Assembly (NCBI GenBank): GCA_030068145.1
Contig: JAPJBO010000013.1
Coordinates: 248,001-312,000, forward strand
Source of the DNA: Diplonema papillatum
Lineage: Eukaryota > Euglenozoa > Diplonemea > Diplonemida > Diplonemidae
DNA length: 64,000 nt
Reading direction: 5' to 3'
Shown: in pieces, positions 1-64,000 of the stretch
How positions within the stretch are numbered: the first letter of the stretch is position 1
Layout of the letters: each line of letters starts with the position of its first letter
Translations under genes and position numbers: made by a program
The notes under the pieces: model-generated
What the model saw: only the letters and a program-made list of their open reading frames with translations
Databases searched by the model: none
What the model was told of the DNA's origin: nothing

Positions 1-497
1 ACGATTCGTCCGCGAACGAGGGGAAGTTGCCCAGCGGGTCTCTTTCCCATGTGAATGGGGGGAATCGGGCGTCGGACGCCACCCAGGCGACGACGGACGC
101 GGGCGATGAGTTCAAAGGCGTGAACGGCATCTTCCGCCTGCGGCTGACCGCCTACAATTGGCGGGACGACGCCTCGTGCTTGGTGGACCAGCTGCTCAGC
201 GGTTCGCTTGCGTCGCAGCTGGACGAACTGTTCTCGACGGTCACGACGATGACCGACAACGACATCTTCGGCGTCGTTCAAAACATCGACACGAGCCGGC
301 TGCGGCAGATGGTATGGTACTACGTGCACGGGTTGTACGGCATCGTCGCGGATGACATCGACTATTCGAACATCAATGGCTTGGTCGGCATTCAGAAAAA
401 CGGCATCATCGGGTTCAAGAAGTACATCAAGTACGTGGGCTGCCTCACGAACACCATCAACGAGATGGAATACCACTTCGACATCCGATACACGCAG
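1..497 (+). CDS. Internal or 3' exon of an unidentified gene (5' end outside window)
   Basis: The frame is open from the left edge. It reads a Ser/Gly/Asn-rich lead and then a well-ordered acidic/hydrophobic stretch with many Asp-Asn-Ile and Tyr residues (for example VVQNIDTSRLRQMVWYYVHG and GFKKYIKYVGCLTNTINEME). The exon probably ends in phase 0 at CAG, followed by GTATGC at 498. The frame stays open to 806, but composition changes sharply after 497 to AT-richer, low-complexity sequence, so I place the splice donor there. I do not recognise the family. The first in-frame Met is at 27, but the frame is also open before it, so the exon may start upstream. It could belong to the same gene as the exon at 9309-9475, but the phases do not join directly and at least one exon would be missing between them. 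Confidence 0.5.
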
Positions 498-2530
498 GTA
501 TGCTCTTTGCACTTTCCTTATTTGATGTTACCCTGTACATATATTCCCCACAAGCTTTTGCCTGCTCCGCCGAACGAGGTATCTTGCAACGGAAACAGGC
601 AGCGCGCAGTAGATTTGGAGGCACAAAAAGGCTTTCTTAGGCGAAGCGAAAATCCGGGACGGTGGATATATGGAGCGAACGTGCCGCCTGTGCAAAGACA
701 TTCAGCTGTTGCGACGGCGCCCCGAAACCTCGTGCCGCAGGGTCTTGCCAAGTCAAAATCAGCACCAGAGTTTAAGTACGGCAGCCACGGCTTGACAATT
801 TTGTAGGAAATAGTTGAGGTGTCTGCCAGTTGCGAATCTCAAAGCCATCGGGCATTGCAGCGCTGAATGCAGATCTCGCGTACCTCTGGCAGACAGAAAC
901 TAAATTCAAGCTATACCGACCGCAAGACGAAAACAGGAGTCTTGAGTCGAATCCGCTCCACCCACTTGTCGGAGAAGAGTCGCAGTCCCGAAGGAAACAC
1001 GAAGTCAAGCAGGAGAGACGAGCAGCGCAGAATGAGCGCAAGACGGGCGCCAAGAGCAGATCAGGACGTTGGGACCGTCCCAAGCCGAAGAAGGAGTCCA
1101 AAAGCGAAGCAACAACACCCACACGGAGACGCAAACCGAAGGCAGCCAAGCAGACCTCCCAGGGCAGGGGGGAACCTGCGGCGGTGAAGTAACGATGCTC
1201 ATCTGAGTGTCCGATGAAACCCCTTGTCAATACCACCCAACGACTGCGACGCGCGTGCGAAATGTCGGACGCTAGCGTCTGTCAAGCATGCGTGACAGCC
1301 GTGTTTTAAAGGTGAGATGAGAGGCATCGGCTCACTCTGTCAAAGGACCATACCACTAGTCGGAGAAGAGTCGCTGAACCCAAAACAGGATGTTGAAAAC
1401 TCAAAGCCGTGTGCTGGAATGTGACAAGTGGGCTACACTTTGCTCAGACGTCATCCACTTCACCAATAACAGTGGGTCTGCAGACGGCTCATTAAATCGG
1501 TGGCAATCTACGCGGGGAAGGTGTCTTTTGGGCCCCGTTGGATAACAATGGCAAACATGTCCGAATAATCCAGGCCTTAAAACCGCGGGGTCGAGGTGGA
1601 TACAATTGACCGAGATAAAGAAGAATGAAACAGGTCAATCGAGTGATAGCGCACGACTTCAAGTCGGCGCAAGCCCGCAAGAGCTTCTGCCCTATCACAC
1701 ACAACCCACACACAGCGGTTCTCGTCGAAAGACAAAGTTCACATCTGTCTCCTAGCCTCCGAAGCACGAAGGCGCGCGGCTCTTATTTACGGCATGCGAG
1801 CATGCGCGAAACATCTGGCCACAAAGAGCGCCGGCGCCCCTGGTTAGCTTCGTTTCTCCGCCGCCCAGGGATGTTTCGCTGCTCCGCCGCCCGGGGGTTT
1901 TACAGACTCTCGGAGGCTTCAAAACTAGGAGTTTCAAGCGAAGACAGCGACGTATGTCCTGCTGTCTTTGCAGTTCGACAATAACTGCACGTTCTACGAA
2001 CATCTTCCAAAGCCACTGAACTGAGAAGCCAAACAGCTCAACATCAACTGCTGGTCAACGATGGTGAGACATGCTGAAGGCTTCGTTCGTTAGATAGCTC
2101 AAAGCATTTGCAAAATAACACGAAAAGCCTCTAGGCAAAAACCCGTTTTCACAGTTCTTCGCGTTTTCAGGAAATCGACCTCTCTAGCGGGGAGGTTCTA
2201 GCACCTTCGGGTTGGGTTCGTTCAACCTTCTCATGTTTAGCCGTTGCTCCGGAATTGTTTCCTTCGGTGCAGCAACGTGGAAAGAGCGTGGTCATACGAT
2301 ACGTGTGGGCGATGACCGAAAGAGGAATGGCAACGCGTGCGGAGAAAGGAGTCCAGTTCCGCGTTGCTGCACTGTGCTTGTGCTAACAGGAAAGGGATAA
2401 CAGCGAATGAAGCCCTAGACTGCGCTGCTCGTACAGGAGAACCCTAGACCGCTAACAGAAGCTAGACCCCTAAAACGTCAAGGCCTTCCCTTTGCGTCTG
2501 CTCGGCAGCTTGATCCATCTATGCTCATCC
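498..2530. other. No gene seen; probable intron or intergenic DNA
   Basis: Only short overlapping ORFs on both strands, with no recognisable protein, RNA or element. A phrase near 806-840 (TAGGAAATAGTTGAGG..., CTGCCAGTTGCGA) is shared with the repeats at 7.5 and 8.85 kb, so part of it is old dispersed repeat. Confidence 0.5.
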
Positions 2531-2532
2531 AC

Positions 2533-2830
2533 ATGAGACAATGCCCCAAACGGTAACATACCCAGTTTCACTGGAGTGCCCTTTCCCGGCAAGCCACAAG
2601 GGAACAGAAAGAGTGCCAACACTACTCTTTCCGCATATCAGATAATCCACAACATCCGGCCACTTATAAATATCACAGGATAAGCCGGCAGCCGCTGCTT
2701 AACAGCAATGCATGCTGATCCACGTGGTCCATGCGCTCAAAAGTTTCCAGTGCGTAACAGCTTCATCACGTGGGCGGTCCTGAGATTTCCCCTCGCGGCG
2801 AGGACTGGACCACGAGAGGAGGGAATTGCC
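2533..2830 (+). repeat. Dispersed repeat family R1, copy 1
   Basis: Shares long matches with 6825-7030: an A-rich lead, a phrase around CCCAGTTTCACTGGAGTGCC, then GCCGGCAGCCGCTGCTTAAC and CACGTGGGCGG. Shorter matches lie at 41520-41630 and 48420-48465. All copies are in the same orientation. No coding potential. No TIR or target duplication was found, so the class is unknown. Confidence 0.7.
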
Positions 2831-2893
2831 GCAGCGAAGACAGGGTTTCGAATCCCGGAAAACTCACAAATTCGAATGCTCTCTCCCCAGGAT

Positions 2894-3507
2894 AAGTGGC
2901 AGTAGAGCTTGATGTGCAGCTGGCATAGTGTGGTACCGTGTACTGGTTAAAGTGGCAGTAGAGCTTGATGTGCAGCTGGCATAGTGTGGTACCGTGTACT
3001 GGTTAAAGTGGCAGTAGAGCTTGATGTGCAGCTGGCATAGTGTGGTACCGTGTACTGGTTAAAGTGGCAGTAGAGCTTGATGTGCAGCTGGCAGTGTGGT
3101 ACCGTGTACTGGTTAAAGTGGCAGTAGAGCTTGATGTGCAGCTGGCATAGTGTGGTACCGTGTACTGGTTAAAGTGGCAGTAGAGCTTGATGTGCAGCTG
3201 GCATAGTGTGGTACCGTGTACTGGTTAAAGTGGCAGTAGAGCTTGATGTGCAGCTGGCATAGTGTGGTACCGTGTACTGGTTAAAGTGGCAGTAGAGCTT
3301 GATGTGCAGCTGGCATAGTGTGGTACCGTGTACTGGTTAAAGTGGCAGTAGAGCTTGATGTGCAGCTGGCATAGTGTGGTACCGTGTACTGGTTAAAGTG
3401 GCAGTAGAGCTTGATGTGCAGCTGGCATAGTGTGGTACCGTGTACTGGTTAAAGTGGCAGTAGAGCTTGATGTGCAGCTGGCATAGTGTGGTACCGTGTA
3501 CTGGTTA
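2894..3507 (+). repeat. 56-bp satellite, 11 tandem copies
   Basis: Units start at 2894, 2950, 3006, 3062, 3116, 3172, 3228, 3284, 3340, 3396 and 3452. Ten units are 56 bp. The unit at 3062 lacks two bases (AT) and is 54 bp. Copies are otherwise nearly identical by eye, which implies recent amplification or homogenisation. Each unit contains GGTACC and ends in TACTGGTTAAA. The last unit is followed by a diverged edge. There are no variable spacers, so this is not a CRISPR array. Confidence 0.97.
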
Positions 3508-6185
3508 AAGGTAAAACCGTGGTGCACCTGGCCGGTTAAAAAGTCCTGTTGGGATCCTGTCGGGTCCTGCCGGTCTTGTTGGGGTCGTGTTGGAGATTGG
3601 TTGGGGTCCCGGGGTGGGGTTGGGACGCTGTTCTTTTCTTTCCTGCCACGTGTTTCTTGCCACCCCCCCCCGCTTTATGTTTTCATTTTCTTCTTGCCGG
3701 CCATATTTTCTTCCGTTTCTTGCTGATTCGCCTTCTCTTTCCTGGCTAGTAGTTCCTTCCTTTCTCTTTTTGTTTCTCCCGCTTCAGCGTTTTGACTCCT
3801 GTGATTTTGGCACCTTTTGGTTTCAAAGGACACTTGGACCTGAAGCATCAACGTTACTGCTGCCGTTAAGGCTGCCCCTGCCAAGTTGTTTCATGGCAAG
3901 AAAGCTTTTTTTCGGCCTCCGAGAACGAAAAACGAAGCGGCAACAACCAACGGGCTTGACTTCTTTGTATTGCTGCCACGGAGAGTCACGAAGGGGACTG
4001 GGAAAGCTTGATCAGGAACTGGACCTCTGCCCGGAGAAACCCGGATATAGGAGATAGAGGACTGCGTCGCGCTGGCACACCGCACAGGACCCGAAATATT
4101 GTGAACTGCCGTCATTGAATTAATGGAATGGAAAAATGAAAATTTCAAAATTTTGTTCAAAATTTGCTAAGTGCATTTCCCTGACAAAAATCAAGGTAAC
4201 AATTTCCAAGTGGGACTAGTCCCCTAAGGCACCTTACCCTTGAATTAATGTTGAACCGGGTAAAACCTGGGACCCCATAGGCCCATTTTTGTGGGTGTCC
4301 CGGTTCAGCTGTTTTTCTTGTGTTAACAGTGTGTTGATGGTACTAAAAGTTAGTAGTTGGCAGCGTACTACATGAAACGTACCAACGCAGGCGAGTTCCG
4401 CTAGTGCGCACAAACAAAGGTTTGCGTACTTTGCAGAATATCGAACCTGGTGCTTGTTCGCGCCTTTGGGAACGTTCGTCTGCTCAATACTCAGCTCCAC
4501 CATTAAATGCATCCAAGGGAAGATGTGCCATCGTATCTACGAGCCTGCATCCTATGACAGCAGCACGGGCTGTATGATGTGCTGCTAGCTACACACCCAG
4601 GTGCCCCAGGGTTTACCCGGTCTGTCATTAACCCGTTCCAGCTTTAGTCCAGTTCAACATTATTCCAATTACGGTACGCACTGCCCAAAAGAACTTTTTT
4701 AACCCGGCGGAGGTCAACTGACCGGAGCTACCGGAGAGAGTTGTGTGGTAACCTGATACGTTTGTGCGGTAAGTTGATGAGGTCACGTATTCGATTGTCA
4801 GATGAGCTTGAGGCCCGCATGGGCGCTTGGTTCCGTGTGCGCGCCGCCTGATGCACACGGGGATTCGTTTGCGACAATAAAACCTGAGGGAAAAAGACTG
4901 CGTGTTTATCCCACTTAAGAAAATTGTCAATCATTCGTAGGTGCCGATACGCTCCACGTGGCCATCACGGGTGTGTCCTGTGCTGTACGAAGGTGCCATA
5001 CATGTTTCGAGGTGCCCGCTTCTAGTGGGCACAGCTTCGTGGTGGGCAGGGCTTTGGACCTGGTTCGCATTGAGAACGCATTGCTTCTTTTAGTCAGATC
5101 AAGTGAGTCAGAAACGAAGACACGAAGAACAAAAAGAAAAACACCTGATTCAAGAGAAACTATATATAATGCGGCAATGGGAAAATGCATGCATACAACG
5201 TACACATGTGCACCGTCGGAATCCACTTGCTTACGGTGGTGTGTACACACGCAATCAACCTTTCTGCATTATTACATTAAGAGTTTTGAATGCATGCACC
5301 CCATGAAGTAGCATGCACCTACTGGCATGGGATGCCTCTGTCCCCTCTACACGCCGCTGATGCTTACCATGTACCTCGTGGTACCTCGCATGGAGTCCAA
5401 GCTCACTCCTGCTGCGAGGGACCCCGAGTACCTCACATATGCTGGTGAGACGAGTGCCTACATGCAGCGCTCTTCATAGTTTGTATCGTGTCGTCGCTGT
5501 GCCGTCGGCTGCAAGGGTCAAGTGAGTCGTGCGCGCGGCGTAAACCGCGGGGGCAAGAGGGGGGGCTGTCTTCATGGCATCTCTGCGGAGGAGGGGGTTG
5601 TTGACACACCTTATAGCCGTATTCGTGTTTTCGAAAGTAAATAATGTTGTCGACAATGAAAAGCAAAATAATAAACCAAAACTACGCATTGTCTTTTCGT
5701 TTGTTTGTTTGTTTGTTCGTTTGTTTGTTTGTTTGTTTGCTGTTTCTTGCTCTGAGACTGGCGGCCCCTCGAGTATTTCGTGTAGCTTTTGGTGAGGAAA
5801 CTGAACTGCCCGAGTAGGACCTTCTGTTCGTTTGCCAATTTGCCCCCTGAAACTTCCAGGATTTGGTTTCAGTGCAGTCGTAGTGCAGTCGACGAGATAC
5901 TCGAGGGAAAATTGGAAGGGGGGGAAACGACGCTCGCATTAGAACCATTCCAAGCAACGAATCGTTGTGAAACTGGCTCCGACGTTCGGGTACCTCGGGC
6001 GTTAGGAAATCCTGTTTGCCGCACCGTTCCGGGCAACGCGCTTTGATTAATGTTATGGAGGGGGATGCGGACCTGCGAAACAAATGGGGACCACAAAACG
6101 TCAAGTTCGCGAAGACCGGCTGAGCTGCACCCAGTCGCTTCAGTTGCAAAGTCGTGAGCAGTAAATGTGCTGAAGTGTCCACGCA
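3508..6185. other. No gene seen
   Basis: Contains a T/C-rich stretch (about 3640-3800) and AT-rich filler. Short ORFs on both strands look random. A 30-bp phrase at 4350-4385 recurs reverse-complemented at 47612-47655. A GTTT microsatellite lies at 5699-5739. Confidence 0.5.
5699..5739. repeat. (GTTT)n microsatellite
   Basis: About ten GTTT units with one interruption. This also explains the Asn-Lys-Gln-Thr runs in antisense ORFs here, which are not genes. Confidence 0.95.
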
Positions 6186-6189
6186 AAGC

Positions 6190-6605
6190 ACGGGGTTATC
6201 AAAGGCGCGAGGCTTAGTGGTGTAAAACCCACAAGCCGCACTGAAAGGGAGATGTGTCAATCCTTGAGGACGCAGCACGCCCGATCTTGAGGGATCTCCG
6301 AGGTTAAGTACACTTGTTGAGACCCGAAAGATGGTGTACTATGCCTGGATAGGACGAAGCTGGGGGAAACCCTGGGGGTGGTCCGTTGCGGTGTTGACGT
6401 GCAAATCGCTCGTCAAAACTGGGTATAGGGTCGAAAGACCCATCGAACCATCTAGTAGGCGGTTCACTCTAAAGTTTCCCTCAGGATAGCTAGAACCAAA
6501 ACAGGCGTCACGCCCAGTAAAGCGAATGCTTGGAGGCATTGGGGAAATCGCTTCCTCGACCTATTCTCAAACTTTAAATCGGTACCCATTTGTGAGCGTA
6601 AGGGT
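6190..6605 (+). pseudogene. Nuclear LSU (28S) rRNA fragment, domain II region
   Basis: The segment follows eukaryotic LSU rRNA in order: GGTGTAAAACCCA, then GACCCGAAAGATGGTG, CTATGCCTGGA, GACGTGCAAATCG, CTGGGTATAGGG, CGAACCATCTAGTAG, AGTTTCCCTCAGGATAGC, GTAAAGCGAATG and CCTATTCTCAAACTTTAAA. Universally conserved stretches are kept, but scattered substitutions occur where other eukaryotes are invariant (for example GTAGGCGG in place of GTAGCTGG). Neither flank continues the rRNA, so it is a detached fragment. It is most likely a pseudogene; a functional fragmented rRNA is possible but less likely. Confidence 0.88.
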
Positions 6606-6824
6606 TCTCCTCCCTCTAGCCTTCGTCGCAATACATAATGCGCAAAACCGGGCGGCCTAGTATTTTCTTCATCTCAACCAGACCACTCGTCGACTGTCCG
6701 CGCCCCTTCAAATGACCGAACACGATCCGCAAGTCGGGTAACATATCGATGTATCCACTGCGGAACAGCGGTCACCAAAGCTGGTTCACCATTCGTGGGA
6801 GAAATTGGTCTCAGAATTCATATG
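6606..6824. other. Nothing recognised
   Basis: Unremarkable sequence between the rRNA fragment and repeat R1. It shares a short phrase (CTCCCTCTAGCCT) with the repeat at 7.67 kb. Confidence 0.4.
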
Positions 6825-7030
6825 AGGCAATGCTCCCAAAATCCAAACCTGAAACGGTAGCATACCCAGTTTCACTGGAGTGCCCGGCGAGCTACGAGGG
6901 AACGAACCTGTAAGAGTGCCAACGCTACTCTTTCAATAACGTACATATAAAAGGTGTCACGGGATAAGCCGGCAGCCGCTGCTTAACGGCTTATCACGTG
7001 GGCGGCCCTGAGATTACCCCTCAGGTGACA
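6825..7030 (+). repeat. Dispersed repeat family R1, copy 2
   Basis: Matches 2533-2830 over most of its length, with a gap in the middle where copy 1 has extra sequence between the CTGCTTAAC and CACGTGGGCGG blocks. Confidence 0.7.
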
Positions 7031-7499
7031 CCACTTTATCTTTAGCCATACTTCAACTTTCTTTAGCGCTGCACCAACGCTGGGTCGGACCCGCCACCGC
7101 ACCGCCGGAATGCGAAGCCTTTCCGCGTTTGTAGCGCACATTACCCTCCCAGTCAACCAACTTCGGATTTATCAAAAAAAGAGGGGATACAAGAAGGGCC
7201 CACCTCAAACAACTTTCCACCCGTGGAGATAACCTGCCCAAATAAGGAACCAACCATTCTTCGAGTGACACTCGTTTGTTGTCGCTGAGTGAAAACGAAA
7301 CAAAATAAATCAATAGAAAGATCAACCGGAGACTGTCTTTTAAAGTAGACTTTCCAATAGACAAGCTATTTATACCGGCAAAGAGGGGAGAACGCTTTGT
7401 TGTTGGTCAATGTGTGGTGCCGATGACACAGCCCGATTCGGTTTGCAGTCACGCGTTGCACACCAGCGCGACGAAGTTGAGTCGGGGGGCACTGGTTTT

Positions 7500-7735
7500 G
7501 TTGTATAAGCACCTGCTTTGTAGGAAATGCTTGAGGAGACTGCCAGTTGCGATAGATCAAAGGAGGTAAATGTGCTGTAGCCCACACGAAATACAGGTAA
7601 ATCTGGGTTTAGTGGCAGGCGTAAGCGTTCAACAAAAAAGACCCACTTTGTAGTTATATTGTTCTCTCCCCCTCTAGCCTCCTTCGAAATGAGCACAAGG
7701 CAGTCCCTCGAGTATTTTGTTCACAATGTGCTGCT
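7500..7735 (+). repeat. Dispersed repeat family R2, copy 1
   Basis: Matches 8845-9112: shared blocks GCACCTGCTT, GGAGACTGCCAG, CAAAGGAGGTAAATG, AAATCTGGGTT and GAAATGAGCACAAG, in the same order and orientation. The second copy carries about 60 extra bases after CTGCCAG. Related pieces lie near 806, 7915, 22190 and 60820. Confidence 0.65.
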
Positions 7736-8844
7736 ATTTTGTGATGCCAACTTCCGACCATCTTTCGTCGTTTGTCGTCGTTGTTCCTGTTGGCAGTCCC
7801 ACAAAGTTAAGAAGCAATGCCTCAACTAGGCTCGACAGACTTCCGGGCGCAAAACACCACAAACTTCGAAGCCCTCCCTGGACCCGGAAATGAACCCCCC
7901 TATTTTTTTTATTGAAAGTATGCAAATCCTGCAGGGAATGGTTTACTAGACCTCTTGAGTTTGTGCTGCTCACGATTGCGGGAGTCGGAAAACCTAGCGT
8001 AATCTACAGGACAGACGCCGCAGCAACGATCAAAAAGCCTATTGCGTTTTCTATCGGTTTGGCCAAGAGCTGCGACTCAACTATTCCCCTGCCTTTTCAC
8101 CTACCTTGTAGGGCAGCCACGGCTGCGGCCGTACCAGAAAGAAAAAGGAATCGAGCCAAACTACTACAGTGCTTTTCTTTTTTCCCCAGCGTTTAATCTT
8201 GGCTCGGTTTCGATTTCTTTACGAGCTTGACGGAGCCAACGCAGCAACGACAGATCGCCAACTCCTCCATCACACACACGCACCCACACACTCACGTTTG
8301 GACGTACGTGGACTCCGCGATGAACCAGGTATCCAACACGGCATACCGGGGCAGCTGTTTTCGATACTGCAGCAAACCCGCGAGCCCCTTTTTTAGGCCG
8401 TGGCGGTCAGAATTGGCGCGAGGACGACAGGGCAGCAGTCGACCAGCACCGCAATTCGCTGGGCGACAACCCCTTGCATCGCTTTTGCCCTCCAAACAAT
8501 ACCGTGCCGCGGTTAACGAACCGTATCTGCGAAAAACGCTCGCCATTTTTGGTCGGGCTGAAAACCAGCGTGTTCACGACTTTAGACGTTCGCTCTTCGG
8601 TGTCAGTGCCGCGTCCGTTTCTCTCTATCACACAAGCAGGAGTGGACGAAAGGCTGATCGTGCGCGCATTACCTTCCTCCGTCCTCAGTGCAGTAAGGCT
8701 CGCCCGGCCTCGGCACTTTTCGAAACGTCTTTTTTCTGTTGACAGTTGAGTTTGTGCTAACCACGATTTGGGGAGTCCGGAGAACCTACAAAGCCATGCA
8801 AAAGAAGGACCGACCCCCCCCGTTCGTGAGAAAAGGCGAAGCAT
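7736..8844. other. No confident gene; mixed-frame open sequence
   Basis: Moderately GC-rich at 8220-8740, with ORFs open in two forward frames and one reverse frame. None resembles a known family and codon patterns do not agree on one frame. This could be decayed coding DNA or an old element. Confidence 0.35.
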
Positions 8845-9112
8845 ACAAGCACCTGCTTCGTAGGAAATACTTAAGGAGACTGCCAGAAGGAACATTGTGG
8901 TCCTCATCGGCATGCCGATGACTCCCTACTATCGCAACAATAATATTGTTATTCCAATCTCAAAGGAGGTAAATGTTCTGTAACCCACGCGAAACACAGG
9001 CAAATCTGGGTTCAGTGGCGGCGTAAGCATTCAACAAAGACCCGCTTTGTCGTTGTATTGCTTTCTCCGTTGAAATGAGCACAAGCAGTCTCGAGTATTT
9101 CTGTCACCGAGC
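8845..9112 (+). repeat. Dispersed repeat family R2, copy 2
   Basis: See copy 1 at 7500-7735. The extra block here includes a short inverted repeat, CATCGGCATGCCGATG. Confidence 0.65.
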
Positions 9113-9308
9113 ACGGGGGGCCTTTTCCGTATGTTTGAGTAAGAAGCCACCGCAACGAAGTCAGCGGGAGCTTGTATCGTGCCGGAAAAGGGAGCTCACC
9201 ATACCAGCCCAGCATGGAGCCTCAGGGGTGTGTCTCATCGGCGCCGTTGATACCCACCTTGCTTGCCGCGGCCTGCAGCTCTGTTGTTATGATGAACTGA
9301 CTTCGTAG

Positions 9309-9475
9309 TTCCGGACAGTGAGGAGCGGGGAATTAACACCGAATCGGTGGTCCCTTTGCGCAAACTCGTGAATCGAGAAATCCGGGCGTGGCCGGACGCT
9401 GACAACAGCGATGCTCTGTTTGAAATGCTGGGTCCGAGAACGAGCATCTCATATCTTCTGGAGTTGAATCGCAAG
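9309..9475 (+). CDS. Isolated coding exon of an unidentified gene
   Basis: Bounded by a TAG acceptor at 9306-9308 and AAG followed by GTTTGATG at 9476. One frame is open: two bases that complete a split codon, then 55 codons. The protein has strongly ordered composition (LVNREIRAWPDADNSD, FEMLGPRTSISYLLELNRK) and meets a stop just after the donor, as expected if an intron begins there. The family is not recognised. A scrap of its 3' end plus the following intron (from CTGGAGTTGAATCGCAAG onward) recurs at 20795-20865, fused to an rRNA fragment. It probably belongs with the exon ending at 497, but an intervening exon would be needed because the phases do not match. Confidence 0.5.
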
Positions 9476-9631
9476 GTTTGATGGAATTGGATGGTGTTCG
9501 GTCAATGGATCTTCAATGAGAGCGGCCGACGATTTCCAAAAAATCGTCTAGTTTCGTGAGGTTCACACTTCAAAGGCATGGATTGATTTTTTGGAAAACA
9601 GGTTGTTCGAATGAAACTCTCACCGACCTCA

Positions 9632-9750
9632 GCTGTTGAAGATCTACGCGCCAAACTTCAGCATATCACTCAGCGCAGGAAAAGAAAGCAAACGCGATGC
9701 TCCTAGTAACGGCGAGTGAGCAGGGCAGAGCCCAAGCCTGATAGACCGTG
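9632..9750 (+). pseudogene. LSU rRNA fragment, extreme 5' end of 28S
   Basis: Follows the start of eukaryotic LSU: ACCTCAGCTG, AGCATATCACT, AGGAAAAGAAA, then CTAGTAACGGCGAGTGA and AGGGCAGAGCCCAAGCCTGA. Homology stops at about 9750, where a dispersed repeat begins. In a real LSU this piece would lie upstream of the 6190-6605 segment; here it lies downstream, so the two are independent insertions. Confidence 0.87.
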
Positions 9751-9769
9751 ATCGGCAAATCCAGCTCAA

Positions 9770-9905
9770 GGCATTTTGATGCAGTTTCAGGAGATAGGGA
9801 TGGACATGATAGATCGTGGTTGGTGCACTGCGATAAACATTGGCAGGCAATTCGATGCAGTTCCAAGAGGTAGGAATGGACCGGCTGAAACTAAGCAGCC
9901 TAAAC
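9770..9905 (+). repeat. Dispersed repeat family R3
   Basis: Contains two nested phrases of the type TGCAGTT(C)CAGGAGATAGGGATGGA. The same motif appears reverse-complemented at 34350-34520 and once more at 45575-45620. Flanking phrases (AATTGCCTGCCGCTG) also recur near 17240. Confidence 0.6.
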
Positions 9906-10539
9906 CCCCCGAGGCGTTATCCGAAATCAAGCACAGAAGCAACCAGGGGAAGGAACCAGAGGAGGGCCGGCCACCGTGCTCGAACCGTGACCCGTCAAAG
10001 CTTTGTTCGATACAACAACTTCGTATCACGGGGCAGTGTGGAGACCGGATGCCATTGCCCTCAAACTGTGTCAATTGCAACCACAAATTCGGGCGTGACC
10101 GTTGGTTTCTCTCCTGGGGGGGGACTCTGATTCAAGAATGATGGAGTCAGAAACGGAGTTCCCAAGAATTTGCAAAAAAGTTGCCAAGTCCCGTTGGGCA
10201 CATTTTACATTGGGACCAGTCCCCGAAGGCACTTTTCTCTTACTATTTTCTTAAACTGCACTCAAAAGCAGGATTTCCGCAGTCGCGAGAACTCTCAAAC
10301 AACACCCCCCCCCCTCTTTTCTCACGACCCACTTGTTATGGAAGTAGCAAGTGATTTCACATGTTGTATTAATAACATGTGATTCCATGTTATGCCTTCT
10401 CACCTGTCATGCCACATGTTATGTGCGAAACCTCTTAACAATGGGCCGCGTAGTCCAAGTATAGGATCAAAGACCTAAGAAGACATCCTTTCCCTCTCTT
10501 CTTGTTCTCCTTCACCATTTGACCTCCAGCCCAACGGTC
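9906..10539. other. No gene seen
   Basis: Holds an AT-rich palindromic patch at about 10360-10430 built on ACATGT(T)AT. It resembles, but is not the same as, the ACTTGTTATATAACAAGT arrays at 49.6 kb. ORFs at 9776-10141 have mixed composition and look random. Confidence 0.4.
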
Positions 10540-10830
10540 AACCGGTGGTCGCGACGTTCTTTGCAGGGACAAGACGCGTGTGGCCGTTCAACCGCAGCGT
10601 GCAAGCTTGCGTCGGAGTTAGCACAGTGTCACAACCCCGTCCGCTCTGCCGTGTGGTGGTCCGTCTCTACGGGCTCGTGTTTAGCGCAAGCGCCGAGCCC
10701 CCGTGTACGTCACGCCTTGATCTTTGGTTTGGGGAATCAGTAGCCACTTGACTCGCAGGCCCGGGCCCCCGCAGTACCGCCAAACGCGTGACGCTAAACA
10801 CCCGTGGCAGGCTTTCCTCGGTACTCTGCC
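10540..10830 (-). repeat. Dispersed repeat family R4, minus-strand copy
   Basis: Reverse complement of 47165-47440. Its left part matches the three-unit tandem array at 61316-61925 (GGTACTGC..AGCCAC, CTACGGGTCA, ACCAAAGCATCAAGGC, TTGGGGCTTGGC). No coding or TIR signal. Confidence 0.75.
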
Positions 10831-10904
10831 CGCACCAAACGGGGAGGTGTCGCGAACTGCTGCCCGTGCGATGTACCCTTCACCCTTGACAAACGGATTC
10901 GCCG

Positions 10905-11130
10905 CTCTGGTAGCACGGGTGGTCCTGGCTGAGCTACGAACAGCTGCCTGACAAACCAGACTCACACCGCTGTCCTGTCTGCAGACACTCAGGTTCCGCG
11001 CTGATGGTCCGCCTTCTGTGTCCGTGACTTAAAGGACCGAAGCACGGCGCAAAAGGGACCAGTGCGGTGTTGAGCGCATATCCATTCCGAGCACGTTCTT
11101 GCAATCACCCTTGACAAGCTCCCCGAGCAC
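10905..11130 (+). repeat. Dispersed repeat family R5, copy 1
   Basis: About 220 bp matching 16485-16690 and 54718-54935: GTAGCACGGGTGGTCCTGG, TGACAAACCAGACTCACACC, TGTCTGCAGACACTC, GATGGTCCGCCTT, GGTGTTGAGC. A shorter piece lies at 21175-21260. Same orientation throughout. Confidence 0.8.
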
Positions 11131-12073
11131 CACAAGCATGCACGGCAATGAACACCCATAAACAAACGAAAAGTCGAAATTCACCGATTTGTACGCTGCA
11201 CGGGATCGTCGGAAACACAAAGGAAACGTGCTCGTCTTTTTGCCTTTGGTAGGGGAGAGGTCGTCAATACCTGCCCTCACACCGCGGCCTGGGCAGCCTC
11301 TATTATCATGCGCAAGAAGCTACGCAGATCATCTCTCGAAGGAGGAAACAGCGGTAGCTGTGCACGCTCAAGTCCGTCGGGGGAAAAAGAGACCGAGCCC
11401 TTCATCCATGTAGAGCGCCCTCGAAAGGCAACTGCCTGGGCGCATTTCGCCGGAAACACAACACGTTCACCCTATAAAACTCACAAACAAAACGCTCGGA
11501 GGTGCTTGCTTGTACTCGTTTTAAGGCCCCAGGAGGAGACCGTTTGATACAACCGTTTCGAAGAGCAAAGAAACCCCGGAAACATCGACGTTTCCTTATA
11601 GAGAAACGCTGGTGGATGGGGGTTCCCGACGCTTCAACGTATGCGAGAAAGCGTTCTGAGGTGTCCGAGTGAGCGCTCGTCAGATCCCACAACGGGGGTT
11701 GGTTCATCTTCACCGTGCATGGAAGTCGGCTTCCGATAATAAGTGTGCAAGAACCGAAATGTACCGGTCCCGAAAATGGATGATATTCAAGTGCATAGGA
11801 TTGCGTGGTCCACGCCGCGAAGTCGATTCCGGACGGATCATCGTGACCATCGAGTACGATGGCACAGGTCGGCCTCACCCGGTGGGCACGTACCCGTCTC
11901 ATGAATGCCCCCATGAGGTAGGTTTACCCTACCGAGGTAGGCGTACCCTACCAAGGTACCGTGCGGAAATTGGCTGAAAAAGCTGTCCGCGGGCACTTTC
12001 CACGTGTGCGGCACCACCATTTTTACAACGCCTTCTCAACCTGCTTGCACCGCTTGCGTAAGACAAAAACACT
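11131..12073. other. No gene seen
   Basis: Contains a short tandem repeat at about 11915-11965 (ACCCTACC.AGGTA repeated three to four times). ORFs are short and on both strands. Confidence 0.4.
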
Positions 12074-12272
12074 CCACGAAGGAATGTACTTGGTGTCGGT
12101 CACAAACAGTCCCGGACATGGCTAGCCATAACCCATAACGAAAGCGTGCACCAAGTATACAACCCGTAACCATTTAGCTCTTTCTTGCTCTAAGAGAACC
12201 CATTCATGAACGGTCACACGGAGACCCTAATCCCCCGGAATCTCAAGCGAACTTTAACTCTAAAAAGTGAAC
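12074..12272 (+). repeat. Dispersed repeat family R6, copy 1
   Basis: About 200 bp beginning ACTTGGTGTCGGTCACAAAC and ending near AAGCGAACTTTAACTCTAAA. Near-identical copies lie at 32549-32745 and 54970-55135, a diverged one at 39073-39265, and a scrap at 46010-46065. Size and dispersal suggest a SINE-like element, but I see no clear tRNA-type B box or A-tail. Confidence 0.8.
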
Positions 12273-12793
12273 TTGCACTCTGAAAATGCAGTTGCCGAGA
12301 GTCAGCCGGCGACTCAAAACCACCAATCGATAACCACAAAAAAACGCCAAAAAAGCGACCCTGTTCACCTTCGGACTTTCTTCTTCTTTTTCTTCGAGCT
12401 TCACCGTTCCACCCAGCGAAAGTAGTAGTATAGTATGTGTCATCTGCCGAAGCAGCCGGAGACAGCAGGCGCAGGGGGCAGGTTTTGCTTTACTCTCTCT
12501 TGACCCGCCCCCGGCATCCCGCCTGTCCAATCACGGTCGAGAAAGGTTTGCGCTGAGGTGGTTGACCAGGCCCCCACGAAGCCTTATACACAACACGGCT
12601 ACAACACGAGGATGCAGCCCTGCTTAGGTGTGCACTCAGCCATCAGGCCACCCAGCGAAAGAGAAAAGAAAAAAGGCACCCGCAATAAGGAAGAGAAACA
12701 GGGAAAAGATGGGAATAGAGCAAGCTGCGTGTCTGCCTTTTTCTTGCTTCGTCTTTTTTCCCCCCGCCATTCTTTTCTTCGATTCCTTTTTAG

Positions 12794-12953
12794 GTCTCCT
12801 GGAGTTTCTTTTTCAAGCGGGACCTCCGTGGAGTAGACGGAGAGAGGAGGACTACGTGTCGGGGGTTTCGGCCCACGTGCGAGAGACGCTGCGCATAAAG
12901 TACATCCCGATTGTAGAAAGTCACCGGACTCAAATTCCCCGGAGTTTCAACGC
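12794..12953 (+). CDS. Possible coding exon
   Basis: Preceded by a textbook polypyrimidine tract and TAG acceptor (12745-12793). In one phase it reads LLEFLFQ..., then EEDYVSGVSAHVRETLRI and KYIPIV, which looks like real protein. The 3' limit is unclear: the frame runs on to the edge of the MITE at 12954. The family is not recognised. It could be an exon of the same unknown gene as those at 1-497 and 9309-9475. Confidence 0.3.
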
Positions 12954-13159
12954 GGTGAACTCCAGCAACTTTTGCTCGAGCTGTAGTCCGGTTTCAAGTG
13001 CGGGTGTGACCATACCCGGAAATAGGGTGTGCACACCCGGCAAATAGAGTGTGTGTCACACCCTATTTCACACCCTTTTTCACACCCTATTTCCGGGTGT
13101 GGAATAGGCCCGCTTTTGGAGAGTCTGTTGCACTCGAGCAAAAGTTGCTGGAGTTCACC
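12954..13159. mobile_element. MITE with perfect 27-bp terminal inverted repeats
   Basis: The first 27 bases (from GGTGAACTCCAGC to the XhoI-like CTCGAG) are the exact reverse complement of the last 27. Total length is 206 bp. The interior is built of repeated CACACCCTATTTC phrases. There is no ORF of note, so it is a non-autonomous DNA transposon. I see no convincing target duplication. Confidence 0.9.
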
Positions 13160-13182
13160 GTGAAGCGAACTTTCACCCTGTA

Positions 13183-13213
<31 letters not shown>

Positions 13214-13223
13214 GGGGGGGGGG
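13183..13223. repeat. Homopolymer junction C29-G12
   Basis: A run of 29 C directly followed by 12 G. It can fold on itself and is prone to slippage, so the length may be an assembly estimate. Confidence 0.9.
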
Positions 13224-13484
13224 CATTAGAGACTGCTGCAAGTGAGGCCAACCCCCCCGTGACTCCCCGGCGGCTTTTCTTTTTCATTCTGGATCGCGCA
13301 TTCACTTTTTTTAACTCGTCTTCTCGTTCTTGTCGCTCCTTTGATCTCTGCCTCTAAGACTCCATCACAGACAGGACGGCGACCAAGGTTGACCGCCGGT
13401 AACACAGAAAAAAAAGAGAACTCTATCTTTCTTCGTTTGACCCTGTTGCACATTACGACCCTTGAGTCACTGTTGAAAACAAAA

Positions 13485-13705
13485 AAAAAAAGAGTCGGAA
13501 GACAAGGCCTCAGAGTGGGCAAACTGGCTGAGAAGTGAATTGAGCACCCGGTAAAAGGGCGAGTCAACTGATTTCGTCATCTTATTTCTTATTTTCTTTC
13601 TCAAGCTAAAGCGCGTCACCAAACTCCTTGCCAAACAAACAAAGGTCGCAAGACACCAAACTGATCGTCCTTCGGGAACGACGGTAACACAAAAACTACG
13701 CTTCG
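13485..13705 (+). mobile_element. 5'-truncated LINE 3' end
   Basis: Matches 54285-54495, which is the end of the RNase H ORF plus 3' UTR of a LINE. It begins inside the coding sequence (ESEDKA..WANWLRSELSTR equivalent, ending in a stop) and continues through the same 3' UTR to a hairpin with a TTCG loop (GTCC-TTCG-GGAAC). An A-rich tract immediately precedes it. 5' truncation is typical of LINE insertion. Confidence 0.85.
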
Positions 13706-13959
13706 CATGCCTATGCGGAGCGCAGCCTGTCCGCGGGTGGCGGACGTGTTGCTGGTCGCTACAGTCCTACGTGGCTAGATGAAGAGGAAACAAACACAAC
13801 ACAAATGTGTAAATGACAGGAAAGCAAGGCCTACGCAACAGGGCAGTGATCCTTGCATCGTGTTTGCCCGCCCTTCGATACCCTCCCCCGCCTCAACGGT
13901 CAACCGGCGACTCAAAAACAGCTTCTTGCAACTTGGAATACTCCAGAGAACCGAGATCC

Positions 13960-14420
13960 TTCGAATTCTAGAAAACTCTGAAATGGCGCGCGTGTCGGAG
14001 TGCGAGGCGCGAAAGGAGCGCTGCTGGGCGGAGGAGAAACGGGCGCGCGAGATGCAGTTGCACACGCGGTATCTGCGGCTCAACGGCGCCCCCAGCTCTT
14101 CGGAGAGTCTGTGCACGTCGAGCGACAGCATGCGGAGCAGGCGGGGCGCCGCCTCAACGATCAATCGAGACTCAAAAATACCTTACAACTTAAAACAATC
14201 CAGAGTACCAAGATCCTTCGAATTTCAAAAACTCTATAAAATGGCGCGCGTGTCGGAGTGCGAGCCATGGAAGGAGCGCTGCTAGTTGCGATGCAGTTGC
14301 ACACGCGTACCTGCGGCTCAACGGCGCCCCCAGCTCTTCGGAGCGTCTGTGCACGTCGAGCGACAGCATGCGAAGCAGGGCGGGGCGCAGCCTGTCCGTG
14401 GGCCGTCGGACCTGTCGCTA
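13960..14420 (+). pseudogene. Two truncated tandem copies of the 14618 coding block
   Basis: Copy a (about 13960-14160) and copy b (about 14215-14410) repeat the first third of the 14618-15139 coding block, with the same lead (CTT..TTCGAATT, AACTCT, AAATGGCGCGCGTGTCGGAG). Each stops around the Ser/Arg-rich SESLCTSSDSMRS segment. Copy b also has an internal gap. The spacer between the second copy and the intact block is itself a repeat of 13740-13960 (ACAACACA.ATGTG, AAGGC.TACGCAACAG). Confidence 0.85.
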
Positions 14421-14617
14421 CACTTCTACATGGCTTGCCAAGGCTAAAAACACAACACAGATGTGAAACTGACGGAAAAGCAAGGCTTACGCAACAGACA
14501 GCGATCCCTGCAACCGTTTTTACCCGCCTTTCGCTACCAGCGATTCAAAAACACCTTCCTACAATTTGAACCCATCCAGAGTACCAAGATTCTTCGAATT
14601 CCAAAAAACTCTATAAA

Positions 14618-15139
14618 ATGGCGCGCGTGTCGGAGTGCGAGGCGTGGAAGGAGCGCTGCTGGGCGGAGGAGAAACGGGCGCGCGAGATGCAGTTGCACAC
14701 GCGGTACCTTCGGCTCAACGGCGCCCCCAGCTCTTCGGAGAGTCTGTGCACGTCGAGCGACAGCATGCGGAGCAGGGCGGGGCGCAGCCTGTCTGGCGGG
14801 CCGTCGGACCTGTCGCTTTCGGCGTCCGGGGTGCCGTCGCTGCTGCTGCGGAAGCGGCTTGAAAAAGTCGAGCGGCGGCTCCGCCGCGAGCGGTTGACCC
14901 GCGAAGCGGTCCAGGCCGAGCTGCGGGAGTTGAAGTTCCTCGTCAACGCTTGCTGCACCACGGCGGCGGGCGCGGTTCCTCCTCTTCCGCCGCAGCCGGC
15001 GCCTAGCGTCCCGCGGCCGCCGAAGGCCCAAGGCAGCGCGCCTCGGCGTAGGCAGCTTTATTCTTCGTCCGGGTCGGGCTCGTCCTTCACCTCTTCTACG
15101 ATCCAAGGCTCGCGTGCGTCTTCTGGCCCTTCTGCTTGA
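14618..15139 (+). CDS. Predicted coiled-coil protein or terminal exon
   Basis: Reads 173 residues. Residues 1-35 are a charged helical lead (ECEAWKERCWAEEKRAREMQ), residues 40-75 are Ser-rich, and residues about 80-115 are a strongly basic/acidic heptad-like coiled coil (RKRLEKVERRLRRERLTREA). The C-terminal part is Pro- then Ser-rich and ends SSSGSGSSFTS...SSGPSA. GC is high and codon use is biased, as in the other host exons here. The ATG is directly preceded by TCTATAAA. The frame is open upstream back to a possible acceptor near 14580, so this may be a last exon instead of a whole gene. Two broken copies precede it and one follows. Function unknown. Confidence 0.55.
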   Translation: MARVSECEAWKERCWAEEKRAREMQLHTRYLRLNGAPSSSESLCTSSDSMRSRAGRSLSGGPSDLSLSASGVPSLLLRKRLEKVERRLRRERLTREAVQAELRELKFLVNACCTTAAGAVPPLPPQPAPSVPRPPKAQGSAPRRRQLYSSSGSGSSFTSSTIQGSRASSGPSA

Positions 15140-15189
15140 GTCGCCGCCGTACCTTTGGCGAGACTAGCAGTGCCCGTCCAGTGATTGGT

Positions 15190-15990
15190 TTCCTGCCGAG
15201 ATCTTCGACAGACTACGAACAGCTGAACCACATGGGTCAGGCTCCACAGAAAAACGTCTGCCTTATCATTGCTGATGAAGTTCGATTCTTTTTTTGTCAA
15301 AGGCTGGGGTTCATCATTTTGAACCCATGCACCTTTCGGACGGGAGAGACCTTGTCAGAAGGAATCAACCATAGTCTGACACAAGTTCGAGATCGCCTTC
15401 TGTGCGCCATCGGACCTGTCGCTTTCGGCGTCCGGGGTTGCTGCGGAAGTGGCTCGAGAAAGTCGAGCGGCGGCTCCGCCGCAGCGGTTGACCCGCGAAG
15501 CGGTCCAGGCCGAGCTGCGGGAGTTGAAGTTCCTCGTCACCGCGTGCTGCACCACGGCGGCGGGCGCGGTTCCTCCTCCTCCGCCGCAGCCGGCGCCCAG
15601 CGTCCCGCGGCCGCCGAAGGCCCAAGGCAGCGCGCCTCGGCGTAGGCAGCTTTATTCTTCGTCCGGGTCGGGTTCGTCCTTCACCTCTTCTACGTCCAAG
15701 GCTCGCGCTTGTCATCTGGCCCGTCTGCTTGAGTCTGAGTCGCCGCCGTACCTTTGGCGAGGCTATCAGTGCGTTCATCGATTGATTGACTACAAACAGC
15801 TGCCTGCGGCGCAGACACACATCGGTCAGGCTCCGCAGAAGAACGGCTGCCTTATCGATGCTCACGGAGTTCGATTTCTTTGTCGACGGCTGGAGATCAT
15901 CATTTTGAACCCATGCAACTTCCAGATGGGAGAGACCTTGTCAGAAGAACCAACCACTTCCGGGTGGGCTAGTCTGATACAAGTTGAGCA
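15190..15990 (+). repeat. Partial tandem copy of the coiled-coil block and its 3' flank
   Basis: 15408-15730 repeats the coiled-coil, Pro-rich and Ser-rich part of 14618-15139 at high identity. The sequence after it (15785-15990: TCAGGCTCC.CAGAA, GCCTTATC, TTTTGAACCCATGCA, GGGAGAGACCTTGTCAGAAG) repeats 15200-15390. The duplication unit is therefore about 590 bp. The 230-residue frame at 15449-16141 crosses the copy and is probably not a separate gene. Confidence 0.8.
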
Positions 15991-16215
15991 GGAAAAACAA
16001 AGAGACGACCCCCAGCCGTTGTGGGATCTTTCAATGTCTATTGTTCAGGATCGCCTGCGGTCAGTCTTGAACGTCAAGCTTCGTCGAAACGTGCTTTTCG
16101 TCACTCGCAGCGGCTACATGTTTCCTGATGCTGGCTCGTAACGTCGAGATACGCTTCCATCACCGCTGTTCGCAGGCCTCCGGGAGATACTTAGCCTTGC
16201 AGAAGGATACCCGCC

Positions 16216-16380
16216 GATTAGCGCAGCATTCCCAAACTGAGCGACTCGTGCTAGCAAGGAGTTGACCAACATGGCACGTCGAGGAAATACGGTACTCTCA
16301 CCCTCTGTGGATACTCCATTCTAGGAGACTTACCTCGACTCCAGTTGTGTCCCCAAGTAGCATACGCCACATTCCGAATT
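16216..16380 (-). pseudogene. LSU rRNA fragment, D1 region (minus strand)
   Basis: Reverse complement of most of the rRNA segment at 20640-20795. It contains the complement of GAGGGTGAGAGTCCCGTA and of the GAGTCG..CAGTTTGGGAATGC block of eukaryotic LSU. It is inverted relative to the other three LSU pieces in the window. Confidence 0.82.
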
Positions 16381-16484
16381 GCACATATGCACGTCGTAAG
16401 TAGTCATTTAGTGATGCAATTCGGCACGATGATATCCGCTGCGCGCACGCCAAGGTGCTATCCGTCGCGGCTGTACTTTAGCGT

Positions 16485-16690
16485 CGCACTGGTAGCATGG
16501 CCGTTCCTGGCTGTGACGAGCGACGAACAGCCGCCTGACATACCAGATTCACACCGCTGTCCTGTCTGGCAGACACTCGAACTCCGTGCTGATGATGGTC
16601 CGCCTTCTGTGTCTATGACTTAAAGACGGTGCAGACAGGACCAGTGAATGCGGCGTTGAGCACGCATCCACTAACAAGCCGAATCAAGAA
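16485..16690 (+). repeat. Dispersed repeat family R5, copy 2
   Basis: Diverged copy of 10905-11130 (CTGTGACGAGC, GAACAGCCGCCTGACA, GATGATGGTCCGCCTTCTG, GACCAGTG...GCGTTGAGCA). Confidence 0.75.
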
Positions 16691-17419
16691 ACCTTCAATA
16701 CACAATACCCCCTCCCTTCTCCATTCGCCACAACGCGTCCTTTCCTTTGCACGGTCAGTCGCTTCCGCGACTCGTCCGGCGCAAGGGTTCGTGGTGAAAG
16801 CGCGGGGGCTGCTTGTTCGCGGTTAGATCAACATTTAAATGACACCCACCAACACACAATAAGTTGTCGACGGACAAGTAAAAGAATACAACAAAACTAC
16901 GCATTTTCTTCCCGTTGCTGGAACAGGCCAGTACAAACTGACGAACCTGGTTTCAAGGGATCGATGGGATGGAATTGGTTTCCTGGAGTTGGACAATGTC
17001 GATGTTGTATTTGGTGATCCAGAACACAGTTTCGTCGTTGAGTCCAGCTGTTGCAGTGGAAGACTAGAACCTTCAAGCGCGGTTTGGGACCAGGACGTGG
17101 TGATGAATGCCGCCACCGTCAAGGAGTGACTTGCCGTGTGTGCCTGTTGGAGCGGGGATGTACGAGTTTGCCTCCCTGGCTACCTTGACCTCGGCCCCGC
17201 TGCGTCAAGGACTCCGAGGATAATCCCATATCCCCATTGCATTGCCTGCCGCTGTCTATCGGTCCATCATGAAGACGATCCGCCAGGACGTTATCCACCA
17301 CGGCGTATATCCTTACAGTAGTGAATTGACCGACGCCAAGTGGAATGAAGACGTTTGGAATTCCACGCAAAACATCAAAACAACAACAAGCTTGCCATGC
17401 AAGGCTGGAGTTTTTCCAC
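16691..17419. other. No gene seen
   Basis: Short mixed ORFs. A phrase at about 17230-17270 (TTGCCTGCCGCTGT) belongs to family R3. Confidence 0.4.
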
Positions 17420-17880
17420 CGTGGGGCTTCGGAGATGCACACGACAGGCTCAACTGCCCAGGCAGAATGGGGGAAGGAGAGAGGGTGCTACCGGGTCTCT
17501 CTACAAGCCAGTGCTCTCTGTGCTTGCTGAAACTACTTGACTACTTGCGCCGAACCCTCATCAGCTTTTCACTGTGGGGTCGTTGGTGCAACACAACAAC
17601 TGCCCAGAGGGGACACCACACTGTCTCTCTACAAGCCGACGCTCTGTGTGCTTGCTGAACTACTCGTGCCACTCCCTCATCAGTCTTTCACTGTTTCGGA
17701 GATGCAACACAACACCTGCCCAGGTAGAACGGGGCGCGCACTCCCTCATCAGTCTTTCACTGTTTCGGAGATGCAACACAACACCTGCCCAGGTAGAACG
17801 GGGGAGGAGAGGGGGCGCCACAGGGGGTCTCTCTGCAGGCAGGCGCTCTCTGTGCATTTTGTCACCGAAGCGCGCGAGGG
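17420..17880 (+). repeat. Tandem repeat of about 130 bp upstream of UBC12-like gene
   Basis: Three and a half imperfect units share TTTCACTG, CAACACAAC.CTGCCCAG, GGTCTCTCT.CA.GC and GCTCTCTGTGC. Part of the unit (17671-17735) is repeated exactly once more. The array stops about 15 bp before the ATG of the UBC12-like gene, so it occupies the promoter/5' UTR position. Confidence 0.8.
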
Positions 17881-17890
17881 GTCGTCGAAA

Positions 17891-19841
17891 ATGCTTCGAT
17901 CCGGGCTGGAGAAGCGGGTCATGACCCTGAAAAAGGAAAAAGAAGAGAAGAAGACCGGAGGAAAGGTGTGTCCCAGCGGCCTCTCTTCATCTGTTCCCCT
18001 CTCTCCGAACTTCTTATTCGGACCAGCCACGTTGCTGCCCTCAACCTTTGTTGCGCTCGTTGTGTTTGCTAGCACGAAAAGCGCGAACCAAGCTAGACCT
18101 GTGTGCCGATCGGGGCGACCCGTATCGTGTACAAATCACTGCTGGTTTGCCGAGCAGAATCCTCCAGAATGTGCTCTTTTTTGTGCAATGCTTTGTTGCC
18201 ACGCATTGGTAGTTGGCTGCGTACTGGGCTTTGTACTACCAGTACGCGGCCAACTATGGGATCGCTTGAGCATCCTCCTTTTTCGGGACCGGTTGCATGC
18301 GTGCAGCCGGAAAACTACGTCGTGCTGGAAAATGACAACCCCACACACAGGCCGCTGCCGACATGCGCCTGAACAAAGACCTCAGCGAAGTTGACTTCTC
18401 CAACAACCCGAACGTTACCCTCGTGATCCCGGTTCCCGAAAACTCGCGCGAGCTCTTGCTGACCCTGAAGCCGACTGAAGGCCATTACCAGGTGCCCTTT
18501 CTTTTACGGATTTAATACCGAAAGATGCCCACTGAAGTGGCTTGTCACAACGCGACGCATTAAGCTTGCAGATCATCATCAGGCTCAGTGGAACTGAGTG
18601 TCTGCCAACAGAACAGCAAATCGGTCTGGTTCGGCAGATAGCCGTTTACACCACGAGGGCACACAAATTCATCTCAAGAAGAATGACCTACAACGCCCGA
18701 GAAACCAGTAACGTTCTCCTCCTTGTCGTGCGCTTGATGCGATTGACACCGGTCTCCGCGCCGCTGCGGAAAAGTAGTGAGTAGAACCAACCAACTCTCA
18801 ACGATCTTCGTGTGCCACATTGCATCTTTGGTCGTATAAGACTGGCGTTTCATACGACAATACAAGACTCGCGCCACCCTACCATTGCGACGAATCTGCA
18901 AAGACAACTCTGCGGATCACAGTATTAGGGGAAAGAGCGCGATGAATGAATGAACACACGCACGTGACTTCTGCGTATGCCGTTGTTTCCAGCTGCCAAA
19001 CGAGCAAATCGATGGGGCATGGAAAAAGAACCGAAACCCAGTGCAGATGGACAGATGGATGTGTCTGCATGAAGGACGTGCCGATACGTGCTGATAGAAC
19101 ACAGTGAGAAGCACATTATATATCCCCTGCAGTAGTTGCACACTGCCCAAACCATCGCAGGGCGGCACGTTCAAGTTTAAAGTGTCGGTTCCTTACGACT
19201 ACCCGCACACGCCGCCGAAGGTCTTCTACGACCTGGCTATCAACCAAACGAAAATCTTCCACCCGAACATTGACGAGGACGGGAAGGTCTGCCTCAACAT
19301 CCTTCGCGCCGAGTGGCGTCCGGTCCTCACCATCAAGGCCGTCATCTTTGGCATGCAGCTCCTCTTCAGCGAACCGAATCCAGACGACCCGCTGAACAAA
19401 AAGGTGTGGTTACCGTGTCTCCCGCACGACTCTGTCTGCAGCGTGCACCGAACTGTCCAAATGACCTGCGGCCCCATTTCTTGTCTCTAGTCATGGAGAA
19501 AAAGACCCGCCAGCACGGGGGTTTCGTTTCTTGATGAAATATCCCTTTCGAGACTCGAGGCCACCGGACCCTCAAGCCACGAAAACTCTACCTTGCAAAC
19601 CCCACTTAGTTTGTTCCTCCGGCTCGGGCCTAGCCTTTCAAAGGACCCCAGGACACCAGCCTCTTGATAACACGTAATATTAACGGAGTCGAATCCCAGG
19701 GGGATTACATGCTTTTAGTGTTTCGGGGTCAGTCGGTCATCAACGATAGCAACACACCTTCAGGCCGCGAAGCTCCTGAGGGAGGACAAGAAGATGTTCA
19801 CGCACGTAGTGCGTGCTTGGATGAGAGGCGACTATGTTTGA
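17891..19841 (+). CDS. UBC12: NEDD8-conjugating E2 enzyme, UBC12/UBE2M-like (4 exons)
   Basis: Exons 17891-17965, 18351-18491, 19161-19403 and 19764-19841 join in phase 0 through GT-AG introns and give 178 residues (human UBE2M has 183). Exon 1 encodes a short basic, Lys/Glu-rich N-terminal tail, the part of this family that docks on the NEDD8 E1. Exon 2 matches the UBC12 start of the fold (RLNKDLSEVDF against human RIQKDINELNL). Exon 3 carries the E2 core: YPHTPPKV, HPNID at 106-110, the active-site Cys at 116 in GKVCLNIL, then LRAEWRPVLTI and FSEPNPDDPLNK. Exon 4 gives the C-terminal helices, ending MRGDYV, as in UBC12 MRGGYI. The enzyme charges NEDD8 and passes it to cullins, with RBX1/DCN1 as partners. 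All catalytic elements are present. A tandem repeat abuts the start codon. Confidence 0.95.
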
Positions 19842-20591
19842 GTTGGGGTTCGAGCCGGAGAATCCGAGGGACGGATATGCATGAAGCGGTATTGACCGCC
19901 ACTTCTTTGTGTGTTCCCACCGTCTAGTCACTTATTCTGGACCTGTGGTGGACCAACCGACCCCACATTGCACCGATGCGCCTGGTTTTAGTGCTGCCAA
20001 CAAAACTAAGCAGCGTAGAAGAGGCGCAAACCAGCCTGCCCATGGGCGCACCAACAAGGTTGCAAGACCGGGCGACCAATGCAGCACCTCCATCTTCTCC
20101 TGTGCTGTGCTATCCGTTTGTGTTGCTTCTTGAGATGCTCGCCGATCAGTAGGTGCAGTCGGATGGAGGGATCTGGACTGTGCGGCGCGCACCCTGTACC
20201 TTGTGTGAGAGGACAGGGTACGCGTTGCCATTGCCGAGATCGATAGTGGTAGCTAATTCGGAGGTTGCCGACTGACCAAAGAAGCGTGGCCAGCAGAGCC
20301 AGAGTGAACCGGGTCCCTTCGTCCAGGGGTTCATAGACTCACACAACAAGCGCACTCTTGCTCTCAATGGGGGTTGGTTTGTTTGCCCTGGATGGTCGGT
20401 CTTCTTCGCCTGAACGACATGCAAGCGATGCTTTACCCGTGGCTATTCGCGCAATGGAGATGGAAGTACGACGGTAGTAGCGGAGCAAGCACAGGGGTAT
20501 CGAACCACACACAGTACTCATCAGGTCGTCGAACGCATTAGCGGGCTGGGTTCGCCCATGCCCATCAGCAGTTGAGTGTCGCTTGAAAATC
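19842..20591. other. No gene seen
   Basis: 3' flank of the UBC12-like gene and anonymous sequence. Only short ORFs. Confidence 0.4.
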
Positions 20592-20795
20592 TAGTAACGG
20601 CGAGTGAACAGGGCAGAGCCCAAGCCTGAACCGGTGTTCTACGGATATCCGGAATGTGGCGCAAGCTGCTTGGGGACACAACTGGCGTCGAGGTAAGTCT
20701 CCTGGAATGGGAGGGTGAGAGTCCCGTATTTCCTTGACGAGCCATGTTGGTTAACTCCTTGCTAGCACGAGTCGCTCAGTTTGGGAATGCTGGAG
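20592..20795 (+). pseudogene. LSU rRNA fragment, D1 region (plus strand)
   Basis: Starts inside the LSU 5' region (CTAGTAACGGCGAGTGAACA, GGGCAGAGCCCAAGCCTGAA) and continues through GGGGACACAACTGG, GGAGGGTGAGAGTCCCGTA and CGAGTCGCTCAGTTTGGGAATGC, all in rRNA order. It overlaps the 9632-9750 fragment at its 5' end and the 16216-16380 fragment at its 3' end. It is then joined directly to a scrap of the 9309-9475 exon (20796-20865). Confidence 0.87.
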
Positions 20796-20870
20796 TTGAA
20801 TCGCAAGGTTTGATGAAATTGGATGGTGTTTGGTCAATGGCTTTTTCGGTGGATCTTCATTCACCGAGAA
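20796..20870 (+). pseudogene. Scrap of the 9309-9475 exon and its following intron
   Basis: CTGGAGTTGAATCGCAAG, then GTTTGATG and GGATGGTGTTYGGTCAATGG match 9459-9520. This places an exon-intron boundary copy immediately after an rRNA fragment. Confidence 0.7.
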
Positions 20871-21424
20871 AGCCGCCCGGTACTGCACCCTGAACCCCCA
20901 CCCCGAAGAAGACTTGATGCTAACATCTAACATGCCCCAGCTCCTGAGAGGCTGGGCTCCACCGTGTAGAAACAAACCGAGATCCTCCCCCTGTATACCG
21001 TGGTGTCGGTCGCATGAGTCTCTCTTGGCCGCGTGCGAGAGTGAACGAGTACGCAAAGCTGTGAGTAGATAATAAAGAACGAGTAAATGACAAAGCACAG
21101 AGATTGCACGTGCTAACTTACCGACGGAGATCGCCCGCAATCCTTCTTACCTACCCTGTACGACCCACATTTTGGCTTAAAGGGTCGAAACGCAGTTTCG
21201 TGCCAGGACACGGTGCGGTGTTGGACACATACCATTTCAAGCACGTCCTTGCATCCCCCCCACCCGTATGTTTCACCTATCCAAACCAGCCTGGGGTCGC
21301 GCACTGTTTATTCTTTTTCTTTTAGCTGCGCACTCTTTTCTCAGAGCCATCCCGGCGCGCGCGCACTTGTCCTTCTCGCTCGTTTCTTGGCGGCCCATCC
21401 TCTGCCCCCCTCGTCTCTTCCTAG

Positions 21425-21611
21425 GACCACCACCGTTCCTCGGATACCGGGGCCTGGGGTCCAGGTCCCGTCGGCAAGCCATTTGCGGCAGATCCAATTG
21501 CCGCCCGAACTGCGGTTGGAGACGAGCAGTCGGAGTTCTCATCCTTTTGTCTGGGGGTCGCAAAGACGACCTAGCTGGCCTTTTGCAGAAACGTACCATC
21601 TTGCCAACGAG
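21425..21611 (+). CDS. Candidate coding exon, family unknown
   Basis: Lies between a strong polypyrimidine-TAG acceptor (21399-21424) and a donor GTAGAA at 21612. One phase is open throughout (one base plus 62 codons) and reads a Pro/Ser-rich start and then SSHPFVWGSQRRPSWPF and AETYHLANE. Two other phases are partly open, so the call is weak. No domain recognised. Confidence 0.3.
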
Positions 21612-22496
21612 GTAGAATTCCAAACCTGCGCTAAGCAGGGCGAAGAATCGTACACCGCGAGAGTAGAAGAAAGAAGAAGGAAACCTAGACTTTTCTTTGA
21701 CCGTACTACCTGCACTATAATTCTGGACATGATTTCGGGTCCTACTAGGGGACGAGCGGGTGAGTCTCCTCACATTGTACTTGGCTTAAAAAGGAACCAA
21801 GTCGCCTGTGTTGTGTCCGCGGATTTAAGGACTGGACATTGCGAAACCCGGAGCAAAGGGTCCATGTCGTTGGCAGCTAGGACACCTCCCCCGGCGGAGC
21901 CTCAACCGAGGGCCCTTTTTAAAAAGGTTTCCACGCCACGTTGTCTGCAACGAAAGCAACAACGAGAAGTGTAATACGTTTCCCTTGGTTGGGCCTTCAT
22001 TCCCTTTTGGTTTTTGTTTTGAATAGGGTACCTGCTGTAATAAGAAATACTCGAGGCGGTTTGCGAATGATCACATCAGCAAAGCGTTCGACAGAAAATG
22101 CCCACCTGTGGCTGCATTTTTCCTCCCTTCTAAGCACCGGCGCGGTACGCACCAGGCGCCCTCGGGTATTTTCTTTTTTCTGGAAGTATGCTGCAGGGAA
22201 TAGTTGGCGCGATTTCTAGAGTTCGCGGGTCCAACGTACAAAATGTACAGACGAACCGACTCTTCTCTTTTATGCGAACGAGCGAAAAAAGAGTTGAAAA
22301 CACCCCTTTTTGCTGTCTCAAGAGCTGCGACTTAACTATTCTGCAAAACAAAGCAAAACTATGCATTCCTTTTCTCATTTTTTCCTTTTTCACGTTTCCT
22401 TTTTTTTTCTCTTCTTTTCCTTTCGTGGCTGCTCTGTTCCTGGCCCGTGGTATGCCCTGAGGATAAGTGTGGCTTTCTCTCTTGCTCTTTTGCGAA
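21612..22496. other. No gene seen
   Basis: Mixed short ORFs and a T-rich tract at about 22370-22430. Confidence 0.4.
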
Positions 22497-22680
22497 TAGG
22501 TGAACTGGTAATAGGTGATTGAAAACGGGTGCACTGGTGACAGGTGCGGTGGTGGCAGGTGCGTTGGTAGGAGGTGAATTGGTAGTGGGTGTATGGGAAA
22601 CGGGTGCATTGGTGACCGGTGCGGTGGTAGGTGCAATGGTCGTTAGGCGCATTGGTCGCAGGTGCATCTCGCGAACTCTT
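22497..22680 (-). repeat. About 15-bp minisatellite (GGTGC.NTGGT)
   Basis: Ten to twelve degenerate units built on GGTG(C/A)NNTGGTNNN. Read on the minus strand it gives a Thr-Asn-Ala-Pro-Val-type repeat that looks mucin-like, in open frames of about 175 residues. The repeat alone explains the open frames, so I do not call a gene. Confidence 0.7.
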
Positions 22681-22764
22681 CGGAGCTGTAAGGGCGAAAA
22701 GGCAGGATGGCACGTGCTTGCTTGCCCCGGTGCGCGTGCACTTAGCGTCACCGTAAATGGGGCG

Positions 22765-22850
22765 CCTAGACCCGGACAAGCCACCGGCATAAAGGTCATG
22801 AAGGCAGGACGGCACACTGCCGGTTGGCCAACAAAAACAAGCTGGTACAC
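22765..22850 (+). repeat. Dispersed repeat family R7, copy 1
   Basis: CCCGGACAAGCCACCGG, AAGGCAGGACGGCACACTGCC, GGTTGGCCAACAAAAA. Copies lie at 24305-24410 (just before the Penelope-like element) and, diverged, at 34055-34215, 35070-35150, 35260-35345 and 35535-35625. Confidence 0.8.
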
Positions 22851-23735
22851 GGCCAGCTGATTTTTTGCCGCATGGTTTCGCAACACAGCTCGTTGACATG
22901 GAATCCAACCTGAAGGAGATCATGCAACGTTTTGCGATTCAAGTATTCGGATGTAGTCGCAGAGAATTCTTCAGGAGAATACAACGCATTATCGCATGTT
23001 GGTGGTGGGATGGTAGTGCGCCTGATACCAGCCGGCAGCAAAATAAAGAAGACTTTAAGTTCGTACTGAATGCGAATGACAGAGAACTAAATAGTCTTTT
23101 ATTTTCGATTAGTCAACCTCGGCGACCGCGCTGGAAACGTCATTGAAGAAGAACTCTCACGTACACTACGTACAGAGAAAAGTTTTACGTCCAGGAAGAA
23201 AGACTCGCCAAAAGATAGTATGAATATGTTATGTCTTGAAACACAGGGAGCTGCGCAGGGCTTGCGCCATTACTGCCGTGTGAGACGAAGAGTTGACCGC
23301 GACAATAAACGGGTACTCTTCAAGACTGATTTACCACGTATTTTAGAACAACCCTCAGAAGACTTACCGAGCTAGCGGTGGTATTTGGCCACCTTTAGCT
23401 AAAATGCTGGTCGGGTGGCCGGGGGTGGGCAAAAGCCCTAACCAATCCAGAAGCTTAGGACAGGCTCGACGCTCGACAGACATCCTGTCCTGAGGGCCAC
23501 CGTGTGTAAGCCAGACGGAAAACTCTCAAATGCGAAGAGCTCAGTTGCAAAAAATATCACACAAGCTTCAAATGCACCCTCGAAGGGCCTCGAGACCGCT
23601 AAGGAGGGGGCCGAACTTTTATGCTTGGATTTCGACCAAATAAATAGGGAAACGTTGAGAGCCCGGAGTTTAGGGGTTAAATGGATGAACCAGGGAAGGA
23701 ACCAATCTGCACATAACAATGTCATGTACGTTCAG
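22851..23735. other. No confident gene
   Basis: AT-balanced anonymous sequence. A 266-residue frame at 23502-24302 has no recognisable domain and changes composition midway, so it is not called. Confidence 0.35.
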
Positions 23736-23853
23736 GATGATCGTGAACAAAGATATGCTGAAACAAGGAAAGATGGCAGCGGAAGCCGCACCAGTCCTCT
23801 CCCAGATAGCACTGGGCGAGCATTGCATGGCGGGATTGCCGCGGCTGTTTTGA
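23736..23853 (+). CDS. Candidate terminal exon, family unknown
   Basis: After the acceptor TTCAG at 23731-23735, one phase reads MIVNKDMLKQGKMAAEAAP, then VLSQIALGEHCMAGLPRLF and a stop. The segment is compact, amphipathic and protein-like. It would need phase 2 from an upstream exon. This is a guess from composition and the splice site only. Confidence 0.25.
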
Positions 23854-24304
23854 AATACGGTGACCACATCAGCAACGCCGGTGGCCCGTCGTTTTGGCGC
23901 GGCTGTGATGCAAAACGGAGCCAGTCGCCCAGCCAGCTGCCCAGCCGCCCAGCCAGCCGGCCAGGACAAGCTGATGGCAGGGAAAGGCCGAGGCGAGCCA
24001 TTCAGTGCATCAGCCCAAGAAACGCAATGTCGCTTGCACATTGGTCTCTTGCCAAGATGAACATCACAGGTGGTCAGAAAGTACTGGAGGTGTTGGCAAG
24101 GCCAGTGTCTTTACCACGCCCGAAATTGGCCCAAAGGGCCCCGTGCAGCGCGAACCACAACCGCAGTTGGGCTTGCGCGCAGAAAACGGGAGTTTGGCTC
24201 AAGAAAACGGCAGCGTTGTGCACCATCATTATAACAATAAAAAGTGACACCCCCTACTCCATACAACTTCTATCAAACTTCTATATTCAGCATTGTGGGT
24301 AACA

Positions 24305-24410
24305 CCACTAGACCCGGACAAGCCACCGGTAGAAAGGTAGAAGGATCGAAAGGCACCGTGGGGGTCATGAAGGCAGGACGGCACACTGCCGGTTGGCCAA
24401 CAAAAAAAAC
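24305..24410 (+). repeat. Dispersed repeat family R7, copy 2
   Basis: As 22765-22850 but with an extra internal block (GTAGAAAGG..GGATCGAAAGGCACCG). Its end marks the probable 5' limit of the Penelope-like element. Confidence 0.75.
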
Positions 24411-24456
24411 CACGTTTCGCACCAGCTACATACAAAGACGCGGCAACCCCTGCTGA

Positions 24457-26000
24457 TTGGTACGTTCCTACAGCCAACCCACTGTCACCCGCCGAATCTT
24501 CACACTCCACGACGCGTTGCACCGCATACGGCCCACCAAAGACGCACATGCACAGTTTGACGACAACACCGACGGACCTCTATATACCGCGAAGACCGTC
24601 GCCACGGTTCGCACCAACAACATACAGAGACGCGACCCCGCCTGATTGGTACGTCCCTGCAGCCAACCCACTGTTACCCGTCGAATCTTCATACTCCACG
24701 ACGCGTCGCACCGAATCCGAACCACCAAAGTCGCACATGCACATTTTACCGACAACACCGACGAACCTCTATATACCGCGAAGACCGTTGCCACGGTTCG
24801 CACCAACAACATACAAAGACGCAACAACCTCCGACAATGGGTACGTCCCTATAGCCAGCCCACTGCCGCCCGCCGAATCTTCATACTCCCCGACGCGTCG
24901 CACCTCGTCCGGCCCACCAAAGTCGCACATGTACAGTTTACCGACAACACCGACGGACCTCCATATACTGCGAAGACCGTCGCCACGGTTCGCACCAGCA
25001 ACATACAAAGACGCGACAACCCCCGCCGATTGGGACGTCCCTACAGCCAACCCACTGTCACCCACCGAATCTTCATACTCCCCGACGCGTCACACCGCGT
25101 CCGGCCCACCAAAGCCGCACATTCACAGGTTACCGACAACACCGACGAACCTCTATATGCCGCGAAGACCGCCGCCACGGTTCGCACCAACAACAGCAAC
25201 AACCCCCGACGATGGGTACGTCCCTACAGCCCACCCACTGCCACCCGCCGAATCTTCATACTCCCCGACGCGTCGCACCTCGGCCGGCCCACCAAAGTCG
25301 CACATGTACAAATTACCGACAACACCGACGGACCTCTATATACCGCGAAGACCGTCGCCACATTGCGCACCAGCAGCATTCAAAGACGCGACAACCTCCG
25401 CCGATTGGTACGTCCCTACAGCCAACCCACTGTCACCCGCCGAATCTCCATACTACCCGACGCGTCGCACCGCGTCCGGCCCACCAAAGTCGCACATCAC
25501 AGTTTACCGACAACACCGACGGACCTCTATATACCGCGAAGACCGTCGCCACGGTTCGCACCAGCAGCATACAACGACGCGACAACCCCAGCCGATTGGT
25601 ACGCCCCTACAGCCAACCCACTGACACACGCCGAATCTTCATCCTCACCGACGCGTCGCACCTCGTCCGGCCCACCAAAGTCGCACTTGCACAGTTTACC
25701 TACGACACCGACGGACCTCTTTATACCACGAAGACCGTCGCCACGGTTCGCACCAGCAACATACAAAGACGCGACAACCCCCACCGATTGGTACGTCCCT
25801 ACAGCCAACCCACGGTCACCCTCCGAATCATCATACTCTCCGGCACGGCGCACCACGTACAGTTCTCCAAAGTCACACATGCACAGTTTGCCAACAACAC
25901 CGACGGACCTCTATATACCGCGAAGACCATCGCCACGGCTCGCACCACCAACAAGCAGAGACACCGCAACCCACGCCGACTGGTACGTCCCGTCGGCCAA
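24457..26000 (+). repeat. 192-bp tandem repeat forming the 5' half of ORF1
   Basis: The phrase ACGGACCTCTATATACCGCG and its variants start at 24572, 24761, 24953, 25145, 25328, 25519, 25711 and 25903. Spacings are 189, 192, 192, 183, 191, 192 and 192. All three forward frames are open over about 1 kb. In one frame each unit reads a Pro/Thr-rich module (PTTPTDLYIPRRPSPRFAP, then YSPTRRT.SGPPKSH). Confidence 0.92.
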
Positions 26001-28146
26001 CCCACCGCTACCCTCCTTTCCGGCAGACTCTTTCTTTTCACCAAGTCCGCGAAGTTCGAACTACAAACCGATCATGCACAGATTGTCACCAGTACGAACT
26101 CCGGAGTTCTTCATCCCTCGACCATACCGACAATCGAAGCAACCCACACCTCAAACACCGCCAACAAATCGTTCGACACCGACCTTGTACAGCGACGTCG
26201 CAGCCCGTTCAGACAGATACGTCCCCACGATCAACCCAACACCGCCATCTTTTTCGAACGAAGCCTCCGGTTCCCCGACGGCTCACCAGTGGTCACCACA
26301 ACAGACGCTAAACCAACCACGCCGCACTACAGCTACAACTACTCGCACTTACATCACAGGCCAGATTGACCACAGGCAGACCAAATTGCAACCCCACACA
26401 CCCACCCTTCCATCCCCATCAGACAACCGGCGTACACCGAAGCAGCATGTTAGTTTTCCATACGTCTTCCCACGCGAACTTTATCACACACCACCCGTAC
26501 AAAGACTCGAACCGGCATCCACAACGCTTCGACAAGACACACGGCCGCCAGCTGGCAACAGACCGCTGCAACACACACCAACCCTATCAGACAAACACCA
26601 CACACCGAAAGGGCATAGATCTCCAGACGTTGACCCAGGCGTACCACACCAAACAGCTTCTTCAGCAAGACGCGATCCTACACACTCACAGCATCGCCAG
26701 TCCCGACTACCGCCGACGTCGAGCACCAAACCGCAGCCACACATACCAACGCTGCCGACCCCATCTGACATCCGCTGCACACCGAAGGAGACTACTAGAT
26801 CTGCAGGCGTCGTCCCACTCGAATTGTATCACCCTTCTTCCGCAGCAAGACTACAGTCGACATACACGCCGTATTGTCAAATCCCACTGCCGCCGACGCC
26901 GCACACCGGACGGCAGCCACTCACACCAACTTTACCATCGCCTTCAGATGACCGCTGCACACCTAAAGAGCCTCCCAGTCCTTACGTCTTCCCACGCGAA
27001 CTTTATCGTACACCGCCAGCAGCAGTACACGAGCCAACTTACGCACCATATCACCAGGCCCCACCACCGACGATGCTGAGCACGCAGACACCCAAACAAA
27101 CCAGAAACCCCACACAATACCGTAACACTACACCCTCACCCATCATACACGAAATAGACAGCACCACACCGACCTCCAGCACCATCTCAGAAGCACAATC
27201 CAACGAATTACACGACCACGCACAAACAAAACCACTTGCCCCCAACCCCACGAACAATACGACACACGCTGCCGGTACGCCCAACACACCTACATTCTCA
27301 CGCCGCATGTCAAACCACACTACACACGACGCATCCCCTTTACCCACTTATCAGGAAGCGATGACACATAGAACGCATCAGACTACACCCCCAAACTCGA
27401 CGCCGTCCCACCAAACACACCCGCTAGCAAAACCCACACCGCCATCCGCCGAACTTAGCTCACACCAAAGCGACGCACCCAAACACAAACCGACTAACAA
27501 CACGATGCCCGGGCGCGGCACATACAAAGATAGTATACAAAGTACAACCGAACACCCAACACCTTCACCACCGCCTATCCTCACACCCTTCATACGCGAT
27601 AGCCACCTTCATAAAATCACGCACCCCCGAACACGGGAGACCTACACCCATGCCACCACAGACACGAACCTACAACAACCCATACACGCCCCATCCCAAC
27701 GACAAGCAACCTACGGCAACTGGCACTACCGACCTACGACTAATGCAACGGAACACACACAAAGTACACCAGAAGACATCCCCGCAAATTCCACCAACTC
27801 GCCTTGCGGAAAGGATTTCCAGAAGCACACAATTGTCCAGAACGCGATACATTCACAGGACGCACGAAGACCGGAGTTTCACAAGAACCCTTTCCTGACA
27901 TGCTTTCGAACGAAAGCCAAATTCAACTACGGAAAACAGTTCTGGAGTGAATACGAAGCACGACGAAAAGACGCCGAGAAGACGTTTCTCGCCAAGTATC
28001 ATCGCAAACTGGCTAAAGGATGGAAACATTGCGACACAGACAAAGCGAGTTATATACGCACTAGTAGACGAACGCGGCAACCCTCGCTACGTCGGCCAGA
28101 CCAAACACACCGCGCGCGAGCGCTTAGATTCACATTGGTACGCTAG
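24646..28146 (+). CDS. ORF1 of the Penelope-like element, repetitive Pro/Thr/His-rich protein
   Basis: 1166 codons without a stop. The N-terminal third is the 192-bp repeat, read in one phase and then another. Residues from about 580 to 810 (26380-27075) form a second repeat of about 48 residues, four copies, with TPTLPSPSD.R.TPKE and FPREL(Y)HTPP. The rest is rich in Pro, Thr, His and Asn, basic, and without a recognisable fold, so it is probably disordered. The last 200 bp overlap ORF2 in another frame. The start codon is uncertain because the frame is open upstream to about 24457. Role unknown; by analogy with ORF1 products of other retroelements it may bind RNA, but nothing in the sequence proves that. 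Confidence 0.6.
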   Translation: MVRPCSQPTVTRRIFILHDASHRIRTTKVAHAHFTDNTDEPLYTAKTVATVRTNNIQRRNNLRQWVRPYSQPTAARRIFILPDASHLVRPTKVAHVQFTDNTDGPPYTAKTVATVRTSNIQRRDNPRRLGRPYSQPTVTHRIFILPDASHRVRPTKAAHSQVTDNTDEPLYAAKTAATVRTNNSNNPRRWVRPYSPPTATRRIFILPDASHLGRPTKVAHVQITDNTDGPLYTAKTVATLRTSSIQRRDNLRRLVRPYSQPTVTRRISILPDASHRVRPTKVAHHSLPTTPTDLYIPRRPSPRFAPAAYNDATTPADWYAPTANPLTHAESSSSPTRRTSSGPPKSHLHSLPTTPTDLFIPRRPSPRFAPATYKDATTPTDWYVPTANPRSPSESSYSPARRTTYSSPKSHMHSLPTTPTDLYIPRRPSPRLAPPTSRDTATHADWYVPSANPPLPSFPADSFFSPSPRSSNYKPIMHRLSPVRTPEFFIPRPYRQSKQPTPQTPPTNRSTPTLYSDVAARSDRYVPTINPTPPSFSNEASGSPTAHQWSPQQTLNQPRRTTATTTRTYITGQIDHRQTKLQPHTPTLPSPSDNRRTPKQHVSFPYVFPRELYHTPPVQRLEPASTTLRQDTRPPAGNRPLQHTPTLSDKHHTPKGHRSPDVDPGVPHQTASSARRDPTHSQHRQSRLPPTSSTKPQPHIPTLPTPSDIRCTPKETTRSAGVVPLELYHPSSAARLQSTYTPYCQIPLPPTPHTGRQPLTPTLPSPSDDRCTPKEPPSPYVFPRELYRTPPAAVHEPTYAPYHQAPPPTMLSTQTPKQTRNPTQYRNTTPSPIIHEIDSTTPTSSTISEAQSNELHDHAQTKPLAPNPTNNTTHAAGTPNTPTFSRRMSNHTTHDASPLPTYQEAMTHRTHQTTPPNSTPSHQTHPLAKPTPPSAELSSHQSDAPKHKPTNNTMPGRGTYKDSIQSTTEHPTPSPPPILTPFIRDSHLHKITHPRTRETYTHATTDTNLQQPIHAPSQRQATYGNWHYRPTTNATEHTQSTPEDIPANSTNSPCGKDFQKHTIVQNAIHSQDARRPEFHKNPFLTCFRTKAKFNYGKQFWSEYEARRKDAEKTFLAKYHRKLAKGWKHCDTDKASYIRTSRRTRQPSLRRPDQTHRARALRFTLVR

Positions 28147-31100
28147 ACGAAACGGCACACCTGTAGCGTCCGCGATGTTGAAAAGAAACTACCCGCTATT
28201 CACCGTCCCCCTAATTAAGATCAAAATTGACGACAACGCCTCGACGGAAGACTTCAGACGTCAAGCCCTCCCGCGAGAAAACTTCTGGATTTCGCACCTC
28301 AACACCGTCTACAACGCACAACGGTACATGAGAAGCAACACAGGACAGCACCGCAGTCGCAGCAAGAAGTCAAACCAAGAACGTTTCCGACCTCCGAGTG
28401 CACCGTCCAGCACCGTTTGGGCCTGGATAGCAGACGGTCAGCTACTCATCAACCAGACCACCGAAGGCCGTGCTTACTCCATCCGCAAACAACTCCACCA
28501 TCTCCTCGCGCTCAACGACAAAGACCTCGACAAATACGATTTCAGCTCGATGGGACGACCGAGGGCACGACGGCTGCTCAACTGGATAGCATCGAACGCA
28601 CCAACTAGTAACCTACCAAAGAAAGTCATCACGCTGGAAACCCATTTGAAGGATAGGCTCAGCGAGGTAACTTTGTCGAAAGTGGAGAAGAATGACGGCG
28701 CACCAGCACGCTTGATCATCACACATGGAAGTGATCACATTCACCGACTCCACCTCAACGACCTACTCCAACAACCACAAATACGCGAAGCATGCCCTAA
28801 CCGACGCACTCTAGACCGCACCAAGACGACGTTCCGACTAAACCCACCCCTGTTCCTACGTGTCCAGAACGTCACAGAAGTCAGTAAAAGCCTGCCAGAC
28901 CTCGCACTCGGTCCACCCGATCAATGCGCGTGCCGACACTACCGTGGCGACAAGAACATTCAAGGACACGCGATCGGACACCTTTTCGATATAACACAAG
29001 ACAAAGGCCTCACTGAGTGTATCAAGCGCGGACGAAAATACCGCTGCTACCAGGACCATCACGCACTCGAAGAGGGACTACACACTTCCATAGACGAATA
29101 CGTAGAAAAATACTACCCGTCGGAACCAAACGCTTCCGCTTTTGGAACAGCGTTGAAGGACGAACTTTCGGGACGCCTCGCCACCTTACCACCATCTGAC
29201 GAAGAAACGTTGAGCCGTATCGCATCGCAAGAACTCAAGAGACTCAAACAAGACCTGGTGATACTGCCCGTAGACAAAACCACACACGACTTCGGTTTTT
29301 GTTGCAAGGCGTACTACACAAACACACTACGGGAGCAAATACAAACCAGTGCCACATACAAGAAGCAAAATATTACGAAGACCCAGCTACAACAACAGCA
29401 CAAGCAGCAACTCGAGCCTTTCAAACTACAAGCACAAGGCGGACTACCATACCTCTACGGCAGTCTTAAATTACATAAAGCCGAACCGAGTTTCCGGTGG
29501 ATTGCGGGCGTAGCAACAGACATTGTAAGGAAAGACAACAAGACAACCGCGCGCAAGCAGAAACCGAAAGCAACTACTACGAACGCCCACCTAGAGCTGT
29601 CCGGACTGCTGAAGGCTATAATGCGGACGATAAAGGAAAAGGACCGACGGAACCAACGACAGACGGGAATAAAGAAGGTCTTCTTCACCGAGAGCCCCGA
29701 CGACATAGCCCTCAACGTCAAACAGCGTCAAACCCATCTGAGATACAAAACACCCACCGACCACGACTTCACGACAATGTACACCAACCTACCGCACGCG
29801 GATCTCAAGCGCAGGGTTGGTTCAGCTGTCGACGAAGCTTATGAATACGAGGAGAAACACGGCCACAACCACCTCACCCGAGGAGCTAAGCAACAGGGCA
29901 AAAAGACTTTTAGTTTCGGCAAAGGGGCGAACAACACCAGTCGAAATTATACAAAAGAAGAACTCAAAGCCCTACTCAACTTTGTCATCGACAATGCCTA
30001 CATCGAGCAGGACGAAACCATACTACGCCAGACGGAAGGCATACCTATGGGAGGCAATGCAAGTTCGGACCTGGCGAACTTGTACTGCTACAGTGTGGAG
30101 TCCGAGTACATAGACGGACTGCTAGCAGATGGCAAAGTCGACGAAGCCAAAGCCCACGTCGACACATGGCGATTCATAGATGACTTCCTCCAATGGGACT
30201 GCAAACCACCACCTCAATCACTCTATCGTATGGAGTACAAAGAGACGACAGCTGCACGCGACGACATCGTCTTCCTTGGAATACGTATACGCATTGAACG
30301 ACCCGCAACACCACACCCACCACACATAAGACTAAGCGTGCACCCCAAAACCTTCGGCACCCGGTTTACACACCACCAGACCACCGCCCCCAAATCACAG
30401 GCCAGCGGCATTTTCAAAGGCTCACTGATAAGGGCAATCCGACAAACCAACCACTGGCAGGACCTTCGCGTCGAGATCCAGCGCAACGTATACGCGATGC
30501 TCGAACGGGGGCACCACCCCAGAGTTCTCTACCCCCCGTGGCAAGCTTGGCTGACGGAGGAGTTCCGAACCCTACCACGACTACACAGCCAGTTAAAACC
30601 GTTCTTAGGGTACAGCATTGCGCGTTTCAAGAGCGGCAAACCGCGCATGGAAGAGCCAGAATACGCCGGAAGACACCAACCCCTTAACTTCAAACCAGCC
30701 GAACTGCCTGTAACACCGGACGATCGCGACTCAATGACAGACAGCCACTCCTCAACAACCCACGAACACGAGGAAAGACCAACAACCCTCCTTTCACAAC
30801 CACAACCACAGTTCACCTTGAAACACCGAGTAGCCAACCTAGCAGCAACCATCACTTTAGCGGCAGCAATCGCAGCCGCCGGAGCGAGGACCATGTCGAA
30901 ACTCACGAGATACACCACCACAAACTCCTGTTTTCTGCAAGCGGCCCTCAACTTGATCGCCGCCACAGACATGGCACAACAAGTAGTCACATACCACGAC
31001 TGCCCAACACACACGAAAGGCGAATGCACGGCAGCTGTCCACGCTTGGGTGACAGGAAAACGGACGCAAGCAACACTGCTGCACGTTTTCGCCAACATCG

Positions 31101-32290
31101 ACGGACCGTTCGGCAACGGGCAGCAATGCGACCTCGGGGAAGTGCTAAGGGCCATCACCACAGCACTTCTTGACGAAAACCTCGCACACCAAGCTTGCCA
31201 GCAACATCGCCCTGATGCTTTCAACGGTCTACGACATACAACGACGACGACAACTACTTGTAAAAACTGCAACCACAACAAAACCAACCCCCCCGAAGAC
31301 CACGACATAACCTTTCTACCTCCAATCGACAACTCGATCCAACGGTGCTTGAACAACCACATCAAACCTGGCCCCGCCGCCGACTACAGATGCGAAGTCT
31401 GCAAAATCACCGATACCACCCTCACAACAACAACATTTCACCGCATTAATTCAATGCTGTTGATTCAGCTTCAAAGAGCCCGTAGACACGAAGCGACGAA
31501 CCGTACCGCTATACGCGCCGACCACTCTATCACGCTGCCAGGACAAAACACACCACTCGTTCTCAAAGCCATAGCAGTACACTCCGGCCACAACAACGCA
31601 GGGCACTACGTCATCCACGCCCTCAACGATATCGACGCTAACCAACGATGGACGCGCTTCGACGGACTACAGACGCACTCCACTTCGACACAAAACTACG
31701 CCGACAACGAAGTTTACCTCTGCGTCTACCAGCTCAAAGACTACCCACAGACGGATGTCCCGCCACCCATAGACCACAACCACTATGAACCCCCAAAGCC
31801 TGCCACGTCCAGAACCACAACACAAGAGCCGGACTCGACGCAAAGTATACTTAGAGCCATGCGCGGAGACGAGACATCTACCGACACACCCACACAACGA
31901 CACGACAGCACACCCCCCACACAAACACCCACAACACCAGGCACGTCACAGACCTCCAGTACCACCGCGGAAACAGAGACCAGCAGTGAAGACGACTTAC
32001 GATGTCCCCACTGCCACACACGCACAACAACAACCGGCCTCAAACTGAAGGGAAAACAAGGATTACGGACGCACCTACGTTACTGCAAGAAGAAACCAAC
32101 CAGAACTAAGTCACAAGCAGAAACAACGCTGCGAAGCACCACCCAGAAACGAGAGAGATGTCCCTACTGCCACAGCGACGGACGAACCGTGGGGAAACCA
32201 CTCTTCAAAAGTCTACGACACCATAAGCCCTGGTGCAAAAAGAAGCACTGTAAACAACGCACAGCAACGACGACTCCATCAGACGAATAA
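27947..32290 (+). CDS. ORF2: GIY-YIG endonuclease - reverse transcriptase - USP-like peptidase - zinc fingers
   Basis: 1447 residues. Residues 34-120 are a GIY-YIG nuclease (VIYAL at 35, RYVGQT at 47-52, Arg57/59, and Glu111 in ENFWI). Residues about 450-800 are a Penelope/telomerase-type RT: LPYLYGSLKLHK, motif A DFTTMYTNLPH with Asp607, motif B GIPMGGNASSDL from 698, and motif C RFIDDF with Asp745-746. A hydrophobic Ala-rich segment lies at about 963-981. Residues about 985-1255 match ubiquitin-specific proteases (family C19): Cys box NSCFLQA with Cys995, a zinc ribbon C1105-x2-C1108 and C1149-x2-C1152, INSMLLIQLQR, and His box HSGHNNAGHYV with His1220, then W.RFDG with Asp1239. C2HC fingers start at 1353 (CPHC) and 1405 (CPYC). 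The RT would copy the element RNA at a nick made by GIY-YIG. The peptidase may strip ubiquitin from element or host proteins (inference). Confidence 0.9.
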   Translation: MNTKHDEKTPRRRFSPSIIANWLKDGNIATQTKRVIYALVDERGNPRYVGQTKHTARERLDSHWYARRNGTPVASAMLKRNYPLFTVPLIKIKIDDNASTEDFRRQALPRENFWISHLNTVYNAQRYMRSNTGQHRSRSKKSNQERFRPPSAPSSTVWAWIADGQLLINQTTEGRAYSIRKQLHHLLALNDKDLDKYDFSSMGRPRARRLLNWIASNAPTSNLPKKVITLETHLKDRLSEVTLSKVEKNDGAPARLIITHGSDHIHRLHLNDLLQQPQIREACPNRRTLDRTKTTFRLNPPLFLRVQNVTEVSKSLPDLALGPPDQCACRHYRGDKNIQGHAIGHLFDITQDKGLTECIKRGRKYRCYQDHHALEEGLHTSIDEYVEKYYPSEPNASAFGTALKDELSGRLATLPPSDEETLSRIASQELKRLKQDLVILPVDKTTHDFGFCCKAYYTNTLREQIQTSATYKKQNITKTQLQQQHKQQLEPFKLQAQGGLPYLYGSLKLHKAEPSFRWIAGVATDIVRKDNKTTARKQKPKATTTNAHLELSGLLKAIMRTIKEKDRRNQRQTGIKKVFFTESPDDIALNVKQRQTHLRYKTPTDHDFTTMYTNLPHADLKRRVGSAVDEAYEYEEKHGHNHLTRGAKQQGKKTFSFGKGANNTSRNYTKEELKALLNFVIDNAYIEQDETILRQTEGIPMGGNASSDLANLYCYSVESEYIDGLLADGKVDEAKAHVDTWRFIDDFLQWDCKPPPQSLYRMEYKETTAARDDIVFLGIRIRIERPATPHPPHIRLSVHPKTFGTRFTHHQTTAPKSQASGIFKGSLIRAIRQTNHWQDLRVEIQRNVYAMLERGHHPRVLYPPWQAWLTEEFRTLPRLHSQLKPFLGYSIARFKSGKPRMEEPEYAGRHQPLNFKPAELPVTPDDRDSMTDSHSSTTHEHEERPTTLLSQPQPQFTLKHRVANLAATITLAAAIAAAGARTMSKLTRYTTTNSCFLQAALNLIAATDMAQQVVTYHDCPTHTKGECTAAVHAWVTGKRTQATLLHVFANIDGPFGNGQQCDLGEVLRAITTALLDENLAHQACQQHRPDAFNGLRHTTTTTTTCKNCNHNKTNPPEDHDITFLPPIDNSIQRCLNNHIKPGPAADYRCEVCKITDTTLTTTTFHRINSMLLIQLQRARRHEATNRTAIRADHSITLPGQNTPLVLKAIAVHSGHNNAGHYVIHALNDIDANQRWTRFDGLQTHSTSTQNYADNEVYLCVYQLKDYPQTDVPPPIDHNHYEPPKPATSRTTTQEPDSTQSILRAMRGDETSTDTPTQRHDSTPPTQTPTTPGTSQTSSTTAETETSSEDDLRCPHCHTRTTTTGLKLKGKQGLRTHLRYCKKKPTRTKSQAETTLRSTTQKRERCPYCHSDGRTVGKPLFKSLRHHKPWCKKKHCKQRTATTTPSDE

Positions 32291-32548
32291 CCTCACTAAC
32301 CACGGGTACCCAGTGTGCCCAGAGTGCCTTAACTGTGGCGAGCAACGAACAGTTTTACCCTGCAAATCTACCCAAAAAAAACCTTATCTTACGACGGAAG
32401 CAACCCGCACCACATGAAGCACCGCAAGTGCCGCGAAATCCAAGCACCACACTGCGAGAAAATACATATAAACGCGGACAACAGACCGGTACGGGCTACA
32501 AGGCAACCCCTGCTCAACTTGTAGAACGTGGGGGGCCCAAGACTACAC

Positions 32549-32745
32549 TCCACGAAGGAAAGTACTTGGTGTCGGTCACAAACAGTCCCGGACATGGCTA
32601 GCCATAACCCATAACGAAAGCGTGCACTAAATATACAACCCGTAACCACATAGCCCTTTCTTGCTCTAAGAGAACCCATTCATGAACGGTCACACGGAGA
32701 CCCTAAAACCCCGGAATTTCAAGCGAACTTTAACTCTAAAAAACA
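32549..32745 (+). repeat. Dispersed repeat family R6, copy 2
   Basis: Nearly identical to 12074-12272. It directly follows the Penelope-like element and precedes the exon-copy array. Confidence 0.85.
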
Positions 32746-32754
32746 AGCTACCTG

Positions 32755-34055
32755 TAGAAGGTACCGCCGCGCGGGACCAAGAGGTGTGTGGAGGGGTATA
32801 GGCAGGACGGCACGTGCATGCTGCCTGCATGCTGCCTGCATGCTGCCCCGGTACGCGTGCACTCTAACGTCACCGTACGTGGGGGCGCCGCCGGCCGGAG
32901 AGAGGGATGGCTCGGAGAGAAGGCAGGTGGGCGGCGGCGCCGCCGCCGCCGCACCGCTGGTCGCGGCGCCTGGGGGCGGTGCGATACCAGCGCCGCGCGC
33001 GCCCGTCGTCGTCGCGAGCCTCGGCGGCCTGAAGACCCGGCCCCTAAATTGAGCCCGGCACCAGCCGGTGCGCGCCGGCGCTACTGCGCCCGCGGAGCGC
33101 CGTCGAGGCGGGGCCGGGCTTTGGTCCCGTCCTGTGCGTCCTCGTCCCTGATTCTAAAATTTCCAGGGGATTCGTTTCCGTTGCAGATTTAGACCGACGG
33201 TCCAAATCTGCAAAGCTGACTTGGCCGGGGAAAAAAAAAAAAAATGTTCAAAAAACGGTGTTCAAAGTAAATATAGGCGGGGCGTGTGGTGGTTTAGCAG
33301 TGTGCTGAAGGTGCTGGAAGGCTGCTGAGCCTCCGCTGCTGAGACCCAGCCGCTGCCGTTCAATTGGGTTCAGCTTCGGGTCGGCAGCCACTGTGCTTCA
33401 TTGCCGGGCCAAGGTCCTGTTTGACAGTTGAGTATCCCACACGAGCTAAGAGTTGCCCACACATGAGAAAGGGGGGGCGGAGTTATTGTTGCCCAAATTT
33501 TCCGTCGCGCCTTCGGCGCGATGTTGCTAAAAATAACGCTAAAAATGTTGTTGTAAGCACGGCGGTGCACACCAAAACCGTGGACCTATTATCATAGGAA
33601 AATAGGTCCCCAGGTCACCCCCCTTCAGCTGCCTGACGAGACTGTCTGTTTACGATTTTGACTGTTTTTGGAGCGCGTCCCCATATGGCACCCCCCCACA
33701 GGGAACCCAGAAGCATTCGGAAAACGCCGAAAAGCTTGATCCAGGCTGGTGTACGTTGAAAAAACGCCCGCAAAATGTGTCGCCAAACTGACGGGGTGAC
33801 CATAATTGACCCATATGAAGACCCCTCTTTTGCCGAACGAAGTTGTGGAGATGTCTAAATCGGCGAAAACGGCACCGAAACACCGCCCAAAACCACCCCA
33901 TAGAAACGGTTTAAATCTGCAAATCCCGGAAGCCTTCAAACTAATACCCTGAAAATATCATTCCAAAAAAAAACCGTAAAGAAAGATAGGGGTGTGCCCA
34001 GAATAGCGAGGTAGCTCGCGAGAGAGCTCAAGCTGAGAGTTTCAATTTCAAGCCT
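32755..34055 (+). pseudogene. Broken copy 1 of the first exon of the 35.7-kb gene, with flanks
   Basis: Begins with an R7-like edge, a TGCATGCTGCC triplet repeat (32815-32850) and CCCCGGTACGCGTG. From about 32870 to 33165 it repeats the exon (GGCGCCGCCGGCCGGAGAG, then GCGCCCGCGGAGCGCCGTCG), with a large internal part missing. The last 0.9 kb starts with an inverted repeat at 33183-33211 and then AT-richer DNA ending in CCCAGAATAGCG.GGTAG, shared with the next unit. No intact frame. Confidence 0.75.
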
Positions 34056-35070
34056 AGACTCGGACAAGCTACCGGTAGAAAGGTACCGTGCGGGACATCA
34101 AGGCAGGACGGCACACTGTCATTTGGTTAACAAAAACGAGCTACCGGTAGAAAGGTACCGTGCGGGACATCAAGGCAGGACGACACGCTGTCATAACAAA
34201 AACGAGCTACCGGTAGAAAGCCGTGCGGGTCCCAAGGGAGGTGGATGGGCGGGGTATAGGCGGCACGTGTATGCTGCCTGCATGCTGCCTGCATGCTGCC
34301 TGCATGCTGCCCCGGTACGCGTGTACTCTAACGTCACCGTACGTAAGCCGGTTCATCCCTATCTCCTGGAACTGCATCGAATTGCCTGCCGCTGTTCATT
34401 GTAGCGAATCGAGGTCCACCACAGTCTATCAGGTCTATCCCTATCCCCTGGAGCTGCATAGAATTGCCTGGAGCTGCATTCTTCTGTCTATCACAGTCTA
34501 TCAGGAGGGGATGGACCGGCTTACGTACGTGGGGGCCGCCGGCCGGAGAGAGGGATGGCTCAGAGAGCTTCTGTGGGGCACCAGCCGGTACGCGCCGGCG
34601 CCGCTGCGCCCGCGGAGCGCCGTCGAGGCGGGGCCGCCCGTCGAGTGGGCTCTGGTCCTGTCCTGCGCGTCCTCGTCCCTGATTCTAAAATCAGGGAATA
34701 GCTTCTATATCCACATTTGGACTGTCAGTCCAAATGTGGAAAGGCCGGCGGGGAAAAAGGAGAAAAAATGGCGCTAAACAACTACCCAGGCCCCGGTAGA
34801 GGTGGCCAGTGTGGGATCCGAGGGCCTCTCAGGTCCCAGCATTGTCGTGAAGATACGTCGCGTCGCGCTGTGTTGAGCCCGTTCCTGAGTGAGGACGCAA
34901 AAAGCCGTTGTCGGTCCAAATTTGGAAAATGGGCCGGAGACCAAGCTAATGCCCTGTCTAAAATCCCATTCAAAAAAACGGTGAGAAATGTTGGATAGGG
35001 ATGTACCCAGAATAGCGGGGTAGTAGCTCGCGGGAGAGCTCAATCTGAGAATATCAATTTCAAACCTCTA
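34056..35070 (+). pseudogene. Broken copy 2 of the same exon, with flanks
   Basis: Same order as copy 1: R7-like repeats, the TGCATGCTGCC repeat (34270-34310), an R3 insert (34350-34520), GGCCGCCGGCCGGAGAGAGG, and an exon piece at 34580-34690 (TACGCGCCGGCGCCGCTGCG, CGTCGAGTGGGC). This is followed by a near-perfect 29-bp palindrome at 34711-34739 and the shared tail CCCAGAATAGCGGGGTAG. Shorter than copy 1 because most of the 33.2-33.95 kb stretch is absent. Confidence 0.75.
34711..34739. repeat. 29-bp palindrome
   Basis: Fourteen bases (CCACATTTGGACTG) are followed by one base and their near-complete complement. The equivalent place in copy 1 (33183-33211) holds a weaker version, so the hairpin is a conserved part of the unit. 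Confidence 0.8.
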
Positions 35071-35680
35071 GACTCGGACAAGCTACCGGTAGAAAGGGTA
35101 CCGTGCGGGACATCAAGGCAGGACGGCACACAATCAGTTGGTTAGCAAAAAACGATACTGAAATGTCCTGGATAGGGGGACCCTATGGCTTTCCCGAGAA
35201 TAGCGGGGTAGCTTGCGAGAGGACTCAGTTTGAGAGTTTTAAATCCAAACCTCTGAAATTCCGGACAAGCTGCCGTAGAAGGTACCGTGCGGACATCAAG
35301 ACAGGATGTGTCAGTTGGTTAACAAAAAAACAGGCTAACGGTAGGAAGGTACTGCCGTGCGGGTCACAAGGGAAGTGGGTGGGGGGGGTGAAGGCAGGAC
35401 GGCACACAATCATTTGGTTGGCAAGAAACGATACCGAAATGTCCTGGATAGGGGAACCCTATGGCCTTCCCGAGAATAGCGGGGTAGCTTGCGAGAGGAC
35501 TCAGTTTGAGAGTTTTAAATCCAAACCTCTGAAATTCCGGACAAGCTACCGATAGAAGGTACCGTGCGGATCATCAAGACAGGACGTGTCAGTTGGTTAA
35601 CAAAAAAACAGGCTACCGGTAGGAAGGTACCGCCGTGCGGGTCACAAGGGAAGTGGGTGGGGGGGGGTAAAGGCAGGACG
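35071..35680 (+). repeat. Tandem duplication, unit about 279 bp, of R7-type sequence
   Basis: ATGTCCTGGATAGGGG, CCCGAGAATAGCGGGGTAGC, GAGAGGACTCAGTTTGAGAG and AAATTCCGGACAAGCT recur at 279-bp spacing (35164 and 35441). The edges are R7 elements. Confidence 0.85.
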
Positions 35681-35684
35681 GCAC

Positions 35685-36506
35685 GTGCATGCTGCCTGCA
35701 TGCTGCCCCGGTACGCGTGTACTCTAACGTCACCGTACGTGGGGGCGCCGCCGGCCGGAGAGAGGGATGGCTCGGAGAGAAGGCAGGCGGGCGGCGGCGC
35801 CGCCGCCGCACCGCTGGTCGCGGCGCCTGGGGGCGGCGTGATACCAGCGCCGCGCGTGCCCGTCGTCGTCGCGAGCTTCGGCGGCCCGCAGACCCGGCCC
35901 CGAAACTACGCCAGGTCCCCCCCGGCGGCAGCGCGTATCCACGCGACCGGCTTGCACACACCCCCCAACCGCTTCCACGGCGTACCAACCCGGGCTTCAG
36001 CCTACCCGTGCCTGCCGCTTAATCGCCGGTACGCGGCTGCCCCGTGTGCAGACCGCCGCCCCGGTGTGCCGCCGGCGGGATCCCCGTTGCCGGTGGAGCC
36101 GTGCGCCCCGTTGCTGGCCGACCGGCCTTCAACCCGGTACCAGCCGTACGCGCCGACGCCGCTGCGCCCGCGGAGTGTCGTCGATGCGGGAACGCCCGTC
36201 GAGCGGGCCTTGGTCCTGTCCGTGGCGTTTGCCTCTCCCTTGGCCCTGCACCACCTCCTCCTCGTCGGCCGGTCGCTGAGAGCGCGGCTGCGGGGAGCGC
36301 TCGGCGTGTCCGCGCTGCGGGCGCTGCTCGACGCGCTCCAAGCGGAGTACGGGTGCTCGCCGTTCTTCATCTGCGGCGCGCCGGACGACCCGACGCGCAA
36401 GCTCTGCACGCTTACCGGTGCGTGGGATCCCGACCGCCGACCGTACACCGACCCGCCTCCTTCGACGCTTCTCTTGCCTTTTTCCGGAGAGGCCATGTCA
36501 ACGGTG
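35685..36506 (+). CDS. First recognised exon of an unidentified gene (gene B)
   Basis: Open frame of about 274 codons with high GC and host-like codon bias. The N-terminal 90 residues are Ala/Gly/Pro/Arg-rich. From about residue 145 it looks globular and helical: ERALVLSVAFASPLALHHLL, LRGALGVSALRALLDALQAE, YGCSPFFICGAPDDPTRKLC, then a Pro-rich tail. A donor GTGTGA follows ACG at 36506 in phase 0, which joins in phase to the exon at 36931. The 5' limit is unclear because the region upstream is the exon-copy array; the real start may be nearer 35740. Two broken copies lie at 32.9-33.2 and 34.6-34.7 kb. Function not recognised. Confidence 0.5.
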
Positions 36507-36930
36507 TGATCACTGCTCCCTCAGTTTGAGGTTCGAATGCTTCGAACCTGTACCGACAGTCTGCATTTCCCGTGAACAAAAGACAGGGGATAAGGGTAGA
36601 CCCGCTTAGAGGGACGGGTCGAAATAATAACACCGTGTTGCTATTCGATTTTGAATACTAAGAAATATTTCAGTACGCATGTGTGTCGACAGTAGCAGGA
36701 TCCGATACTGGTAGCGTTTTTTGAATGCTGGACGCGTGTCAAACATCTGTCATTCAAATACGGACAGCAGAAAAAGCAGGAAGGCGGAGGGAGTTGTACA
36801 TTCTCAGATCAGATCCGAGTGTGGGCCTCCTGAACCTTACCGTGCTCTTGGGGCCTCATGTAGAGAGTTTGCAGACAATGTCTCAAGTCAAAAGGCAAGC
36901 TGCTGTTTGAACCACCAACAATCCAAACAG
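36507..36930. other. Probable intron of gene B
   Basis: AT-richer sequence with a GGTTCGAATGCTTCGAACC palindrome at 36528-36548. Ends in CCAAACAG. Confidence 0.4.
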
Positions 36931-37095
36931 CTCTGGAACAGCGTCTTGCCGAGGGCGACGGCGGTCCCTCCGTACAGCTGGGGCACCATCAACAACGCCG
37001 ACGAGGCGCGCCTCTTTCTCTCGCGAGCGATGATGTTTCACAAGGATGACATGGACGACGACCTGTCGCCGATCCAACGCACAGAGGCAAGGCAG
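36931..37095 (+). CDS. Gene B, second recognised exon
   Basis: 55 codons in phase 0 between acceptor CCAAACAG and donor GTACGA. Reads LWNSVLPRATAVPPYSWGTI, then NNADEARLFLSRAMMFHK and DDMDDDLSPIQRTEARQ. Sharp GC and codon shift at both ends. In-phase joining to 36506 upstream and 41867 downstream is inferred from phase and composition. No family recognised. Confidence 0.5.
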
Positions 37096-37865
37096 GTACG
37101 ACGCAATCCTTTTGTGGCCGGGAAACTGTAGTTGGTGTTAGAACCGGAGTTGACTGTGGATCTGGGGGTTGGCGGTGAGGCAATCTTCACTCTTGGGGGA
37201 ATTCGAAACCTCAGTTGTTCAGTGCGCGCGGCCCGTGCGCAACGAATTGAGTTAGGCTGCCTTGGCCTTCTCCCACAGGGGGTCCTTCAACGCTGACATC
37301 GGGAGCGAAGCTGAGCTACCACGGAAGGAATCACACGTAACACGTGAACGTATTGCCAGACGCATGATGAAAAGCTGTCATTTGTTGTGTTTTGAAAGAT
37401 GTGCGCCCGAGGGGTGCTGTGCTCGAAACCGTCAGGGCAAACAAACCGGGCACACTTGACATTTCTAGCTAACAATCTTGCGGGTTGTCCTTCAATGTAT
37501 TGTGCATCGTAGGCAGCGGGTTTGGTGGTCGATCAGAATTCCTTACCTGAAAATGACACGGAGAAGTGCCTGCCTTTTTCTACACGGGCATCCCGAGATG
37601 CACATGCATTCGACAGAGAGCCCCCGGGCTATATTTGAAGGGATTTCAATACGGAGGCCCCGCCAACAAATACATCACCTCCACAGCTCTGGGGGCTGCT
37701 TGGCACTATAGTCTCGTCGCTGACATCGTCGTATAAATTTCACGCACTGTACATTGAGGCACGTTGGCGGGAGCTATTGACGCAGGTGCACCTTCTAATG
37801 TTCGAACAAGTCACCAGTCCGGCATCAGCAGACGCCCGCTAGCCGCTGTGCCGGATGACGCGTGA
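37096..37865. other. Probable intron of gene B; nothing recognised
   Basis: Only short random ORFs. Confidence 0.35.
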
Positions 37866-37869
37866 CGTA

Positions 37870-38290
37870 CTATTCGTGTCGAATTTTCATCAGTGCGCGT
37901 GGACTAGCCACGACGACTGGAAATACGGTTTCGCTGGCGTTGTGTGAGTTATCATCAGCCGCGACGACGACGGAAAGCAACTGACTTGTGATCATTGCAA
38001 CAGAATCAGTACGCGTGAACTAGCCACGACGACTGCAAATACGCTTTCGCTGGCGTTGTCATCAGCCGCGACGACGATGGAAAGCAACTAGATTCTCGTG
38101 CCGATTTCGTGGCCTAGCCCACGACAACGACTGGAAGCACGCTGCGCTGGCGTTGTGCGAGCTATCATTAGTAGACGTACCAGCCGCGACGAAACACCTG
38201 ACGTGTGATCAGTGCAACTACCGTGCCGAATTGCATCAGTAAACGCGGACTAGCCGCGACAACGACGGGAAGCACCTGTCATGTGATGAA
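37870..38290 (+). repeat. Degenerate tandem repeat, unit about 100-130 bp
   Basis: Four diverged units share GACTAGCC.CGACGACTGGAA, GCTGGCGTTGT, ATCATCAGCCGCGACGACGA and TGTGATCA.TGCAAC. Confidence 0.75.
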
Positions 38291-38584
38291 CGCAAACAGA
38301 CAACATCCTTTCGAATGTGACGTGAACTGCACAATTGCAATTGTGCCAATTCGTTTCCCCCGTCTCGACGTTACGAACCAGCATCTGGGAACGTGTGGCC
38401 GCTACTAGTGACAGAAAGCGCGCTTCGACGCAGCTTAGATGCGATCGAAATTTTCCGCTCTCGACAGTGGTTACGGATTCACCTGGGCCGGGTGGTTTCA
38501 CAATCATCCTCGTCGAGGTGTACCTGCATGTAACCGGATGCGCACAGGTGCTCGCCTCGTATTGCTATGCGATACGACACCCCC

Positions 38585-38640
38585 CCCCGCATGCATGAGA
38601 GGCAGTGCTCTGCCTAAACATTAAACTAAGATTTCCCCCC
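38585..38640 (+). repeat. Dispersed repeat family R8
   Basis: ATGCATGAGAGGCAGTGCTC, then TGCCTAAACAT.AAACTAAGATTT followed by a C run. Copies at 44035-44090 and 54652-54705; partial at 57781-57810 and 63325-63365. Always followed by a short C run, as if at an element end. Confidence 0.8.
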
Positions 38641-38863
38641 CGCGTCGTCTCGGTCCCAAATGCAAAATGGACGACCGCCGGGCATTTCGCCCCTTCCTTC
38701 GTGGCGCAAGTACGTTCGCGCGTTTCCTCGCTTGGAACTAAACCACCTTAGAAACGGGGGAAAGAAGAAGCAAAAGCAAAAATGACTGTTGTTGTGCCGT
38801 CGATAGAAATATTCAACCAAAGCATTGTTCGGTGCTTCTTTGCTCCGTTTTGCTCCGTACATC

Positions 38864-38864
<1 letters not shown>

Positions 38865-38897
<33 letters not shown>
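38865..38897. repeat. (CT)n microsatellite
   Basis: About 16 CT units. Confidence 0.95.
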
Positions 38898-38898
<1 letters not shown>

Positions 38899-39072
38899 CT
38901 TCGTTGTTTTCTTGTTGCGCGGGGCTAGCATATAAGTCGAACTTTGAGTGCGTGAGTCCCTCCGAAGAAAGGTCCACCACACTGCGCGGGGCTAGCAGCA
39001 GGGCGCCGAGGTGAACGGAGCCCAGAGACAAGACACCAATATGTACGCCCAGCACGGGATCGTCGAAGACAC

Positions 39073-39265
39073 ACAGAAGGACTGTACTTGGTGTCTGTCA
39101 CAAACAGTCCCAGACATGGCTAGCCATTCCTAATAATGAACGCTCGAATGAAAGGGTCCACCAAAGAAACAATAGCCCGTACTTGCTACAGAGCCCATTT
39201 ACAGAGGTCAGTCGGAGACGCTAAAACCGCGGAAACTCAAGCAAACTTTCACTAAAGAAAGGTTG
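39073..39265 (+). repeat. Dispersed repeat family R6, diverged copy
   Basis: ACTTGGTGTCTGTCACAAAC to AACTTTCACTAAAGAAAG; about 80 percent similar by eye to 12074-12272. Confidence 0.75.
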
Positions 39266-39299
39266 AAATGACAACAGACCGCCGTTTCATCGTCAACAG

Positions 39300-39600
39300 A
39301 AAACCCCCGGATCCTCAAGCGAACGTTCACTCTAAAAACGACAGCGGCGGGACAAAGACGGAGTGGGTCAGAGAAGGGAGGAGAACTTGCTCGGCATCAA
39401 CAGCAACCACGCGCGACGTGATCCTCGTCCGCCACGGGCAGTACGTATGTAGCTCACGCCGAAGGGACACGTCCAAGCAGAAGCCGCCGCAAAGCGTCCC
39501 CGACTTTACCAACGGGCACCGGCCAAGCAATTGCAAGAGGAAAGACAACAGAGCGAGCTTTCACACTGACGGGATCGTCGGAAACGCGAAAAAAGACAGC
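39300..39600 (+). pseudogene. Broken copy 1 of the PGAM5-like gene (RHG-motif part)
   Basis: Repeats the lead CGACAGCGGCGGGACAAA, a short piece of the coding region around GACGTGATCCTCGTCCGCCA, and the CCAAGCAGAAGCCGCCGCAAA block. It then runs into the ACCAACGGGCACCGGCCAAG tail also seen in copy 2. Most of the N-terminal coding part is missing. Confidence 0.8.
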
Positions 39601-40127
39601 GGACTGCCGTTTCGTCATCACGCAAAAACGACAGCGGCGGGACAAAAGACAGAAAGGGGTGGGTCAAGGGGGGGAACGCATAAACACGCGCCAAAGAATC
39701 ACTATGACCAACGCACGCATGTACACGCTTGCTAGAGGCGCGGCCGCGGCTGTCGGTCTCTTCGGCGGGCTTTGCTTGCGGAAGGGAGCCGCCGACGCGA
39801 AGACCGTCGGCGGGCTGGGCGACGGGCTTGGAGGCTCGTGGGGGGTGGCGCTGGACCTCGACTGGACAAGGAGTTCTGGAAGGAGGAGAACCTGCTCGGC
39901 ACCAACAGCAGGGCGTCGCCGGGGCGGGCCGCGCGCGACGTGATCCTCGTCCGCCACGGGCAGTACTACATGGAGACCGGCCAGCTCCCGCCGAAGGGAC
40001 ACGTCCAAGCAGAAGCCGCCGCAAAGCGTGTTCGACTTTACCAACGGGCACCGGCCAAGCAACTGCAAGAGAAAAAACAACAGACCAACAAAAGTTTCCA
40101 GCGGACTGCCGTTTCGTCATCACGCTG
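39601..40127 (+). pseudogene. Broken copy 2 of the PGAM5-like gene (N-terminal half)
   Basis: Repeats the 5' flank and the first about 110 codons of the intact gene at very high identity (start codon at 39703), including the membrane segment and RHG motif. One base is missing relative to the intact gene near 39864 (GACTGGACAAGG against GACTGGGACAAGG), which shifts the frame. It ends after the AAAGCGTGTTCGA block and switches to non-gene tail. Confidence 0.9.
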
Positions 40128-40205
40128 AAAACGACAGCGGCGGGACAAAAGACGGAAAGGGTGGGTCAAGGGGGGGAACGCATAAACACGCGCCAAAGAA
40201 TCACT

Positions 40206-41018
40206 ATGACCAACGCACGCATGTACACGCTTGTTAGAGGCGCGGCCGCGGCGGTCGGTCTCTTCGGCGGGCTTTGCTTGCGGAAGGGAGTCGCCGACGC
40301 GAAGACCGTCGGCGGGCTGGGCGACGGGCTTGGAGGCTCGTGGGGGGTGGCGCTGGACCTCGACTGGGACAAGGAGTTCTGGAAGGAGGAGAACCTGCTC
40401 GGCACCAACAGCAGGGCGTCGCCGGGGCGGGCCACGCGCGACGTGATCCTCGTCCGCCACGGGCAGTACTACATGGAGACCGGCCAGCTCACGCCGAAGG
40501 GGCACGTCCAAGCAGAAGCCGCTGCGAAGCGCGTTCGAGAGATGTTCGACCCCACCGATCTGCTCGTCAGCACATCCACCCGCGCGCTCGAAACCGTCCG
40601 CCCTTTCGAAGAAGCGCTGCAGATGAAGCCAACCAGTGACGCGGAGCTGTGTGAGTCGATGATGTGCCCGCCGAATGACAGACCCCTGCGGGTGCCTGAG
40701 GAGGTTGTCATCGCGAACTTCGAGCGGACCGAGTCTGCGTACCGTCGGTTGTTCAGGCGACCGGCCAGCAAAAACAGGGACGAGGTCGTCGTCGTGGTGT
40801 GCCACGCGAACGTGATCCGGTACTGGCTGCTGCGCGCGATGCAGATGCCGCCCGAGTTCTGGGCGGCCCTGTCCATCCCGCACGCCTCGGTCACGCACAT
40901 CCGCATCAACTACTCGGGCAGGCCGAACCTCCGCTGCGTCGGCGACGCCGGGCACCACCCCCCTTGCAACGTCACCACGCGCAACGTCAGCCCCAACAAC
41001 GAGGCCGCATCGGCATAG
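40206..41018 (+). CDS. PGAM5: PGAM5-like serine/threonine phosphatase (histidine phosphatase superfamily), single exon
   Basis: 270 residues. Residues 9-25 form a membrane segment (LVRGAAAAVGLFGGLCL) like the mitochondrial-membrane anchor of PGAM5. WDKEFWKEENL at 54-64 resembles the linker before the domain. The histidine-phosphatase core has RHG at 84-86 (phospho-acceptor His85), Arg127 in STSTRA, Glu150 in CESMMCPP, and the second catalytic His200 in VVVVCHANVIRYW. PSIPHASVTHI-type C-terminal strands follow. PGAM5 is a protein phosphatase of mitochondria with roles in mitophagy and stress signalling in animals. The ATG at 40206 is chosen because the duplicated copy conserves it. Intronless, and located inside the proposed last intron of gene B. 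Two broken copies lie just upstream. Confidence 0.88.
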   Translation: MTNARMYTLVRGAAAAVGLFGGLCLRKGVADAKTVGGLGDGLGGSWGVALDLDWDKEFWKEENLLGTNSRASPGRATRDVILVRHGQYYMETGQLTPKGHVQAEAAAKRVREMFDPTDLLVSTSTRALETVRPFEEALQMKPTSDAELCESMMCPPNDRPLRVPEEVVIANFERTESAYRRLFRRPASKNRDEVVVVVCHANVIRYWLLRAMQMPPEFWAALSIPHASVTHIRINYSGRPNLRCVGDAGHHPPCNVTTRNVSPNNEAASA

Positions 41019-41866
41019 CGCTGAAAATAGTGCGCGGGTAGTCAGGGTCCAGGGCAGGTTGGTTCGTCATTGCGGAACAGCATGCGGTTAGCGTGCTTGT
41101 TTATTCTTCCCTTTCGCATACGGTTCCAGAACTTCTTAACAGAATGTCAAAAAAAAAAAAAAATACTCGACGTAGCTGCTTCGACTCCGAATGGAAGGGG
41201 GGAAATATAGAGGTAAGGGGCAAATACAATACAAACACAATCTGATTTGTTTTTCGCTTACACCACCGTGTGTTGTTTTCTCACTCAGGACTTTTGACCT
41301 GTTGTGTTTGTGTGATTTGTCGTGTAGAGGTAGACCCGCATGACCTCACGTCCGTTCAACGCGTGGTTCGGTAGTTACAGCACTTTGGATCCCTTCTGTT
41401 CTTTGTCGGGCAGCATCGTCGAGCATTTCCTTTCAAGCTGGCGCTTATGTAGAAAAAAAAAAAAAAAAAACCGCTACTGTTTCCAGTTAGTTCTCACGAA
41501 GTCTATCTACTTACAAAAGGTGTCACGGGAGAAGCCGGCAGCCGCGCTCGCGCGGTGCACGCTGATCCGAATGGTCCGTGTACATAAAAATTCCCAGTGC
41601 TCGACGGCTTTATCACGTGGGCGACCCTGTCCATCCCGCACGCCTCGGTCACGCGTTTTCGGGCCAGTTACGCTGTGGGACGAAATTGTCGCCAGGTCGA
41701 AGGTCGTACCAGTGGCTTGTCGTAAGTTGGTTTGCGGCGAAGAGAGCTACTGTCCAACAAAGCACTCGCGTCAACGACAAAATGCACCGCAGTGCTCCCA
41801 TTCCTGCTCCCTTGTTGCCCTTCCAGGTCGTGGCCGTACATCTCGTGGATGTTGTGCAAATTGGAG
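41019..41866. other. 3' flank of PGAM5-like gene and probable gene B intron
   Basis: Contains A-tracts (41148-41162, 41453-41470) and an R1 fragment at 41520-41630. No further gene seen. Confidence 0.4.
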
Positions 41867-42142
41867 AGGATCTGCGCCCGCGACCGTTGGAACGATGCCG
41901 TGCCCGAGTATCCGCCGGACGTGCCCTTCTTTCAGTGGAAGCTGAAGTTTCCCATCAAGACGCTAGCCGCCGCCGTAGAAGAAGAGAGCCCGCGACGCGT
42001 CAAGGCGGTGCTCCCCCGCAAAACGGGCTCGCCCGCCTGCCAGATCGGCCCCGGTTGTGTCAACACCGACGCCGTCACCTTCGGTGACGGGGCCGCGGCC
42101 CGCACCGCGCCTCCAACGGAACGACCTACGCCGGCCTTAGAA
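41867..42142 (+). CDS. Gene B, third recognised exon
   Basis: 92 codons in phase 0, from an acceptor in TTGGAG at 41861-41866 to the donor GTACGT at 42143. Reads RICARDRWNDAVPEYPPDV, PFFQWKLKFPIKTLAAAVEE, then Arg/Gly/Pro-rich sequence to PTPALE. An alternative acceptor (CTTCCAG at 41820-41826) would add WPYISWMLCKLE in the same frame, but with another phase. Diverged copies of parts of this exon and of the intron start lie at 46806-47012, 55150-55300 and 59831-60035. No family recognised. Confidence 0.5.
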
Positions 42143-42203
42143 GTACGTGGCAGTAGTGAGGCGACCGGAAACTCCTCGGAGAGATGGTCCCTGCACTTCA
42201 ACT

Positions 42204-42232
42204 CGTCTCTCTCTCTCTCTCTCTCTCTCTCT
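42204..42232. repeat. (CT)n microsatellite in the intron after gene B exon 3
   Basis: About 14 CT units. Shorter CT tracts sit at the same relative place in the copies at 46990 and 60025. Confidence 0.9.
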
Positions 42233-42547
42233 ACATCTTTTTGTCGCTGTTTCTCGGGTTTCTCGGTCCCAGCAATCCTACCCACGGAGAGCGCATCGTG
42301 TCCAGAAGAATCAAGTGAAGCGACATCATGCCGTGAACAGAAGCATAGAACCTTGCTTGACCCTGCGGACCTAATCATTGCAGCCCCGCATGAAACTGTC
42401 CAAAGTAGCGTCACCTTTTTTCCCATCATATCGAGCTGATTACGCCCGCTGCCTGCGGCGTGCTTTGGGGTTTCGATACCACCCAGGTTCAGAGCAGATC
42501 AAAAGAAAAGAAACGAGCCAACTGAACTGAACGCGGAACAGCACGAC

Positions 42548-43471
42548 CCCCCACCCAGACCATTATACAATGGCGAGAGAACGAGTGTGCAAGAATGGAG
42601 GTGGCACGGACTACCAGACCAGCGGAGGCCACCGCAAAGAGACTTTTTCCCTTTTCCTTGTCCCTCAAAACCAGCACCAATAACAACGACCCCCGCCCGT
42701 CGTGCCGTTCTCCTTCGTTGCGGCGGGCGGCGCTTACACACCATCCCCGAGAGGGAAAGAGAGCCAGTAAGTGCAGGCGCCGTGGAAGCCCATGCACTGT
42801 ACACGGGCTACTGTTACTTGACAACGTCCATCGGGTTGTTGAAGAGTCGATGCTGAGCTTCCCTGTCGCTGATACCAGTTTCGGGGTCTCCTGCATGTAG
42901 CACCTCTTCTGCCTAGAGGGCTTTAGGCGGGTTCGGATGGTAGTGTCTTCCTGTGCTTGCACTTTCCAGTTCCCACCGAGTCATATGAGACGATGCCAAC
43001 CCCCCCCCCCCCCCCCCCCCACCCACCTTTTATACAATGGCGAGAGAACGAGTGTGCAAGAATGGAGGTGGCACGGACTACCAGACCGGCGGAGGCCACC
43101 GCAAAGAGACTTTTTCCCTTTTCCTTGTCCCTCAAAACCAGCACCAATAACAACGACCCCCGCCCGTCGTGCCGTTCTCCTTCGTTGCGGCGGGCGGCGC
43201 TTGCACACCATCCCCGAGAGGGAAAGAGAGCCAGTAAGTGCAGGCGCCGTGGAAGCCCATGCACTGTACACGGGCTACTGTTACTTGACAACGTCGTCCA
43301 TCGGGTTGTTGAAGAGTCGATGCTGATCTTCCCTGTCGCTGATACCAGTTTCGGGGTCTCCTGCATGTAGCACCTCTCTTCTGCCTAGAGGGCTTTAGGC
43401 GGGTTCGGATGGTAGTGTCTTCCTGTGCTTGCACTTTCCAGTTCCCACCGTGTCATATGAGACGATGCCAC
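42548..43471 (+). repeat. Recent direct duplication, unit about 450 bp
   Basis: 42560-42992 and 43031-43471 are almost identical (about five differences seen, including one added TCG and a C/T pair). A poly-C run of about 20 (43000-43020) separates them. A fragment of the same unit occurs at 63585-63690. Open frames on both strands exist in each unit, but none resembles a protein family, and the frames are carried by both copies equally. Confidence 0.93.
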
Positions 43472-45229
43472 AGCCCCCCCCTTTGCACTAATAATTTTTT
43501 TTTTTGACGTCACCCCATACTGGCCCCGAACCCCCATCTGTGCGGCCCAAAACGGGTCCCAAACGGTTTTTGACGGGCTGAGTCAAGGTAAAGGGTCTCC
43601 GAAGGCTCGACGAATGGGCCCAGGTGGGCCCCGGAGCTATTGTATACATAAAAATCTTCTGTACCATAGTAGGTCCATATCGCATGTACGATGTCTGAAC
43701 CCACGTACCATGCACCCCGGACTTCAGCAGCCGTATACTAAGTCAATCGGGAGTGAAAAAGTGCGGGTGCGGCCACTCCCGCATTGAGGGAGGGAGGCCG
43801 ACCGCACAAACGACCGCAAAACCACTCCCGCAATCCGGAGTGGGAGTCCGGGGTGTGTATCAATGGAAGGTGCACGTATGTCGGGTGCCCACACACACAG
43901 GTGGCGGCGGTGTGTGCTACGCCCTCTGCCTGATGAACTGGATAAAAAGACCGGAGCAGGGGCAGCAGATATATAAACCACGACGCCCACCAATCGAAGC
44001 ATGTTCTTAGGCTCCCCCCCCCCACAGCATCAATCATGCATGAGAGGCAGTCTTCAGCCTGAACATCAAACTAAGATTTTCCCCTCCCCTCTCAGCATTA
44101 TGTACAAGCCCCCACCCTGCACTTGGCAACCAGATGAAACGAAAGACAGTGCGAAACCAGAACATTTCACTCTCTCCCCCGAACTGAGGAGACCGGACTC
44201 ATCGAAGAGATGGCCTCTCTCTTCTTTTATATAAGCGCCAGCTTGGAAGGAAATGCGACGGAGCTGCCAGACAAAGAACCGAATGGATCCCAAGTGCTGT
44301 ACCTACCGAACCACGTGTTGAACGGACGTGAGGTTATGCGGGACTACCCCTTCACGACTGACACAAGCACAGGGGAAAACGTCTGAGTGAAAAAAACACC
44401 ACCACAATCGTGGTGTAAGCGGAGAACAAGTCCGATTGTGTTTGTATTTTAATTGCCCCTCTACCAAAGAGGAACCGTTCTATTCCCACACGGAGCGCAG
44501 ACACCTCTGAGTTTGGTACCAGGTGGACGCACTCAACAAACCAGACCCGTTGGTAATCGGCGTTACCCCAAAAATCAGGATCACAGGATTCCTGTAAGAC
44601 TTCCTGTGGGAAGAGGGCACTCTTTCTAGTTGAGGGGTCAGGTAGCAAGAATAAAAATAGCGGCACCTGATCAGAAAACTGCTGTTAAACCTTTGGGTGT
44701 AGGGCTTCTGCTGGGTGGTCCTGTTTGTTTGGTGGCGCTTCGCAGTCGTATTGTTTCTCCCCTCAGACCTCAGAAGGCGCCGGGGCTCCTCCAAGCATTT
44801 TGCGCACATTTTTTGTCGAGTCGCGCGCTGTAGCGGACAGAGTTCTTCCCGCGACACGTCGGCGGCACACAATTGAGAAGAGAACTACCCAAACGAACCA
44901 CGTACAAACACTCAATCCATCATCAGCCAAGCAAGGCCGCGCCCTGAACATTCTGGTCAGCATCGTCTGGTACTGCCACACGGTCTGTTGGTCAGTTCCG
45001 ACCGTCGGAATGTCTGTCAGACTCGTCCCGCCGGTCGTTTAGTGACTCTTGTCAAACTCAGACTGATGCTGTGAGACACTGACGCCTGTTGTCAGACTCT
45101 GACTGTTTGTTGGACTCTAACGAACGCCATTTTTGGCCACTTTCACTGGCGGTTGGTTACGAGCCACATCCCAAACCCAGCCCCCTCTCAACTCCCTTCC
45201 CGCCCTTGTTTTTCCTTAACCGACGGAAG
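43472..45229. other. No confident gene
   Basis: Holds an R8 copy (44035-44090) and short GTCAGACTC.GACTG repeats at 44990-45120. ORFs are short. Confidence 0.4.
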
Positions 45230-45545
45230 GAAGGATGCAAAAAATATTTTCGCTAGCGAGGAACGGACTGCCCGAGCGGGTGTCGGCGGTCTGCTTCGAC
45301 GGCGGATTGCATCGGAGCCGTATCTGGGAGACTGCGGGACGCGGCCGAAGCGTCACCGCTGTCGCCGGCGCCGCGCCCCAGCAGTAGTAGACGCCCCCCG
45401 CCAGGATGGTCGTGGGGGCCTTCCGCAGCGCAGCACTCGCCATCATTCGGCGCCGTTCCTCGTGGGTGTGCATGTAGTCTACACCGTGGTGCTGCACCCC
45501 GTCACAGGAAGGGCGCTACGCAGCAAGCTGCGCCAAGGCGGACCG
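45230..45545. other. GC-rich patch, possible exon on either strand
   Basis: Composition resembles host exons. The minus strand reads MMASAALRKAPTTILAGGVY, then YCWGAAPATA before a possible donor (GTGACG), like a short presequence. The plus strand reads a different frame. Without homology neither is preferred. Confidence 0.2.
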
Positions 45546-46079
45546 TTCCCGTGCTGGACTGTGTGTTAGACAGCAGCAGGCAGTTCAATCCAGTTCTAGG
45601 AGATAGGGATGGACCAGTTCAGTATCTGGCACCCACAGACGGGGCAAGAATCCGGCCCGCTGTCAGTTGCTCTGATCCTATAAGCGCTCCCTTCTTCAGA
45701 GTTAATTCGCGGCGAACTGTTAGAGTCGCGGGGCAATGCCGCGTGCGAATGGAACGCTTTGCTCGAGTTCCTGGGAGTTTGAGTCCTGAACCCGCTCCTG
45801 GGGCCTCGCGTGCACGAAGTAGATCGCGCGTGTAGCGATGCCCAGCGCGCACCAGGTGCTCCTGCACTCAAGTCCGGCACAACCACAGGCTTCCAAGTTG
45901 ATCTTGGCCTCTTTCGGATTGCTCCTGGGATCCAACAGGATCTGATTCATATAGGATTGATTGTGGTCGCTTTTTGGCCTGCTCCTGAAAAAGATAACCT
46001 TACAATGGTCATCACGGAGGCTTTAAACCCCCGGATCTCTCTGAGCGACGAACTTACACTCTAAAGAAGTCAAGCACAG

Positions 46080-46445
46080 ACTTGTAGTGCCGATCACCGC
46101 AACATGAGTTGCTGCTCTGGGCCGCCGCTGGAGCTCGCAAGTAAGAAGTCAGGCACAGGCCTGGTGCTTGCAGGTCAACTGCCACAGGAGGCGGCTCTGT
46201 TGGCCACGCCTCCGGAGCTTGTTTACTAGAAGTTGTGCTGTGGAATATTCCCTCTAGTCGTCACCGAAAGTACGCCGTAACTCTGGGGAAGCTGACAACA
46301 AAGTAACCACGCGCAGGCCTGTCTCAGAACTGGCCCCTGCTGCAAGAGGCGCCGCTCTGTGTTGGCCATACCACTGGAAACTCATTTACAAGAAGTTGTG
46401 CCCTGGACTGTATCCTCCATCGTCACTGAAAATACGCTGTTTCTC
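46080..46445 (+). repeat. Tandem repeat, unit about 165 bp
   Basis: 46150-46280 and 46316-46450 share CACAGGCCTG, GCAAGAGGCGC/GGAGGCGGCTCTG.GTTGGCCA, AGAAGTTGTGC, TCGTCAC.GAAA.TACGC. A third partial unit precedes them. Confidence 0.75.
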
Positions 46446-46805
46446 CGGGCCGCTGCGTCGTTTTTGTTCTTGTTATTCCGCGGAGATGTTCTCTTCTCGA
46501 GCACGCATTCCCTCTTGTTGGCACCTTTCTTGCTTACTTGGCAGCCCGCACCTACCACGGCATCGGCAGCATCACAGCAACCTTTACTGTAAAGGTGTTG
46601 CGGGTATGCAAATCCACTTGCCGAAGATCTGAAGACTCAATTTTGTACACATCTCCCCCGACGGGGAGGCAACCCCGTGAACCCCGTTTACACCGCCGGT
46701 TTGCATATTATCGTCAGTGGGTGCTGGAGTTTCCATCAAGATGCAAAAGGACGGGCGATTGTCAAAAAGAGGAAAGCCCGCGTCACACAACATGCCAGCA
46801 CACCC

Positions 46806-47012
46806 GCCAGGCGATCTCGCCTGCCAGCCAGAACGCCCCCGGTTGCGCCATCTTCTCGCAGCCATCCTCTATGATAGGGCCGCGGCTCGCACCGTGCCCC
46901 GTAACGACTGTGTACGCCCGCCGTAGTAGTACGGGACAGTAGTGGGGCGACCGGATACTCCCCAGAGAGATGGTCCCTGCACTCTAACTCGTCTCTCTCT
47001 CTTTTTCTTTCC
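46806..47012 (+). pseudogene. Decayed copy of the 3' part of gene B exon 3 and its intron start
   Basis: Aligns with 42022-42235: CTCGCCTGCCAG, GGGCCGCGGC.CGCACCG, then GGCGACCGGA.ACTCC and GAGAGATGGTCCCTGCACT, ending in a CT tract. No open frame. Confidence 0.75.
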
Positions 47013-47164
47013 GAGGTAGCAATCATTTTGTCGAGGCTCAACTGCCTGGCACCGAAGACCCGATCCAACAGGAGGTAGATACAGCAAGATGCTTTGACTG
47101 CTGCCGAAGCTTCGACTTTTCGAACAGAAGTCAGAGAAGACAAACTTTCCTTTTTTCCGGAGAG

Positions 47165-47440
47165 TCCCGGGTAAAAGGTACCAGGGAAAGCCTGCTACAC
47201 GGGAGCCAAGCTTCACGTGTTCGGCGGTACTGCAGAGCCACGGGCCTACGGGTCAAGTGGCTACCGATTTCCCAAACTAAAGCATCAAGGCTTGGCGCAC
47301 CTTGGGGCTTGGCGCTCGCGCTGAACACAAGCTCGTCGAGACGGTCAGCCGCAGGGCAGAGCGGACGGGGTTGTGACGCTGTGCTGCCTCCGACTCAAGC
47401 TTTGCAAGCTGTGGTTGAGCGTCACGTTCCTGGACCAGGA
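47165..47440 (+). repeat. Dispersed repeat family R4, plus-strand copy
   Basis: Inverse of 10540-10830 and related to the 61316-61925 array. Lies about 360 bp upstream of the ADCK2-like start codon. Confidence 0.75.
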
Positions 47441-47799
47441 GCGGCCTCTTTCTTCTTCTCTTCTTCGGAGAGTCCCAGACCTGCCGTTGGCTCGCTCTTC
47501 TGCGCGCTGGAAGACTGGCGCAGCCCTCCGGAGAAGTAGTGCAAGATGCCAAACCAAGACACTTCCCACAATCCCAACCCTTTTGTTTGTGCGCACTCGC
47601 GGAGCTCATCACCTGCTTTGGTACGTTTCATGCAGTACGCTGCCAACTACAACCAACGAGCATGCATTATTGGCACACAAATCCGCTAATCCAAAAATAA
47701 CGCCACAAAATGAAGGGGGAGGAGGGGGGGGGGGTCAGGAAGAAGAGGGAGCGGAAAAGCGGCGGGACACACGGGTCAGGGTTTTCGGGAGACCCCCTG

Positions 47800-48202
47800 A
47801 TGCGGAGCAGGGCGCTCGTGTGGGGCCGCCGGCTGGTGCTCGGCGGCGCCGGGCTGTCGGCGGGGGCGTACACCGGGTTCTACCTGTGGGTCCGGAGCTA
47901 CGACCCGGGCACCGCCGGCCCGCCTCGGCACGCCCGCGTGCTGGTCGACGAAACAGGGCAGCTCATCGACCCCGAGCTGCGGCACGTGCCCCAGTGGCAG
48001 GTGTACCGGCGGCTTCTCCACCTCATCCTCCTCTACCTGCCGCTCGCGCTGACGTATCCTATCGCCGTGCTCAGCGAGTCGCTCACCGCAATCTGGCAGA
48101 GCACCTTCCTCCGGACGGTGCAGTACTCAGGCCCAGCGTTCATCAAACTCGCCCAATGGCTGGCCACCCGACGAGATCTGTTGGACCCGTCAACGCGAAC
48201 GT
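47800..48202 (+). CDS. ADCK2: ADCK2-like gene, exon 1
   Basis: MRSRALVWGRRLVLGG begins a presequence-like, Arg-rich lead with a hydrophobic span. The exon continues to TRRDLLDPSTRT. Donor candidates are at 48201 (AAC then GTGTGC, phase 2) and 48203 (phase 1); only the second matches the phase of an acceptor at 60279-60280. Upstream 47710-47799 is open but very G-rich. Confidence 0.8.
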
Positions 48203-51200
48203 GTGCCTTCTTTTCTTAGTCTTTTCGTTCTCACAAGTTAGTTGGCAGCGCAGCGGGGCACTAAAAGCAGTTTCCTAATACAACGATTTGCCACGTGCGC
48301 TACCCCCCCCCCCCCAGTGCTGACACTACCCTGAGAGCCCCCAACGACTTTGCAAGGGACCCCAAAAAGGAAGCCCAACCCGGGCTTCCTTTTTACCCCT
48401 GCAAACCCGTGAATAGGTGCTACGGGAGTATCTGGCAACCGCTGCTTAACAGTGCTCACGTGGGCGGTGTCTTCGGACAGCACCTCGTGATGTTCGCATC
48501 ACAAAACAAAGAAGACAGTGAAATGGTCGTTACCTGGTCGGGTTTCGCTCGCGACCGTTTCCTGAACAATCCTTCACTAAATCCGCGGTTAAATAACCTG
48601 GCCTCAGTGGTGCAAGCACCACGCGCTCTTCAAACCCAAGAAACATTTTCCCCCCTTCTACAGTGCAGTTGCCTTGGAGGCTGGGTGGTCGAATTCTCTA
48701 AGGTGAAACGGTCAAAATTCCCTGGCAAAAGTGGGCCCACAAAAATTTTTCAAAGTGTGGTTTTTGGGGTATTTGGGCTAAAATTTTTTTTTTTTACCGG
48801 CTGGATTTTTTTTGTCCCTGCCGCTGAACAGCTACAATGAGGCCCAGGGACAATAAGGGAGCTTTTTGTCCCTCCAGGGACAAAAAGTTTTTTTTTGTCC
48901 CTGGAGACATTTTCATAGCAACACCTACAGGATTAAAGGAAACAAGACCACAAAATGCCGAAGGTGAAGAAAGAAGGAGTCAGCGACTCCAGTCCCGAAA
49001 GCTCTGAAGGCGAAAGCAGCGACAGCGCTCTGCCGGAGAAGTCCAGGCAACGTTACACGTTGGTGTGGAGGGACTTCATAGACTACATTCAAGTTCACTG
49101 CAAGTACCCAAAGCCCCTCTCGGGAAAGCCATCCAAGAAGCAGCCGACGGAGGCACAGTACGCAACCTTCTCAGAGACTGAGAAGCGAGGTGTTCATGAA
49201 CACCGCCCTTTCTTAGCACAACCCTTTTAGCATGTTGTCTTGTGGTGAGGAATGCTCATTCCGTTTCCTTTTGCTCCTGGGCCTCATTGCAGCTGTTCAG
49301 CGGCAGGCAAAAAAAATCCAGCCGGTAAAAAAATTACGTTGTACCGGTCAAGGGGCCTTTTTGTCCCTTGGGCAAGTTTTTTTCACTCGACTTCGCCCTC
49401 GGGCTCGTCTCGTGAAAAAAACTTGCCCTCGGGACAAAAAGGCCCCTTATGTACCGGTAAAAAATAGCTATTTTTTTCTGACCACCCACCGTGGTGACCA
49501 CCTTAGAGAGTGACAGGTAGCGTCCCCCCTCCACAGTGAAAATAGCCTGTATACACGACGCACTTGTCATGCACAATCACTTGTTATATAACAAGTGACC
49601 TAACAAGTGAAAATGTATAACAAGTGCCACTTGTTATACAACAAGTGATCACTTGTTATATAACAAGTGATCACTTGTTATATAACAAGTGATCACTTGT
49701 TATATAACAAGTGATTGCTTGTTCTATAACAAGTGATTGCTTGTTATATAACAAGTGTTTGGCTGCAATTTCATAAGGAACCTGGGGTTTGCACCTACCT
49801 ACGAGAGAAAATCAGTGATCTGCAAGACAAAAATATCGGGGAGTTTCGGGGAAATTCGGGGAGTTTCGGGGTATTTCCTTTGTGACGACCACTTTCCCTG
49901 CAGCCGGGGAGGGCTACGCTATTACGGCCCTACCTTGCGCAGAGCGGTCCCGTGTTCGGTTATGCCCCGAAGACGAAGATAGAGGCTGAGAAGGAAGGAC
50001 AGACTGGGAGGTACAGTTTGACACGTTTTGACACAGGTAGCTACAGGATCCGCTGCGGTAAAGAGAGCAGGAACCGTTCCACCAGAGGTCGTGCGGGTAC
50101 AGAGACGATGCTCGTGCTCGAGTCGCAGTTGGGGACGAACAGGCACGCCTTCAATGATGAGGTCTGGGGGATGGACGTATTTTCCACGTATGGGGAGGAA
50201 AGGATCGGACGTGCTGGTGGAACGCCTTCGAAGACGGCACCTCCGGCAAGAAAGGGCAGAAGAGGGTAAATTTAGTGGGCGGCGGAGACCCAGTGCATGG
50301 AGGTGGCGTGCCCAGGCCACCACCAAGGACGAGAGAGTGCGCACGAGACATCACAGCTTGAATACCAAGCGCTTGCCCCCCAGCGTTGTACTTTGGACAC
50401 CGAAGGGGAAGCTCGTCTTTACCCCTTGGATCTGCTTGAACCGAGCACGGCGATCGTCAGAGAGGCCGGGCACGGTGTCCAGTGAAAACGGCTCGAATTG
50501 CCTCGGCGAATTGCTCTTCCGGCTCTCCCCAAGAAGAAGACCCCTCCGCTTTCACGATGGACTGCTCCCAGTCGCAAACAGGGTTTCTGGATGGAACTCC
50601 CGCACTGCGTTGCTCAGTTCCGCCCGCTCTCGGCTACGCAGTTTTTCAGCCCATCCCTCGAATTTGTGCGGTGGTGCTGGCCTGCTGCAGCTGCTCACGA
50701 TGGCCACCATTCTTCGGCTTTTCTCTGTGCCGCTTTGCTGGCTGACATCCGGACTCTTGCAGTACTCTGACTGCACGCAGTCAATTTTAGGTGCAGTTCT
50801 GGTGTAATCTTGCGGATTTTGGTTACCCCTGGTACCGAAAACCTGAGCATGCTAGCGTTACACTACCGTTACGCTACCGTTACGCACCCGGGACCAGCTT
50901 GATTGAGAAGGCATAGGATGGTTTTCAACACTATTCTGAGTCCAGTGTCCCAGTCTTGTGATCCGAGGGTGTGTTCTGGGGTCGTAACCACCCTGGATGT
51001 CGTTCTCTGTGTGCTCCAACAAGTCGACAAGGGAAATATTCTTGCTAGAACATGGCAGCTTTCTTGGGTGCACCCACCCTGAGTGTACGGACCTTGGACT
51101 TTTCTGGAGCATCTGGGTGGGATATTATGGTCCCCTGAGTGCTTTTCTGCCCGCCAGATGTTGTGTGCTGCCAGTAGGGGTAATTTTCTGGCAGTCTCGG

Positions 51201-54200
51201 GCTTCAGGAAGGCGTTACGGAAACAGTCAATGTCGCTCCCCGAAATAGGCAAAGCCCCCTGATTCTGTTAACGTTCGTTAACAGGCCGAAAACCCTCCTT
51301 TTTTGGCTGTGTTGCATCAAATACGCAGTTCCGCAGCTTTTTGGCCGTAAATTCGGTGTCATGCCACAGTGGAGGTGATGTGTAATACCCGGAGTACGGT
51401 CACCGCCTTGGGCGAAAATGTCAAAAAACACGAATCACGCTCGTTTGGCTGGGCCGTGGTGGTACCTCGGCCCGGGGGTTCTCACATGACAAGAAACTTC
51501 GACCTACAGAAGAACCCCGAATGAGCGGTTCGGGTGTGCAAATGCCAAGCGTGCTTACAGCAACCGTTTGTTTGCCAAAAGCCGAGTGTCTTGCAGATCA
51601 CGTGACTTTCTCTCGTAGGTAGGTACAAACCCCAGGTTCCTCATGAAATTGCAACCAAACACTTGTTATAACAAGCAATCACTTGTGTTATATAACCAGG
51701 GGTTAAGTTAGGATTTTCTTTTTAGCTCTATTCCCGGTTTTCCCGGTTTTTGCCTGTCAGCGCTGCACTGCGGTTCGGACGCGTTCCCGGCCCTCATTCG
51801 CATCCCCGGGGCCACGTTTCCGGCCTGCGGCGGCATCGGCCTTCGGCCGCGCCTCCTTGCCCTACACATGTACCCGCCATTTCACCAGCGATGCTGCAAC
51901 GTGGTAACACCATGCCGCTGCGCCCAAGCGTGCCCGCTCAGTTGCAAAACAGAGAACGGGAGAAGCCTACAGGTGCAACAAGTAAACTGCAAGTCAGGGG
52001 AGGAAACAGCAGAGACCCAAACAGGGAGGTAGACGATGGCTTCGGAATCTTTGTTTACGTGTAGCAATACCGCTGGTCATCAGATCCACCAGCTCTTTTC
52101 ACAACTCTTTCTCAGGGTCATGGCGTGTTCTTGGGCAGCTTTGAGGTCTTCGAGAGACGTATATGCAAGCTTTCTTTCCCCAGAAGTAAAGGTCTCTACG
52201 TACGAGGAAAGAACGTCATTTGGAATGCCATCCGCGGTGCAGAATAGTAGTGCACTGCAGCAGTGCAGTGTAGTAGTGAACAAGCCGGTTCCGGGCTGGG
52301 GCGAATTCCACTTTTTTTTTTTTTCCAAAACCGGGTTTAGCCGAAAGCCGGTTTTGGAAACCGGAAAACCGGCCCTAACTTAAACCCTGTATATAACAAG
52401 CAATCACTTGTTATATAACAAGTGACCACTTGTTACATCACTTGTTAGAAATATAACTAGTTATGTCCCAAAAAAAACAGCTAACAAGTGCGTCGTGTAG
52501 CCATAGAGAGAGATAGAGAGGAAAAGAGCGCCAGAGAGAAAAGAAAAGATAACGTTATCTTCCGGAAAAGAAGGGTTACTGAGCCAATTCACCCACCCCC
52601 TGATCGAGCGTAATCGAGTATAATATAGTGTAATCGAGTGTAGTAGACTGTAATCGAGTGTAGTAGAGTGTAGTAGAGTGTAGTAGAGTGTAGTCGAGCG
52701 TTGTAGAGTGTGATCGAAATAGACACTAGTATTTTGGGTTCGACCACTGGTGGACCCCTGGCTGACCCATGAGCGACCATGTTGACCACTGTCTGGCCCA
52801 AAAAGTGCCAAGCACAAGCATACGAGGGACGGAAACCGCAGGTGTGGGCCTTCACCGTGGTGGAGCCAGGCTAGATTCGGGGTGGCGCCCTGGGAGGGAC
52901 AGGGACGGGGGTAGTCACGCCTTAGTCCCAGGGCCTCTCCCCACCCATCTGTATGTGTTCTCCTGGTCATCGCTACCGCGCTGACCTTTCCCTCAAAGCC
53001 CGCTGCCCACTGCCCTACAAGAGACATGCTTTGCACTCTCTGAATGCCCATTGACTGTGCTCCGCTTCAGCCGACTGCTTTGGAAGAGGTACTGTGCTCC
53101 GTTTGGTGCCGACTGCCCTGCCAGAGACGTGCTTGCAGACAGAGGTCGGCCGCCGCTACTTTGGTTTTCTCTCGCGTCTTCCCAGCTCCGCCACCTTCCC
53201 AGAGGCTTGGGGAGAGCCACGTGCTCCGGCTGTAAGGGACGAGACCGAGGTGCGACGCTGGCCCCGGTCGCAATCTGTATGTGCCGGCCGGCCCGCAACC
53301 GCAACCACATTCGCTTGTGCCCACACACCAGCTCTTCTTATCGAGCTAGCGATCCAGCTAAGGAGCACAACCGAGGATCCGAGGCGGAATCATGCCCCAC
53401 AGTGGCCGTACGAGAGCAGACAGCGATGAAGGCCGCAGGGACAGGGTGTGTCAGCCACAATAACGGCAGGTTCCTCCCGCAGACGTACTACCCATCGGAA
53501 TGTGACAGCGCAAGTAGGCTCGATGGAAGCACGACGTGAAGATATGCTCCAGTACACAAGCGGAGCTTTGCGCGATTGCACTCGTAGCAACCGCGATCGC
53601 GAACACCTCGTCACCCCTACTCCGCAAGTGGTGGTGCGACAGCAAGAGCGCGATCGCAAGGGCTGCGAGCGAGAGGAGAGGAGACCCGCTGGCAGCCGTC
53701 CTGAAAGACGTTCCGGAGATCACGTGGGCGAAGGGACACGCGCAGAACACCGCCATCAACGCCGCCGATGCAGCCGCCACAGCCGCCTACAAGACACGCA
53801 GCCGGTATGACCTAGAGTGGAGCTACCACGCAGCCGGGATCACGCACGTGTGCGCGCACGAAGAAGAAGACTATGTGCAGATGGACGAACCGGGGCGTTT
53901 TGTAAGGAAGACGCGAGAACACATACGGGACACGGGCCTGCGACGGCGGCTACTGCAGGATGGAACCCCCGCTGCCCTGCTAAACCCGTGCATCCTTGCC
54001 GGTCTACGAAAATGTCACGGCGCCACCGACATACTGCAGGCCCTAGTGCGGCGGGCGATCATGCCACGACACACGAGGCGACAGTGCACGGTACCAGGAT
54101 GTCAGCAGCCGGGAAACGCAGACCACGTCCTCACAGCCAACGACGCGGCTCACCTCCAGAGCTTTTCAGAACCCGCTGGGCTTGAAACCATCTACGGTAG

Positions 54201-57200
54201 AGAACCGAAGCTAAATGATGTGCTGATCGAATTCTCGCGGTGCAACAAAGCTGCAATGAAGAGCGTCTGCGAGCGGGTACGAGTACAAGAGTCGGAAGAC
54301 AAAGCCGCAGAGTGGGCCAACTGGCTGAGAAGCGAATTGAGCACCCGGTAAGAGGGCGAGCAAACTGGTTTTCGGCATCTTATTTCTTATTTTCTTTCTC
54401 TATCTAAAGCGCGTCACCAAAACTCCTTGCCAAACAAACAAAGGTCGCAAGACACCAAACTGATCGTCCTTCGGGATCGACGGTAACACAAAAAACCACA
54501 AACCGACGGAGACCCCAAAGCCTTTTCCAACCTTTCCAATTCCCTCCAAGCTAGACCATTATACAACGACCCCCCCCCCCTTCCTACCCTTTTTCCCTTT
54601 CCCTTTCCTAGACGACATCTTCCTCGAAGAAGACTTGATGCTAGCATCAACCATGCATGAGAGGCAGTGCTCTGCCTAAACATGAAACTAAGATTTTCCC
54701 CCCCTAAATGCAATGCTCTAGTAGCACGGGTGGTCCTGGCTGTGACAAGCTACGAACAGCCGCCTGACAAACCAGACTCACACCGCAGTCCTGTCTGCAG
54801 ACACTCAGGTTCCGCGCTGATGATGGTCCGCCTTATGTGTCCGTGGCTTAAAGAACCGAAACACGGCGCAGACGGGACCAGTGCGGTGTTGAGCACATAT
54901 CCATTTCAAGCACGTTCTTGCAATCCCCCTAAATGCAAAAAGAAGACGTGAAAATGCGAAGAATACGGAATGTACTTGGTGTCGGTCACAAACAGTGGGA
55001 CCCGGACATGGCCAGCCATTACTCATAATGGAAATGTACACCAAAGTAACAATCCGCACCCACATAGCCCATCTTGCTCTAAGAGAACCCATTTACTACG
55101 GCCACACGGAGATTCTCAAGCGAACTTTAACTCGAACAACTTCTTGCCGTACCTGAATACCCGCAAGACGTGCCCTTCAATGGAAGCTGAAGGCTTTCCA
55201 TCAATCGTAGGCCGTGCGCTTGCTAAGCAGAAACCAGCCAGCGACGTGCCAAGACGGTGCTCCCCGGCGAGACGGATCTGCTGTCGACCCGCTCTCCTCT
55301 GTGCTACAAGTCGTAGCCCCCGAAAGAAGTACCGCGCGTTTCGCAAGCCGCCGACGGCAATAGGACAGCCTCCACAACCGCACGCCCGGGGGCTCAGGGA
55401 TTCATATGGTACGATGCCAAAAGGGGGGGGGGGGGGGGGGCAGTGCTGATACTAAGCCTGAGACCCAAAACGAAGTTGCTAACCCTGGGTGGGGGTGGGT
55501 ACCCCCCCCCCTCCTGGTGCAACCCACTGTGGACCTACTGTGGGACCCACCTTAGCTAAATTCTCTAAGGTGAAATGGTGGAAAAAGTGGGTCAAAATTT
55601 TTTTTTTCGAGTGCTTTTTTGGGAGGATTTGGGCCAAAAAAAAAATTTTTTTTTCTTGGTCGGTGCTGAGGAAACCACCTTAGAGCGGTCACCACCCTGC
55701 TGCACACAGGCCCTGCAGGAGGGGGGGGGGGGGGGGGTGTTTAGGGGGGGGGGGGGTACCCACCCACCCCTCGTTGCCGTCCGGCTGACAACGATGCCGA
55801 GTTTAGGGGCCTTAGCATCAGCACTGGGGGGGGGGGGTTTGGGCGGAAAAATCCCCGCATAGTTCACCAGGGTCTGACGGGTACTGAGGCCCCATACTCT
55901 TCCTAAAACATGATTCTGCGTTCAAATGCGCCCTCAGAAGCCTCCGGAGAGCCTTCTATGATGTCCCAAATGCGATTTTGTGGGTTTTTAGGGGGTCCCC
56001 CCGTCTGCTGGCCGTAAACCGCCTTAGAAGACACATATACAACCTGATGCTGGGTCGCTTCTCTGAGCAAGATCCCAGCCCAAACACACGTTTTCGGCGT
56101 TCTCTAGCACTCTCCAGGTGCATTCGACCCTCGGGCTTCGTGGTTTCTTTCACTCACAGGTGTTCCGGGACGTGCAAAGATAAGGAGAATGGCCCCCTGC
56201 ATTGGGGACAGACCGAACTACGCCCTGCCTGTCTGTACAGGCTTTGGGGTCAAATTGCACCGGCTTTGGCGCCATATGCACCGTTTCGGGCTTCGTTTGT
56301 GCTGCTTTGGGGTCCACTAAGAACTCTGGTCTGATTTGCGGGACGCTTTCCTCGGTTTTGGCGCCCACTTTCACTGTTCTAAGGCCTGTTCAGGCTTCTA
56401 CCTGCATCATTTTATGCTATTCTGGTGATTCTGCAAGGCTTGGTGAACGAAGTAGGACAAGCGTTGTAAGCGAAGAGGTCACGTTAAGAGCCGATCATCA
56501 GCCGTTCTCAATCGTCGTCGAAGCGGTTGACTACGACGCGTTCACTTCATGATTTTGAAGCAGGCTTCACCGCTTTCAGGGCAGGCTTTCAGAGCTTTCC
56601 TGGCAATGTCTTCCCTTCTGGCATCTTTCTCACCCACGGCTGCAAAGTGCTTCTGCTGGATGACTTTGCACAGGCGGCACATGACCCGAGGGATGTGTGG
56701 CAAGCTCTCTCTGTGCAGTGAGCTTGGTCAGACAAACTGTGTGGCGCACACACCCGCCATGGTCGGCAGTATCACCTGGGTCACAGTTTGAGTCCTGTTC
56801 CGAGACCCGCTCACGGTGAAGTGGCGTCTACTGGGTCGCTTCCTCTCCAGCTTCGGCGCAAAGTCTGCACCACTGGATGCACTTTGAACGGTGAAAGTGG
56901 GCGCCAAAACCGAGCAAAGCGTCCCGCAAATCAGACCAGAGTTCTTAGTGGATCCCAAAGCAGCACAAACGAGACCAAAACGGTGCATACGGCGCCAAGG
57001 CGGCGCAATTCGACCCCAAAGCCTGTATAGACAGGCAGGGCGTGGTGCGGTGTGTAGGGTCCATTCGCCTTGTTTTTGCACACCCCGGAACACCTGCAAG
57101 CGAGCTAATTTATGAAGTCCGAGGGTCGAATGCACCTGGAGAGTGATAGAGAAGGTGAAAACGTGTGTTTAGGCCGGGATTTTGCTCCGAGGAGCGACCC

Positions 57201-59087
57201 AGCCTCAGGTTGCATATGTGTCTTCTATGGCGGTTTACGGCCAGCAGACGGGGGGACCCCCTAAAAACCCATAAAATCGCATTTGGGACATCATAGAAGG
57301 CTCTCCGGAGGCTTCTAAGGGCGTATTTGAACGCAGAATCATGTTTTAGGAAGAGTATGGGGCCGCAGTACCCGTCAGACCCTGGTGAACTATGCGGGGA
57401 TTCTTCCGCCCAAACCCCCCCCCCCCAGGCATCTTGTTAAGAACCATCCATCCATCCATCAGCCGGCTGACCCCCCCCCCCCCCTCAGGCTATTTTCACT
57501 GTGGAGGGGGGAGACGCTACCTGTCACACTCTAAGGTGGTCACCACGGTGGGCGGTCAGAAAAAAAAAATTTTTTTTTTGCCCCAAGTACCCCAAATACC
57601 ACACTTTGGAAAATTTTTGTGGGCCCACTTTTGGCAGGGAATTTTGACCATTTCACCTTAGAGAATTTGACCACCCAGCCTCCAAGGCAACTGCACTGTA
57701 GAGGGGGGGGGGGAGGGTCTGGTTTATCCGGCCATCCGGCCAAAGTGGCTGATCCTTAACAAGGGCGCTGCCCCCCCCCCCCTGAACACGAAACTAAGAT
57801 TTTCCCCCCTAGGGCTATGTAGGATGGAAACGTTGGAAACGTTTCCGTTTCCGTTTCCTTCTTTTTGGCGGTGGATGGAAACGCCGTTTCTTTTCAAAAG
57901 AAACGGCTGGTATGCCACTAGTATACTGGCTGAAGGTCCGACCGGAAATGTGTGTCGAACGGCGGACCCCGCAATCCAGTGGGAAACCATGGACAAGGTG
58001 GCTCCGAAAAAGAGGGAGGAAAGAAGCATAAGAGTTGCGACCGCGTGGAGCAGACGCAACCACACGCATCCGGTTGTGATGACTTTGAGGTCTGCAGCTC
58101 TTTATACCAATGGCTGTTGTAGCGACGATGCTCTGTTATGCGAGGCCGTTGGCCAACGCGCTGAAGACGATCGGGAAAGCACATCCGCTTCCAATAATAG
58201 GCTATACAGATACGGTCGTTCAGGACAGCGGGAGCACCGCCGCGCCACAGGCTACAAGACCGGGGTTTTTCGGCGGCGTAAGACAAAGAGGGAGTGCAAT
58301 CAGCATCAGGAGGTGAGAAGGGCACACGTATGCCGGGGCAATGTTGAACCCGCCAGAAAAGCGATGGCCACGCAGTAACGTGAGCGCTAAACATCGCTTG
58401 CCACCGTGCACCTTGCATACGACGACGGGTGGCAACCGTCACCGGAAGGGGCACCATCGGGCGGTGTTGTCGGAGCATAGACAGCGACGGCAGGAAGAAC
58501 CCCACCGACAATGCAGAAGAGGACGGCAGATTCAAAAAGCCCCACTCGGCACGGCTGCCGATACAAGTAAACATGAGAAATTGGGTTAAGCAGCAGAGGA
58601 CGAAGTGGTAGGCACAGAAGAGTGGAATCTGGTGTCAGAAAACCTCAGCATCCGCATGTGACGACATTCTGCATCATTAGCTTGTGGTTACCTATTTGCT
58701 CGTGTCAGATCGCCGATGAAAGAAAGCGGTGAGCATCAGCGACTGCTCTGCACAAACGAGACCGCGACGACACACAAGAAGGGGCCGAGCCAAGTCGAAG
58801 AACAGCCCAGGAAGGGCCCTGAAGAGTCAGAGAGCCCGCCAGAAGACGGAGGAAGAGAAGTGCCCGCTAGTAGATCAAAAGAAGAAGGTGATCCCGCCCT
58901 CTGAAAGGAAAGCCAAAATTTGGCTGGAAACGGACACACAGAAGGACCCGCGAAGTGGTATCCTATAGGACCCCTCAGCATGACCTTCCGGCGTTTCTTT
59001 TAAAAGAAACGGAAACGTTTCCGTTTCCGTTTCCGTTTCCATATTTCGAAAAAACTAAAAGAAACGGCGTTTCCATCCAACTTAGCC

Positions 59088-59130
<43 letters not shown>

Positions 59131-62100
59131 AGGGGTACCTGTAACTCGGGGCCCGGGCCCTGGAAAATTTTCCAGGGTTTTGGCCCTGAACGATTACCAA
59201 AGGAAAAACTCTCTGGTGCGAGATGCAATTCGTTTACAATTCCATTCCAGGGCCCCAGACTGTCCTTGAGCTCAACGGATTCAAAAGCGTTCAAAACCGT
59301 CCTCGGAATGTATTTTTCGACACAGCCACGAAACCTGAAGGAGGTTTTCAGGTTCTGGCAGGTCTAGCTGGCTGTCTAAAGGGTACCACGGCTCAGTCAC
59401 CCAAGGTCACAGGTGGCAAGGTGGGTGTTGAAAAAAAAAATTTTTTTTTTTGGGCCGGAATCCCTAAAAGCTCGCATTTCGGAAAGTTTTTGTCCCACAT
59501 TTTTCCCAGGGCATTTTGACCATTTCACCTTAGAGCCTCCGCCCGCTCAGCCCCTATGGTAAATGCACGACTGTGAGCTTTTTTTATCAAATTTTATCAA
59601 GTTTATTTCTTGATTTTTTCTCGTCTTGCTCTCCGCTTGTTGTGGAAGCTGCAATATTGACGATTCCATCCTTGGATGGCGTGATTACCGTGGGCCTGGA
59701 CCCTATCTGGACCCTAGCGCTAACCCGGGGCCCGGGGCCCGGGGCCCGGGCCCCGGAGACCCTGGATTTACAGGTACCCTTGCCCCCCCCCCTTTTGGCA
59801 TCGACTCATATAGAGGTAGCCCGTGACGTATCGAGACGGCGCCGGCTCGCCCGCCAGCCAGAACGGCCCCCGGCTGTGCCAACGTCAACGCCGTCGCCCT
59901 CGGTAGCGGGGTCGCGGCCCGCACTGCGTCTCCGACGGGACGACCTACGCCCGCCTTAGAAGTACGCGGTAGTAGTGAGGCGACCGGAAACTCCTCGGAG
60001 AGATGGTCCCTGCACTCCAACTCGTCTCTCTCACTCTCTTCTTCTTGACTTCATTTGACGTGGGCGGCTTTGGATTTACATCTGAACGACACCTCAGCAG
60101 AAAACAAGTTGTCCGCAACTAACAAGTAAAATAATATCACAAACTACGCACTTCTCTTTTCTCTCTGTTGCGTCAGAGCTGCGACTCAAGTGTTCTCGCG
60201 CTTCAAGGAGCGATGACCGTGAGAACATGGAAGACCGAAACGTCACATTCCTCTGCCCCTTCTCTCACGCAATGGTCGAGGCGGCCTTGCGCCGACGATA
60301 TTCTCAACAAACAACGATACCCTCATCAGAATGCTCGCCAAGCTCTTCGACCAGGTTGACGCCCACAGCATTGAGTACACGCTCGAAGTCATTGGGAAAG
60401 AACTCGGTATCCTTTTCTTTCGTGATAGCCAGTTGCAAACCCGAAAGAGAACGCTGACAGCGTGTTCGGGAGGCAGCTTCCTCACCCACGCAAATGCGTG
60501 AGGAATTCGAACCGCTTGCGTAGGACCCTCCGACACCTGAAAGCACGTCCAGGGTTTCACTTCAGAGCACGGTCACGAGAGACTCTGGTTCTTCCTTCTT
60601 CGAAATTGTCAGCGCGGTAGCGATGACAGGTGGGCGGGGAGAGGCCCCTGGGACTGCCAAGGCGTGACAGCCCCGCCCCTGTCCCTCCCAGGGAGCCGCC
60701 CCGAATATAGCCCGCCCACCTGACGGTGGAGGCCCACGCCCTTTGACTTGTTTTATGTGTTTTCTCTCTGCTCCCGCGGTGCATGAGTTTTGAAAAAGCA
60801 TCTGCTTAAACTAAACGGAAAACTGGAGGAGGTTGCCGGTTGCAAAACCTCAAAGGACACCTTTGACTTGTTGGGTGTGTCAACCCTTGCTCCAGCGAAA
60901 GTTGCATTGAGCCGTGATTTTTGTAGTTCAATGTAATCCTGACCTCTAAGTTACATTGAACCAGGACCTCTAGTTACATTGAACCGTGTTCTTTTGTGGT
61001 TACTCAGTAACTTACTGTTCAATAACTGGCACCCACTCGTTTTGTAGGCAACCCCTACGAGATCTTCGAATGGATCGAGCCGCAGTCGGTGGGCAGCGGC
61101 AGCATTGGACAAGTGCACAAGGCGAAGCTGAAGGACGGGCCTTTGGTGGCTGTGAAGGTTTGCCACCCGCTGGTCCGGGAGCGCATTGCGCTTGACTTCC
61201 ACGTCCTCAACCTCTGCGCCCGTTTCTGCGACTGGGCCATACCTTCCATTCGATGGGTCATGCTCCCGCACATGGTTTGTCACTTCCTTTCTTTGTTTTT
61301 CCTTTTCCATCGCTAGGGGCAGCAGCTGGATCCAGCCGGGCAGCGATACCTCTCCCGTGTATTGCGAGCGCAACTGTACCGAGGAAAGCCTGCTACATGG
61401 GAGCCGAGTTTCACATGTTCGACGATACTGCCGAGCCACGAGCCTACGGGTCAATGATCTCCAAAACCAAAGCACGAAGGCGTGGGACTTGGCTCACGCT
61501 GAACACGAACCTAGGGGCAGCAGCTGGATCCGGCCGAGCAGCGATACCTCTCCCGTGTAATGCGAGCGCAAGTGTACCGAGGAAAGCCTGTGAACACGGG
61601 AGCCGAGCTTCACGTGTTCGACGGTACTGCGGAGCCACGAGCCTACGGGTCACCTGGCCACTGATCTCTAAAACCAAAGCATCAAGGCGTGGTGTCCCTT
61701 GGGGCTTGGCTTACGCTGAACACGAACCTAGGGGCAGCAGCTGGATCCGGCCGAGCAGCGATACCTCTCCCGTACCGAGGAAAGCCTGCTGCACGGGAGC
61801 CGAGCTCACGTGTTCGACGGTACTGCAGAGCCACGAGCCTACAGGTCGAGTGGCTACTGATCTCCAAAACCAAAGCATCAAGGCGTTGTGTACCTTGGGG
61901 CTTGGCTCGCGCTGAACACGAACCGCGTAGAGACAGCCGCGTGATGCCCGTGTTGACCGTTACGCTCTTGCTCCACACGCCAAGTCTGCTCCCGCCATAA
62001 ACGATCGTTCAGAACTGCATTCACTTCGTTTACGTCTTGATCACTCTGTGTATCTGTCTGTTTTCTCAATCTAGAGATCCCTGGTATCGGGGACACCGAC

Positions 62101-64000
62101 TCTCGTACGAAACCTGTCCATCCAAGTGTCTGCTTCGAGTCGCCAGTAGGCATGGAAAAGGCTTCCGTCTACCCTCCAGCCCCCAATCCACACAGGCCAT
62201 CTCGTGGACGACGCACCTGGCGCAGCAAATCGACCTCCGGATCGAGGCCGAGAACCTCGAGTTCTTCCTCCAGAACTTCAAAGGCTGCGATACCGACCGC
62301 TTTGCCACGTTCCCTACACCTATCAAAGGACTGGCCACCGCGCACGTGCTGGTCGAGACTTTCGTTGAAGACGCAACGACGGCAAGCGACGAATACCTTC
62401 GGTGTGTAGAAGACTTCTAGCCGTGGCCAATCGATTGTTTCCATTTCAGTCCATGTTTCGGTGCTTGCTCAGAAGTTCCAACCCAAAAAACAAACAGCAT
62501 AAAGACACGTGGGAAAACGCTAAACCGGCACAGACAATACGAGGGCCCAGTTGGATGGCAACAGGCAACTCCGTTGCTGATGCGCGTCCGAAAAATCCAA
62601 TTTGGTTCAACCCCGTGGCCTGAAACCTCGAGGTGGATACAATTGATTGATATACGGATCAACAATGCTAGCGAGACAACGGTGTCTGGATGAAACAGGC
62701 CAATGATAGGTGAGGGTCAAGCAAGGAAAGGTCCGCACAAGGTCAGTAGCTTGCACTCGGTCAGGCAAGTGTCGAGAGAAAGGCGTCCATCGCGCGGAGG
62801 TGGTATTCTATTGCGCCCGAGACACAACTTTTACTTATTCCAGGAACACAACCACCTCACAGCTCGCTGCCTCAAGAGCTCCGAACGCACCTGGCCGAAG
62901 TAGGGATGGACACATACATGAAGTTCTTGCTGCGGGACAACTGGTATGCACATCTCCTATACATGCTTAGCTGCATGATGCTACGCCATACTGTATCAAG
63001 CTGCAGCAGTACACGATGTGTGTACACAACCCACTAGAAAGGCGTGTCCGTAGACTCCGAATGGCAGTTGTCTCTTGGAAGGAGGCATCGTCCCCCGAAA
63101 ATGTTTCTGGGACAAAGTTACTTAATCCCGGAAAGCGAAATACTCCTCATGTGAGCATGTGTTGTTGAATGACTCCTGTAGACACGGAGTGTGCATAGTG
63201 CGTTGCTCGTTGCTCAGGGTAGTCGAAGGCCTGACAATCACACTAATGCAACAAATTGGGCCCGCCTCAAGCGGGAACCCGGCAGTGGTCTCATCGATCT
63301 GCTCGACACCATGTTCGGTCGGCGAGAGAGGCAGTGTCCTGTCGTAAACATCAAACTAAGATTTTGCACCCTCCCCACCAAGGCTGCGGAGATCTCGCCG
63401 TTTTTTTTTTTGGCTAGTCAAACTTTGAGACTGTCAAAGAGAGAAAAAGAGCGAAAGAGTACGTACAGTTTGAACTTGATATACAGCAACAATCTGTGAC
63501 GATAGACTGCACAAGCCGCAACAGACTACCTCGCCGTGTCATGCTTCAGTCGCTTCTTGCCGCGTACAACAGTGAGTAGAGAAGAGAACGAGTGTACAAG
63601 AATGGAGGTAGCACGAACTACCAGACCAGCGGAGGCCACCGCAAAAATGTTTCTTACCTTTTCCTTCTCCCTCAAAACCAGCACCAATAACAACGACTCC
63701 TCACAGGCTGCACGGAGATCTGCATCCTGGCAACATCATGATCCAAAACAAGCCGTCTCCCGGGAAGAAGTGGCCGGTGGTGACTCTCGTCGACTGCGGC
63801 CTGTGCCAGGACTTGAGCGAGGAAGAAGTCGAGGTCTCGAGGTTGGTCCTCCAAGCGTTCGCGTACTGGAACGATCGCCAGCTGACCGAGGCGCTGTGGC
63901 GGATGGGCAGCGGCCGGCGTCAGAGGCCGGAGGTCGATTTCGAGAAGGTGAACGCGACGTTCCGCGACGTCTTCGACTACTACCGGCCGTGCAAAGGCGA
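47800..64000 (+). CDS. ADCK2: ADCK2-like atypical kinase (UbiB/ABC1 family), 6 exons, 3' end outside window
   Basis: Exons: 47800 to about 48202; about 60281-60406; 61048-61274; 62196-62401; 62863-62943; 63707 to beyond 64000. Phases of exons 2-6 join exactly (G|GC, 0, CG|C, TG|G). Exon 1 encodes a membrane segment (LGGAGLSAGAYTGFYLWV) and the family KxGQ-like motif as FIKLAQW.ATRRDLL. Exon 2 gives LAKLFDQVDAHSIEYTLEV. Exon 3 gives the nucleotide loop GSGSIGQVHKAKL and the lysine in VAVKV. Exon 4 gives QQIDLRIEAENLEFFLQNF. Exon 6 has the catalytic LHGDLHPGNIMI and the DFG-equivalent DCG (VDCGLCQDLSEEE). UbiB-family proteins support coenzyme Q biosynthesis and mitochondrial lipid metabolism. 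LAQ replaces LGQ, and GSGS replaces the Ala-rich loop of COQ8; both fit ADCK2 better than COQ8. An upstream in-frame Met at 47710 is possible. The exon 1/2 junction is uncertain. Confidence 0.88.
48786..49336 (+). mobile_element. About 550-bp TIR element with a 91-codon ORF
   Basis: Left (48786-48852) and right (49272-49336) arms are inverted copies: TTTACCGGCTGGATTTTTTT, TGCCGCTGAACAGCT.CAATG, AGGCCCAGG. The interior holds one ORF (48955-49230). The element sits inside MITE M1. Confidence 0.85.
48955..49230 (+). CDS. Small ORF inside the TIR element, possible DNA-binding domain remnant
   Basis: 91 codons with a good ATG context (AAAATGCCG). Residues 1-30 are acidic and Ser-rich (SDSSPESSEGESSDSALPEK). 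Residues 31-72 are a basic helical stretch, RQRYTLVWRDFIDYIQVHCK, then KPLSGKPSKKQPTEAQYATF. This resembles the N-terminal SAM-like arm-binding fold of tyrosine recombinases (as in Crypton-type transposons), but only by pattern. The catalytic part is absent. It may be a domesticated or non-autonomous remnant. Confidence 0.45.
   Translation: MPKVKKEGVSDSSPESSEGESSDSALPEKSRQRYTLVWRDFIDYIQVHCKYPKPLSGKPSKKQPTEAQYATFSETEKRGVHEHRPFLAQPF
49337..49462. mobile_element. About 125-bp hairpin element
   Basis: TACCGGTCAAGGGGCCTTTT.GTCCC and GGGCAAGTTTTTTTCAC are mirrored by GTGAAAAAAACTTGCCC, GGGACAAAAAGGCCCCTT and TACCGGTA. The ends share TACCGG with the neighbouring 550-bp element, so it may be a derivative of it. 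Confidence 0.75.
49568..49757. repeat. Palindrome array, about 27-bp period
   Basis: Six to seven units of CACTTGTTATATAACAAGTG, each a perfect palindrome, separated by AT or short spacers. The whole 190 bp can fold as one long hairpin or many small cruciforms. Confidence 0.93.
50028..50807 (+). CDS. Open frame inside the palindrome-ended element, unrecognised
   Basis: 259 codons, Arg/Ser-rich, ending in a hydrophobic stretch (TMATILRLFSVPLCWLTSGL). Minus-strand frames overlap it, including 49922-50344 (140 codons). I cannot decide which strand codes, or whether any does. No transposase signature was seen. Confidence 0.2.
   Translation: MTQVATGSAAVKRAGTVPPEVVRVQRRCSCSSRSWGRTGTPSMMRSGGWTYFPRMGRKGSDVLVERLRRRHLRQERAEEGKFSGRRRPSAWRWRAQATTKDERVRTRHHSLNTKRLPPSVVLWTPKGKLVFTPWICLNRARRSSERPGTVSSENGSNCLGELLFRLSPRRRPLRFHDGLLPVANRVSGWNSRTALLSSARSRLRSFSAHPSNLCGGAGLLQLLTMATILRLFSVPLCWLTSGLLQYSDCTQSILGAVLV
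51697..52389. mobile_element. hAT-like non-autonomous element with 8-bp target duplication
   Basis: Begins CAGGGGTTAAGTTAGG and ends with the inverted CCTAACTTAAACCCTG. The flanks TATATAAC at 51689-51696 and 52390-52397 are identical 8-bp direct repeats. CAGGG ends and 8-bp duplications are hallmarks of hAT elements. CCGGTTTT-type subterminal repeats lie inside both ends. No transposase. It inserted into the palindrome array of the outer element and is therefore younger. Confidence 0.9.
52600..52720. repeat. About 10-bp minisatellite (GTGTAGTAGA)n
   Basis: About twelve degenerate units of AGTGTAGTAG/ATCG. Confidence 0.85.
52740..53045 (+). repeat. Dispersed repeat family R9, plus copy
   Basis: Contains AGTCCCAGGGCCTCTCCCC, TCATCGCTACCGCGCTGAC, GGGAGGGACAGGG and TGTGGGCCT. 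The complement lies at 60595-60735. Confidence 0.75.
53045..54495 (+). mobile_element. LINE-type retrotransposon, 3' part with RNase H
   Basis: Holds a C-terminal ORF (53536-54351) with RNase H, followed by a 3' UTR ending in a TTCG-loop hairpin at about 54465-54485. The 3' UTR is shared with the truncated copy at 13485-13705. The reverse transcriptase is not present, so it is 5' truncated; the 5' limit is uncertain (53045 to 53400). Confidence 0.75.
53536..54351 (+). CDS. RNase H and C-terminal region of a LINE polyprotein
   Basis: 271 codons. RNase H signatures: Glu10 in STQAEL, Asp35 in WWCDSKSAI, and WAKGH...NAAD with His68 and Asp78. This matches the cellular/LINE-type fold; LTR-type RNases H lack this spacing of GHxxxxxNxxAD. 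The first catalytic strand would lie upstream; the sequence before 53536 (QTAMKAAGTGCVSHNNG in another frame) looks like its remains, so a frame change has occurred. The C-terminal part has CTVPGCQQPGNADHVL, similar to the Cys/His tail of RNase H-bearing LINEs. RNase H would remove RNA from the hybrid during target-primed reverse transcription. Confidence 0.75.
   Translation: MKICSSTQAELCAIALVATAIANTSSPLLRKWWCDSKSAIARAASERRGDPLAAVLKDVPEITWAKGHAQNTAINAADAAATAAYKTRSRYDLEWSYHAAGITHVCAHEEEDYVQMDEPGRFVRKTREHIRDTGLRRRLLQDGTPAALLNPCILAGLRKCHGATDILQALVRRAIMPRHTRRQCTVPGCQQPGNADHVLTANDAAHLQSFSEPAGLETIYGREPKLNDVLIEFSRCNKAAMKSVCERVRVQESEDKAAEWANWLRSELSTR
54652..55140 (+). repeat. Consecutive R8, R5 and R6 repeat copies
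   Basis: R8 at 54652-54705, R5 at 54718-54935 and R6 at 54970-55135, all in plus orientation and almost abutting. Confidence 0.85.
55150..55300 (+). pseudogene. Decayed copy of the middle of gene B exon 3
   Basis: Aligns with 41905-42030: GACGTGCCCTTC, TGGAAGCTGAAG, CCATCAA, GACGGTGCTCCCC. Frame lost. Directly abuts repeat R6. Confidence 0.55.
55560..55690 (+). mobile_element. MITE family M1, short copy
   Basis: TTCTCTAAGGTGAAATGG at one end and CCACCTTAGAG at the other enclose an A/T block (AAAAAAAATTTTTTTT). About 120 bp. Confidence 0.75.
55826..57426. mobile_element. Foldback element with about 560-bp inverted arms
   Basis: Left arm 55826-56385 and right arm 56888-57426 are inverted copies throughout, starting with a G run and TTTGGGCGGA, then CCCCGCATAGTTCACCAGGG, ACATGATTCTGCGTT, TCTGGTCTGATTTGCGGGAC and GGCGCCCACTTTCAC. 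Arms differ by roughly one base in ten plus small gaps. The about 500-bp centre has only short frames. Long arms recall foldback or Mutator-like elements. No transposase. Target duplication not identified. Confidence 0.88.
57478..57715 (+). mobile_element. MITE family M1, uninterrupted copy
   Basis: Gives the intact order CAGGCTATTTTCACTGTGG ... CTCTAAGGTGGTCACC ... TTTCACCTTAGAG ... CCAAGGCAACTGCACTG. It serves as an empty-site reference for the interrupted copy at 48655-49550. Confidence 0.85.
57822..59078. mobile_element. TIR element with GGAAACG-rich ends
   Basis: GGATGGAAACG at the left and its complement at the right end. Inside both ends lie (TTTCCG)n/(CGGAAA)n runs and the GAAACGCCGTTTCTTTT palindrome. 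The interior about 1 kb has overlapping frames on both strands (57824-58378 +, 57918-58574 -), none recognised. A phrase PLPIIGYTDTVVQ in another frame (near 58185-58225) faintly recalls a reverse transcriptase motif C region, but I do not call it. Confidence 0.75.
59091..59130. repeat. Poly-C tract, C40
   Basis: Longest homopolymer in the window; lies exactly at the left edge of the next TIR element. Confidence 0.95.
59131..59781. mobile_element. TIR element with AGGGGTACCTGTAA ends
   Basis: AGGGGTACCTGTAA at the left and TTACAGGTACCCTT at the right. Both ends are followed inward by GGGGCCCGGGCCC-type palindromes, and C runs flank both outer sides. Contains a MITE M1 derivative at about 59420-59540. 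Confidence 0.75.
59831..60035 (+). pseudogene. Decayed copy of gene B exon 3 end and intron start
   Basis: Aligns with 42022-42235 over about 200 bp (GGCTCGCCCGCC, GTCAACGCCGTC, GACGACCTACGCC, CCTTAGAAGTACG, GGCGACCGGAAACTCCTCGG). Closer to the intact exon than the 46.8-kb copy. Confidence 0.85.
60595..60735 (-). repeat. Dispersed repeat family R9, minus copy
   Basis: Complement of 52740-53045 blocks. Confidence 0.75.
60736..61047. other. Intron 2 of the ADCK2-like gene; short repeats
   Basis: A phrase TTACATTGAACC with GACCTCTA is repeated three times at 60915-60985. Otherwise plain. Confidence 0.5.
61316..61925 (+). repeat. Tandem array of family R4, three units of about 190-218 bp
   Basis: GGGGCAGCAGCTGGATCC starts units at 61317, 61515 and 61733. 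Each continues GCAGCGATACCTCTCCCGT, GGAAAGCCTGC, TGTTCGACGGTACTGC, CACGAGCCTACGGGTCA and GCATCAAGGCG. The array lies in intron 3 of the ADCK2-like gene, starting 42 bp after the donor. Confidence 0.92.
62402..62862. other. Intron 4 of the ADCK2-like gene; nothing else seen
   Basis: AT-balanced sequence without repeats noted elsewhere in the window, apart from a phrase GCCTGAAACCTCGAGGTGGATA resembling 1580-1605. Confidence 0.5.
62944..63706. other. Intron 5 of the ADCK2-like gene with R8 and 450-bp-unit fragments
   Basis: R8 fragment at 63325-63365 and a piece of the 42.5/43.0-kb duplicated unit at 63585-63690, which ends just before the acceptor CTCACAG. Confidence 0.7.
63707..64000 (+). 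CDS. ADCK2: ADCK2-like gene, catalytic-loop exon (runs off the window)
   Basis: The first base completes a Trp codon with exon 5 (DNW). The exon then reads LHGDLHPGNIMIQNKPSPGK, WPVVTLVDCGLCQDLSEEEV, and a helical C-lobe (SRLVLQAFAYWNDRQLTEAL). HGDLHPGN holds the catalytic Asp and metal-binding Asn. DCG is the variant of DFG seen in ADCK2-type proteins. Confidence 0.92.

Follow-up and report, generated by a model that had tools for sequence, protein, structure and literature searches.

A C-terminal USP-type domain in a multicopy Penelope-like retrotransposon of Diplonema papillatum

In this work, we present a computational analysis of a coding region within a 64,000-nucleotide stretch of DNA (the window) from Diplonema papillatum, a marine flagellate that belongs to the diplonemids and is not an alga. 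Judged by its sequence, the feature under study is the C-terminal USP-type domain of a multicopy Penelope-like element (PLE) with an N-terminal GIY-YIG nuclease; PLEs are a retrotransposon class related to telomerase. The initial annotation had proposed such a fusion of a C19/USP peptidase to a GIY-YIG-first PLE, and the profile match, the fold, relatives with the same fusion and the conserved ligands all agree with it. Since the USP looks intact, is under selection and has been swapped between element types, our results suggest that these elements manipulate the protein-tagging system of the cell.

The USP (peptidase C19) domain occupies residues 985-1265 of the window protein, P0001 (30899..31741, + strand, as are all features given below). 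The Pfam UCH profile (PF00443) matched residues 991-1261 with E 6.5e-11 and 42.8 bits, above the cut-off of 23.9, and was covered at positions 6-254 of 254. The expected USP fold was recovered as well: the best PDB sequence matches of the domain were to Ubp8 of the SAGA DUB module (E 4e-4), which also came first in Foldseek. The landmark residues lie where they had been placed, and their conservation was followed in an alignment of 58 mobile-element USPs (56 from PLEs, 2 from the LINE) and 8 host USPs, leaving out rows with less than 250 aa of the domain and the duplicate P0035. The catalytic Cys995 (30929..30931) and His1220 (31604..31606) are Cys and His in 58/58 mobile USPs. In the zinc ribbon, C1105 and C1108 (31259..31270) are both Cys in 58/58, while for the second pair (31391..31402) the counts are 58/58 for C1149 and 56/58 for C1152. 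The third triad residue, Asp1239 (31661..31663), is Asp or Asn in 54 of the 58, Ser in 3 and a gap in 1. Further USP landmarks, Q1060, D1062 and E1065, are present, D1062 being found in 58/58 and E1065 in 56/58. All four zinc cysteines are complete in 56 of 58 mobile USPs versus 4 of 8 host USPs; the two CxxC pairs of the ribbon are usual in USPs, not universal.

The claim that the putative catalytic residues are all retained held for the Cys-His-Asp triad and the zinc ligands, which are kept in 7/7 Diplonema mobile USPs, but not for two further sites. The position five residues before the Cys (-5), Asn in 53/58 mobile and 8/8 host USPs, is T in the window USP and S and K in the two LINE USPs, and the acid following the triad Asp is replaced by Gly (G1240) in the window USP and both LINE USPs. 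Both sites are canonical in the P0006/P0012 and P0008/P0013 families. The -5 Asn, which we take to build the oxyanion hole in USP7, is usual in USPs without defining them. Because of these two replacements the window clade is, on present alignments, a slightly divergent USP, and activity is less certain in the clade of the window and LINE USPs than in the other families.

The remaining parts of P0001 identify the element. Its GIY-YIG endonuclease (residues 33-130, 28043..28336), N-terminal to the reverse transcriptase (RT), was assigned from a sub-threshold Pfam match together with the alignment with relatives. The window match itself (residues 35-81) reached 16.5 bits, under the cut-off of 22.6, but the same region of the relatives P0005 and P0006 exceeds it (23.8 and 23.0 bits), residues Y37, Y48, G50, R59 and H63 are invariant in the PLE alignment, and w of the domain is 0.105 between the window copy and copy L026; the GIY-YIG-first description is thus borne out through the relatives, less so by the window profile match. 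Between nuclease and RT lies a CxC motif (C327, C329; 28925..28933), invariant in 11/11 PLE proteins, which we take to be the motif named for N-terminal-EN PLEs by Craig et al. in 2021. The RT (residues 431-880, 29237..30586, limits set by us) carries DF..MY from residue 607, GIPMGGN from 698 and RFIDD from 742, presumably the PLE motifs, and its aligned catalytic residues D607, D745 and D746 as well as GIPMG are invariant in 11/11 PLE proteins. Residues 1-970 are 36% identical to P0005 over 91%. Near the C-terminus, starting at residues 1352 and 1404 (32000..32287), the translation shows two zinc-finger-like CxxC...H...C motifs, which had no Pfam match; a single motif of this kind also stands at the C-terminal end of P0006 and P0012.

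The window holds a 5'-truncated copy of the element at 24410..32743, delimited by blastn of window positions 20000-38000 against 20 other genomic copies and by a repeat boundary. A flanking-type 47-bp repeat ends at 24409, directly before the copy, and the 3' end at 32742-32749 is common to 17/20 copies, the exceptions being L031 (stops at 31928), L038 (32641) and L041 (32469). A tandem array of ~192-bp units (64 aa) within the N-terminal coding region comes first (24410..26005; TRF period 192, 8.4 copies; repeat family D1). The P/T/S-rich N-terminal part of the polyprotein (24646..28146, open frame of 1166 aa) is in another frame than EN-RT-USP, which is open from 27899 to 32290, and the frame change sits just upstream of the nuclease. 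In copies L025, L026, L033 and L035 both parts share one frame; in L026 and L033 it runs from an ATG through 2,661 and 2,662 aa, begins MS..HPLPP and is P/T/S-rich over the first ~1,240 aa, followed by EN, RT and USP, and L035 has an identical start and a frame of 2,525 aa. The N-terminal 1246 aa of L026 gave no Pfam match. The GTG at 27947, taken as the start in the initial annotation, was therefore wrong. Since the first residues of L026 and L033 had no match upstream of 24386 in the window, and only low-identity ones (22-37%) in a repeat-rich stretch of it, the window copy has no ATG. As it begins in the 192-bp array at ~24410 and switches frame before the nuclease, this copy is probably defective; its USP frame, however, is intact. 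The element frames are open and the element was taken to be without introns.

The alignable part starts at different 5' positions in close copies (26027, 26488, 27496, 28303, 28700, 28812 and others), which is consistent with 5' truncation by target-primed copying; in some copies the limit is set instead by divergence, the tandem array or the contig end (L030). No canonical hammerhead ribozyme was among the 3 Rfam matches in window positions 20000-38000 at E up to 1, and N-terminal-EN PLEs are not known to carry one. A 68-bp piece of the 3' region (32554-32621) recurs 6.5 kb downstream at 39076-39143 with 85% identity, perhaps as the 3' end of another element. Separately, positions 20617-20810 gave a weak match to eukaryotic LSU rRNA (28.8 bits, below the gathering score), in agreement with the scattered 28S pieces that the D. 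papillatum genome paper (PMC10161547) describes.

In the D. papillatum genome (271 Mb, 2,910 contigs) the window family was matched 33 times, counting the window copy. Twelve matches, the window copy among these, lie on 12 contigs, are free of stops and 95-100% identical, and reach from residue 6 or an earlier one through 1447; 5 cover the same span at 76%, and the remainder are partial. Two further PLE families could be told apart among the Diplonema proteins found with residues 1-970, P0006/P0012, with P0014-P0016 as pieces at 96-99%, and P0008/P0013, which includes P0005 (99.6%) and P0007 (95.8%). P0006, a D. papillatum protein in nr, has 14 full-length genome places at 100%, and the open frame of its family is 1,562 aa long. 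The annotated model P0005 is without a USP, and P0013, near-identical over the 566 common residues, has one. Genome-wide, 149 places were scored for PF00443 from 935 candidates, and 112 of these have the span of the P0006/P0012-type USP (profile position 1 or 2 to 240, 774-801 bp), 27 coinciding with P0006 matches and the other 85 being assigned on their span alone; the 37 left over resemble host genes or fragments. Three proteins annotated as UNC93-like, dynein intermediate chain or STIP1-like (P0009, P0010, P0011) contain a PLE RT and a partial USP and are probably chimeric gene models.

Selection was estimated as w by NG86 between pairs of copies, L010 being the window copy. Between L010 and L026, w was 0.082 in the USP (CI 0.028-0.162), 0.036 in the RT, 0.32 (0.11-0.87) in the linker 881-984 and 1.82, with a wide interval (0.31-3.03), in the last segment; test segment 1266-1370 takes in the first zinc-finger-like motif. 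The window copy and L033 gave 0.135 (0.078-0.201) for the USP, 0.046 for the RT and 0.24 and 0.38 for the linkers, L026 and L033 gave 0.145 for the USP, and L033 and L036, both of the 74-76% group, gave 0.27 (0.12-0.59) for the USP and 0.06 for the RT. In the second family, L018 and L042 (61% identical in the USP) yielded 0.158 (0.091-0.246) for the USP and 0.079 for the RT, at dS of 1.8 and 2.0, which is near saturation. Since dS of the 76% copies versus the window family is also near saturation (0.94-2.0 by segment), the selection argument rests on the 95% pair, with a dS of 0.13 in the USP. Across the pairs the USP is clearly under purifying selection, though less constrained than the RT. 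The initial annotation had pointed to a missing profile hit, or to relatives with altered Cys, His and zinc ligands, as evidence against a USP; the profile match proved significant, these residues are conserved in related elements, and the purifying selection it had asked for is seen as w below 1.

The fusion recurs in other PLEs. A search with residues 1-970 only, hence not steered by the USP, returned 30 proteins, 13 with USP sequence and 8 with a domain of at least 230 aa. A second search used five PLE-USP proteins as queries, hence was biased towards the fusion, and returned 332 proteins, with a USP by profile in 54 of the 120 listed. Among the 66 listed without it, 32 are longer than 850 aa (858-986), and 31 of these measure 915-986 aa, roughly what EN and RT take up together, so that many PLEs seem to do without a USP. 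In a set of 143 proteins (141 ids plus L004 and L005), 65 have RT and USP, 75 RT alone and 3, the SLACS group, USP alone; the figure of 65 includes one protein twice, as L004 and P0035 are identical, and takes in partial USPs in gene models, e.g. P0007, P0009-P0011, P0023 and P0100. GIY-YIG and UCH were both among the precomputed domains of 11 listed proteins. The same fusion, which the initial annotation had proposed to look for in related elements, occurs in independent data sets, with many relatives in environmental DNA. In the environmental PLE protein P0020, a chain with RT and USP also has a DnaJ domain (8.5e-20) at its C-terminal end.

A bacterial genome collection contributed 9 loci (L001-L009) on contigs of 3-9 kb from MAGs or symbiont assemblies, best read as eukaryotic contamination. 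Inspected by eye, the PLE frame stops soon after the RT in L001, L002, L003 and L007, L006 is broken within the RT, and L008 and L009 show little PLE frame. Pfam scans of L004 and L005 found a USP in the former and Ulp1 in the latter. In L005 (233-4747, a contig filed under a Dojkabacteria MAG) a GIY-YIG-like domain (16.7 bits, below cut-off) and a PLE RT are followed by Peptidase_C48 (3.3e-9), which occupies the place of the USP in relatives. Among viral contigs, the PLE alignment A2 gave 43 pattern matches, none of them a relative.

The USP nearest to that of the window is carried by a SLACS/CRE-type LINE of D. papillatum (P0002, P0003, P0004), with identities of 49% for P0002 and 46% for P0003. 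P0002 and P0004 have an RVT_1 RT and gave no match to the PLE RT profile. As P0002 holds RVT_1 (5.2e-20) and UCH (2.7e-7) within one protein, and P0003 is multicopy (64 genome matches, 22 over the full 811 aa at 99-100%) and lies within open frames of 4,088 aa at two places, this LINE is a real element. For nine of these 22 P0003 matches the first position is no more than 2.1 kb from the beginning of a contig, a pattern that would fit a LINE sitting in arrays or at chromosome ends where the assembly breaks off. Behind the USP, P0002 and P0003 have a common C-terminal segment of ~220 aa (GWAALNWLA...), which Pfam did not match at E up to 0.1 and which may be a further peptidase-like domain.

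In the USP trees the window USP is sister to the LINE USPs (support 100/100), and 50 of 51 environmental PLE USPs form one clade (98/97), with P0020 outside. The AU test rejected a clade of the five Diplonema PLE USPs without the LINE ones (p 0.0003). By this rejection and the 100/100 grouping, the USP has passed between the PLE and the SLACS-type LINE, in one direction or the other and after one or more captures from cells. Monophyly of all 25 mobile USPs of the smaller tree (p 0.353) or of the seven Diplonema ones (p-AU 0.377), and so a single origin of either set, is neither shown nor rejected, given long branches and an outgroup of eight host USPs from one genome. A quick RT tree (SH-aLRT support only; long branches for L005, P0020 and P0034) placed the Diplonema PLEs and P0020 in one clade (94) and nested the environmental USP-bearing PLEs among USP-less ones.

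We consider it fairly likely that the USP acts as a deubiquitinase on proteins of the element or of the host, shielding the element complex for integration. The domain would be an active ubiquitin (or ubiquitin-like) hydrolase, kept adjacent to the RT and nuclease of the element, and would deubiquitinate either the ribonucleoprotein of that element or host proteins gathered where it inserts; spared ubiquitin-dependent turnover or restriction, the complex could persist for as long as target-primed integration takes. Deubiquitination of either the host or the element itself is plausible, and we infer protein stabilisation as its purpose.

Two other substrates are each rather unlikely. The USP could work on chromatin, de-ubiquitinating histones at the nick and so opening the integration target, as its closest structural match, Ubp8, is the SAGA subunit that removes ubiquitin from H2B, and as the domain adjoins the nuclease and the zinc-finger-like motifs. 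It could equally cleave a ubiquitin-like modifier, e.g. SUMO, instead of ubiquitin: L005 has a SUMO-type protease at the same place, and USP18-ISG15 and USP36-Fubi structures are also among the fold matches, but L005 stands alone and its branch is very long, and none of the sequence features tested tells the modifiers apart. USPL1, a SUMO-preferring USP according to the abstract of PMC8983731, counts in the same direction. A role in splitting the polyprotein into N-terminal protein, EN-RT and USP, which the initial annotation had offered, would suit the single polyprotein encoded by the ATG-bearing copies, but looks improbable, since P0001, L026, L033, P0006 and P0012 are free of [LIVF]xGG sites, Pfam showed nothing ubiquitin-like in P0001 or in the first 1246 aa of L026, and a USP persists in the P0006 family despite the short frame there; LxGG-like sites are what USPs and viral ubiquitin-like proteases cut. 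Still less probable is a passenger or inactive ubiquitin-binding domain, retained for folding or binding only, which the non-canonical residues of the window clade would allow but which the conserved triad and zinc ligands and the purifying selection speak against. That the fusion is an artefact of chimeric assembly, nested insertion or contamination, as the frame change of the window copy might hint, is contradicted by the 12 stop-free, near-full matches on 12 contigs and by the fusion in independent data sets.

Returning to deubiquitination in aid of integration, a wider and more tentative proposal, to which we give less than even chances, is that N-terminal-nuclease PLEs recurrently need ubiquitin/SUMO deconjugation and have acquired unrelated deconjugases at one C-terminal place (Ulp1 on at least one occasion, the USP perhaps on more than one), with the USP cassette moving between two retrotransposon classes, PLE and SLACS-type LINE, inside a single genome; the majority of scored Diplonema USP-coding places would then appear to be parasite-owned and not cellular. 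The question posed is whether a retrotransposon must remove ubiquitin to integrate. USPs are a well-studied deubiquitinase family for which activity probes and inhibitors exist, and the host is a cultured protist with a sequenced genome that holds many near-identical copies, which makes the question directly testable.

Among known systems, the Naiad and Chlamys clades, reportedly the N-terminal GIY-YIG (EN+) PLEs of Craig et al. in Mol Biol Evol, are alike in the N-terminal GIY-YIG, the CxC motif and the PLE RT. The window nuclease is Chlamys-like in being without the Cys residues of the CCHH motif, which we take to be a Chlamys trait. What sets the window element apart is its USP at the C-terminal end, together with a P/T/S-rich N-terminal half and the zinc-finger-like motifs behind the USP; to our knowledge, no USP is part of the description of either clade.

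Ulp1 and OTU domains in mobile elements are already known from the parts consulted of PMC4640811 and PMC2836005. The NeSL and Utopia non-LTR retrotransposons also encode a polyprotein with a ubiquitin-like deconjugase, in their case an N-terminal Ulp1-like (C48-fold) protease beside a LINE RT (passages of PMC4640811). Ginger1 (C-terminal OTU or Ulp1), Mutator (Ulp1) and Helitrons (OTU) join a mobile element to a deconjugase-type domain, Ginger1 even at the same C-terminal place, but are DNA transposons with other peptidase families (excerpts of PMC2836005). The portions of the literature covered, which for most papers stop short of the full text, contained a single USP-bearing mobile element, a DNA transposase of Trichomonas vaginalis (XP_001314237.1) that joins transposase_11 to peptidase C19 and is one protein named in a discussion (PMC2836005). 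No PLE with a USP, or USP in any retrotransposon, was found in these portions, including those of PMC6431247, PMC10161547, PMC4640811 and PMC2836005, and no transposon words were found in PMC10318531. The genome paper (PMC10161547) describes SLACS and further retroelements in its main text, which mentions neither Penelope nor ubiquitin. The SLACS/CRE-type LINE differs from the window element in retrotransposon class and in its RVT_1 RT and is alike in its USP, and this cassette swap between PLE and LINE amounts to a natural experiment.
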